Assembly (NCBI GenBank): GCA_028703535.1
Contig: JAQVMQ010000004.1
Coordinates: forward strand, 1-45,938
From: Candidatus Omnitrophota bacterium
GTDB taxonomy: Bacteria > Omnitrophota > Gorgyraeia > Duberdicusellales > 4484-171
Reading direction: 5' to 3'
DNA: 45,938 nt
The position numbers and the translations under genes were made by a program. Of this stretch, positions 1-45,938 are shown in pieces (the first letter of the stretch is position 1; each line of letters opens with the position of its first letter). The notes under the pieces were generated by a model that saw only the letters and a list, made by a program, of their open reading frames with translations, searched no databases and was not told the DNA's origin.

Positions 1-997
1 ACGCCCCCGTCATAGACATAGGCGATTTACACGTCGAAACATTTTCTATCAGGTCGGGCGCAAACTGCTCAAGATATTTCATCCATGCGCTCGAACATGA
101 GGTTATCATCGGCAGCTTACCGTTACGTTTAACTCTTTGTAAGAACTCGCTTGCCTCCTCCATAATAGTAAGGTCAGCCCCAAACTGTGTGTCAAAAACA
201 TAATCAAACCCAAGTCTGCGTAGTGCCGCGACAAGTTCGCCTTCCATATTCCTGCCCGCAGGTATACCAAAAGCCTCACCTATCGCCGCTCTTACTGACG
301 GCGCTACCTGCACCACTTTGATAAGTTCTTTATCATCCAATTTCTCAAAAAGCTCTGCCGCACAATTTTTTTCGGTAAATGCCGCTGTCGGACATACGTT
401 TATGCACTGCCCGCAAGTCGTACATACACTTTCGGAAAACGGCATATCATAAGCCGGCATAACAACCGTTTTAAAACCTCTGCTCGCATAGCCCAAAGCA
501 TTAACACCCTGTATCTCCGAACACAATCTAACACATCGTCCGCACAGAATACATTTATCCGGATCACGCACAACCGAAGGCGACGAAAGATCCATTTCAT
601 AATGTTTCTTTTCCCCTACAAACGCTCTTTCGCGTATACCCATGGAATAAGCCAATCTCTGCAGCTCACAATTGCCGTCACGTTCGCAAATATGACAGTC
701 GTCAGGATGATTAGCTAAGATAAGCTCGACAATATCTTTTCTTGCTTCCCTGAGTTCTTTAGTATTCGTAAGTATACGCATATTTTCAGACACAGGATGT
801 GAACATGAAGCAACAAAATTTTTCATTCCTTCCACTTCAACTATACACACACGGCAAGCTCCTTCAATTGAAAGTCTTGGATGATAACATAATCTCGGTA
901 TATGAAAACCAAGGCTATCAGCCGCCTTCATTATAGTTTGGTTAGGATTAACCTTATACTCTTTTCCGTTTATAAATATTGTTATTTTTTCTTGCAT
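1..997 (-). CDS. hydA: [FeFe] hydrogenase catalytic subunit, HydA/HndD type, partial (C-terminus beyond window start)
   Basis: My minus-strand translation from ATG at 997 reads MQEKITIFINGKEYKVNPNQTIMKAADSLGFHIPRLCYHPRLSIEGACRVC..., followed by a His-Cys3 cluster region, CILCGRCVRLC, CTTCGQCINVCP, TSCSSAW and CKSPMSMTGA. Not in the ORF track because no stop lies inside the window. Confidence 0.93.
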   Translation of the reverse strand, partial: MQEKITIFINGKEYKVNPNQTIMKAADSLGFHIPRLCYHPRLSIEGACRVCIVEVEGMKNFVASCSHPVSENMRILTNTKELREARKDIVELILANHPDDCHICERDGNCELQRLAYSMGIRERAFVGEKKHYEMDLSSPSVVRDPDKCILCGRCVRLCSEIQGVNALGYASRGFKTVVMPAYDMPFSESVCTTCGQCINVCPTAAFTEKNCAAELFEKLDDKELIKVVQVAPSVRAAIGEAFGIPAGRNMEGELVAALRRLGFDYVFDTQFGADLTIMEEASEFLQRVKRNGKLPMITSCSSAWMKYLEQFAPDLIENVSTCKSPMSMTGA

Positions 998-1008
998 TTA
1001 GAACCTCT

Positions 1009-3186
1009 CTATTTCTTTGCTATCGCGTTAAACTTACAAACACTCCAGCACAAACCACATTTAATACATTTATCCTGATCTATTTCATGCTTTTTCTTTA
1101 TATCACCTGAAATAGCGTCAACCGGACATTTCTTTTTACATAAGCCGCAACCTACACAATTGTCCTGTATCTCATAATTAATAAGATTTTTGCATACACC
1201 GGCTCTACATTTTTTATCTTTTATATGCTCAACATACTCGTCCATAAAATAATTCAGGGTACTTAAAACCGCATTAGGGGCGGTCTGTCCAAGCCCGCAA
1301 AGTGAAGCTTTTTTTATAGTATTGCCAAGCCTTCTAAGCTTATCTATATCCTCAATTACGCCTCTTCCTTCGGTAATACGGGTAAGTATTTCAAGCATAC
1401 GCTTTGTACCCTCACGGCACGGCACACATTTACCGCATGATTCGTTCTGTGTAAACTCAAGAAAGAATTTAGCAACATTAACCATACACGAGTCTTCATC
1501 AATAACTATCATACCGCCTGACCCCATCATAGCGCCTTTAGACTGCAACGATTCATAATCTACCTGCGTATCAAGGTCCTTTTCGACTATACAGCCGCCG
1601 GAAGGTCCACCAATCTGTATGGCTTTAAATTTCTTGCCGTCAGGTATACCGCCGCCTATATCATATATTATCTTTCTTAAAGCCGTACCCATAGGCACCT
1701 CAACCAGCCCGGTATTTTTAATTTTACCGGCTAACGCAAAGACCTTAGTCCCTTTACTTTTTTCAGTACCGATAGAACTGAACCACTTAGCCCCTTCCAA
1801 TATAACAACAGGCACATTAGCCCATGTCTCGACATTATTTATAAGCGACGGTTTATCAAACAACCCTTTAACAGCCGGATACGGCGGTCTGGGCCTGGGC
1901 ATACCGCGCGAGCCTTCAATAGACTGTATAAGCGCAGTTTCCTCGCCGCATACAAACGCTCCGGCACCATAACGTATCTCTATTTCAAAAGAAAAATCAG
2001 TCCCAAAAATATTCTTACCCAACAAATTATTCTCACAAGCGTCAGCTATCGCTATTCTTAATCTCTTAATAGCAAGCGGATATTCAGCACGAATATATAT
2101 AACCCCTTTACTGGCACCCACGGCGTACCCTGCTATAGCCATACCTTCAAGTATAGTATGCGGATCACCTTCTATCGCGCTTCTATCCATGAAAGCGCCC
2201 GGATCACCTTCGTCAGCGTTACAAATAACATACTTTTCATCACTTTCACTTTTTCGCACAAACTCCCACTTTAGGCCTGTAGGGAAACCCGCACCCCCGC
2301 GGCCTCTTAACCCGGACTCTTTAATTTCCTTGATGACATCATCCTGCGGGACAGAAGTCAAAACTTTAGCAAGCGCTTCATATCCGCGAAGCGAAAGATA
2401 ATCATCTATTGATTCAGGATCAATTATTCCGCAGTTTCTTAAAGTTATTCGCATCTGTTTTCCGAAAAAATCCACATCACCAAATACACGGTAAAACCGG
2501 TTAAACAAGTGGTTCTCTTCTATGATCAGCCTATTGACCGGTTTGCCTTTAACAAGATGTGATTCTATTATCTCAGGTATATCCGCTTCTTGAACTTTTC
2601 CGTATATAGTGTAACCCGGATTAACTATCATCAAAGGTCCTTTATCGCACATCCCCAAACACCCTGAAACATTTAACCGAACCTTATCTTTTATGTTATG
2701 TTTTGTAAGTTCTTTCTCTATCGCGGGGATAAACTTCTTCTGCTTCATATATGAACAAGCCGGCCCATCACAAAGTGTAATAACAAAATCTTTAAGAACA
2801 GATTTCTTATCTTCTTCCGATAAAGCACTTAACGCATCCAAAGTCCACTCCTGTATGACCTCGCCTTTTTTAATATGCCGCTCAATAATATCTTTTGCTT
2901 TTTGCGGTGTAACACGCCCATATTTTACGGGGATCTTGCCTTCTTCAATAACTTCAACCGTAGGCTCAAGATTACATCTGCCTACACACCCCTTTTGGCT
3001 TAAATAAACATTGGCTAACCCACCGGACATAGCCTCTTTAAAAACATCGTAAACTTCTTTAGAACCCGCGGCAATTTCACAGGTTGCCATACCAACCGAC
3101 ACACGTTTACCCTTTAAATACCCACTGCTGACTATTCGGCCTATGGCTTCTGTCCTTTTCTTTGTTACTATCTCTAATGGCGTCAT
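1009..3186 (-). CDS. hydB: NuoF-like NAD(P)-binding hydrogenase subunit HydB/HndC with an extra N-terminal HndB-like [2Fe-2S] domain
   Basis: 725 aa; two successive thioredoxin-like ferredoxin segments (ATCEIAAGS...GCVGRC and LCDGPACSYM...GCLGMC), NuoF core GLRGRGGAGFPTGLKW, ESCGKCVPCREG, C-terminal 2x[4Fe-4S] ferredoxin. Confidence 0.93.
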   Translation of the reverse strand: MTPLEIVTKKRTEAIGRIVSSGYLKGKRVSVGMATCEIAAGSKEVYDVFKEAMSGGLANVYLSQKGCVGRCNLEPTVEVIEEGKIPVKYGRVTPQKAKDIIERHIKKGEVIQEWTLDALSALSEEDKKSVLKDFVITLCDGPACSYMKQKKFIPAIEKELTKHNIKDKVRLNVSGCLGMCDKGPLMIVNPGYTIYGKVQEADIPEIIESHLVKGKPVNRLIIEENHLFNRFYRVFGDVDFFGKQMRITLRNCGIIDPESIDDYLSLRGYEALAKVLTSVPQDDVIKEIKESGLRGRGGAGFPTGLKWEFVRKSESDEKYVICNADEGDPGAFMDRSAIEGDPHTILEGMAIAGYAVGASKGVIYIRAEYPLAIKRLRIAIADACENNLLGKNIFGTDFSFEIEIRYGAGAFVCGEETALIQSIEGSRGMPRPRPPYPAVKGLFDKPSLINNVETWANVPVVILEGAKWFSSIGTEKSKGTKVFALAGKIKNTGLVEVPMGTALRKIIYDIGGGIPDGKKFKAIQIGGPSGGCIVEKDLDTQVDYESLQSKGAMMGSGGMIVIDEDSCMVNVAKFFLEFTQNESCGKCVPCREGTKRMLEILTRITEGRGVIEDIDKLRRLGNTIKKASLCGLGQTAPNAVLSTLNYFMDEYVEHIKDKKCRAGVCKNLINYEIQDNCVGCGLCKKKCPVDAISGDIKKKHEIDQDKCIKCGLCWSVCKFNAIAKK

Positions 3187-3231
3187 TTTATCCCTCCCTA
3201 AAATTTTTAATATTTAATAAAACCTTATATA

Positions 3232-3870
3232 TTATGAACATAATTCATCTTGTTTTTTCAAAGCATTCATGAAATAAATAGTAGTTTCAAGCTCAACACC
3301 AACATTAATATTTCTCATTATACAGCCTTGGTCCATCTTTAAAGTTATCGGCGCAAAATTCAAACCGCCTTTAATGCCCGCTGAAACCATAATATCAAAC
3401 ACCGCTTGAGCCGCATTGTCAGGGACAGCGATTATTCCCACTTCAATATTATTATCACGAATAAAATCATACATTTTATTAATATGATATATTTTTACGT
3501 TTCCAGTTTCTTTGACCTTTACCGGATCCGCGTCAAATCCCGCAACAATCTCAATTCCTTCTTTTTCAAAACCTTTATAATGAATTAACGCACTGCCGAT
3601 ATTGCCCATACCCGCAATAATCACTTTCTGTACTTTATCTTTCCCAAGTATGCCGTCCATTTTCTTGAGTATATCGTTAATGTCATAACCGCCTTTTTTG
3701 TTGCCGGCTATACCAAATTGAGAAAAATCTTTACGTACCTGTGCCGGCGTAACACCAACCGCATCTGATAGATTACTGGAAAATACCTTCAAAAAGCCTA
3801 AAGCATACAGTCTCTTCAAAACATTCCTATATTGAGAAAGCCTTATTATCGATCTATTACCGTATTTCAT
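3232..3870 (-). CDS. rex: redox-sensing transcriptional repressor Rex
   Basis: 212 aa; winged-helix N-terminus (VTPAQVRKDFSQFG) plus Rossmann motif GMGNIGSAL. Confidence 0.95.
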   Translation of the reverse strand: MKYGNRSIIRLSQYRNVLKRLYALGFLKVFSSNLSDAVGVTPAQVRKDFSQFGIAGNKKGGYDINDILKKMDGILGKDKVQKVIIAGMGNIGSALIHYKGFEKEGIEIVAGFDADPVKVKETGNVKIYHINKMYDFIRDNNIEVGIIAVPDNAAQAVFDIMVSAGIKGGLNFAPITLKMDQGCIMRNINVGVELETTIYFMNALKKQDELCS

Positions 3871-3945
3871 AGTGATTTATGCATATTGCCCTTAAAAAGC
3901 TAAAAATAAAACAAAAATGATATTTTTTAACACTTATTCTCATTA

Positions 3946-3965
3946 TTTTGAGATATATTTCACAA
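3946..3965. promoter_or_regulatory. candidate Rex operator upstream of rex-hydB-hydA
   Basis: TTTTGAGATATATTTCACAA matches 18/20 of the Rex-type palindrome TTGTGAAATATATTTCACAA; about 75 bp upstream of the rex start. Confidence 0.75.
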
Positions 3966-4076
3966 AATAGCTCAGAAAAATAACCAAATTCCTTTTTTAG
4001 GAATTCAGCTTTAAAAACTATTGATTATCATTTATTAAAAACCGGGTATATTAAGAAAAGCCCCATTACCCTAATA

Positions 4077-4094
4077 ACAAGTATATATACTTGT
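4077..4094. repeat. perfect 18-bp palindrome in the rex upstream region
   Basis: ACAAGTATATATACTTGT equals its own reverse complement. Confidence 0.8.
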
Positions 4095-4270
4095 ATCAAT
4101 CAGTAAAATTTTACAACTTTTTTTAAAATACGCAAGGGTTAGTTTAAGAAAGCTATTCTCATTCTTAGTTGTTCATTTTGGGCATAAAAAACATGTCTTA
4201 AGAAGTTAGTATAAAATCCCAACTTACGCTAAAACGATTTTTCATACATCATTTTAATCTCACAAAAAAA

Positions 4271-4432
4271 TTAACTACTCTGAATAGCCGTCGCCCAACC
4301 AATACATGCTTCATGACATTGAGCACTCGTCATATCTACAAGGTCTCTGCCTATATTTTCGCAACAACTTAAAACTGCCTGTTCGGGATTGAGTTTTATC
4401 TTAGTGATTTCTGGTTTTCTCCAGATCTTCAT
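4271..4432 (-). CDS. small Cys-rich peptide, paralogue 1 (53 aa), RiPP-precursor-like
   Basis: My translation: MKIWRKPEITKIKLNPEQAVLSCCENIGRDLVDMTSAQCHEACIGWATAIQSS*. Conserved N-terminal half shared with the adjacent ORF. Below the ORF-track size cut-off. Confidence 0.75.
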   Translation of the reverse strand: MKIWRKPEITKIKLNPEQAVLSCCENIGRDLVDMTSAQCHEACIGWATAIQSS

Positions 4433-4468
4433 ATTAAATACACTAACCTTTTTTAAAATTTTGCAGCT

Positions 4469-4645
4469 CTAACTAGAATTTATGTTGCCAACAGATGTGC
4501 CTGTTCCACAAACCCAATCAGCACATTGATGAGTAACAGAAGTATGCACCTCTCCTCTGAAACCAATATAACAACAACTCAAAACAGCTTGCTCTGAATT
4601 AAGTTTTATTCTTATTATTTCCGGTTTGTTCCACTTTTTTTCCAT
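4469..4645 (-). CDS. small Cys-rich peptide, paralogue 2 (58 aa), RiPP-precursor-like
   Basis: My translation: MEKKWNKPEIIRIKLNSEQAVLSCCYIGFRGEVHTSVTHQCADWVCGTGTSVGNINSS*. N-terminal ~25 aa near-identical to paralogue 1, divergent C-terminal half. Confidence 0.75.
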   Translation of the reverse strand: MEKKWNKPEIIRIKLNSEQAVLSCCYIGFRGEVHTSVTHQCADWVCGTGTSVGNINSS

Positions 4646-4735
4646 AATCTCTATAAATCAATTAATATTATACTCATTATAGCCCTTCTATTTTTAAAAA
4701 CAATAGATGCAATAAGTTCATTTACTAAAAAATAT

Positions 4736-5791
4736 TTATACTAAATTATTATTTGTTTTCTTGTTATAAAAATGCGGGGAATCGCCCCATTCGCTATATC
4801 CTATTTCTTCTCCTATTAATTTAACTTGATTTGCAAGAAAATCTATATAGCCTTCTGAACTTTCATTTAGAAACGCTTTACCTTCATACAATTGATAATC
4901 TTTACGATACTTTAATGGTGTTATATTCGGCATGACTATATTGGCACCTGCTTTTAAACCAAGCCTATAGCCATCAGGGTTTAAAGTCTGCAAAGCCGTT
5001 GTTGCCGCAATATTTATGTCTTTAATATTAACTCGTGTTAACGCTATCATCTTAAGTCCTAATTCAAAATTCCTATCGGGATTAAATATATTTCTTGAAG
5101 CTAACGGAGTATTTTCATGTAAGACATAAGGCCCCATACCTATCATATCTATATCGTTATCTTTAAAAAAATATATATCAGCGGCTAAACTCTCATAACT
5201 CTGACCGGGCAAGCCTATCATAACGCCCGTACCTGTTTGGTATCCTATTTCCTTAAGCCATTTCAAACAATTTAATCGGTTTTTATAATCGTGATCTTCG
5301 GGATGTAACCTCTTATAAAAGCTTTCGTCGGAAGTCTCGATCCTAAGCAAATAGCGATGCGCGCCAGCGTCAAACCATCTTTTATATGTATCTTTAGCCT
5401 GTTCACCCAAAGATAAAGTAATTCCTAGTTTTCCGTTTGTTTCTTTTTTTATTGTTTTTATTATTTTCTCAATAAAATCAATAAACTCGATATCACAACG
5501 CTCGCCTGATTGTAAAACAACAGAGCCATGTCTATTATTATGGGAAAATAAAGCCGATTCTATAATATCTTTTTCCGACATACAAAACCTGTTCACTTTA
5601 TTATTGCTTTTACGTATACCGCAATAGAAACAATCTTTTGTGCATATATTACTTAGTTCTATTATTCCTCTCAAATAGACTTTATTACCCACATTATCAA
5701 GCTTGATTTTATATGCTTGGTTAAAAAAAGAGTCTATCTCTTTTTTGTCCCGGCAATTAAGAAACGCTATAATATCTTTTTTTGTCATCAT
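4736..5791 (-). CDS. hydE: [FeFe] hydrogenase H-cluster radical SAM maturase HydE
   Basis: 351 aa; CTKDCFYCGIRKSN radical SAM CX3CX2C motif, GIRKSNNKVNRF, hydrogenase context. Confidence 0.92.
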   Translation of the reverse strand: MMTKKDIIAFLNCRDKKEIDSFFNQAYKIKLDNVGNKVYLRGIIELSNICTKDCFYCGIRKSNNKVNRFCMSEKDIIESALFSHNNRHGSVVLQSGERCDIEFIDFIEKIIKTIKKETNGKLGITLSLGEQAKDTYKRWFDAGAHRYLLRIETSDESFYKRLHPEDHDYKNRLNCLKWLKEIGYQTGTGVMIGLPGQSYESLAADIYFFKDNDIDMIGMGPYVLHENTPLASRNIFNPDRNFELGLKMIALTRVNIKDINIAATTALQTLNPDGYRLGLKAGANIVMPNITPLKYRKDYQLYEGKAFLNESSEGYIDFLANQVKLIGEEIGYSEWGDSPHFYNKKTNNNLV

Positions 5792-5868
5792 AACTCTACC
5801 CTATTCCCAAGACAAAAACAAAATCTTATCCATTTTTCACAAACAGTCATAAATTTTCTCGATAGGTT

Positions 5869-6324
5869 AAACTCTAAACTCAAAACACTAAATCCTAAAT
5901 AAATCCAAAATCCTAAATCTAAAACTCAAATATTATTTTGAGTTCTCAACTATGGCACCAAAGATTTTAGTCAACTCTGTAGCTTCTTTCATCAAAAATT
6001 CTTTTTCTTTTATATAATCCTGAATAGGCTCTATTAATTCTATCCAATATTTACTTTCTTTAGCTTCTTTTCGGCTTATTTTTATCCTCATTATAAAATC
6101 TTTCTTACTTAAAGATTCTTCAGCTTCAATATAATTGGCTCCCACTGACCCTGAGGACCTAATAACCTGTTTTGCATATTCTATATTCGATAAAGTTTTA
6201 GGTATCGCTTTAATATAATCTCTTACCCTCTTCGCAAATTTTTTAGTTCTTTCTCCGAAATTATATGGTTTTGAGTCTTGTATTTTTTTCATTTTTAATT
6301 TTGTGTTTTGTTTGTTTAGAGTTT
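5869..6324. repeat. imperfect inverted repeat flanking the four-helix-bundle ORF
   Basis: Left arm 5869-5888 AAACTCTAAACTCAAAACAC; right arm 6303-6324 reads on the minus strand AAACTCTAAACAAACAAAACAC. Confidence 0.6.
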
Positions 6325-6367
6325 CGGATTTAGTATTTAGAATTTGTATCTCCTTACTCTCTGTCAT
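5933..6367 (-). CDS. four helix bundle protein (S23/rRNA intervening-sequence-protein-like)
   Basis: Motifs IPKTLSNIEYAKQVIRSSGSVGANYIEAEESLSKKDFIMRIKISRKEAKESKYWIELI. Confidence 0.88.
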   Translation of the reverse strand: MTESKEIQILNTKSETLNKQNTKLKMKKIQDSKPYNFGERTKKFAKRVRDYIKAIPKTLSNIEYAKQVIRSSGSVGANYIEAEESLSKKDFIMRIKISRKEAKESKYWIELIEPIQDYIKEKEFLMKEATELTKIFGAIVENSK

Positions 6368-6410
6368 CTTATATCCCTGCTAAATCAATATTACTCATAA
6401 TCCTGCACAC

Positions 6411-7643
6411 TTATGCTTTAAAAGCATCTAACGCTGCCGGAAACGGCGACAAGACTCTCTCCAAAACCCCCTGAAGAAAAGATATGCATACACCGTAATT
6501 TGTTATAGGCACACCGTGTTTCTTGGCTAAATTTATTCGATATAGCATTTCACGCCTATTAGTCATGCACCCGCCGCAATGTACAATTAGACCGTATTCT
6601 GAAAGGTTATCAGGATAATCTTTACCGGAATAAATATCTATTTTTATGTCATGGCCTAAATACTGCCTTAACCAGCGCGGTATTTTTACACGGCCGATAT
6701 CGTCTTCTATCGCATGATGGCTGCAGCTTTCAGCTATAAGAATTTTATCTTCAGGGCCTAGCTTATCTATTGCCTTTACACCTTTAACACATTCAATAAG
6801 ATCACCTTTATAACGTGAAAATAAAATAGAAAACGTAGTGCATTTCATCTCAGACGGAGTATCTGCAACCATTTTCATTACAACTTGCGAATCGCATACA
6901 GCTAATGCCGGCAGTTTTTTTAAAATATATAGAGCATGTTTATATTCACGTTCTTTAACCACAAGCGCCATGGAATCTGAATCAAGCGCGTCACGTATAG
7001 TTTGGACTTGCGGAAGTATAAGTCGGCCTTTGGGCGCCTGTAAATCTATCGGCACAATTAAAACCACCGTTTCACCAGCCGCTATAAGATCGCCTATCAA
7101 CGGAGGGGGATTTAAAAAATCGTCAGGACATAAATGTATAAGTTGAGATTTAAGTTCTGCTATATACTCATCCCTATTCTCTTTTAAAACGCTGGAAAGA
7201 CAAATGATATTGCCTACCTTTTCTGAAATTCTCTCTATAAAAGCTTCGTCCGGACTCTTTATATCTACTTTATTTATAACAACTATTACCGGTATATTTC
7301 CATCACAACATTTATTTAATATACCCTCTTCAAAGTCCCCCCAAATATCCGGTTCTGTTATTAGACAAACTATATCCGCTCTGTTAAATATCTTATTTGT
7401 TTTTTCTATTCTTTTATCTGAAAGCTGTGAAGTATCGTCTATCCCTGCCGTGTCTAAAAAAACCACCGGACCTAATGGCAAAAGCTCCATTGTTTTTTCA
7501 ACAACGTCTGTAGTCGTCCCCGGCATATTACTTGTAATTGAAACGTCCTGGCCTGATACCATATTTAAAAAGCTGGATTTACCTACATTTGTACGGCCGA
7601 AAACGCCAATATGTAATCTTAAAGCTTTAGGTGTTTTTTCCAT
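6411..7643 (-). CDS. hydF: [FeFe] hydrogenase maturation GTPase HydF
   Basis: GTPase motifs GRTNVGKSS, DTAGI, NKVD; C-terminal CSHH...HCGGC cluster ligands. ORF track starts at 7703, but MEKTPKALRLHIGVFGRTNVGKSS at 7643 is the likely start. Confidence 0.92.
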   Translation of the reverse strand: MEKTPKALRLHIGVFGRTNVGKSSFLNMVSGQDVSITSNMPGTTTDVVEKTMELLPLGPVVFLDTAGIDDTSQLSDKRIEKTNKIFNRADIVCLITEPDIWGDFEEGILNKCCDGNIPVIVVINKVDIKSPDEAFIERISEKVGNIICLSSVLKENRDEYIAELKSQLIHLCPDDFLNPPPLIGDLIAAGETVVLIVPIDLQAPKGRLILPQVQTIRDALDSDSMALVVKEREYKHALYILKKLPALAVCDSQVVMKMVADTPSEMKCTTFSILFSRYKGDLIECVKGVKAIDKLGPEDKILIAESCSHHAIEDDIGRVKIPRWLRQYLGHDIKIDIYSGKDYPDNLSEYGLIVHCGGCMTNRREMLYRINLAKKHGVPITNYGVCISFLQGVLERVLSPFPAALDAFKA

Positions 7644-9021
7644 CTTCTCTATACCCCAACGACATAAGCGCCTGAGGCGAAAGTACCTTTCCCACAAGGT
7701 CACAACCCAATTTACCTGTTAAAAAATCTTTAAAAGATATTTTCTTATCGTCTATCGACAAAAATTCTTTTAATAATTTCTCACACCTCTCATAACCTAT
7801 GTGCGGAACAAATGCCGTTATTATTAAAATACTATTAGAAACATAGGCCTCACAAATATCTTTGTTGGCTTTTAGCTCTTTCAAATGATTAGCTAACATG
7901 ACATTAATATTTATAAGTATATCCAGCGCATCCAATATAGAAAACGCCAAAAGCGGCATAAATTCGTTTATCTGAAAACTCGCGCGTGACGTTGTTTCAA
8001 ACACGGTATTACAATCAGCAAAGACTTTTAACGCACCCTGAACAGCAGATTCCAGTATTACCGGATTGACCTTGCCCGGCATTATAGAAGAACCTGCCTG
8101 CACCGGAGCTAAGGATATCTCTCCTAAAAGGTTCATTAAACGTAAATCGTTTGATATCTTTATTATATTAGAAGCATGAGCTTTTAATATGCCCGCAACC
8201 TCTACAAAACTGTCACTGTTTGCTGTCTGGTCTACAAGATTCTCGCCTCTTGCAAGTCCCAACCCTGTAAGTTCACGAAGTTTTTCTGTAACAATAAATA
8301 TATATCCGCGAGGGGCAGTCAATCCCGTACCCACAGCCGTACCGCCTAAATTCACCGACCGTATTCGTTCTTCACATTTAAAAACACGCCACCTGTCTCT
8401 TGCTATGGCTTCTGCAAACGCGGAAAATTCAGCGCCTAATGTCAGCGGCACAGCTTCCTGAAGCTCTGTCCTTCCGGTTTTTATAATATCTGCAAATTCT
8501 TTTTCTTTCTTTTGGAACACACCCTGTGAAAATTCTATGTTAACACTTAATTTTTTGAGCTGTTCCAAAACAGCAAGCTTAACCGCGGTCGGATATACGT
8601 CATTAGTCGATTGATGCATATTTATATCACGTATAGGATCAATAACAGAATATTCGCCATAAGACAAATCCATTATTTCTAACGCGCGATTGGCAATAAC
8701 TTCATTCATATTCATATTCGCAGAGGTGCCTGCCCCACCTTGCAAAGCATCCAAAGGAAAGAAATCTATATATTTAAATTCTATGATCTCATCACAGGCT
8801 TTTATAATAGCCTCCGCCTTATCCTTGGTAATATAACTTTTTTCAAGATTAGCCATACAGCAGGCTTTTTTGACAAAAGCTAAAGAACGGATAAGTACGC
8901 ACGGCATCTTATCTGAAGATACTCTGAAATTTTCCAATGCCCGCTGGGTGTGTATACCCCAAAGACAATCTTTCGGTATGTTTTTTTCTCCCAAATTATC
9001 TTTTTCTGTCCTGTATTCCAT
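7627..9021 (-). CDS. aspA: aspartate ammonia-lyase / fumarase-superfamily lyase
   Basis: 464 aa; signature GSSIMPGKVNP, TANSDSFVEVAG, HQSTNDVYPTA. Confidence 0.9.
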   Translation of the reverse strand: MEYRTEKDNLGEKNIPKDCLWGIHTQRALENFRVSSDKMPCVLIRSLAFVKKACCMANLEKSYITKDKAEAIIKACDEIIEFKYIDFFPLDALQGGAGTSANMNMNEVIANRALEIMDLSYGEYSVIDPIRDINMHQSTNDVYPTAVKLAVLEQLKKLSVNIEFSQGVFQKKEKEFADIIKTGRTELQEAVPLTLGAEFSAFAEAIARDRWRVFKCEERIRSVNLGGTAVGTGLTAPRGYIFIVTEKLRELTGLGLARGENLVDQTANSDSFVEVAGILKAHASNIIKISNDLRLMNLLGEISLAPVQAGSSIMPGKVNPVILESAVQGALKVFADCNTVFETTSRASFQINEFMPLLAFSILDALDILININVMLANHLKELKANKDICEAYVSNSILIITAFVPHIGYERCEKLLKEFLSIDDKKISFKDFLTGKLGCDLVGKVLSPQALMSLGYREDGKNT

Positions 9022-9429
9022 AATATTACAAAACCCTGAATAAAATCAGCTTTAAGTTATACGCTTTAAGCTATAAGTTTTTTCTTGAAATCAAATAAGA
9101 AAAATCCCTATCCCGTTTCGTTCATAAGGAACTTCACGGGATCAGCCTAAATATTTAAAAATATGTTGCTGGAGTTCGCCTATATATTACGTATTATAAA
9201 ACAGAGAAAACTAAAGACAATTGTTTTTTTACTGTTAAAACTAACGATTTTTTATATTTTCAGACAAACTATATAATTTTGGATCTTTTATTTTGTCCAT
9301 CTTTTTTATCTTCATTTTCTTTTTATATAGGTTTCTTCCTTTACTTTGTCTATAGCTTCCCGCCACACTAATAAATCTTATTTAGACGCATTCGCCTTTG
9401 GCGGAACAACTTACAGCTTACAACTAAAA

Positions 9430-9771
9430 TTACTTCTTCAATTCATCAATAGCTTTATCTACAAGAGTGACATAAGTCATAGTGCTTGATCCGCCCACTA
9501 AAACAGATATCATACATGCCTCAAGCATCTCGGGCTTATTCCAGCCGGCCTCAAGGCAATGCTGGACAGCTTTAGGTATACATATAGGGCATTTCGCTAT
9601 AACACTTACAGCAAGTAATATAAGCCATTTTTGTTTTGACGGCAGTTTTCCGTCTTTGGTCAATACGGCTTTTTGCTCTATAAACGCGCTGTATTCTTCA
9701 GGTATGTTCTTTCTTATATCGTTCATCAAAGAATTAAATTCATTTAAAGTATTTTTAACATCATAACGCAT
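9430..9771 (-). CDS. carboxymuconolactone decarboxylase / AhpD-like protein
   Basis: 113 aa; KQKWLILLAVSVIAKCPICIPKAVQHCLEAGW with CXXC. Confidence 0.8.
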   Translation of the reverse strand: MRYDVKNTLNEFNSLMNDIRKNIPEEYSAFIEQKAVLTKDGKLPSKQKWLILLAVSVIAKCPICIPKAVQHCLEAGWNKPEMLEACMISVLVGGSSTMTYVTLVDKAIDELKK

Positions 9772-9898
9772 ACTGACCTCCTTTATTTACCTATATCTTC
9801 TCTCCGCATCAAAAATTATCTGTCAAATACTAACAGCAAGACTGTAATTTTACAATAGACTATAGTACGTATTATAAGGCACTGGAGATTAAAGACAA

Positions 9899-10570
9899 TT
9901 ATTTTCTTAGACGTTCAAGATGATGCTTAACGACCTTGGCTTTTATCATATATATAACATTTGTAGCAATATAACCGGCATGATCACATATACGTTCTAA
10001 ATGACGCGCGATCAGAAGAAGCGGCACCGCACGAGGCGCAGTCGAACCGTCTTTTAACATATAATCATATATAAGCTTATTATATATGCTGTTCCTAAGT
10101 TTATCCGCCTCGGAATCTGAAAATATTACTTTTTTAGCAAGTTCTTCATCTAGATTAACAAACGAATCGATAGCATCTCTTACCATCTTTCTTGATATTT
10201 CAGCTAATTTCGGTATATTGACAAGCGGTTTAAGTAATGGCTTATCCGCAAGCTGTAAGACACATTGTGCTATGTTTTCAGATAGATCGGCTATACGTTC
10301 AAGTTCAGAGTTTATCTTCATACCGGTAGTGATAAAACGCAAATCTACCGCCATAGGCTGATTTAATGCTAAAAGAGATATTGCTTCCTCCTCTATCACA
10401 AGTTCAAGTTCATCTATCTTATAATCTGAATCAATGACTGCTCTGGCCAGATCTTTATCGCGATTTTTCAATGCTTCTACAGCCTTATATATTGATTCTT
10501 CACTCATAGCTGCCATTTTCAAAATATCCGTATTCATTTTTTTTAGATCTTCATCAAAATGTCTTTTCAT
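9899..10570 (-). CDS. phoU: phosphate transport system regulatory protein PhoU
   Basis: 223 aa; two PhoU repeats (RDLARAVIDSDYKIDELE, ...FSDSEADKLRN); Pst context. Confidence 0.93.
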   Translation of the reverse strand: MKRHFDEDLKKMNTDILKMAAMSEESIYKAVEALKNRDKDLARAVIDSDYKIDELELVIEEEAISLLALNQPMAVDLRFITTGMKINSELERIADLSENIAQCVLQLADKPLLKPLVNIPKLAEISRKMVRDAIDSFVNLDEELAKKVIFSDSEADKLRNSIYNKLIYDYMLKDGSTAPRAVPLLLIARHLERICDHAGYIATNVIYMIKAKVVKHHLERLRK

Positions 10571-10585
10571 AACTACTCCCTTAAA

Positions 10586-11419
10586 TTAACCGAACCTTCC
10601 GGTTATATAATCTTCGGTTATTTTTTTTGACGGTTTGGTAAATATTTTACTTGTCAAATCATGTTCAACCAACTCTCCCATCATAAAAAAAGCTGTATAA
10701 TCCGAAACACGCGCTGCCTGTTGCATATTATGTGTTACAATAATGATGGTATATTTCTTTTTTAACTCATGTATCAATTCTTCTACTTTAGCCGTCGCGA
10801 TAGGATCAAGCGCTGAAGCAGGTTCATCAAGCAATAAGACTTCCGGTTCTACCGCCAACGCCCTGGCAATACACAATCTCTGCTGCTGTCCGCCCGAAAG
10901 AGAAAACGCGCTTTGATTAAGCCTGTCTTTTACTTCATCCCATAACGCAGCATTTCTTAAACTCCTCGATACTTTTTCAGATATATACTCCTTGTTCCTT
11001 ATACCGTTTATTCTCAAACCATAAGCTACGTTTTCAAATATAGTCTTAGGAAATGGATTCGATTTCTGAAATACCATCCCGATATTACGTCTCAGATCAA
11101 CTATATCAAGCTCTTTATCAAATATATTTTTACCGTCTATACATATAGCTCCTTCATATTTTATGCCCGAGATCATATCATTCATACGGTTAAAACATCT
11201 CAAAAAGGTCGATTTACCACAGCCTGAAGGTCCGATTATGCCTACAACAGTATTTTCTTTAATTTTTAAATTTATATTTTTCAATGCTTGAGATTTTTCA
11301 TAGTAAAAATTAAAATCTTTAACAGATATTTTTACAATATTCTCTTTATTCTCATCAACTATCTTATTACTAACTCCCTGCGTTCTACTTGTAATATGGG
11401 TTTTCATTTTAACTGTCAT
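10586..11419 (-). CDS. pstB: phosphate ABC transporter ATP-binding protein PstB
   Basis: Walker [43 protein letters not shown]. Confidence 0.96.
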
Positions 11420-12270
11420 TTTATTCTCACCTTCCTCAATTTATAACGTATAAATATCGCAAAAAAATTCATACAAAAAATTAGAACAATCAAAACCAGC
11501 GCCGTGCCATAAGCGATAGGCCGTACTTTTTCTATCGCATGATGCTGTGTAGCCATTACATATAAATGATACGGTAACGCCATGAATTGATCTGACAATG
11601 ATCTGGGAAGAAACGGTAAATAAAAGGCCGCGCCCGTAAACAATATAGGTGCCGTCTCACCAGCCGCACGCGATAGTCCCAGAATCGTACCGGTCAACAT
11701 ACCGGGAACAGCATAAGGCAAAACATTTGTTCTTATCGCCTGCCATTTTGTCGCGCCTAACGCCTGCGCACCGTCACGATAATATTGAGGCACGTTTTTC
11801 AACGCTTCCTCGCTGGCAGTTATCGTCCATGGCAAAGTCATTAAGCCTAACGTTAAGCCTGCAGACAATATAGACGTACTAAGATGCAACAACTGTACAA
11901 AAAGTACCACACCAAAAAGTCCATAAACAATTGACGGAACACCCGATAAATTGCGAATAGACATACGTATAAGCCGTGTTATTTTTCCTTTTTTAGAATA
12001 TTCATTTAAATATATGGCACACCCCATACCTAAAGGTATCGATAGAAGAGCCGTTATTACAGTAACAAAGAATGTTCCGATAATAGCAGGAAATATCCCG
12101 CCTTTTGTCATCCCATCTTTGGGCATGGAAGTAAGAAATTCCCAACTTATTTGGCCCATCCCCTTACTCACAATATCATAAAGGATAACCGCTAATATTA
12201 ATATTACCAAAGCTATACACAATCTCAAAAAATTAAAACCCAATACTTGAGTTATCTGACGTTTTTTCAT
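11416..12270 (-). CDS. pstA: phosphate ABC transporter permease PstA
   Basis: Multi-TM permease, [39 protein letters not shown]. Confidence 0.95.
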
Positions 12271-13145
12271 TTAACTATTTTCTCATGTTTATGCAATACA
12301 ATATCTGCCGTCATATTAACTAAAAAAGTTATAATAAACAAAACAAGGCCCACACCGAATAACGCATAATAATGTGTAGTATTATAAGGTACTTCACCTA
12401 GCTCTATTGCTATTGTAGAGGTCATGGTTCTTACCGGGCCTAAAAAACTTTCAGGCATAGCCGGCGCACACCCTGTAGCCATAAGGACCGTCATAGTTTC
12501 ACCAATAGCTCTGCCCATACCTAACATACATGCGGCTATTATTCCGGAAACGGCAGCAGGTATTTTTACTCTCACTATCGTCTGCCATGGAGTAGCCCCC
12601 AACGCTAAGGAAGCTTCTTCATAAGATACAGGCACACTGTTAAGAGCATCTTCTGAAATACTTATAATTGTCGGTAATGCCATGACCGCCAGAAGAACAG
12701 ACCCATTAACAGCGTTAAGCCCATTATGCAAATGAAATATTTTCGCTATTAACGGCCCTACCATAACAATACCTAAAAAGCCTATTACTACTGACGGTAT
12801 GCCCGCTAATATTTCAACCACGGGCTTTGCTATTTCCCGTGTTCTTTGACCAGCAACATCGGATAGATACGCAGCTGTCGCGATACCCAGCGGAAATGCA
12901 ATCACAAGCGCGCCAACTGTAACCATAAACGTACTCACTATCATGGCCAAAATACCGTAGGAATGTTTTACATAAGCATCCGGATTCCAAACAGCACTAA
13001 AAAGGAACTCTATTATATTAATCTCTTTAAATGCAGGGATTGACGTAAAAACCAATAAAGAAAATATACCTAAAAGGATAATAACAACAAAAAAACCATT
13101 TAAAAAAAAGAGGCCATGAATTAACCGTTCTTTTATTCTACACAT
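12267..13145 (-). CDS. pstC: phosphate ABC transporter permease PstC
   Basis: Multi-TM permease, EILAGIPSVVIGFLG, EDALNSVPVSYEEASLALGATPWQ. Confidence 0.95.
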   Translation of the reverse strand: MCRIKERLIHGLFFLNGFFVVIILLGIFSLLVFTSIPAFKEINIIEFLFSAVWNPDAYVKHSYGILAMIVSTFMVTVGALVIAFPLGIATAAYLSDVAGQRTREIAKPVVEILAGIPSVVIGFLGIVMVGPLIAKIFHLHNGLNAVNGSVLLAVMALPTIISISEDALNSVPVSYEEASLALGATPWQTIVRVKIPAAVSGIIAACMLGMGRAIGETMTVLMATGCAPAMPESFLGPVRTMTSTIAIELGEVPYNTTHYYALFGVGLVLFIITFLVNMTADIVLHKHEKIVK

Positions 13146-13188
13146 TATTCATGGCCTCCACATTAACATTAAATCTCATCTTTTCAGG

Positions 13189-14064
13189 TTACAGACCCAT
13201 ACTGTTTCTGTTAAATTCAACATATTCGTTAGGCAAAACAAAAAATCCTTCTTCTTCAACTATACGCTGGCCTTCTTCGCTTAACTCAAAAAGAATAAAA
13301 TCTTTGGCCGCACCTTTAGGTGTACCGTTGATATATTGATTTAACGGACGTGCTATAGGATACTTGCCGCTTTTAACATCCTGCGCACTTAGCGGACTAG
13401 CATAATCTGCACCGGCACGTGAAGCAACACGCATAACAGTAACACCGTTCGCGTTTTTAACATAGCCCACACCCACATAGCCTATGCCCGAAGCATCCTG
13501 TTTTATCGCTTCAACTATCTGCGCATTACCGTTCATACGATTCATTTTAGGCGAATAATCCCCTTTAAGTACAACCTCTCTGAAAAAATCAAACGTCCCC
13601 GAATTAGATTGTCTGCCGTAAAGTGTTATCGGCATATTCTTACCGCCAAACTCCTGCCAATTAGTAACTTCTCCTCTAAATATCTTTCCCAACTCATCCA
13701 TAGTCAATTTATCAATAGGATTATCTTTACTAACTATAACACTCAGCCCATCTACCGCGACAACAACTCTTTTGGGGTCGACATTAACCGAATTTGCTTG
13801 TTCTATCTCTTTAGACTTTATCAATCTGGATGCATTAGCTATATCACATTTACCGTTTATTAACGCGGCTATTCCCGTACCTGACCCGCCTCCTGTAACG
13901 GCAATATATTTACCGCCGTTTTTCTCCATATAACGTTCAGCAAGGCGCTGCACCAAATTGATCAAAGTATCAGAACCTTTAATCTGAAGCATATCATCAG
14001 CTGAAACACTATGCGTATACGCAAACATTAAAGCTATCGTTAATAAAATTAAAATCTTTTTCAT
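13189..14064 (-). CDS. pstS: phosphate ABC transporter substrate-binding protein PstS
   Basis: Signal peptide, IKGSDTLINLVQRLAERYM, VTGGGSGTGIAALINGKCDIANASR, RQSNSGTFDFFRE. Confidence 0.95.
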   Translation of the reverse strand: MKKILILLTIALMFAYTHSVSADDMLQIKGSDTLINLVQRLAERYMEKNGGKYIAVTGGGSGTGIAALINGKCDIANASRLIKSKEIEQANSVNVDPKRVVVAVDGLSVIVSKDNPIDKLTMDELGKIFRGEVTNWQEFGGKNMPITLYGRQSNSGTFDFFREVVLKGDYSPKMNRMNGNAQIVEAIKQDASGIGYVGVGYVKNANGVTVMRVASRAGADYASPLSAQDVKSGKYPIARPLNQYINGTPKGAAKDFILFELSEEGQRIVEEEGFFVLPNEYVEFNRNSMGL

Positions 14065-14105
14065 TCAACTCCTCCTTCTACTTTTCACAATAATAACCCA
14101 CTTTT

Positions 14106-14123
14106 GTTACAATCAGGTGACAG
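14106..14123 (-). promoter_or_regulatory. candidate Pho box upstream of pstS
   Basis: Minus strand CTGTCACCTGATTGTAAC: two 7-mers (CTGTCAC, TTGTAAC) spaced 4 nt, fitting the Pho-box layout. Confidence 0.6.
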
Positions 14124-14161
14124 AAAAGTAAATTATACGTAAATATTTTTTCAGCCATAGA

Positions 14162-15403
14162 TTAAAACTTCAACTGCCAATCAATTTGAAATACGTTATT
14201 TTCTCCAGCACCCTCGATCTGTTTCATCTGATACCAGTCAAACCCTAAGCTTGTATGTTCACTAAGCCCATATTCAAAAGTAATTTCATGGCCTTTAACA
14301 CCTGTCCCGCCGCTGTAAGCATCTGAATCAGGAAAAGCATCAAGCCAAGCGTCTTTTTCCAAACGTCTATAAAGATATCCCGCCTGCCAATCACCCCATT
14401 TCCCTATTTTAGAATCGCCGAATTTTAAACCAGCCGCCCACCCGTTATTATTATTTGCCGGGTCAGGATTATGGACACTCTCGGCAAAAAGCGCAAACAT
14501 CGGAACAACTCCGTTAAAAGGTTCGCTGAATTTCACTTCTATTGCAGGAGAAATAGTATCATACTCATATTTCAATACACTACCGTCTAAAGTGTTCGTA
14601 CCTGCCGAATAATCTAACGTGGACCCTTTTACTCCCTGGAACCAATAATACGCACAAGCAAGCTTAACCTTAACATCTCCAATAAGTCCCAGACTGCCAA
14701 AATTATACTCAACACCCGGCTGGATAACACCCATAAAAGGGTCTGACTTATCACTACTTGATTCATCAAGTATCCATACGCTTGAGTTTAAAAACAGCCC
14801 CAAATCACTATTGGCACTTTTGGTCAACTGGACAGTAACACCTTCCGGATTAATATCAGAATCCCATAATAAATCTGTCGGCCTGAATATCAAATTTTTT
14901 ATACCCGCGATTTTACCTGCCTTAACAGTTGCCCAAGGCGCGGACATCCACTCAGCATAAGCATAATCCAATCTTATATCTCCCGTATCAAAACTATTTT
15001 CTAACGTTTGATTCGTAGAACGCGGATCAGCACCACCCGAGGCAAAGCCTGCAGCAACCTTAAGTTTTTTGTTAACTTTAGATTCAACACCAAGCCTATA
15101 TCTTATACGCCCGCGATGACGATCTGCGCCGCTTTTTTTATCTTCAGCCTGATAACGCAGTCTAAAATCTCCTTTAAGCTTAACGTTCTGCACCCAAGCC
15201 GGCAATGTTGAGGATTTACCTTCCGCTATTTGTTTGGCAACCTCAGTCTTTGTCTCATCCAATATGATCTGCGCTTCAACCGGAGTAAGAATGTCTTTTT
15301 CAACAAGCTTGTTCACAAGTATATCCACTTCACCCGCCGCAACCGGCAATTGATAGCCTGCCAGCATAAGGGCTATCATTAACAATACAATATTTTTTCT
15401 CAT
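14162..15403 (-). CDS. putative outer-membrane porin in the Pho cluster
   Basis: Signal peptide, beta-rich, LKGDFRLRYQ...C-terminal aromatic strand VFQIDWQLKF. Confidence 0.8.
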   Translation of the reverse strand: MRKNIVLLMIALMLAGYQLPVAAGEVDILVNKLVEKDILTPVEAQIILDETKTEVAKQIAEGKSSTLPAWVQNVKLKGDFRLRYQAEDKKSGADRHRGRIRYRLGVESKVNKKLKVAAGFASGGADPRSTNQTLENSFDTGDIRLDYAYAEWMSAPWATVKAGKIAGIKNLIFRPTDLLWDSDINPEGVTVQLTKSANSDLGLFLNSSVWILDESSSDKSDPFMGVIQPGVEYNFGSLGLIGDVKVKLACAYYWFQGVKGSTLDYSAGTNTLDGSVLKYEYDTISPAIEVKFSEPFNGVVPMFALFAESVHNPDPANNNNGWAAGLKFGDSKIGKWGDWQAGYLYRRLEKDAWLDAFPDSDAYSGGTGVKGHEITFEYGLSEHTSLGFDWYQMKQIEGAGENNVFQIDWQLKF

Positions 15404-15417
15404 AATTTTTTTCCTCC

Positions 15418-15609
15418 TTAATTATAAAAAAATCTAAACTGATAAAATCTTCTTTTTACCCGTTTCAAAGACTCTTCTACGTATTCATCTTCAAAATTCT
15501 CCGAGCTCTCTATCTGACTTAAAACTATCTCTAGATCAGATATTTGGTCACGCAAAAAAGTTGATATATAATCTTTTTGAATGCCCGTGATTTTTTTTAG
15601 AACTTTCAT
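15418..15609 (-). CDS. hypothetical small protein (63 aa) between phoR and the porin gene
   Basis: ORF track; same strand as neighbours, 14 bp upstream of the porin ORF, with an AGGAGGTGAG-type SD before ATG. Confidence 0.5.
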   Translation of the reverse strand: MKVLKKITGIQKDYISTFLRDQISDLEIVLSQIESSENFEDEYVEESLKRVKRRFYQFRFFYN

Positions 15610-15819
15610 TTTCTCACCTCCTTTCTATTTTTTTAGGCGTTTACGGGTATAAAATTATTAGTTATTTTTGTGCATAAAAATACCAACACATAAAATCTAC
15701 CCAACACGATCTTTTTCTTTACACTTAACATCGCGTAAAGTTTACAATTATCCTGTTACAAACAAATTAAAAAAAAGTGAAAATTAGGTGAATTATAAGA
15801 AAGACAATTTCAGAAGTTT

Positions 15820-17592
15820 TTAGGCTTTAGGTAAAGTGAAGCTAAAAGTAGTCCCCTGCCCTTCAACGCTATGCACAGAAACTTCACCGCCATGAGCCTG
15901 AACAATATGTTTAACTATGGAAAGACCCAAGCCTGTCCCGCCGAGCTCTCTCGATCTGGCCTTATCGACACGATAAAAACGCTCAAATATACGCGGCAGG
16001 TCCTTTTCCGGTATACCAATACCTGTATCGGATATATCGACTCCCACAAAACTGCCACGCGCAAAAACCTTTACTATAATCTTTCCATTTTGCGAGTTAT
16101 ATTTCATCGCGTTATCCATGAGATTAAGTAAAACCTGGCTTATACGATCGTGGTCTATCAAAACATCCGGCATATCTGATGGAAAATCAATTTCAACAGA
16201 TATCCCTTTATCATCTATCTGTTTCTTTAGCCCGGAAAAAACTTTTGCTATTATAGGTCTCAATTTCTGAGGTTTGAATTCCATAATAAGATTGCCTGAC
16301 TCAATTTTAGAAAGATTCAATAAATCATCTATAAGGCTCGCCAGTCTATTAGAATCCGAAAGAATAATACTTAAAAAATCACGCGCATGAGCTTCGTCTT
16401 CCAGAGCCCCTGACAAAAGCGTCTCGGAATATCCTTTAATACTGGATACAGGTGTCCTTAACTCATGTGAAACATTTGCCACAAAATCACGCCTGACTTT
16501 TTCAAGATGTCTTAACTCCGTAACGTCATGAAACACAAGAACAGCACCATGTGCCTGGCCTGATTTTTTTATGGCAGTGGCGTGGACAAGTAAAATTTTT
16601 TCTTCAGGCACTAATGTAGATATTTCCGCAGAGATAAGCTCATCACAGGAAGTTAATACTTTATCTATGATTTCCTGTATTTGAATATTTCGTATTACCT
16701 CCATAAATCGTCTACCCACTGGTTCATCTTCGATCTTAAGGAAGTTCTTAAGTGCCTGGTTAACCAAAACAACGGAACCCGACATATCAACAACCATAAC
16801 CCCTTCAAACATACTCAAGAATACCGCCTCAAGCCGTGACCGGCTTTCGCTGATCTTTGAAATATTATTCTGCACTTGTTTAGACATATAATTAAAAGCC
16901 TTGGCAAGATCACCTAATTCATCATTTGACCTTATAAATATCTTTTTATGAAAATTGCCATGCGCGACATTTTGTGCCGCCCATGATATCTCACGTATAG
17001 GCCGTGATATATAACAAGAAACAAGATAACTTACCAAAACAGACAATCCAAAAGCCGCTAACAATGCGAAAACCAGTATCTTCCTTAATCTTCCCAGTAA
17101 TTGGTCAATTTCAGAAAGAGTAATTGATAAACGTATAACACCACTCGTTCCATTATTATTAAACAATGCTGCCATATAAAGAAAATCTTCTTTTATAGTT
17201 GTACTAAACCGTCGGCTTTCACCAAACCCGTCTTTTATGGCATTCTGCACCTCAGGCCGGTACAAATGGTTTTCCATCTCACCGAGCTTTTCTATTTGGA
17301 TCTCAGAATCTCCATAAACAGTACCGTCCAGGCCCATTATAGTAACCCTAAGCTCAAGATCATCTCCTATCTTATCAGCTACTTCATCAAGACTGTAAGA
17401 TAACGTGCCCTTTAAAGGAATATGTGAAAGATATGTTCTGGACAATGTGATTTGCTTGAAAACATTAGTTTTTATCCTTTTATAAGTATACTCTTTAAGA
17501 TTACCGCTTAGATAAAAAAATAAACTTAAAAGAACCGCCGCGTTTGTAAGTATGAAAAAAATCGTTATTTTCTTATGTATATTAAATCTCAA
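15820..17592 (-). CDS. phoR: phosphate regulon sensor histidine kinase PhoR
   Basis: TM-HAMP-PAS-HisKA (FVANVSHELRTPVSSIKGY)-HATPase (GGTGLGLSIVKHIV). Confidence 0.92.
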   Translation of the reverse strand: MRFNIHKKITIFFILTNAAVLLSLFFYLSGNLKEYTYKRIKTNVFKQITLSRTYLSHIPLKGTLSYSLDEVADKIGDDLELRVTIMGLDGTVYGDSEIQIEKLGEMENHLYRPEVQNAIKDGFGESRRFSTTIKEDFLYMAALFNNNGTSGVIRLSITLSEIDQLLGRLRKILVFALLAAFGLSVLVSYLVSCYISRPIREISWAAQNVAHGNFHKKIFIRSNDELGDLAKAFNYMSKQVQNNISKISESRSRLEAVFLSMFEGVMVVDMSGSVVLVNQALKNFLKIEDEPVGRRFMEVIRNIQIQEIIDKVLTSCDELISAEISTLVPEEKILLVHATAIKKSGQAHGAVLVFHDVTELRHLEKVRRDFVANVSHELRTPVSSIKGYSETLLSGALEDEAHARDFLSIILSDSNRLASLIDDLLNLSKIESGNLIMEFKPQKLRPIIAKVFSGLKKQIDDKGISVEIDFPSDMPDVLIDHDRISQVLLNLMDNAMKYNSQNGKIIVKVFARGSFVGVDISDTGIGIPEKDLPRIFERFYRVDKARSRELGGTGLGLSIVKHIVQAHGGEVSVHSVEGQGTTFSFTLPKA

Positions 17593-17594
17593 AA

Positions 17595-18284
17595 TCAGTC
17601 CTCTTCACTAAACTTATATCCAATACCACGCACAGTTTCAATCAGCAATCCGGATTTGCCCAATTTTTCCCTTAATCTCTTAACATGCGTATCTATTGTG
17701 CGCGTACTTACATCAGAAGATATATCCCAAACATCTTCAAGAAGCCTATCTCTTGACTGGACTCTCCCTCGTCTTTTAATAAGTGTAACTAATAATTTAA
17801 ATTCAAATTGAGTTAACCGTGCTGTCTTTTTATCGACAGTAACCATATGACGCGGAATATCTATAGTAATTTTACCGGCAGTCATTATCTCTTTATCTAT
17901 TTCCTCTCTCTTGCCTCTCTTGAGTATAGCCTTAATTCTCAATATAAGTTCTCTGGGACTAAAAGGTTTTACAACATAATCATCGGCTCCCAACTCAAAC
18001 CCGACTATTTTGTCTATCTCTTCACCTTTTGCCGTAAGCATGATAACGGGAATAGCCGCCTTCTTTTTATCCTGCTTTACCTGCCTGCAAGTTTCAAGTC
18101 CATCGATTCCCGGGAGCATAATATCTAAAATTATAATATCTATCTGTTTATTATCCACTATTTCGAGCGCTTCTTCACCGGTAAAAGCAGAAAAACAGAT
18201 AAACCCTGCTTTTTCCAAGTTATACGCAACTAATCTTGATATATTCTTGTCATCTTCAACTACCAACACCTTGTGTCCTGACAT
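17595..18284 (-). CDS. phoB: OmpR-family response regulator PhoB
   Basis: REC domain (IIILDIMLPGIDG) plus winged-helix C-terminus; adjacent to phoR. Confidence 0.92.
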   Translation of the reverse strand: MSGHKVLVVEDDKNISRLVAYNLEKAGFICFSAFTGEEALEIVDNKQIDIIILDIMLPGIDGLETCRQVKQDKKKAAIPVIMLTAKGEEIDKIVGFELGADDYVVKPFSPRELILRIKAILKRGKREEIDKEIMTAGKITIDIPRHMVTVDKKTARLTQFEFKLLVTLIKRRGRVQSRDRLLEDVWDISSDVSTRTIDTHVKRLREKLGKSGLLIETVRGIGYKFSEED

Positions 18285-18372
18285 ATAAATACTCCTTATA
18301 AATCACAAACAAATTATTATTCTCTAAGACTCTGAAAATATACAATAAAAAAGCAAAATCAAAGTTACAAAT

Positions 18373-18390
18373 CTGTGAATTTCCTGTGAC
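18373..18390. promoter_or_regulatory. candidate Pho-box-like direct repeat upstream of phoB
   Basis: CTGTGAATTTCCTGTGAC: CTGTGA repeated at 11-bp spacing. Confidence 0.4.
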
Positions 18391-18601
18391 TTTTAGTCAT
18401 AAACTATTAATTTGATTATATCTTAAATATATTATGAACACAAAGAAGAAAAAACAGCAAAGATCAACAGACGACAAATAACAAAAAATATAAATAGCCG
18501 TTAACCTTTTACCAATTCACATTACATGTCAATAAAGACCGGCTAACGTTTCGGCAGGAAACAAAATATTGAATGATAAAAAATAACAATACTAAATTAT
18601 T

Positions 18602-18628
18602 AAAGGCGGACACACTGGCCCGCCTTTT
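18602..18628 (-). terminator. intrinsic terminator-like hairpin
   Basis: AAAGGCGG...CCGCCTTT stem 3' of the 18664-19080 gene; T-rich on both sides. Confidence 0.6.
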
Positions 18629-18663
18629 AATATACTTAAAAATATAATATTGATGTATTCTTA

Positions 18664-19080
18664 TTACTGAACTCCAAACTCTCCTTCAGGCATCTCGTGG
18701 GAATAATCTTCCTGCGGGATATCTTCGTACCCTTCATCAAACCCGACATCTTCCTCATACGAATCTTGATAATCATACTCATAGTCCGTAAGCATAATAC
18801 CATCCGGAGTCTTTTCGCCATATATCTTTACCGGATCACCTACTTCCAAATAAGAATTTTCAATAAAATCCTGACCGGTGAAGATTTTTACCGGCTCACT
18901 CCCGTCATTAACAACAATATAATTTCCATCTGTAACAATCTCAACAACTTCTCCGCGCATGGAAACCAGATTATCCGTTTCACCCGTCCCCTCACTCACA
19001 ACATCCTGGCCATAAACCAGCAATGATCCGGAAAGCAGAAAAGAAAAGACCATGACTTTAAAAAAAATAGCCTTAAACAC
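18664..19080 (-). CDS. secreted acidic hypothetical protein, possible OB-fold
   Basis: N-terminal signal peptide (FKVMVFSFLLSGSLLVYG), VSMRGEVVEIVTDGNYIVVNDGSEPVKIFTG, acidic tail. Confidence 0.65.
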   Translation of the reverse strand: MFKAIFFKVMVFSFLLSGSLLVYGQDVVSEGTGETDNLVSMRGEVVEIVTDGNYIVVNDGSEPVKIFTGQDFIENSYLEVGDPVKIYGEKTPDGIMLTDYEYDYQDSYEEDVGFDEGYEDIPQEDYSHEMPEGEFGVQ

Positions 19081-19116
19081 TATTGCCTCCTTTTTCTCAA
19101 AAAATATATCTCAATA

Positions 19117-19317
19117 TCAATAATCACTATATTCCTCATCTTCATAATCAGAACTGTTATAATCACTCCTTACTTTTTCAAGGCGTATAGGCTCAAGAGA
19201 TACAACTTTAAGATCCGTATAACAATCCGGACAATACGTTGTATCACCTTCCTCTAATCCTTCTTCAAAATCAAATCTTTCACCGCATACCGGACACTTG
19301 ACCTTCTTTTCAGCCAT
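19117..19317 (-). CDS. LysW-like zinc-ribbon protein
   Basis: 66 aa; CPVCGERFDFEEGLEEGDTTYCPDCYTDLKVVSLEPIRLEKV resembles LysW but ends ...EDEEYSDY rather than EDWGE. Confidence 0.65.
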   Translation of the reverse strand: MAEKKVKCPVCGERFDFEEGLEEGDTTYCPDCYTDLKVVSLEPIRLEKVRSDYNSSDYEDEEYSDY

Positions 19318-19546
19318 AAATCCTCCTTTTTGTTGTTTATTACGCTGAAGCCCATGCCATTATTAATAACCAAACCCGATATTTCAATACTACCCAAAAC
19401 TATATGCCTATATTCTCATATACTCATATTCTATCTAATATTTATTAACACTCCGCATCAAAACTGTCAATATTTTTTTGATTATTATCAATTTGATTTA
19501 TTGGATCTTAAGAAAGACAAAAACAGATATCAAAAAAAACCTTATT

Positions 19547-19855
19547 TTATAAAGCTTTTTTATCATTAGTGAAAATGTCTAAATGCGAGAACTTAAAAAT
19601 AAGAAATTTAAGAATATCGCCCTGAAAAGAAGACAGATTTAATCTATAATAAATAAAATTACCCTCTCTGCGGTCTATTACTATCTTTAACAAACGCAGT
19701 CTTATAAGATGTTTTGATATCGTAGGCTGAGACTTTTTTAATATTCGGCAAATCTCTTTTACCGTAAGCTCTTTTTTTGATAAAAGATTTATTATCCTTA
19801 ACCGTGTATCATCGCCAAGCGCTTTTAGAATCTGTCTTAAATTTTTAACATCCAT
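19547..19855 (-). CDS. ArsR-family winged-helix transcriptional regulator
   Basis: LKALGDDTRLRIINLLSKKELTVKEICRILKKSQPTISKHLIRL. Confidence 0.88.
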   Translation of the reverse strand: MDVKNLRQILKALGDDTRLRIINLLSKKELTVKEICRILKKSQPTISKHLIRLRLLKIVIDRREGNFIYYRLNLSSFQGDILKFLIFKFSHLDIFTNDKKAL

Positions 19856-19904
19856 TTATTACCATTTTCATAATAACACCTAAAAAAATAATTAATTTTA
19901 GATA

Positions 19905-21113
19905 TTAGATATTGAGCATTTTGATCATCAAGGCAAGATAATCACATAAATGCCGAGTTATAAGAAAATTGCGCCGAATATATTCTTTGGCATTTTCGCC
20001 TAACTCATTTAAGGCAAGAGGGTTATTAAGTAAATATCTTATTCTATACGCGCAACCCTCAATAGAGTTAACAGTATATCCCGTACGGCCGTAAACTATC
20101 TGAACATTTATTCCACCGACAGCACCGCCAATAACAGGCTTACCTTTCCACATACCTTCCGCAACCGTAAGCCCAAAACCTTCTTTAACAGATTTTTGTA
20201 ATATTATTGTGGCAGCCCGCTGAAAAGCGTTTATCTCTAAATTAGCATCCGGCGGAAGGTCCAGAACAAATATATCTTTATCGTTACCCGCCGCTTCTTT
20301 AACTTCGTTCAATACCTGTAACCCTTCGGGATCATCAGTCGCTCCGCCTCCGGCAAGAACGAGACAACATTCATTATGTTTTTTAACAAGCTCATAAGCT
20401 TTTATTACACCCAAAGGATCTTTGAATCTATCAAAGCGAGAAACCTGCAATATAATGGGCTTATCTCTCGGGATAGCATATTTATCCAAAACTGAATTAA
20501 TTTGTGCCCGCGGCAATTCTTTATTTTTATCGCTCAACGGATCAATTGACGGATAGACTAAAAACTGAGGTATCGCAAGTTTTTGCGCGAAACTCGGCAA
20601 AGAAAAAATAGCACCATCATAGCGCGCGACGTATTCTCTCAAAAAATTCCACACTTTTCTGTTCGGCCGTGAAACATCAATATGACACCGCCATAACCAT
20701 TTGGCCTTTTTGGGTTTTTTATAAATAAAAGCCGCCGGCTGCGGATCATGGATAATCGCAACATCTGAATCAAAAGAAATATTCCTGGCATTTTTCTGAT
20801 TAACTTTTTTGTATTCGTTAAACATCTCATCAGTTATGATCTGAGGCTGCCCTTGAAGAGCATTATGAAAACTTTTTGTTGTTTGATAAAACAACGGTGT
20901 ACCCTGTATAATTTCCCATCGTGTTTGAATACCCAGATTATTAAATAACGGCACTAACCTCAACAGCATTTCGGCCACACCACCGCCCAACTTAGTAGAA
21001 TTAACATGCAATAACGATCTGCCCTTTAACCTATTCACCAAGTTATAAATAAGGTCTATTGTTCCCTTAGGCGCTATATCACGATATGAATCTATTGTTA
21101 TCTCTGTCTTCAT
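19905..21113 (-). CDS. GT4 glycosyltransferase, trehalose synthase TreT-like
   Basis: 402 aa; LHVNSTKLGGGVAEMLLRLVPLFNNLGI, WRCHIDVSRPN, EGFGLTVAEGMWKGKPVIGGAVGGI. Confidence 0.82.
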   Translation of the reverse strand: MKTEITIDSYRDIAPKGTIDLIYNLVNRLKGRSLLHVNSTKLGGGVAEMLLRLVPLFNNLGIQTRWEIIQGTPLFYQTTKSFHNALQGQPQIITDEMFNEYKKVNQKNARNISFDSDVAIIHDPQPAAFIYKKPKKAKWLWRCHIDVSRPNRKVWNFLREYVARYDGAIFSLPSFAQKLAIPQFLVYPSIDPLSDKNKELPRAQINSVLDKYAIPRDKPIILQVSRFDRFKDPLGVIKAYELVKKHNECCLVLAGGGATDDPEGLQVLNEVKEAAGNDKDIFVLDLPPDANLEINAFQRAATIILQKSVKEGFGLTVAEGMWKGKPVIGGAVGGINVQIVYGRTGYTVNSIEGCAYRIRYLLNNPLALNELGENAKEYIRRNFLITRHLCDYLALMIKMLNI

Positions 21114-21751
21114 AATTCTTTCTCACATAAATCAAGTAATTTAGCCCTTAAACCCTCAAGACTGTACATATAGCTGTCTATACTTTCAATCTTATCGGCA
21201 AGATCTTTTTTCCCTAAAACTTCTTCAAGCCATATAGAAAAATCACTTCTGCCTTTTCTATCGCGAATACGGGCTTCAAAAACGTGATTATAAACTGCGC
21301 TTGTATCTATATCACGCAAAGCATTACAAAATTCAGATAAACTGCCGGCCTTAACTCCGGTCTGAACTTGAATTATCTTAGACTGCATAAAATAAAACGG
21401 CTGACCATGCACAACACCTGGAACAACTTTAATCTGAGACAGGTGATCATCAATTATCTCAATAAGCCTTATTCTTACATCCTCTATCCCTTTATCTCCA
21501 TACGGAGAGACTTCGGCAAGTTTCTCGCCCAAAACTCTGTCCCTAACCTGCACAACGACCCATGTCGCGAAATCATTAGGATAGACACCTGCTATATAAG
21601 GATGCCTTAAAAAATAGCTGTGCATGTGACAATAAATAGAATCGCTCGGGACTTCTTCAATAAGCTCCATAAGCCGCTGTTCATCTTCAGCTTTCTGACC
21701 GAGAAGCTCCTTTATTTCCATACACCCCGTAAAATAAAATTCCTGCATCAT
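21110..21751 (-). CDS. DUF5752-like protein coupled to TreT-like gene
   Basis: 213 aa; overlaps the TreT start by 4 bp; SDSIYCHMHSYFLRHPYI...YPNDFATWV. Confidence 0.65.
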   Translation of the reverse strand: MMQEFYFTGCMEIKELLGQKAEDEQRLMELIEEVPSDSIYCHMHSYFLRHPYIAGVYPNDFATWVVVQVRDRVLGEKLAEVSPYGDKGIEDVRIRLIEIIDDHLSQIKVVPGVVHGQPFYFMQSKIIQVQTGVKAGSLSEFCNALRDIDTSAVYNHVFEARIRDRKGRSDFSIWLEEVLGKKDLADKIESIDSYMYSLEGLRAKLLDLCEKEL

Positions 21752-21853
21752 CCCTCCAAAAATAATTAAAACATATTAATTCATTATATACTAACTATAT
21801 AATATTCAAAAACATAAAATATAAAATTAATTTCTAAAGAATTATAGATAAGA

Positions 21854-22741
21854 CTATTTAGATAAAATATAGTGACATATCTTATCCCATATATTTTTTA
21901 TACTTGCAGTAATATCCTCATTACAGTATTCAACGATAGTTTTTCTATTAACCATAGCTTCGACTACGATTTTATTAAATTCGATCTTCCCGGCAAACGC
22001 TATGTTTTCTTCCTGGCAATATCTCTCTATTTGTTCAGTCACATCAACATTAAGATCATACTTATTAACTACCATAATAACAGAAACATTGAAATGACGC
22101 GCAACGGCAACAACCCTTTGAGCATCATGCAACCCCGACAAAGTCGGTTCCGTAACTATTACAGCACAATCAACACCTGATAACGATGCTATAACAGGAC
22201 ATCCTATGCCCGGTGAGCCGTCGATTATTATCCAGTCAGAATTGTTTTTTTCAGCTATCCTTTTCGACTGCTCTCTTACAAGGGTAACAAGTTTACCGGA
22301 GTTTTCTTCAGCTATTCCAAGTTTGGCATGAACCATAATCCCAAATCTAGTCTCTGAAATAAACCATTGGCCGGATAGATTCTCTTTCATCTCTATAGCT
22401 TGTTCAGGACAGGCATTAGCGCAGAATGAACATCCCTCACAAGAAACCGTATCAACCGTAAAATCTTTGGATATAGCGTCAAAACGGCATAATCTTTCGC
22501 ATAGTCCGCATTGAATACATTTATCTTTATCTATAAAAGCTGTTACGCCGCTTTTAAAATCATGCTTCTCCTTAACATCAGGGCTAAGCAATAAATGCAA
22601 ATCAGCCGCATCAACATCACAATCCGCCATAACAACTTTATTATCTCCAGGATTTAAACCAGCCGACAATGCTGCCAAAGAAGCCGTAAAAACTGTTTTA
22701 CCTGTCCCGCCTTTCCCACTTATTACTACTAATTGTTTCAT
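21854..22741 (-). CDS. MinD/Mrp superfamily P-loop ATPase with inserted 2x[4Fe-4S] ferredoxin domain
   Basis: VISGKGGTGKTVFTASLA, CIQCGLCERLCRF...CEGCSFCANACP, DGSPGIGCPV. Confidence 0.93.
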   Translation of the reverse strand: MKQLVVISGKGGTGKTVFTASLAALSAGLNPGDNKVVMADCDVDAADLHLLLSPDVKEKHDFKSGVTAFIDKDKCIQCGLCERLCRFDAISKDFTVDTVSCEGCSFCANACPEQAIEMKENLSGQWFISETRFGIMVHAKLGIAEENSGKLVTLVREQSKRIAEKNNSDWIIIDGSPGIGCPVIASLSGVDCAVIVTEPTLSGLHDAQRVVAVARHFNVSVIMVVNKYDLNVDVTEQIERYCQEENIAFAGKIEFNKIVVEAMVNRKTIVEYCNEDITASIKNIWDKICHYILSK

Positions 22742-23571
22742 GCGATAGTCTCTTTTATTTTACCTAACAACACTAAGAACATATCTTTATATTCTGGAAA
22801 ACACCTTACAAAAGGTTCGCCTTTAGAATAAGCTCTCGCGATATCTTTATTAAAAGGTATTTTCATTAAAATAGGAATCTTTTCTTCAATACAATATTTA
22901 TCCGTTTTATCATCTCCCAGATCCGAACGATTAACAACAACTCCAAAGGGTATTCTTACTTTCCGCAAGACTTCTACTGCCAGCATCAAATCATTCAAGC
23001 CAAAAGGTGTCGGTTCAGTTACCAAAACACAAAAATCGCTCCCAGCTATTGAAGATATAACTGGACATGATGTACCCGGCGGTGAGTCTATAATATTCAC
23101 TCTGTCATTTTTAATATGTTTCTTAACAACACGAATAACCGGCGGCGCCATCGCCTGACCTATGTTAAGCCTGCCATGGACAAACCCTATCTCGTTGATA
23201 GAACCTTCTTCAATAATACCTATTTCTTTATCTACTTCTTTTATAGCTCCTTGCGGACAAAAATAACTGCAAGCTCCACAGCCATGACAAAGTTCGGGAA
23301 AGACTAGCACAGTATCTCCCAATATGGCTAAAGCATTATACGCACAAACATCTTTGCACTTACCGCACGCATTGCACTTTTCTTTATCTATCTCCGGAAC
23401 AGGAATGAAAACCTTTTCCTTGCTTTTAATTTCCGGCTTAATAAAAATATGCGCGTTCGGCTCTTCGACATCACAATCTAAAATGTTCGCGTCCTTAATA
23501 GACAGGGCAAGATTGACCGCCACCGTAGTCTTACCTGTTCCGCCTTTGCCGCTTGCTATCGAAATTATCAT
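22738..23571 (-). CDS. MinD/Mrp superfamily P-loop ATPase with inserted 2x[4Fe-4S] ferredoxin domain (second paralogue)
   Basis: IASGKGGTGKTTVAVNLA, CNACGKCKDVCAY...CHGCGACSYFCP, DSPPGTSCPV. Confidence 0.93.
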   Translation of the reverse strand: MIISIASGKGGTGKTTVAVNLALSIKDANILDCDVEEPNAHIFIKPEIKSKEKVFIPVPEIDKEKCNACGKCKDVCAYNALAILGDTVLVFPELCHGCGACSYFCPQGAIKEVDKEIGIIEEGSINEIGFVHGRLNIGQAMAPPVIRVVKKHIKNDRVNIIDSPPGTSCPVISSIAGSDFCVLVTEPTPFGLNDLMLAVEVLRKVRIPFGVVVNRSDLGDDKTDKYCIEEKIPILMKIPFNKDIARAYSKGEPFVRCFPEYKDMFLVLLGKIKETIA

Positions 23572-23575
23572 AATT

Positions 23576-24202
23576 TTATCTTTCCGCTATAAAAATATCC
23601 TGAAATTTACCCTTATATTTCTTAATCGAAAAATTTTTCTCTTTAAGATACATAAAAAAATTATTTAAACTTATACCCTGTATGTCGTGCTTCTCACCTC
23701 TAGCGCTATGCATTTCATCAATTATTTTAAAGCCTTTTTCATTAAACTCACTAATCGCTATACGCCCTTTAGTCTCCAACACTCTTATAAGCTCATCAGC
23801 AGCTTTAAATGGCTCCGTCAAATGATGCAAAGTATTAAGCGATACTATTACATCAAAACTATCGTCGGTAAAACTCAAATTACACACATCTTCAATTAAG
23901 AAAGCTACATGTTTTTCTAATTTAAAAAACTTTAAATATTCTTTCGCTTTAAGCTGTACATTTTTTTGTATATCAATAGTTATAAAACTATATCCGTTTC
24001 GCGCTAATTCGAGAGTCAAGTTCCCCCTACCTGTCCCAACTTCAAGTATCTTACCTGATAAAGGTAATATTTTATTTAGAAAATATTTACGCTCTTTTTC
24101 AACATCATAGCCCAACGCCTTATATTTATCAGCTTTTTCATTATATTCTTTCAGAATATCCTTACTATTCATAATTTTCTGCCTTAAATTACTTAGACCC
24201 AA
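23576..24202 (-). CDS. class I SAM-dependent methyltransferase
   Basis: ILEVGTGRGNLTLELARNGY, FDVIVSLNTLHHL. Confidence 0.88.
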   Translation of the reverse strand: MGLSNLRQKIMNSKDILKEYNEKADKYKALGYDVEKERKYFLNKILPLSGKILEVGTGRGNLTLELARNGYSFITIDIQKNVQLKAKEYLKFFKLEKHVAFLIEDVCNLSFTDDSFDVIVSLNTLHHLTEPFKAADELIRVLETKGRIAISEFNEKGFKIIDEMHSARGEKHDIQGISLNNFFMYLKEKNFSIKKYKGKFQDIFIAER

Positions 24203-24554
24203 AATGTGAATCTACGCTGGGCCCATCACTGCTATTGTATTCTCCGTTTTTATATTTCTCCACAACCTCATTTACAATGCCATTCACTCCGGTAAAAACC
24301 TCTATACCCGCGGCACTTAAAACACTAAAAGCATTAGGACCTACATTCCCGGTTAAAACAATTTTTACCCCTTTATCGGCTATAAACTGCCCGGCCTGTA
24401 TTCCCGCACCACCTGAAGCGCTGATAGCCAAATTATCCAAACTTTCAAATTCCAAAGTATCCGTATCAACCAAAATAAAATATCGGCATCTGCCAAATCT
24501 CGGATCAACCTGGGCATTCAAATCAGCCCCTTGTGAAGTTACACAGACTTTCAT
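24189..24554 (-). CDS. NifX/NifB-like (dinitrogenase Fe-Mo cofactor/ORP family) protein
   Basis: DPRFGRCRYFILVDTDTLEFE, ASGGAGIQAGQFIADKGVKIVLTGNVGPNAF. Confidence 0.88.
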   Translation of the reverse strand: MKVCVTSQGADLNAQVDPRFGRCRYFILVDTDTLEFESLDNLAISASGGAGIQAGQFIADKGVKIVLTGNVGPNAFSVLSAAGIEVFTGVNGIVNEVVEKYKNGEYNSSDGPSVDSHFGSK

Positions 24555-24570
24555 ATCTTCCTCCTTTTAC

Positions 24571-24969
24571 TTAGTGATCACATTCATCTTTTTCAGGATG
24601 ACTGCACTCCGTCTTATCCAACCCATATCCCTTTCCATCCCCCGGCTTACAAAGGCTTTCACCACCTTTTAAATTACCGGCAATAAGCTCATTTAACACA
24701 TCGTCTACTTTACCTGAAATCCCCATAACAGTTTTTATAGCCTGGTCGGCAAACAACATCTGAGCACGCATCCCCATACCACCGGCTATAATTATATTAA
24801 CATCTCTCTCTTTTAAAAATACCGGTAAAAAACCAGGATGATGCCCCGGGTTAGCAATAACTTCTTTTTTTACAATTTTGTTTTCTTCAACATCAATAAT
24901 AGTAAACTCCGGACAACGTCCGAAATGCGCCGAAACCATGTCTCCATCAGTAGAAATCGCCACTTTCAT
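24571..24969 (-). CDS. NifX/NifB-like (dinitrogenase Fe-Mo cofactor/ORP family) protein
   Basis: MKVAISTDGDMVSAHFGRCPEFTIIDVEENKI; GGAGG SD at 24975-24979 favours ATG at 24969 over the ORF-track start at 24981. Confidence 0.88.
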   Translation of the reverse strand: MKVAISTDGDMVSAHFGRCPEFTIIDVEENKIVKKEVIANPGHHPGFLPVFLKERDVNIIIAGGMGMRAQMLFADQAIKTVMGISGKVDDVLNELIAGNLKGGESLCKPGDGKGYGLDKTECSHPEKDECDH

Positions 24970-25000
24970 AACTACCTCCATTTGAAATGTTAATATTCAG

Positions 25001-25391
25001 TTTCACCTTGATTTCAAATGGCACTGAGCGTGTATCGCGAAGTGCCTCTTATACTAAAAATCAATTTACTTTCACCTTGATTTCAAATGGCACTGAGCGT
25101 GTATCGCGAAGTGCCTCTTATACTAAAAATCAATTCACTTTCACCTTGATTTCAAATGGCACTGAGCGTGTGTCGCGAAGTGCCTCTTATACTAAAAATC
25201 AATTTACTTTCACCTTGATTTCAAATGGCACTGAGCGTGTATCGCGAAGTGCCTCTTATACTAAAAATCAATTTACTTTCACCTTGATTTCAAATGGCAC
25301 TGAGCGTGTATCGCGAAGTGCCTTTTATACTAAAAATCAATTCACTTTCACCTTGATTTCAAATGGCACTGAGCGTGTGTCGCGAAGTGCC
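25001..25391. repeat. tandem array 1: six copies of a 69-bp hairpin-containing repeat (last copy truncated)
   Basis: Unit TTTCACCTTGATTTCAAATGGCACTGAGCGTGTRTCGCGAAGTGCCTCTTATACTAAAAATCAATTYAS; copies start at 25001, 25070, 25139, 25208, 25277, 25346. Confidence 0.97.
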
Positions 25392-25408
25392 TTTATTAAC
25401 ATACGTAG

Positions 25409-25433
25409 GGGCGCCGCTTGTCTGCGCCCTTTT
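25409..25433 (+). terminator. hairpin plus T-tract after array 1
   Basis: GGGCGC-CGCTTGTCT-GCGCCC-TTTT; located between the array and the array-2-like right flank. Confidence 0.6.
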
Positions 25434-25520
25434 CTTTATATTTTATGTTGTTCCATTGTCTTTTTATCTTGTTTCGGACAGGAACAAGCACGATCCTTAC
25501 TAAAAGCTAATGACTATAAC

Positions 25521-25853
25521 CTATTTCCCCGATTCAAGCTCTTTTATCCTATTGTGTATCGCATCAAGTTCCTGCTGTACCGCTTGCGCTTCCATCTTTA
25601 GACTTTCGGCTTCCTGTTGAGGAGTAAAATTATAATTTGCCTGTACACCTAAATTAAAATTCGCATTCGAAAAGCCAAAACCTCTCCCCATACCTCCGGC
25701 AAAGCCGCGCCCCATACCCCTGCCAAAACCCCTTCTCAAGAATCTTCTTCCTGTAGGATACTGACCATTATTGAAATTTACGGCACAATATCCTCTCCCG
25801 CCTCCTGTAAATGCACCCTGACCGTTTGGACCTGTCCCATCAAAACCTGGCAT
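25521..25853 (-). CDS. Gly/Arg-rich DUF5320-like protein
   Basis: MPGFDGTGPNGQGAFTGGGRGYC...RGFGRGMGRGFAGGMGRGFGF, C-terminal coiled coil. Confidence 0.8.
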   Translation of the reverse strand: MPGFDGTGPNGQGAFTGGGRGYCAVNFNNGQYPTGRRFLRRGFGRGMGRGFAGGMGRGFGFSNANFNLGVQANYNFTPQQEAESLKMEAQAVQQELDAIHNRIKELESGK

Positions 25854-25885
25854 AATATACCTCCATTTGAAATGTTAATATTCAG

Positions 25886-26276
25886 TTTCACCTTGATTTC
25901 AAATGGCACTGAGCGTGTGTCGCGAAGTGCCTCTTATACTAAAAATCAATTCAGTTTCACCTTGATTTCAAATGGCACTGAGCGTGTGTCGCGAAGTGCC
26001 TCTTATACTAAAAATCAATTTACTTTCACCTTGATTTCAAATGGCACTGAGCGTGTGTCGCGAAGTGCCTCTTATACTAAAAATCAATTTACTTTCACCT
26101 TGATTTCAAATGGCACTGAGCGTGTATCGCGAAGTGCCTCTTATACTAAAAATCAATTCAGTTTCACCTTGATTTCAAATGGCACTGAGCGTGTATCGCG
26201 AAGTGCCTCTTATACTAAAAATCAATTCAGTTTCACCTTGATTTCAAATGGCACTGAGCATGTGTCGCGAAGTGCC
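25886..26276. repeat. tandem array 2: six copies of the same 69-bp repeat
   Basis: Copies start at 25886, 25955, 26024, 26093, 26162, 26231; same left flank (ACCTCCATTTGAAATGTTAATATTCAG) and right flank as array 1. Confidence 0.97.
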
Positions 26277-26347
26277 CTTTTCTTTATATTTTATATTGTT
26301 CCATTGTCTTTTTGTCTTGTTTCAGACCGGAACAAGCACGATCCTTA

Positions 26348-26815
26348 CTATCTTCGGCATTTCTCACAAAGTCCAGTAAACTGAATTAAATGATCATTTA
26401 TGTTAAAATTATATTTTTCAGATAACCCTTTTTCAATTTTTTTCAAAAGCTCGACTTCATCTTCAATAAAATCTGTATAATCAATAATTTTACCGCATTT
26501 CGTACATATCAAATGATGATGATGTTTTTTACCTTCAGGTCCCTCAATCAATTCATACCTAGCCCTACCGTCACCAAAATCAAACTTATGAACCAGCCCC
26601 AGCTCAACAAGCAATTCCAATGTTCTATAAACAGTCGCAAGCCCTGCTCCCGGATAGATCTTATATACATCATTATATATTTCTTCCGCGCTTAAATGCT
26701 TTGAAGTTTTACTTAAAACCTCTAATATCGCCTGACGGGATATTGTAAGTTTATAACCCTGCCCTTTAACTCTTCCGCACCACCATCCAGCGCCTTTTCT
26801 GCAACCGTGCCTCAT
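26348..26815 (-). CDS. Fur-family metalloregulator
   Basis: YKLTISRQAILEVLSKTSKHLSAEEIYNDVYKIYPGAGLATVYRTLELLVELGLVHK, HHHHLICTKCGKIIDY, CEKC. Confidence 0.93.
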   Translation of the reverse strand: MRHGCRKGAGWWCGRVKGQGYKLTISRQAILEVLSKTSKHLSAEEIYNDVYKIYPGAGLATVYRTLELLVELGLVHKFDFGDGRARYELIEGPEGKKHHHHLICTKCGKIIDYTDFIEDEVELLKKIEKGLSEKYNFNINDHLIQFTGLCEKCRR

Positions 26816-26827
26816 ATGCCCTCCTAA

Positions 26828-26850
26828 ATGAGAATGATTATCATTCTCAT
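26828..26850. promoter_or_regulatory. Fur box upstream of the Fur-family gene
   Basis: ATGAGAATGATTATCATTCTCAT: perfect 11-bp arms around one central base, 13 bp from the start codon. Confidence 0.85.
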
Positions 26851-27089
26851 TATAAGAATACCACTTTAATTAACTGTTGTCAAGGTCATGAAAAATATTT
26901 TTTGTTTAGTTAAAGGACAAAAGACACCTGTAAAAACTTCTAAACTATTCTGGTTCTAAAAACAACCTGTCTCTACGGCGAAATTAGGAAAGAGAAAAAG
27001 GGCAAATGAGACAGCGTAGCGTCAAACGGCTATTACAACAATTTGAATATGCCTTAACACCTTTTTATCACGGGTTAAAACTACTCTCC

Positions 27090-27118
27090 ACCAATTCCAT
27101 CCCTGGGATGGAATTGGT
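27090..27118. repeat. perfect inverted repeat, 14-bp arms with 1-nt centre
   Basis: ACCAATTCCATCCC-T-GGGATGGAATTGGT. Confidence 0.9.
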
Positions 27119-27277
27119 ACAGGGAAGGTGTAATGTTGGTCCCGAAAAGCCCTGAAGGACGAATCGGGAAAGGAAATATTATATACATAACATTTTAAAC
27201 GGAAGGACTAGCTCGAAGAATCCAAGGAATACATGCTACGCCAAGTGACCATCCGGGATAGTCAACATGTATTTATA

Positions 27278-30200
27278 CTATACTTTACTACCGCCCATTA
27301 TTTTAGAATTAAATCGGTATATATACCAAAAAGAAACAGGCGTAAAAATAAAAGAAAAGATCAAAGACGCAAACATTCCTCCAACCACAACCGCACTCAT
27401 AGCAGATTTTATAGGCATTATTGACCCTAATTGCGGCAATACCCCAAGTATTATAGCCAATGATGTCATGATAATCGCTCTGAATTTTTCAGAAACACCC
27501 ATCCAAAGAGCTTCGACTATCGGCACTCCTTCTTTCAATTTTATTATTGTATAATCTAAAAATAAAATTGAGTTATTTACAACAAGCCCGACAAGCATAA
27601 CCATACCGAGCATAGAAGCTATATTAACAGATTCACCCAAGAAAAATAACGCGTAAAATACCCCAATAAAAGAAGTCGCCACAGAAAAAAGGATAGGTAT
27701 AGGATACGTAAAAGAATCCATCAAAGCACACAAAAGCATATAAGTTAAAAGTACAGCAAGAATAAAAGCTTTTATTATTTCTTTGACCGTTTCTTCCATA
27801 TGTTCGGCCATACCGGAATACTTATAACTATAACCCTCCGGAAATTCTATTTCTTTACTAAACCTTTCATTTAACACACCGGAAACAACACCACTTGTAG
27901 ATTTAGACAAATATCCCTCAAGACGTATGATCCTTTCTTTGTCTCTATGCCGTATCGTCGGTAAAGCTCTTGTTTCATTCATTTCACCAAGCTCTATAAC
28001 CGGGATCATACCTTTTGATGAGATTATGCTTATCTGTTTCAGGTCTTCCAAATCTTCTGTGTAGCGTTCATCCAACTCTACGTTTATATCATACTCTTCG
28101 CCTCTTTCTTTATAAATATTGTCGTCGTTACCATACACAGAATACCTTATTGTGCTCCCAACCTGAGAGCCATTCAGCCCATATTCAATAAGCCTATCCT
28201 GGTCAGGCAAGAATTGTATCTCTCTTTTAGGTGTAACGTATGAAGACTTCACCGACCGGAAATATCCGGTATCCTCCATTATCTTTTTCATTTGCCCCGA
28301 TATCTCTATCATCTTATCGTAATCAAGTCCCAATAAATTTATGGAGACATCTCCTTCGACACCGCCTCTGGCCTCACCCCTTTCAATATTTATTTCAGCA
28401 TCAGGTATATGCGCCGTAAAGGGTATAAGTTCCTGGATTATATCCGTATCCGCTCTTTTACGTTTCGCCGATGGAATAAGATTAACCACAATAGCTGAAT
28501 TTTCCACCCCATCCTCACCTATACTTGTAAGCATAGTCTCAGCTTCAGGTATTTCTTTTATTCTATTTTCCAAAATACCGGTTACCCGCTCAGTCCTTTC
28601 TATGGTAGAACCTTGGGGCATCACTATCTTAACGGTTATCATATCTTCATCCGAGTCAGGATAGAACTCATTGCCCACATAAGGCATAATAAATGATGTC
28701 GAATAAAATAAAAATAGCACTAATACTATCGTGGCTTTAGGAAACTTAAAGGTCAAATCAAATATCAACTTATATTCTTTCTTCATCCATTCCATTAACA
28801 TATCTATATGTCTTACTATATTGTGTAAAATCATTACAAAAATATTTTCTTTGTTTTCTCTTTTCTCTTTTCTCTTTAACAATAACCCGCATAACATAGG
28901 CGTAAGCGTAAAAGAAGAAACAAGGGAAAACAAAGTTGCATATATTACTACCAACGCAAAAGCTTTCATAAACTGTCCTACTATCCCGCCCATCATGGCT
29001 ATTGGGGTAAAAACAACAAGATTTGTACCTGTTGAAGCAAATATCGCACCAGCTACTTCTTTTGTTCCGTCTATAGCCGCCTGCACGGCAGTTTCCTTAT
29101 GTTCCATATGCTTTAAAACATTTTCAATAATTACGATAGCATTGGCTATCAGTGTACCCAAGACTGTCGCAATACCAAGTAAAGACAAAGAGTTTATTGT
29201 TTGGCCGAATGAATCCATTAAAAAAAGAGCCGAAATCAATGACGTCGGAATAACTATTGTAGAAATAAAAGTAAGATTTATGTGTCCCGTAAAAAAATAA
29301 AGTATCAAAATTGTAAATACAATACCTAATATTATATTAATATAGGTTTGGTTAGTTTCGTCTATGATGAAATCGGTCGTATCAGTCGCTACATCAAGAT
29401 TCATACCTTTCGGCAATACTTTTCTGAATTCCGGGAGCCGTTTGCGTATCGCTTTTGAAATATCAACCGCGTTACCGTCTGAAACCTTATTAATAGACAT
29501 GCCCACGACATCTTTACCATCAAAATGTGCTATCGTCTCAATTTTTTTAAAACTATCCGATATAGCGCCTATCTCTTTTAATTTAAAACGGCTTCCATCT
29601 CTTGACGTTAAAAGCAACTCGCCTACTTCCTCGGGATCTTGGAACTCACCCAAATATCTAAGGCTTAAAGAGGTATCTCCCTTTTCAAGTAAACCACCCG
29701 GTATGTTTTTATTTTTGACATCTATATCATTTATGACATCGAGAATAGTAATATAATGCCCCTGCATCAAGCCCGGATCTAATATAACATTTATCTGCCG
29801 CTTCTTCCCGCCGTAAAGATCCACATTCGCGACACCGTCAACCGATGAAAATTTATCTTTTAGAGTTTTATCCGCAAATTCATACAGGTCTCTGCTGTCT
29901 AAAGTATCACTCCATAAAATAAGGTCCATTACAGGTTCTAATAAGGGATCGTACTTTTCTATTACAGGCTGTTCAATATCATCCGGAAGATCGTTACGTA
30001 TAGCCTCGACTTTATCTTTTACTTCTATGAATTTTATATTAACGTCTGAAGACATTAAGAATTCTATAGATACATAGCCAAAATTATCATATGAATAACT
30101 CTTTATCTTCTTTATCTCAGACAACTCAGAGACAGCATCTTCCACCTTATCAATAACCAATGTCTCAACCTCTAATGGAGTGGCACCCGGATAATCGATA

Positions 30201-30337
30201 GTAACTGTAACAATAGGAAAATCTATATCCGGCTCTTTCTGGACTTTAAGATTAAACATTGAAACAATACCCAGAACCAAAAAAACCGAAACAAACATTA
30301 TAGTAGTCACGGGTCTTTTTACAAAAAACTCTATCAT
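27278..30337 (-). CDS. RND-family efflux transporter (AcrB/HAE1 type)
   Basis: 1019 aa; MIEFFVKRPVTTIMFVSVFLVLGIVS, VDYPGATPLEVE-like, TM-repeat architecture. Confidence 0.94.
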   Translation of the reverse strand: MIEFFVKRPVTTIMFVSVFLVLGIVSMFNLKVQKEPDIDFPIVTVTIDYPGATPLEVETLVIDKVEDAVSELSEIKKIKSYSYDNFGYVSIEFLMSSDVNIKFIEVKDKVEAIRNDLPDDIEQPVIEKYDPLLEPVMDLILWSDTLDSRDLYEFADKTLKDKFSSVDGVANVDLYGGKKRQINVILDPGLMQGHYITILDVINDIDVKNKNIPGGLLEKGDTSLSLRYLGEFQDPEEVGELLLTSRDGSRFKLKEIGAISDSFKKIETIAHFDGKDVVGMSINKVSDGNAVDISKAIRKRLPEFRKVLPKGMNLDVATDTTDFIIDETNQTYINIILGIVFTILILYFFTGHINLTFISTIVIPTSLISALFLMDSFGQTINSLSLLGIATVLGTLIANAIVIIENVLKHMEHKETAVQAAIDGTKEVAGAIFASTGTNLVVFTPIAMMGGIVGQFMKAFALVVIYATLFSLVSSFTLTPMLCGLLLKRKEKRENKENIFVMILHNIVRHIDMLMEWMKKEYKLIFDLTFKFPKATIVLVLFLFYSTSFIMPYVGNEFYPDSDEDMITVKIVMPQGSTIERTERVTGILENRIKEIPEAETMLTSIGEDGVENSAIVVNLIPSAKRKRADTDIIQELIPFTAHIPDAEINIERGEARGGVEGDVSINLLGLDYDKMIEISGQMKKIMEDTGYFRSVKSSYVTPKREIQFLPDQDRLIEYGLNGSQVGSTIRYSVYGNDDNIYKERGEEYDINVELDERYTEDLEDLKQISIISSKGMIPVIELGEMNETRALPTIRHRDKERIIRLEGYLSKSTSGVVSGVLNERFSKEIEFPEGYSYKYSGMAEHMEETVKEIIKAFILAVLLTYMLLCALMDSFTYPIPILFSVATSFIGVFYALFFLGESVNIASMLGMVMLVGLVVNNSILFLDYTIIKLKEGVPIVEALWMGVSEKFRAIIMTSLAIILGVLPQLGSIMPIKSAMSAVVVGGMFASLIFSFIFTPVSFWYIYRFNSKIMGGSKV

Positions 30338-31017
30338 TTATTATCCTCCGAAAGATCAGTGATTATATTCAGCTTATCTCCATCAAAAATGTTGGTATAT
30401 CCTTTAAAAATAACGGGGTCGTCTTCGTTTAGACCTTCCTTGATAATTGAGCCATACCCGTTATGAGATTCTATAGTCACATTTTTTTTTCTTGCTTTGC
30501 CATCCTCGACCACCCAAACAAAATCTTCGTTATTTTCAGAAATAATTACATCTCTTGGTAAACAGATAACATCTTCAAAACTCTCTGTATTGATATATAC
30601 AACATCATACTCTGTGTCATTAAAATTGTTAAAATCCATACTTACGACAAATAACCCGGAATCAACATCTATGTTTTGCGAAACGGCTGAAACAACACCC
30701 ATGGAATTGCCGCCTGTATCATCTTTAAAGATTTTCTGGCCAACTTTTATTTTTTCCTGTATTTTTTTGGGAACATAAGCCGCATAATCCTTATCCGAAA
30801 GCTTGATGACAGTGACTTTAGTATAACTTTTTATGTCATCGCGGATTATTTTCTTAACTACTACGGGTTTACCCTCAAATTTCCAAAGCGCGGTAACGCT
30901 GGTAATCTCTCTTTTTTCGTTATGTATTACAACCTGTTGTCTGAGAAAAACCGCAAGCACAAACAAAACGATAAAAATTATATATAATAAACCTCGTTTA
31001 CTCATTATCAGTACCAC
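30334..31017 (-). CDS. short RND periplasmic adaptor (HlyD/MFP-like)
   Basis: 227 aa; N-terminal TM, beta-barrel/MP region VICLPRDVIISENNEDFVWVVEDGKARKKNVTIES; overlaps the RND start by 4 bp. Confidence 0.75.
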   Translation of the reverse strand: MVLIMSKRGLLYIIFIVLFVLAVFLRQQVVIHNEKREITSVTALWKFEGKPVVVKKIIRDDIKSYTKVTVIKLSDKDYAAYVPKKIQEKIKVGQKIFKDDTGGNSMGVVSAVSQNIDVDSGLFVVSMDFNNFNDTEYDVVYINTESFEDVICLPRDVIISENNEDFVWVVEDGKARKKNVTIESHNGYGSIIKEGLNEDDPVIFKGYTNIFDGDKLNIITDLSEDNK

Positions 31018-32320
31018 CCCACAAAGTTAATCTTTCAATCTTCGCTAAAATCATACTGATATTAAACAAAGTAAACTCTCTATTCAATTTTTCATTTGTC
31101 AGGCTAAGTTCATAATCATTCAAGTCTGTTATAGATATCTGGCCCGCTCTAAAAAGCTCCTGCCCGAGAGAAAAAGTCTCTGCGGACAATTTCACCGCAT
31201 CATTGTTCGCTTCCAAAGTTTTCATATATCCGTTATATTCTTTCAACGCCTTGTTTAACTCTAATAAATAATACTCCTTGCCTTTGCGGTACTCAAGTTC
31301 CGCGTTTCTTTTATCAATACGGGCCTTCCCTAATTCAGCCGCGGTTTCACCGCCTGTCCATATAGGGATCTCCACTTTTACTCCGGCTATCCCGTAATCA
31401 CGCAAACTATCGTTTCCTAAATTACAGGTATTATTACTTCCTTTATGTGACCATGATGCAAACGCGGAAATCTCGGGATAATACTCTGCCTTTTTAGCTT
31501 TGACCAATTGCCCTTTAGCCTCAACCTCAGTTGCCAAAGCCTTTATCGCCGGTTGGTTATTATATAAAGTCCATGCCATGGCATTACGATCAAACGGATA
31601 AGAAAGACTATTGAATTCTTCCGTAAGCTCCAACTCTATATCAGCATCAACGTCTATCATAACCTTTAGCGTTTCCATAGCCGAATAGTAATCCGTTATA
31701 GCATTGTTAAGGGTAGGTTTACGCGAAGCTATATCAGACGCTATCTTTAAATTATCGTGTTTCGAAGCCCTGCCGTTAAGTGAGCGCATTTCTAATATCT
31801 CTTTGTTTTTTTCAGCATGCTGATAAGACTCCCGGGCTATTTCCATAACTTTTTTTGTAAGACATAAACTATAATAAGCCAGCTTCGTATTATATATTAT
31901 TTCCTGCCGGGCAGTCTCCCTATCATATTCACTAGCCTTTATTGTCTTGAGAGAGGCTCTAACAGCATTAGATATCCTTCCAAAAGTAAACAATGCTTGT
32001 TCAACTTCGATTTTTGCGTCCGCATCAAAATCCCTTGTTGCAGTTGTAGCCGCGATATCAGGATATTGAAAATTATTATAAAGGCTAAATTCAGATTCTA
32101 TCTGAGGCAAAGCATTAGAAAGTTCCGCTTTATAAATAAAACGTGTTTTATCTATAGTATTATTTTTTATCTGAAAATCTTCACTCGAATTTAAAGCCAT
32201 TTCTACAGCATTGGCTAAACTGAGCTTTAAGATCCTGTTGTTTTGCCCAAAAGATTTGTATACGGTAGAAGATAATGACAGAAAAAACACTAAAAAATAA
32301 ATTAGAATATTTTTTTTCAT
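30998..32320 (-). CDS. TolC-family outer membrane efflux protein
   Basis: 440 aa; signal peptide, LSLANAVEMALNSSEDFQI, long helical repeats, EVEQALFTFGR. Confidence 0.9.
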   Translation of the reverse strand: MKKNILIYFLVFFLSLSSTVYKSFGQNNRILKLSLANAVEMALNSSEDFQIKNNTIDKTRFIYKAELSNALPQIESEFSLYNNFQYPDIAATTATRDFDADAKIEVEQALFTFGRISNAVRASLKTIKASEYDRETARQEIIYNTKLAYYSLCLTKKVMEIARESYQHAEKNKEILEMRSLNGRASKHDNLKIASDIASRKPTLNNAITDYYSAMETLKVMIDVDADIELELTEEFNSLSYPFDRNAMAWTLYNNQPAIKALATEVEAKGQLVKAKKAEYYPEISAFASWSHKGSNNTCNLGNDSLRDYGIAGVKVEIPIWTGGETAAELGKARIDKRNAELEYRKGKEYYLLELNKALKEYNGYMKTLEANNDAVKLSAETFSLGQELFRAGQISITDLNDYELSLTNEKLNREFTLFNISMILAKIERLTLWGGTDNE

Positions 32321-33024
32321 AATTTAACTTCGAAATTTTTCCTAAATAACACCATTTGTTTTTTAATTATATCCGGAAAACTCTGAAAATCTTCCAATTC
32401 AACAGCCAGTGGCGTACCTATTAAAATTGTCTTTAAAATTACAACCATATCTTTAAGCGGTAAAGTGTTAATTATAATACCCTCTTTTTGAGCCGCTTTC
32501 AAATGTTTTAAAAAGAAACTTTCCAATGATTCAATCTCAATATCTTCTATCCCCCGACAATCGGGAAAAGCATAATACTTTTCAGCTAAAGTCAATTCCT
32601 CTTGTTGAGGTTTAATATGTTCGGATGTAAAAACCGAGACTATTTCATAAAAAAAATACGGATGTTTTATCGCTTCAGCTAAACTTTCCATAGCCTGTTC
32701 TATAAGATCCAAAGAATTAAAATTACCTGCTTTATTTTTAATTTCCCATTCCACTTTCAAAAGATGTAAATATTGAAAATAATTAATAACATCAAGTTTT
32801 TGAGGAAAATAATTATAAAATGTCCCTTCGGAAACCTCAACACTATAGCACACATCCTTTATTGGAATATCCGAAAAGCGTGTTGTTTTAAGCCTCTCCA
32901 TAAAAGCGTTAGCCAACCCTATTTTTGTCTTGGCATATTTTCGCTCTCTTAATGAATATTTATTATCATCCATTTTCATCCTTTTCTGAAAATAAAATAT
33001 AGCACAGTGAAATATTAAAGTCAA
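32317..33024 (-). CDS. TetR/AcrR-family regulator
   Basis: TKIGLANAFMERLKTTRFSDIPIKDVCYSVEVSEGTFYNYFPQKLDVINYF. Confidence 0.9.
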   Translation of the reverse strand: MTLIFHCAIFYFQKRMKMDDNKYSLRERKYAKTKIGLANAFMERLKTTRFSDIPIKDVCYSVEVSEGTFYNYFPQKLDVINYFQYLHLLKVEWEIKNKAGNFNSLDLIEQAMESLAEAIKHPYFFYEIVSVFTSEHIKPQQEELTLAEKYYAFPDCRGIEDIEIESLESFFLKHLKAAQKEGIIINTLPLKDMVVILKTILIGTPLAVELEDFQSFPDIIKKQMVLFRKNFEVKL

Positions 33025-33071
33025 GTATATTTTTAGTCATGACTACATATTTGCATATGCATATCATGAAA

Positions 33072-33112
33072 ATATGGCCTTTTTAATGAAAATTCATTAA
33101 ATAAGGCCATAT
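33072..33112 (-). terminator. long AT-rich hairpin 3' of the superoxide reductase gene
   Basis: ATATGGCCTTTTTAATGAA-AA-TTCATTAAATAAGGCCATAT. Confidence 0.6.
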
Positions 33113-33138
33113 CGTAAAATTAATTTAAATTATATCAC

Positions 33139-33579
33139 TTAAAAATCTACTTCATTGAACCACAAACCATGGACATTACATAACTCCACAGCCGCAAGCT
33201 TACCAGAAAAGCCTGATTTTAAATGGATGGAAGCAACCGGATTAAGCCTGTCAGGCGTAAACATAACCCGCGAGATAAATTCTCTATTAGCATAAAGGTC
33301 AACATGCTGGATATTATGCTCAGTTAACATTGGGTGTAATATCTCTCCAATCTTTACGTGGACATCATTACATGCATCAGGAATAAGCCCACAGGCTTTA
33401 TGAATCTTTATGTCGGGTATATGTTTTTTTTCGGTCTCACCTTTTTCAGCTTTATCTGCCGAGGTCTTTAACGCATCATCTTTTTCAATGAAAGATTTGG
33501 CTCCGCATACCGGACACTGTTCAGGAACAATTTCATTTATCGCCACATAACTACAAACCTTACACACTATACCTTTCAT
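33139..33579 (-). CDS. superoxide reductase (desulfoferrodoxin/neelaredoxin-like) with N-terminal rubredoxin-like CxxC...CxxC domain
   Basis: CKVCSYVAINEIVPEQCPVCG; EKKHIPDI, GEILHPMLTEHNIQHVDLY, ELCNVHGLW. Confidence 0.88.
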   Translation of the reverse strand: MKGIVCKVCSYVAINEIVPEQCPVCGAKSFIEKDDALKTSADKAEKGETEKKHIPDIKIHKACGLIPDACNDVHVKIGEILHPMLTEHNIQHVDLYANREFISRVMFTPDRLNPVASIHLKSGFSGKLAAVELCNVHGLWFNEVDF

Positions 33580-33603
33580 ATCACACCTCCGTTTTCATTC
33601 GGA

Positions 33604-34179
33604 TTAATAATTTTCACATAAAATCTCATAATAGGCCTGAGGATGCTTACATGCCGGACATGTATCAGGCGCAACCTTGCTCTCATGAACATATCCGCAA
33701 TTACGGCATTTCCATTTTACTATAATATCTTTAGAAAATACCGAACCTTCCTTAACGTTAGCTAAAAGCTTACGATATCTTTTTTCATGTTTCTCCTCTA
33801 CCTTAGCTATTTCTTTAAACGTATCGGCAATTTCGTCAAACCCCTCTTCTCTGGCTGTTTTTTCGGCTTCTTTATAAAGCTGTGTCCATTCCTCATTCTC
33901 TCCTTCTGCCGCTGCCAATAAATTCGCCGCGGTATCACCGATAATACCTGCCGGATACGTAGCTGTAATTTCCAAAGGCCCGCCTTCAAGATGTTTGAAA
34001 AATCTTTTGGCATGTTCTTTTTCATTATCCGCTGTTTCTAAAAAAATAGCCGATATTTGCTCATATCCTGCCTTTTTCGCTACAGACGCAAAATAAGTAT
34101 ACCTGGTTCTCGCCTGTGACTCACCCGCAAACGACGCAAGAAGATTTTTCTCTGTTTTTGTTCCTTTCACACTTGCCAT
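33604..34179 (-). CDS. rubrerythrin
   Basis: SFAGESQARTRYTYFA, ETADNEKEHAKRF, C-terminal CRNCGYVHESKVAPDTCPACKHPQAYYE. Confidence 0.95.
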   Translation of the reverse strand: MASVKGTKTEKNLLASFAGESQARTRYTYFASVAKKAGYEQISAIFLETADNEKEHAKRFFKHLEGGPLEITATYPAGIIGDTAANLLAAAEGENEEWTQLYKEAEKTAREEGFDEIADTFKEIAKVEEKHEKRYRKLLANVKEGSVFSKDIIVKWKCRNCGYVHESKVAPDTCPACKHPQAYYEILCENY

Positions 34180-34317
34180 ATTAGATACCTCCCTTTTTTA
34201 GTCGTTAGATTTTAGTCTCTAACGGCTCGTAATATTTAATTTAAAGTTATAAAAAACCATTAACTTCTTTATTTTCAAGAACAATCTCAACCAACAACCG
34301 ATAATTAATTAAAGCTA

Positions 34318-35508
34318 TCAGTTTTGCCCATAATCAGACGCAACAATGTCGTCTTTTACTTTTTCTTCTATTGCTCTCAGAATTTCATTGTCAGGAACAT
34401 ACTGGAAACTAATCGCCTCTAACATATCACAGCCACAACTCTTTAATACCTCATAAATTTGACCTATACTTTGCCCTCCCCAGCCATATGAGCCGAAGGC
34501 AAGCCCTATCCTGCCTTTCGGAGAAAGACCCTTAAGATAGGTAAGAAAGGCCGAAACCGTAGGCATTATTCCATTGTTTAAAGTAGGCGAACCTACGCAA
34601 ACATATTTTGCATCCAGCACTTCTGTCATAATATCTGAAATATGAATATCCCGAAGATTAAACAACTTTGTAGTTATCTTTTTTCCGTTAAAAACATCAT
34701 TTATAAGCTCCGCTATTTTCTTAGTCGATCCCCACATAGTGTCATACACTATAACCGCTTTTGTCTCTACTTGATTTTCAGACCACTTTTTATATAAAGT
34801 GACTATATCATCTATATGTTTACGCCAAATAATACCATGACTTGGCGCTATCATCTCTACATCAAGTGAAGAAACAGCTTTTAATGCCTTCTGCACCGAA
34901 ACGCCGTAAGGTAAAACTATATTAGCGTAATATTTCGCTGCTTCATTTTTTATAATATCAATATCAATTTCATCGTCGAATCTCTCATCTGAAGCTATAT
35001 GCTGCCCGAAAGCATCATTCGATAATAAAAGTTTTTCTTTTTCTATATACGACACCATCGAATCCGGCCAATGAACCATTTGAGTAAGAACAAAGCTTAT
35101 ATCATGATTGCCTATACTCAAGACATCTCCGGTATTAACGGTCTTAAAAGTCCAATCCAAACCATAATAATGCTGCCTCAAGCCTTTCTCACCATTAGGC
35201 GAAGTAACAACAACGGCATCAGGGCACAATTCTAAGATTTCGGGTAACGACCCCGAATGGTCCATCTCCACATGATTAGATATAATATATTTTATATCTG
35301 CGGGATCAATGATGCTTTTTATTCTTTCAAGCATCTCACCATAAAAATAATGTTTCACTGTATCAACAAGCGTTATCTCTTCATCAATTATTAAATACGC
35401 ATTATAGGTGCTCCCGCGTTGAGTACGGTATCCGTGAAAATTCCTTAGATCCCAATCAACCGCGCCTACCCAATATATACCTTTCTTTATTTCTATAGCC
35501 TTTTTCAT
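34318..35508 (-). CDS. A-type flavoprotein FprA / O2(or NO) reductase
   Basis: Metallo-beta-lactamase core SNHVEMDHSGSLPE plus flavodoxin domain YDTMWGSTKKIAE...GSPTLNNGIMPT. Confidence 0.94.
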   Translation of the reverse strand: MKKAIEIKKGIYWVGAVDWDLRNFHGYRTQRGSTYNAYLIIDEEITLVDTVKHYFYGEMLERIKSIIDPADIKYIISNHVEMDHSGSLPEILELCPDAVVVTSPNGEKGLRQHYYGLDWTFKTVNTGDVLSIGNHDISFVLTQMVHWPDSMVSYIEKEKLLLSNDAFGQHIASDERFDDEIDIDIIKNEAAKYYANIVLPYGVSVQKALKAVSSLDVEMIAPSHGIIWRKHIDDIVTLYKKWSENQVETKAVIVYDTMWGSTKKIAELINDVFNGKKITTKLFNLRDIHISDIMTEVLDAKYVCVGSPTLNNGIMPTVSAFLTYLKGLSPKGRIGLAFGSYGWGGQSIGQIYEVLKSCGCDMLEAISFQYVPDNEILRAIEEKVKDDIVASDYGQN

Positions 35509-35981
35509 TTCTTACCCTCCCGAAAACATGAAGGTGGAGATAAATCAACTATATCATCGACATCTATCTCAATAAGATATTTCGGCTCAGCAGGCAAATG
35601 CGCTTCATGATGAGAGTTGGATGCGGTCTCCCTCTGAACACTTTTTATAAGTCTGTCGGATATTCGCTTTAAAACTTTTCTCTCCCATTCTTTTAAATAT
35701 TCATCATGAATATCCTCTTTATACACTATCTTTGCTTTACCTTTCAGGGTATATCCTTTAAAAGTATGTTCATCCACCTGCGTAATGCTCACTATTGGAT
35801 TATTTTTTAAATTATTATAAGTCCTGTTATGATAAAGATCTATAACATAAACTCTGCCATCTTCATAAACCCCGACAATGCCTTTGGCCGAACAATGTAT
35901 AGAACCATCCTGACTTATTGTTGAAACAATAACAAAATGTTGATTCTTTAGAAAAAATATTATATCTTTCGATAGATTCAT
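35505..35981 (-). CDS. pyridoxamine 5'-phosphate oxidase-like flavin-binding protein
   Basis: HFVIVSTISQDGSIHCSAKGIVGVYEDGRVYVIDLYHNRTYNNLKNNP. Confidence 0.85.
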   Translation of the reverse strand: MNLSKDIIFFLKNQHFVIVSTISQDGSIHCSAKGIVGVYEDGRVYVIDLYHNRTYNNLKNNPIVSITQVDEHTFKGYTLKGKAKIVYKEDIHDEYLKEWERKVLKRISDRLIKSVQRETASNSHHEAHLPAEPKYLIEIDVDDIVDLSPPSCFREGKK

Positions 35982-35992
35982 AATCTATACCT

Positions 35993-36397
35993 TTATTTTA
36001 CCTTTAATATTTTACTTATCGTCGCTTTTTTCAAATCTATTCTAATCTTAGCCTCCAGCTTATCTAAAACCTTTTTAACCTTACAAGTTCTTATATTATC
36101 ACAAGGCCTCTTTTTAACAATATGGTCATTTAATATAATCGGATCTTGAAATGCCGTTATAATATCTAATAAAGATATACTGCCTGCGGCTTTGCATAAA
36201 GAAAATCCGCCATTTTTCCCTTTGTATGATTTTAAAATATTCTTTTTACTTAATATCTGTAAATTTTTTCTTAAAAATTGCATGGGAACAGAGAGACAAT
36301 CTGCCAATTTTTTTACCGTTACTATTTTCTCTTTTTCCGACGCGACAAAACACACCGCCCTAATCGCATAATCAATGTCCCTTGTAATTATTTTCAT
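35993..36397 (-). CDS. Rrf2-family transcriptional regulator
   Basis: IITRDIDYAIRAVCFVASEKEKIVTVKKLADCLSVPMQFLRKNLQILSKKNILKSYKGKNGGFSL. Confidence 0.92.
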   Translation of the reverse strand: MKIITRDIDYAIRAVCFVASEKEKIVTVKKLADCLSVPMQFLRKNLQILSKKNILKSYKGKNGGFSLCKAAGSISLLDIITAFQDPIILNDHIVKKRPCDNIRTCKVKKVLDKLEAKIRIDLKKATISKILKVK

Positions 36398-36431
36398 TTC
36401 ACACCTTAGTATAAAGAAAATCCATAATCAT

Positions 36432-36454
36432 AATGATACCTTCATGGTATCATT
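36432..36454. promoter_or_regulatory. candidate Rrf2 operator
   Basis: AATGATACC-TTCAT-GGTATCATT, perfect 9-bp arms, about 35 bp upstream of the Rrf2 start. Confidence 0.65.
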
Positions 36455-36516
36455 TGTCAAGTAATTTCTATGTCTTGAGTTGCGCAATATTAAAGACTAA
36501 CTATGTTAAATATATA

Positions 36517-37317
36517 TTATTCGGTTTTATGTAAAGCTATCTCGGCTTCCCGTATTAAAATATAGGGGTCATCAGATTCGACTAACGCGCTTATCCCTAT
36601 GTCCTTGCATATCTGTTCAGTTATATTACGGTTAAGCCTCTCGTCTTCGGGCGTATATAAAACACAGGGTATACCCATAGTTTTAGGCATTTGTTTCAAT
36701 TTTGCTATGACCAGATCGCCATGAAGATCATCCAACCCCAATTTAATCAATATAATATCCGGCACATCAACCATTATTCTGTCAATTGTAGCCAAGCCGC
36801 TGTTAGACGAACTAACAAGATACCCTTCATTCAGAAAAGCTATCGCTATCTTGTCAAATGCTTCCTTTTTATTATCTACAATTAATATTTTCTTGGGCTT
36901 CAGTTTATCTTTTTTATGTTCTTCAATCCGAGCTTTTTCATACCGCTTTCGTATTATTACATCTATTTCGTTAAATAAATTATCCAGATCAAAAGGTTTA
37001 GTCATAAATCCATCAACGTTAAGATCCATGAATAATTGCTCTAAATTGGCACGGGCAGTTAAAACAAGCACAGGATATTTAGCCCTGTAATCATCACCTA
37101 TTATATTTTTATAAAACTCTATGCCGCCCATCTTAGGCATATTCATGTCTAACACGATAAGTGCAGGTGTTATCTCTTTCAACTTTTCCAGACCTTCCAG
37201 CCCATTATAAGCCGTAACAACATTGTATCCCTTTTTAGCTTTCAATTGGAACGCTACGGCATCAATAAGATCAGCTTCATCATCAATTAATAAAACTGTA
37301 ATTTTTTCATTATCCAT
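36517..37317 (-). CDS. response regulator with two REC-like domains
   Basis: VLLIDDEADLIDAV...LIVLDMNMPKMGG...PVLVLTA plus second KILIVDNKKEAFDKIAIAF domain. Start moved from 37368 to MDNEKITVLL at 37317. Confidence 0.85.
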   Translation of the reverse strand: MDNEKITVLLIDDEADLIDAVAFQLKAKKGYNVVTAYNGLEGLEKLKEITPALIVLDMNMPKMGGIEFYKNIIGDDYRAKYPVLVLTARANLEQLFMDLNVDGFMTKPFDLDNLFNEIDVIIRKRYEKARIEEHKKDKLKPKKILIVDNKKEAFDKIAIAFLNEGYLVSSSNSGLATIDRIMVDVPDIILIKLGLDDLHGDLVIAKLKQMPKTMGIPCVLYTPEDERLNRNITEQICKDIGISALVESDDPYILIREAEIALHKTE

Positions 37318-38479
37318 TTTCTTCTCTCTTTTTAGCAGGCAAAGTGAAACAAAAACTGCTGCCGCCACTCTGCCCTGACTCTACCCATATTTTACCACAA
37401 TGTTTCTCTATTATCTCCTTACAAATAGCCAGCCCCAACCCCGTACCCCCGGTTCCTCTTGTCGCATAATCACCCAACTGTTGAAATTTTTTAAATAATT
37501 TATCTAAATCTTCCTGTCTTATACCTGGGCCGCTATCTTTAATTTTTATCACGACACTCTCCTCTTTGGCAATAACGCCAGTCGAAATATCTATACCGCC
37601 CTTTTCCGTAAATTTTATAGCATTCCCTATAAGATTATCCAACACCTGGTTTATCTTATCGGAATCCAACAAAACCATCGGGATATCCCCCGATAAATGG
37701 GTCTTTATATACAAACCTTTCTTATCAGCAACAAATCTCTGTATATCAGCAACCTCAGTAATTATTATATTCACATCCGTCTCTGTTAAATTTAATATTT
37801 CTTTGCCCGATTCTAATTTTGAAAGACTTAAAACATCATTAACCAATCTGCTTAACCTATCTACATTTGATTTGGCTTTATTTAAAAAATTTTTCTGATC
37901 ATCATTCAACTGACCGGTAGTTTCACTCATGACGACATCTATAGTCGTTTTGATTGAGGCAAGCGGAGTTCTTAATTCATGCGATACAGTAGATGAAAAT
38001 TCTTTTTGCGCTTCATACATCTTGCCTAATTTAGCATTCAACGCTAACAGCTGGTTATTCTGATTTGTTATCTCTTCCATAAGCTCTCTATTTTTCTGAC
38101 GCAGATCAAAACGTTCAATTGCTTCCAGTATTGTTCTCCGCAAAGAGATATCATCCCACGGTTTATTTATGAATCGATATACACCCCCTTTATTTATGGC
38201 ATCTTCGGCTATTTGTATATCTGTATATCCGGTAAACAATATTCTTACTATATAGGGATATTTCTCTTTCACTTTTTCAAGAAACTCAGTGCCGGATATT
38301 TCCGGCATACGATGATCGGATAAAACTACTTTAACTTTTTCTTTAGAAATAGCCTCAAGCGCTTCTGAATGTTTTGTTGTTGTAAAAATACCGAAAGGCT
38401 CATCCTTAAACAAACGGGTTAAAGAATTCAAGATATTCTGTTCATCATCCAAAATAACGACATTTATTTCTTTCATCAT
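37310..38479 (-). CDS. REC-HisKA-HATPase_c hybrid protein
   Basis: VILDDEQNILNSL...SDHRMPEISG; FSSTVSHELRTPLASIKTT; GGTGLGLAICKEII. Confidence 0.92.
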   Translation of the reverse strand: MMKEINVVILDDEQNILNSLTRLFKDEPFGIFTTTKHSEALEAISKEKVKVVLSDHRMPEISGTEFLEKVKEKYPYIVRILFTGYTDIQIAEDAINKGGVYRFINKPWDDISLRRTILEAIERFDLRQKNRELMEEITNQNNQLLALNAKLGKMYEAQKEFSSTVSHELRTPLASIKTTIDVVMSETTGQLNDDQKNFLNKAKSNVDRLSRLVNDVLSLSKLESGKEILNLTETDVNIIITEVADIQRFVADKKGLYIKTHLSGDIPMVLLDSDKINQVLDNLIGNAIKFTEKGGIDISTGVIAKEESVVIKIKDSGPGIRQEDLDKLFKKFQQLGDYATRGTGGTGLGLAICKEIIEKHCGKIWVESGQSGGSSFCFTLPAKKREENG

Positions 38480-38491
38480 CTCTCCGATAAA

Positions 38492-38995
38492 CTATTCTAA
38501 AATAATGTTACCCTTATCATCTCTCTTGACACTCGTAATCCCCGGATATTGTCTCTCGAATTTTTCTATATACTCATCGCGTTTTTTTATTTCATTCAAT
38601 AACTTCCTATTTTCAGCTAAAACTTTTTTATGTGCTAAAGCTAATTTCACTGTCACCCGCAAATCATCATTATCCCATGGTTTTAAAATAAATTTATAAA
38701 GAATAGATTTATTTATAGCATCTATTGCCATATTAAGGTCGGCATTACCTGTAAGCAATATATTGATTATTTCGGGATATTTCTCCGAAATTTTATTTAA
38801 AAAATCCATACCATTCATTCCAAACATCTTATAATCACAAATAATAAGATCCGGCTTTTCTTTGAGAACAATCTCTTCTGCAAGCTCTGCGCTTATGGTA
38901 CCTATAATGTTATAATTATCTTCATGTAAGACTCTTTTAAGAGAATTTATAACATTCTCGTCATCATCAACTAATAAAATTTTATAATCGGCCAT
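38492..38995 (-). CDS. response regulator receiver protein
   Basis: KILLVDDDENVINSLKRVL...LIICDYKMFGMNGMDFL. Confidence 0.9.
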   Translation of the reverse strand: MADYKILLVDDDENVINSLKRVLHEDNYNIIGTISAELAEEIVLKEKPDLIICDYKMFGMNGMDFLNKISEKYPEIINILLTGNADLNMAIDAINKSILYKFILKPWDNDDLRVTVKLALAHKKVLAENRKLLNEIKKRDEYIEKFERQYPGITSVKRDDKGNIILE

Positions 38996-39041
38996 TCATA
39001 CCTCCTCGATTAAACATCACGCTTATTAGTATCTCCACCGG

Positions 39042-40796
39042 TTAAACCGGAATAATAACAGTAAACTTAGTGCCCTTGCCCACCGTGCTGTCCACGGTTA
39101 TATGTCCCTTATGTGCTTTTATAATATCATAGCTTAAGCTCAAACCCAGGCCTGTTCCTACACCAGATTTTTTGGTAGTAAAAAACGGTTCAAATATATT
39201 TTTAGCTATTTCAGGCGACATACCTCTGCCAGTATCAATAACATCTACATAAACATTTCTGTCTTTAATATGAGTTCTTACTGTGATCTTACCTCTATTA
39301 TCCATTGCCTGCACGGCGTTTGTCAATAAATTAATGAATACCTGGCCCAATTGCTGAGGGTTACATTCTATTTTAGGAATATCGCCATATTCCTTCTCAA
39401 GTTCGGCTTTATATTTTATTTCGTTCCAAACAATATTTATTACACCATCGATTACTTTATTAATATCTTCCATCGTCTTAACTTTTTCGTCACGCCGAGA
39501 AAAAGTCTTTAAATCCATAACTATCTTTTTTATTCTATCAAGCCCGTCCTGCGATTCTTTTAAAAGATTATGGATATCTTTCATAATATACTGAATATCT
39601 AATTCATCTTCTATATGTGCTATCTGCTCCTCTATCCTCTGCGCCTCTGCAACATCGCCGTTTTTGACCGAAGTCTGCAAAGAATCTAACTCTATCAAAA
39701 TACGCTCAAGTGACCTTACATACTTATCGAGCGTAGAAAGATTGCTATTAACAAATCCCAAAGGATTATTTATTTCATGTGCTACACCTGCCGAAAGCTG
39801 GCCGATTGAAGCTAATTTCTCAGACTGTATGAGCTGGTTCTGCGCTCTCTTCAGTTCGTCATTTGCCTCTTTAATATCGGCAAACATATTTTTAATAGCC
39901 CGCTCATTATCGGCCAAATATTTATTCGTAACACGCATCTCAATATTCTTTTTTTCGAGCTCTTCCTGGGTCTCTTTGTGTTTATCGATTTCTTTATATA
40001 GATTTTCTATTGATGTAGTACTATTCCGTAAGTGGTTAAGCATAGAATTGAAGGCTCTGCCCAAATCACCGATTTCATCTTTGGCTGAAACATCTACGTC
40101 TTTGCTTAAATCTCCCTTAGCAATTTGAAGCGCGGCTTTATTTAAAACTAATATAGGTTTTACTATAGTTTTAGCTACAAACAACGCAACAAAAATACCT
40201 ATAGCCATAATAAAAAAAACTATCGCCACCTGGCGGCTAACAACCCTAAAGACAAGTTCTTCTAACGCAGTTTTATTTTTTATCAACATTTTCTGTATAC
40301 CGTCTAATAAATACCTGACACTTTTTTTAACTTTATTTATCTGGTCATACACCAAAATGACCTGTGTATTTACTTCCCGGCTTGTCGAAAGCATGTAATT
40401 AATTTTACCCACGCCTTCTATCATTTTCTTAAGATCAGAAAAGTTATCTTCACATTCCCCAAGTCCCGTCACCCCATAAGCACCCAGGTCCTGACTCAAC
40501 CTTTTTATTCTAGTTTCCATATTCTCAATTTCATTAAACGCCTCTTCATAATAAGTCAAATAACGAAACTCAAAAAAATTATCTATTTTAGACTCCAATG
40601 TCTCAAGTGATATAGACATCTCATAAAGAGAGCTCGCCTGATTATTATAAAATATAGCCTGTCTTGAAATATTACGCAAAGAAGAGATGTTCAGATAATC
40701 AAAAAATCCTACCAAGCCGAAAAGAATAAGTATAACAATAAATCCGAAAAAAAATTTTTTAAATATAGAGTTGAAAAATATTTTCTGTATAAACAT
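39042..40796 (-). CDS. membrane sensor histidine kinase (HAMP, coiled coil, HisKA, HATPase_c)
   Basis: Two TM segments, [44 protein letters not shown]. Confidence 0.92.
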
Positions 40797-40804
40797 TGTT
40801 CTCG

Positions 40805-41911
40805 CTAAAAAATTATCTCCGCTTGTTTCAATAATCTCGGCCTCAAAACGACTCCTAATTTATCGGCTATATTAATATTCAGATAAACTTTGCCGTTCTT
40901 ATTACGTACTATCGGTATATCTTTCGGATCTTCACCATTTAAAATGCGCAACGCCGTTTGAGCCGCGTATTCGCCCTGTTCTTCCCCCTCTTTGGCTAAA
41001 GTCATTAAAACATATTTTGCCATCCAATCAAGCACAGAGCCTGTAGGTATAAAGGTATTCTCTTTAACAAAAACCTCAGCTTCAACAGCATCCCAGCCTT
41101 CAACTCCCGCGTCATTATATACAATAAGTATATCAACCTCATTTTGCATCTTTAAAAAATATCTTTTCCACTCTGAAAATGTTTTAGCATACATTTCAGT
41201 TAAAGTGATATGAAATATTTTTTTATAACTTTCGGCTTCTTTCCGATCGGTCAGGACATCCCCTCCCAAAAAACCTATGCGGTTGCCTTTTGAATAATTC
41301 AATAATTCCTCTATCAATTTGGATATTAACGATACCTCCACCATCCCCGTAGCATTTGAATAAGGATAACCATACACCGTCTCATCCCAATTAACACCGC
41401 AAAAAACTATAGGCAGATCAATATCCTTATAATACGGCTCAATTAAATATTTTGAAGCATTATCATCTGCCGCGATGATCAGATCGGGTTTATATTTTTT
41501 TATCATATCATTAGCTAAAATAGCCGCCTGTTTTTTGAATTCTTCAGAAATATTTCTTTTAGTATCCATTCTGTATATCCGCAGTTCAACGCCCGAACCT
41601 TTGAGGCCGTCAACAACGCCGGAAATAACACTATCGCTCCATTCATATCCCTCATGATAAGAATCAATACAAAGCACCTTTTTGCCCTCAAAGTCATCTG
41701 CATACACAAAAAACGTATTAAATAAAATAAAACTTAAAACAAAAAATCTTGACCATCTGATTTGTTGAAACAAATTTCTATTGTCTAAAAACCGCGTTTT
41801 CCCGCACACGCTAAATGTCACACAAAGTCTAGAATATAGACTCACACAATATCGAAAAATAAAAATTTTATTATTTATGAATAAATAACAAAGATCTTTT
41901 AGTTTTATCAT
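40805..41911 (-). CDS. ABC_sub_bind-type substrate-binding protein
   Basis: FFVLSFILFNTFFVYADDFEGKKVLCIDSYHEGYEWS...ADDNASKYLIEPYYKDIDLPIVFCGVNWD. True start may lie downstream, nearer the signal peptide. Confidence 0.82.
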   Translation of the reverse strand: MIKLKDLCYLFINNKIFIFRYCVSLYSRLCVTFSVCGKTRFLDNRNLFQQIRWSRFFVLSFILFNTFFVYADDFEGKKVLCIDSYHEGYEWSDSVISGVVDGLKGSGVELRIYRMDTKRNISEEFKKQAAILANDMIKKYKPDLIIAADDNASKYLIEPYYKDIDLPIVFCGVNWDETVYGYPYSNATGMVEVSLISKLIEELLNYSKGNRIGFLGGDVLTDRKEAESYKKIFHITLTEMYAKTFSEWKRYFLKMQNEVDILIVYNDAGVEGWDAVEAEVFVKENTFIPTGSVLDWMAKYVLMTLAKEGEEQGEYAAQTALRILNGEDPKDIPIVRNKNGKVYLNINIADKLGVVLRPRLLKQAEIIF

Positions 41912-41930
41912 AATACCTTAGTCTTTTTAG

Positions 41931-42431
41931 CTAATAAGACATTCCGCTGTCCCACAGCATATGGGTCTCACTGCCGCCTTCTGTATATTCCAGCCTGCCT
42001 TTAGCAAGATCTAGAAAAACCGATCGTCTCAATACCCCGCCCAACGCTCTTTTCCTTACCTCAATCCTTCTTTTTTTTAATATCTGTTCTACAGATATTA
42101 TGTTCTCTTTGGCTATATCATCATCCTTTTGCAGCAAAACGTTCGCGCCACCGACTAAACATACAACCAAATCATCGGCCATAGCACCACGCGCGGCGGT
42201 TTTATTGAACATTTCCTCTATAGCATCATGGGCATATATTATTTTAGAACCTTTATAATAAGAAGGCGCTTTACCCGGCAACAATATATGGGCCATTGCA
42301 GCTACCAATTTTTCATAAGAAAAAGCTATTACAACAATACATGAACCTATGGCCATAGCCCGCAGAGATAATTCTCCCGAAATAACTCTTACCTCGCCCG
42401 TATCAACATCTATAATAGAACCCATTGACAA
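41931..42431 (-). CDS. CheD-like chemoreceptor glutamine deamidase homologue
   Basis: LSLRAMAIGSCIVVIAFSYEKLVAAMAHILLPGKAP...RGAMADDLVVCLVGGANVL. Confidence 0.85.
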   Translation of the reverse strand: MSMGSIIDVDTGEVRVISGELSLRAMAIGSCIVVIAFSYEKLVAAMAHILLPGKAPSYYKGSKIIYAHDAIEEMFNKTAARGAMADDLVVCLVGGANVLLQKDDDIAKENIISVEQILKKRRIEVRKRALGGVLRRSVFLDLAKGRLEYTEGGSETHMLWDSGMSY

Positions 42432-42453
42432 TCTATCCTGATAATTAAACTAT

Positions 42454-43473
42454 TTAATCTTTCCTGTCATCTATATGATAACGCAAATCTCTCCCCAACG
42501 CCTGTAAAAGAGAATTTATTTCTTTTTTTAACTCTATCATCTTTAACTCTCTTCCAACAGTTATCTTATGAAAAGATTCCAGATCTTCCAGTTTTCTTTT
42601 CAACAACTGTTCCGATAGCCTCAACTTCTCCTCACCCGCGACAAGCTGCTGGTTAGTAGCTCTAAGCTGCTGCTCGTTTGCTCTTAACTGCTGATTTACC
42701 GCTCTTATTTGTTTTTCATTTGAATCTATTTCTTTTGACATATTATTAAAAGCAGTAATAAGTTTGCCTATATCATCTTCATCCTCACCCTGTATTCTAT
42801 AAGTAAAATCTCCTTTGGCTATTTTATTGGCACCCTCAACAAGATCGTTAAGCGGCCGGCTTAACGCACGTGCCGTAAAAAATGCTATGATAAAACTGGC
42901 AATACATCCGAAGAAAACAACAAGTACAGATGAATTATGGCTGTTCACAATAACTTTATCCATCTTTTCACGATAACTTTTTATATCGTTTAAGGCCATA
43001 TCCATCCACAAATGTAAAGCTTTTTCCATTTCAGCCAAAGAATCATAAGCTATCTGCTCCATCTCAAAAGTCGAAGCCCCCGAATAATCATACTCGGTTT
43101 CATGAAAATACCCGACAAATGCCGCCTTAAAACGCTTTGCCATCTTAATAAAATCATTTATTAATTCTTTATTCTCGGCCGGATTTTTCTTCTCAAATTC
43201 CTGCGCTATCAATACACTTCGATTTATAAGTTTAATATTATTATTTTTATTAAAACCGTTCTCTTTATCTTTAGCATAAAGCCTAAAATTTTCTTTGACT
43301 TCACTCACTATCTTATTGACCTCTATCACGCTTTCGAAAAACGTTATTTCTTCCGACATACCACGGTTATAATCGGATATCTTCACAATTATCATTGATG
43401 GTATTAACCCTACGGCAATAATAATTATAAACAAAAGAGCAAAACCTATATTTCGGACTTTATAGAATGTCAT
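42454..43473 (-). CDS. membrane HAMP protein with Gln-rich coiled coil, no kinase or MCP output domain
   Basis: Two TM segments, HAMP (ALSRPLNDLVEGANKIAKGDFTYRI), AVNQQLRANEQQLRATNQQLVAGEEKLRLSEQ, ITVGRELKMIELKKEINSLLQALG. Confidence 0.85.
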   Translation of the reverse strand: MTFYKVRNIGFALLFIIIIAVGLIPSMIIVKISDYNRGMSEEITFFESVIEVNKIVSEVKENFRLYAKDKENGFNKNNNIKLINRSVLIAQEFEKKNPAENKELINDFIKMAKRFKAAFVGYFHETEYDYSGASTFEMEQIAYDSLAEMEKALHLWMDMALNDIKSYREKMDKVIVNSHNSSVLVVFFGCIASFIIAFFTARALSRPLNDLVEGANKIAKGDFTYRIQGEDEDDIGKLITAFNNMSKEIDSNEKQIRAVNQQLRANEQQLRATNQQLVAGEEKLRLSEQLLKRKLEDLESFHKITVGRELKMIELKKEINSLLQALGRDLRYHIDDRKD

Positions 43474-43506
43474 ACAAACCCTTTACTGAAATAACTATAA
43501 AAAATA

Positions 43507-44379
43507 TTATTCCTCAAAACCCAAAGTAAATACTTCAGAAACATCACCCATACCATATAACGGCTGATCGCTTTCCTGATCTACCTCTCTCCCCGCTATT
43601 TCATAACGCGATACACCAAAATCATAAGTCTCACCTTTAAAAAACTGGATATCATCTATATTACGCGTAACAAGCGCTCTTTTGAACTCTATGGTCCATA
43701 CGCCATCAGACCATAAACCTCTGGCTTTGACATCAGCCCGGCTGCCTGAAGGCTCCTGCGGCTCAAAACGCTGAAGCAAGTCTTCGGTATGCTCAACAAA
43801 TAATGTATTCTTATAAGCCTCTCTGCCTTCATCGCTCATTCGCTGTAAATACATTATATTCCCTGACGGTAATATAATTTCTCTGGAATTTTCACTCTTT
43901 AACTTAGAAAATTTCTGGATTTTATCATCTGCATAACCGGACGGATCCGTTCTGCAGGCTTTCCAAAACCATATATCTGCTATATGAGAACTTTCAGAAC
44001 TTATACTTAAATCCACAGGATGATCTTCCATATTCCATTTAAAAACAAACGTGTCTTCCCGCTCTGTGCCCATAACATACATTTGCTCGGTTTTATCCCA
44101 AGTCCATGTTTTATGTTCTCTTGATTCGTCTTTGTCGGGATATTGAACCAAAAAAAATATTTCACGATCGGTATATCCAGCTTTAATTTTTATGTCTATA
44201 TCCGCAGCCTTGTCATGAGTAATTATTTCGGATGTTTTCTCCCATAAAGGATCTATGTACCCATCTATAACCGGCGGCTGTAAAAACTTTTCAGCTTTAA
44301 CTATCTGCCCGGCATATATACAATTATATACGTTAGATAAATACAATGTTATTATTAAAATCTTTGTTATTTTGAGCAT
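43507..44379 (-). CDS. ethylbenzene-dehydrogenase-related (EB_dh) secreted heme-binding-like protein
   Basis: Signal peptide, APVIDGYIDPLWE-like motif (QPPVIDGYIDPLWEKTSE), HIADIWFWKACRTDPSGYADD, SDGVWTIEFKRAL. Confidence 0.78.
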   Translation of the reverse strand: MLKITKILIITLYLSNVYNCIYAGQIVKAEKFLQPPVIDGYIDPLWEKTSEIITHDKAADIDIKIKAGYTDREIFFLVQYPDKDESREHKTWTWDKTEQMYVMGTEREDTFVFKWNMEDHPVDLSISSESSHIADIWFWKACRTDPSGYADDKIQKFSKLKSENSREIILPSGNIMYLQRMSDEGREAYKNTLFVEHTEDLLQRFEPQEPSGSRADVKARGLWSDGVWTIEFKRALVTRNIDDIQFFKGETYDFGVSRYEIAGREVDQESDQPLYGMGDVSEVFTLGFEE

Positions 44380-44400
44380 AATACCCCCTAATAATTAAGT

Positions 44401-45708
44401 CTAAAACTTTATCTCAAGCTGAGAAACAAACTCTCCGTAACTCTTTTTGCCATCTAAGCCTTCATCTGTCTTATCAATAGTATACTCCGTCTTAAGTTTT
44501 ATATTTTTATAAACATCCGCTATTAACGCAAACGTAAACTCCTGCCTATCCCATGTAAGTGAGTTCCCTGAAACGGCCTGCGTATCTACATTCAAGCGGC
44601 CATATCTAAAAAGAGGTTCTATTGCTGTGAAGAATTTTCTATCAGGGAATTTTATTTTATATGAAGGTTGTACAAACCATGCCGACCGATCCAAATCACC
44701 ATCCTTAGCTTTTATCGTTTCCACTAATAAATTCAAACCTTTTATGGAGTAACTTAAATTTGCTCCATACCGGTATTGTTTTTTATCGTCGGACCCATAC
44801 CCTGATATCTTAGACTCTAAGAATGTCTCATCTTCAGGGCTTAATTCTGAAAAATACGAAAAACCCAAAATATCAAATTTACCGGCAGCACCAAGATCTT
44901 TTTTTATACCCAACCCGATACCGGCCTCTCCCAGGTCGGAGTACTCTGCCGTACGAAGATCGTCATGAAAAATTTTTAAAGAGGCGTCTTCCGTTGCTGA
45001 TTTCTCTTGTAACTCATAACCGTTGGTATAAGAAAATCTCCAATAAAACGGCTCCAAATCTCCGCCTAAAAATATACCTGCCGTTTGATCTCTCCAAAAG
45101 GCGTTCCCGGCCAAGGGATAACGCTCCGTCTTTCTATCCGGTTCCATAAAACGTTTCTTTATGCCTACCTGCGCAAAACTATCACCCGGCAGATTGTCAA
45201 ATTGCAAGTAAGCCGATTCCACAGAGCTTGAATCAGAATAAAATTCAAAGTTGCCATAAAAGAATATATCTTCGGTAAAATTTACTTTCGGGCTTAAAAC
45301 TACCTTGTCCAATTGGAAATGCGCACCATCCTCATTTATTGAGGCATGATTTTTCGTCTTAACAAATTCAAGTTCTACTTCCCCACCGATCTGCCATTTC
45401 ATACCTCTTAACGATAGAAACTCATTTTTACTGAAGTCCGAAACCTTATTTTCAAGCAAGACAACCCGTTCTTCAATATAAGGTGCCGTTTCTTTCGAAC
45501 TATTGTCTGCAGATTCTAATTCCTCTATTTTTTTACGCATAGATTCTATTTTTACAGACTGATTATTAATAAGTTCGGCCTGTAATTTAATTTGTCCCTG
45601 CATATCTTTTAATTGATTTTTTAATTCCGAAAGATCATCCGAATAGACAAGTTGAAGAAGAAAAAAAACCATCAGCACAAAAAACAAAAAATGCCTGATT
45701 ATCCCCAT
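44401..45708 (-). CDS. putative OprO/P-like porin with N-terminal coiled coil
   Basis: Signal peptide, coiled coil LKNQLKDMQGQIKLQAELINNQSVKIESMRKKIEELE, beta strands ending FVSQLEIKF. Confidence 0.85.
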   Translation of the reverse strand: MGIIRHFLFFVLMVFFLLQLVYSDDLSELKNQLKDMQGQIKLQAELINNQSVKIESMRKKIEELESADNSSKETAPYIEERVVLLENKVSDFSKNEFLSLRGMKWQIGGEVELEFVKTKNHASINEDGAHFQLDKVVLSPKVNFTEDIFFYGNFEFYSDSSSVESAYLQFDNLPGDSFAQVGIKKRFMEPDRKTERYPLAGNAFWRDQTAGIFLGGDLEPFYWRFSYTNGYELQEKSATEDASLKIFHDDLRTAEYSDLGEAGIGLGIKKDLGAAGKFDILGFSYFSELSPEDETFLESKISGYGSDDKKQYRYGANLSYSIKGLNLLVETIKAKDGDLDRSAWFVQPSYKIKFPDRKFFTAIEPLFRYGRLNVDTQAVSGNSLTWDRQEFTFALIADVYKNIKLKTEYTIDKTDEGLDGKKSYGEFVSQLEIKF

Positions 45709-45938
45709 TCACACCCCTTTTCGTTTTTTTCATCCCGAAATAATATACACAAAATCTTTAGACAAAAAATGAAAACGTGCTTTAAATACTCCTTCGCCCG
45801 TAAAGTGTCCTATAGATTAAAGACCTTAAACAGCGAAGTCTCATTCTTAATATATAATAAAAACGTATTAACAGAGAAATTAAGAATTATTAAATTATTA
45901 TATCATACTAGTATATATATCAACAGAAAATTAGCTTT

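Follow-up and report, generated by a model that had tools for sequence, protein, structure and literature searches.

The two hairpin arrays considered here are built from a previously undescribed two-hairpin element that fits none of the families tested (Rfam, CRISPR and REP/RAYT). Our preferred reading, to which we give a probability of roughly 0.58, is that of a dispersed non-autonomous repeat kept as a 5′ leader hairpin at gene starts, each array being a tandem expansion of one copy. In sense order the element comprises H1 (GGCACTTCG...CTCAGTGCC), a mismatched hairpin of about 26-31 nt, followed by H2 (CATTTGAAAT...ATTTCAAATG), an AT-rich stem with a 3′ arm that extends into the Shine-Dalgarno (SD) sequence. 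Tandem repetition is less important than placement: throughout one family, in an order of uncultured Omnitrophota-like bacteria, single copies stand right at the starts of genes, among them tRNA genes, and this placement suggests a transcribed leader structure able to spread.

Two related arrays in the fur region

The window, that is, the whole 45,938-nt stretch of the Candidatus Omnitrophota contig JAQVMQ010000004.1 that was analysed, carries on its minus strand, in this order, fur, array 2, a DUF5320 gene, array 1 and a NifX/NifB-type gene; the functional strand of the arrays is also the minus strand, that of the genes. Upstream of array 2 lies the Fur-family regulator (26815-26348; Pfam PF01475, E 1.4e-33), downstream of it the DUF5320 protein (25853-25521; PF17253, E 1.6e-21) and, downstream of array 1, a NifX/NifB-type dinitrogenase iron-molybdenum cofactor domain protein (24571-24969; PF02579, E 4.8e-23). 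For the last of these the start ATGAAAGTG at 24969 was chosen by SD spacing, the listed open reading frame beginning 12 nt upstream, within the SD region.

The initial annotation had described two arrays of six hairpins each at a strict 69-bp spacing, and this is borne out: array 1 occupies 25001-25396 and array 2 25880-26276 on the minus strand, each with six H1 hairpins and a TRF period of 69, 5.8 copies, 97% matches and 0 indels. The unit hairpin is more stable than nearly all shuffles (z -2.1 to -3.9). The variants are as claimed, with a TGTAT or TGTGT loop and a TTAC, TCAC or TCAG junction, ordered along the arrays. In array 1 copies 4-6 equal copies 1-3 in variant order and copy 1 equals copy 4 over 52 nt; the suggested three-copy unit of 207 bp thus fits, although few variable sites lie behind the fit. 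The two intergenic modules are related, as had been proposed, and their expansion differs between the arrays.

The flanks require a revised description. The shared right flank, which in sense is a 5′ flank, is genuine: its first copy (25429-25502) and its second (26277-26350, from the fur stop codon), both on the minus strand, are identical at 70 of 74 positions (94.6% over 74 nt). It is itself a dispersed repeat, and contig C80 has another copy of it (locus L098; 85% over 60 nt). Conversely, what had been taken as a left flank, ACCTCCATTTGAAATGTTAATATTCAG, is no flank. In sense, the final copy in either array closes with ...CTGAATATTAAC-ATTTCAAAT-GGAGGT, the SD included, and the supposed flank is thus the closing arm of the second hairpin running into the SD. 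In array 1 this terminal complete element lies at 24978-25047 (minus; match to the covariance model R2, E 9.0e-14), with H1 at 25020-25046, the H2 5′ arm at 25011-25019, the closing (3′) arm ATTTCAAAT at 24980-24988 and the SD GGAGG of the NifX/NifB-type gene at 24975-24979; one of two alternative pairings joins the first GG of this SD to the CC that separates H1 from H2. In array 2 the equivalent element lies at 25863-25932 (minus; R2, E 1.3e-13), with H1 at 25905-25931, the H2 5′ arm at 25896-25904, the closing arm ATTTCAAAT at 25865-25873 and the SD GGAGG of the DUF5320 gene at 25860-25864. The statement that each array fills the whole gap from stop codon to SD holds exactly for array 2, where the order is fur stop codon, flank, array and SD, but array 1 has 18 extra nt past the DUF5320 stop and an extra GC-rich hairpin, GGGCGCAGACAAGCGGCGCCC (25409-25429, minus), between flank and array. 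The GGGCGCAGACAAGCGGCGCCC hairpin joined to the AT-rich flank, seen in the window at 25409-25429 and at L098 near 2108-2167, is a third dispersed repeat of the genome.

Two further readings of the arrays were rejected. A CRISPR, already discounted in the initial annotation, is at odds with the absence of variable spacers, the whole 69-bp unit being 97% conserved; the ten nearest genes and the array-overlapping open reading frames contain no cas genes, and encode metal or Fe-S, regulator, methyltransferase or efflux functions or have no match. A coding role is suggested by open plus-strand frames of 204 and 170 aa, the unit being 23 codons, but these have no Pfam match and a related array on contig C42 has a 68-bp unit, which breaks the frame.

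A Fur box, GAGAATGATTATCATTCTC, lies upstream of fur at 26830-26848 (strand not assigned; 0 mismatches, chance expectation 0.01) and is the sole one found in the window. The fur-DUF5320 spacer measures 494 nt in this organism versus about 60-106 nt in relatives with a readable spacer (L275, L276, L279, L282, L283 and L293), where it mostly holds a Fur-box-like site or palindrome; the two-hairpin element was not found in these readable spacers. The nearest named relatives by Fur protein are MAGs labelled Candidatus Omnitrophota and Auribacterota. The short spacers with Fur-box-like palindromes suggest that DUF5320 is normally under direct Fur control. Since in this organism the arrays occupy both the fur-DUF5320 and the DUF5320-NifX-like gaps, the first of which is a short Fur-box spacer in relatives, the fur promoter probably drives the DUF5320 and NifX-like genes, the arrays serving as intercistronic leaders. 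Iron-specific control by the element itself was rejected: relatives have a Fur box and lack the element at the site of array 2, and the element precedes many unrelated genes, which also does away with the idea of a module bound to a Fur/ORP-like cluster.

Anatomy and covariation of the element

The hairpin that had been taken for the whole unit is half of a two-hairpin element. On the sense strand the unit reads TTGATTTTTAGTATAAGAG-[GGCACT TC GCG ... CGC TC AGTGCC]-ATTTGAAATCAAGGTGAAAC..., and the repeat of the arrays consists of H1 plus the 5′ half of H2, with a closed element in the last copy only. As internal copies are devoid of the H2 3′ arm, a single-copy function leaves the repetition unexplained.

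We built one covariance model (R1) from 11 complete elements of the organism's own genome and another (R2) from 47 elements. The seed alignment of the 11 has two stems, with 98.5% of cells paired and 23 double-change cells versus 7.4 in shuffles. In the alignment of the 47 distinct elements, standard pairs fill 99.1% of the pair cells, double changes occur in 15 of the 18 pairs, and there are 160 double-change cells against 39 ± 6 in shuffles (0/500 shuffles reaching the observed value); slid controls are 37-51% paired. The models behind these pairing counts, and behind the placement counts below, were seeded on the same elements, and the sampled genomes are related.

Between the hairpins stands a dinucleotide that matches, as a complement, both the 5′ foot of H1 and the two bases that follow H2, forming the triple GG-CC-GG in 35 and GA-TC-GA in nine of the 47 elements; the second of these pairings, with the opening bases of the gene, is kept in all 47. 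Among tRNA-type elements, 91% have the 8-nt foot of H2 paired at 8/8 positions, versus 12% after swapping arms between amino acids; the H2 5′ arm tracks the first bases of the tRNA. When four examples of an element with its tRNA were folded, three gave H1, H2 and the tRNA as adjacent structures.

The strict three-way identity and the exact contact with an SD or a tRNA 5′ end are what one would look for in a strict regulatory switch, in which ligand, temperature or tRNA supply decides between H1 and the SD or tRNA start as partner of the dinucleotide and so switches translation or tRNA maturation, with the arrays adding gain. We regard such a switch as improbable: the downstream genes, varied proteins and at least nine tRNA species, have no common theme, and the H2 loop has short conserved stretches only, offering no obvious ligand pocket. 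Moreover, folding predicts opposite changes in SD accessibility for the two window genes, with no consistent shift in SD opening, and SD sequestration was rejected on this ground.

Copies in the genome and among relatives

The organism's own genome (1.41 Mb in 90 contigs, a draft metagenome-type assembly) was searched for the unit, and it is indeed a dispersed repeat that also precedes other genes. A DNA search and two pattern searches recovered diverged copies on other contigs, the hairpin-core pattern giving 20 matches versus 0 for its reversed control, and R1 at E < 0.01 gave 37 matches, of which 29 lie beyond the window, spread over 14 further contigs. A third array, on contig C42, has four copies at 68 bp of different sequence. 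A hairpin, TCCCGAGAGCGAAGCGAATCGGGA, is chained to the element via the same connector, GGTRRAACTAAATAAAGG, at four loci (L018, L056, L061 and L036), as if hairpins were strung on one linker.

Among other genomes, R1 had matches in 20 of the 37 that belong to the family and two of 60 outside it; R2 detected it in 17 of 25 sampled genomes of the family, two of five of the sister family in the order and, with weak scores, four of about 354 other genomes of the phylum. One of the weak matches looks genuine: L229, in a different family of the class, shows both stems and is followed directly by a tRNA-like 5′ end. The genus g4 has an array of its own, of four copies at 72 bp before a DUF5320-like gene. 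At the level of DNA there was no close match to the unit in 57 relatives and no exact pattern match in GTDB contigs or viral contigs. No known annotated repeat family matches the unit: Rfam gave nothing at or above gathering score in the window and only tRNAs at six element loci, with no curated RNA family for the element.

The contigs C19, C22, C14, C7 and C11 of genome G003 (L157, L158, L161, L163 and L164) begin or end inside element copies, and element arrays break assemblies in the family. An assembly artefact or sequencing duplication, for which such contig ends and the draft state of the 90-contig assembly might speak, is nonetheless scarcely credible as the source of the window arrays: their copies carry ordered variants, unique genes separate the two arrays within the interior of one contig, and the genome has single copies and a further tandem array at other sites.

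Placement at the starts of tRNA and protein genes

We located elements in the relatives with R2 and scored the feature after each; removal of three doubly counted loci left 109 elements. Downstream DNA could be read for 107 unique elements, and 98 of these adjoin the start of a gene in sense orientation, 60 of them at tRNA 5′ ends and 38 at SDs or start codons. An intact tRNA 5′ end follows directly in 52 of the 109, the final 1-6 nt of the element being the first nt of the tRNA (offset 0 to -5), and an SD with a start codon follows in another 36, the start lying 7-13 nt downstream in 35 and inside the arm in L094. A further 20 comprise eight at interrupted or masked tRNA 5′ ends, two at starts missed by the filter (L096 and L165), two at contig ends and eight without a nearby gene start; a single element (L098) lies antisense at a tRNA 3′ end. 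The tRNAs are of the species Pro, His, Gly, Ala, Ser, Val, Met, Lys and Asp, and the protein genes, named by eye from their N-termini, include clpP, clpC, rpmF, tpiA, dapA, hisI, an EF-G-like GTPase and a DUF5320-like gene.

Several of these loci have further features of their own. In L124, L130, L127, L128, L170 and L134 a broken tRNA 5′ end follows the element, with an intact tRNA, mostly of the same isotype, further downstream; the sequence AATGAGACT recurs at several of these breaks and is probably another mobile element using tRNA 5′ regions. Within about 30 nt after the element, L133 has a CIRCE-like inverted repeat, TAGCACTC-N9-GAGTGCTA, of which L174 has a degenerate form.

Evidence for a proposed action as RNA

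Promoter-like (sigma70-like) sites scoring at least 10/12 occur upstream of H1 in 12 of 46 tRNA-type elements versus 0.9% of Markov-shuffled controls, and sites scoring 11 in six of 46 versus 0.05%. Sites in this position place those elements inside the transcript, and tRNA-type elements that have them are probably transcribed. Mismatches on the sense strand comprise 35 G-U versus 12 A-C, as RNA would give, a count that the RNA model itself favours. Placement, upstream promoters and the excess of G-U over A-C together argue for a role at the RNA level, as far as sequence can speak to it.

These observations also bear on action as DNA, with H1 as an inverted-repeat binding site, the H2 loop as a -10 box and transcription starting beside the gene. 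Some H2 loops do resemble a -10 box, and TTGAAA ... TATAAT-like combinations occur in some H2 stems and loops, but many H2 stems have no -35 match, clear promoters lie upstream of H1, and the positions of H1 covary rather than keep a half-site sequence. A promoter inside H2, which fits some copies only, was rejected, and we hold an operator or promoter of this kind to be very improbable.

Age, spread and the question of a mobiliser

The element is found with Ala-ggc beside Leu-caa in G016, G003 and G007, with Pro-tgg beside Arg-tct in G004, G026 and G033, and with Gly-tcc and Thr-tgt in G030, G029 and G058; its presence at the same tRNA loci in several genera means that some copies are old. 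Others are recent, judging from its presence before tpiA in G003, its absence there from the congeners G033, G026 and G058 and the other family genomes read, and the near-identical copies before several G003 genes. The same within-genus presence and absence and near-identical copies are, in the genome sequences, the mark of dispersal.

Such dispersal, with its empty sites and the antisense copy at a tRNA 3′ end, is also what a purely selfish REP- or MITE-like palindrome would leave, moved as single-stranded DNA by a Y1/HUH transposase, devoid of host function and inserting at GG-containing sites at gene starts, with the target-complementary bases as a guide for target choice. H1 resembles REP hairpins with a mismatched stem, and the genome encodes seven Y1-domain (Y1_Tnp) proteins, two of which, when checked by NCBIfam, best matched the model of the REP-associated tyrosine transposases (RAYTs), below its cut-off. 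Yet no H1 hairpin occurs in the flanks of the six Y1 genes that were read, one of which has a different palindrome. Across the family the element and Y1/RAYT genes are not associated: G004, G015, G029 and G034 have the element and no Y1 gene, and G002, G010, G013 and G021 have Y1 genes and no element; no mobilising enzyme was found. Given the Y1 flanks and the lack of a family-wide association, we do not file the element as a REP. The GG or GA at both ends of the element is like a short target duplication, the same dinucleotide standing at the 5′ foot of H1 and after H2 in 44 of 47 elements, but it is part of both stems, and two bases are insufficient to specify SDs and tRNA starts. Nor would compensatory changes and retention at the same tRNA loci in several genera be expected of a purely selfish sequence, which we therefore deem unlikely.

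The genome has a second palindrome family, CCAATTCCATCCC-GGGATGGAATTGG, which occurs in the window at 27097-27118 and flanks a RAYT-like gene on contig C83 (L042; G000:C83, 997-1242). This palindrome and the C83 gene are likely a genuine REP/RAYT pair of the genome.

Comparison with known repeats

By analogy, the nearest architecture is that of the pneumococcal BOX and the nearest positioning that of the TAACTGA repeats. The BOX elements of Streptococcus pneumoniae, boxA-(boxB)n-boxC, form stem-loops if transcribed, are co-transcribed with genes and are non-autonomous (PMC3049150). The likeness lies in architecture: both are composite intergenic repeats with variable tandem middle modules between fixed ends, and the present arrays number six, six, four and four copies, the last being the single closed one in each. 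However, the lineages are unrelated, no Rfam family matched the element at threshold and, unlike BOX, the element contacts the SD or tRNA start in one fixed orientation, its last stem including the gene's own bases. The TAACTGA direct repeats of Beggiatoaceae lie mostly a few nt from start codons, have no downstream theme and have been proposed to act post-transcriptionally (PMC4679880); tandem direct repeats near start codons of genes with no functional theme are common to both systems, but theirs is a 7-nt repeat in contrast to the structured element of about 70 nt.

The REP/BIME sequences of the GTAG or CGTC superfamily carry an unpaired GTAG or CGTC tag at one hairpin end (PMC3733652). The element resembles REP/RAYT systems (PMC3733652, PMC2817692) in its short imperfect hairpin, its many dispersed copies, its clusters and the RAYT-like genes of the genome, H1 having the size and dispersal of a 20-40 bp imperfect intergenic palindrome. 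It differs in having a second covarying hairpin and strict sense placement at gene starts, and neither tag stands beside H1 in the aligned elements, which also tells against the selfish palindrome considered above. The Correia repeat enclosed elements, or NEMIS, of Neisseria are mobile and gene-adjacent, with hairpins that can be RNase III substrates and set the expression of neighbours (PMC2649163). They likewise are short mobile repeats with hairpins adjoining genes, but have terminal inverted repeats; none, including an outer one of the kind found in MITEs, was seen in the element, which ends with internal stems and makes exact contact with the SD or tRNA start.

A proposed leader element at the starts of genes

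In the reading that we prefer, of a dispersed repeat kept as a leader, the element would be transcribed as the final part of the gene's 5′ leader, with the 3′ arm of H2 reaching into an mRNA's SD or a tRNA's first few nt. The middle dinucleotide (CC or TC) would have two possible partners, the foot of H1 and the opening GG or GA of the gene, allowing the stem to pass from one to the other once a ribosome or the tRNA acceptor stem takes up the gene's bases. The effect may be to fix or protect the mature RNA 5′ end and to insulate it from the upstream transcript, through processing or stability. Beyond the anatomy, covariation and sense placement at gene starts observed here, we infer that the leader function lies in such 5′-end definition, protection or insulation at the RNA level. 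Spread might proceed via a trans-acting copying mechanism or gene conversion, and arrays could grow by unequal recombination or slippage, adding H1 and half of H2 each time as the closed last copy stays at the SD. A more far-reaching proposal, which we put forward only tentatively, is a new class of structured RNA leaders capping both tRNA precursors and mRNAs, with a last stem completed by the gene's bases, a dinucleotide hand-over, spread from gene to gene with the arm re-matched for each target, and arrays as amplified caps.

Dispersed bacterial repeats are usually viewed as loosely placed in intergenic space. The element described here contacts the functional start of tRNAs and mRNAs alike, and its covariation includes the host gene's own bases. 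Whichever reading holds, a covariance model for it now exists, in a host group of uncultured bacteria with little experimental biology. If the element is selfish, its target pairing stays readable in the genome, so that its target choice would be testable; if it is a leader, it would represent one 5′-end element common to two RNA classes that normally mature by different routes.
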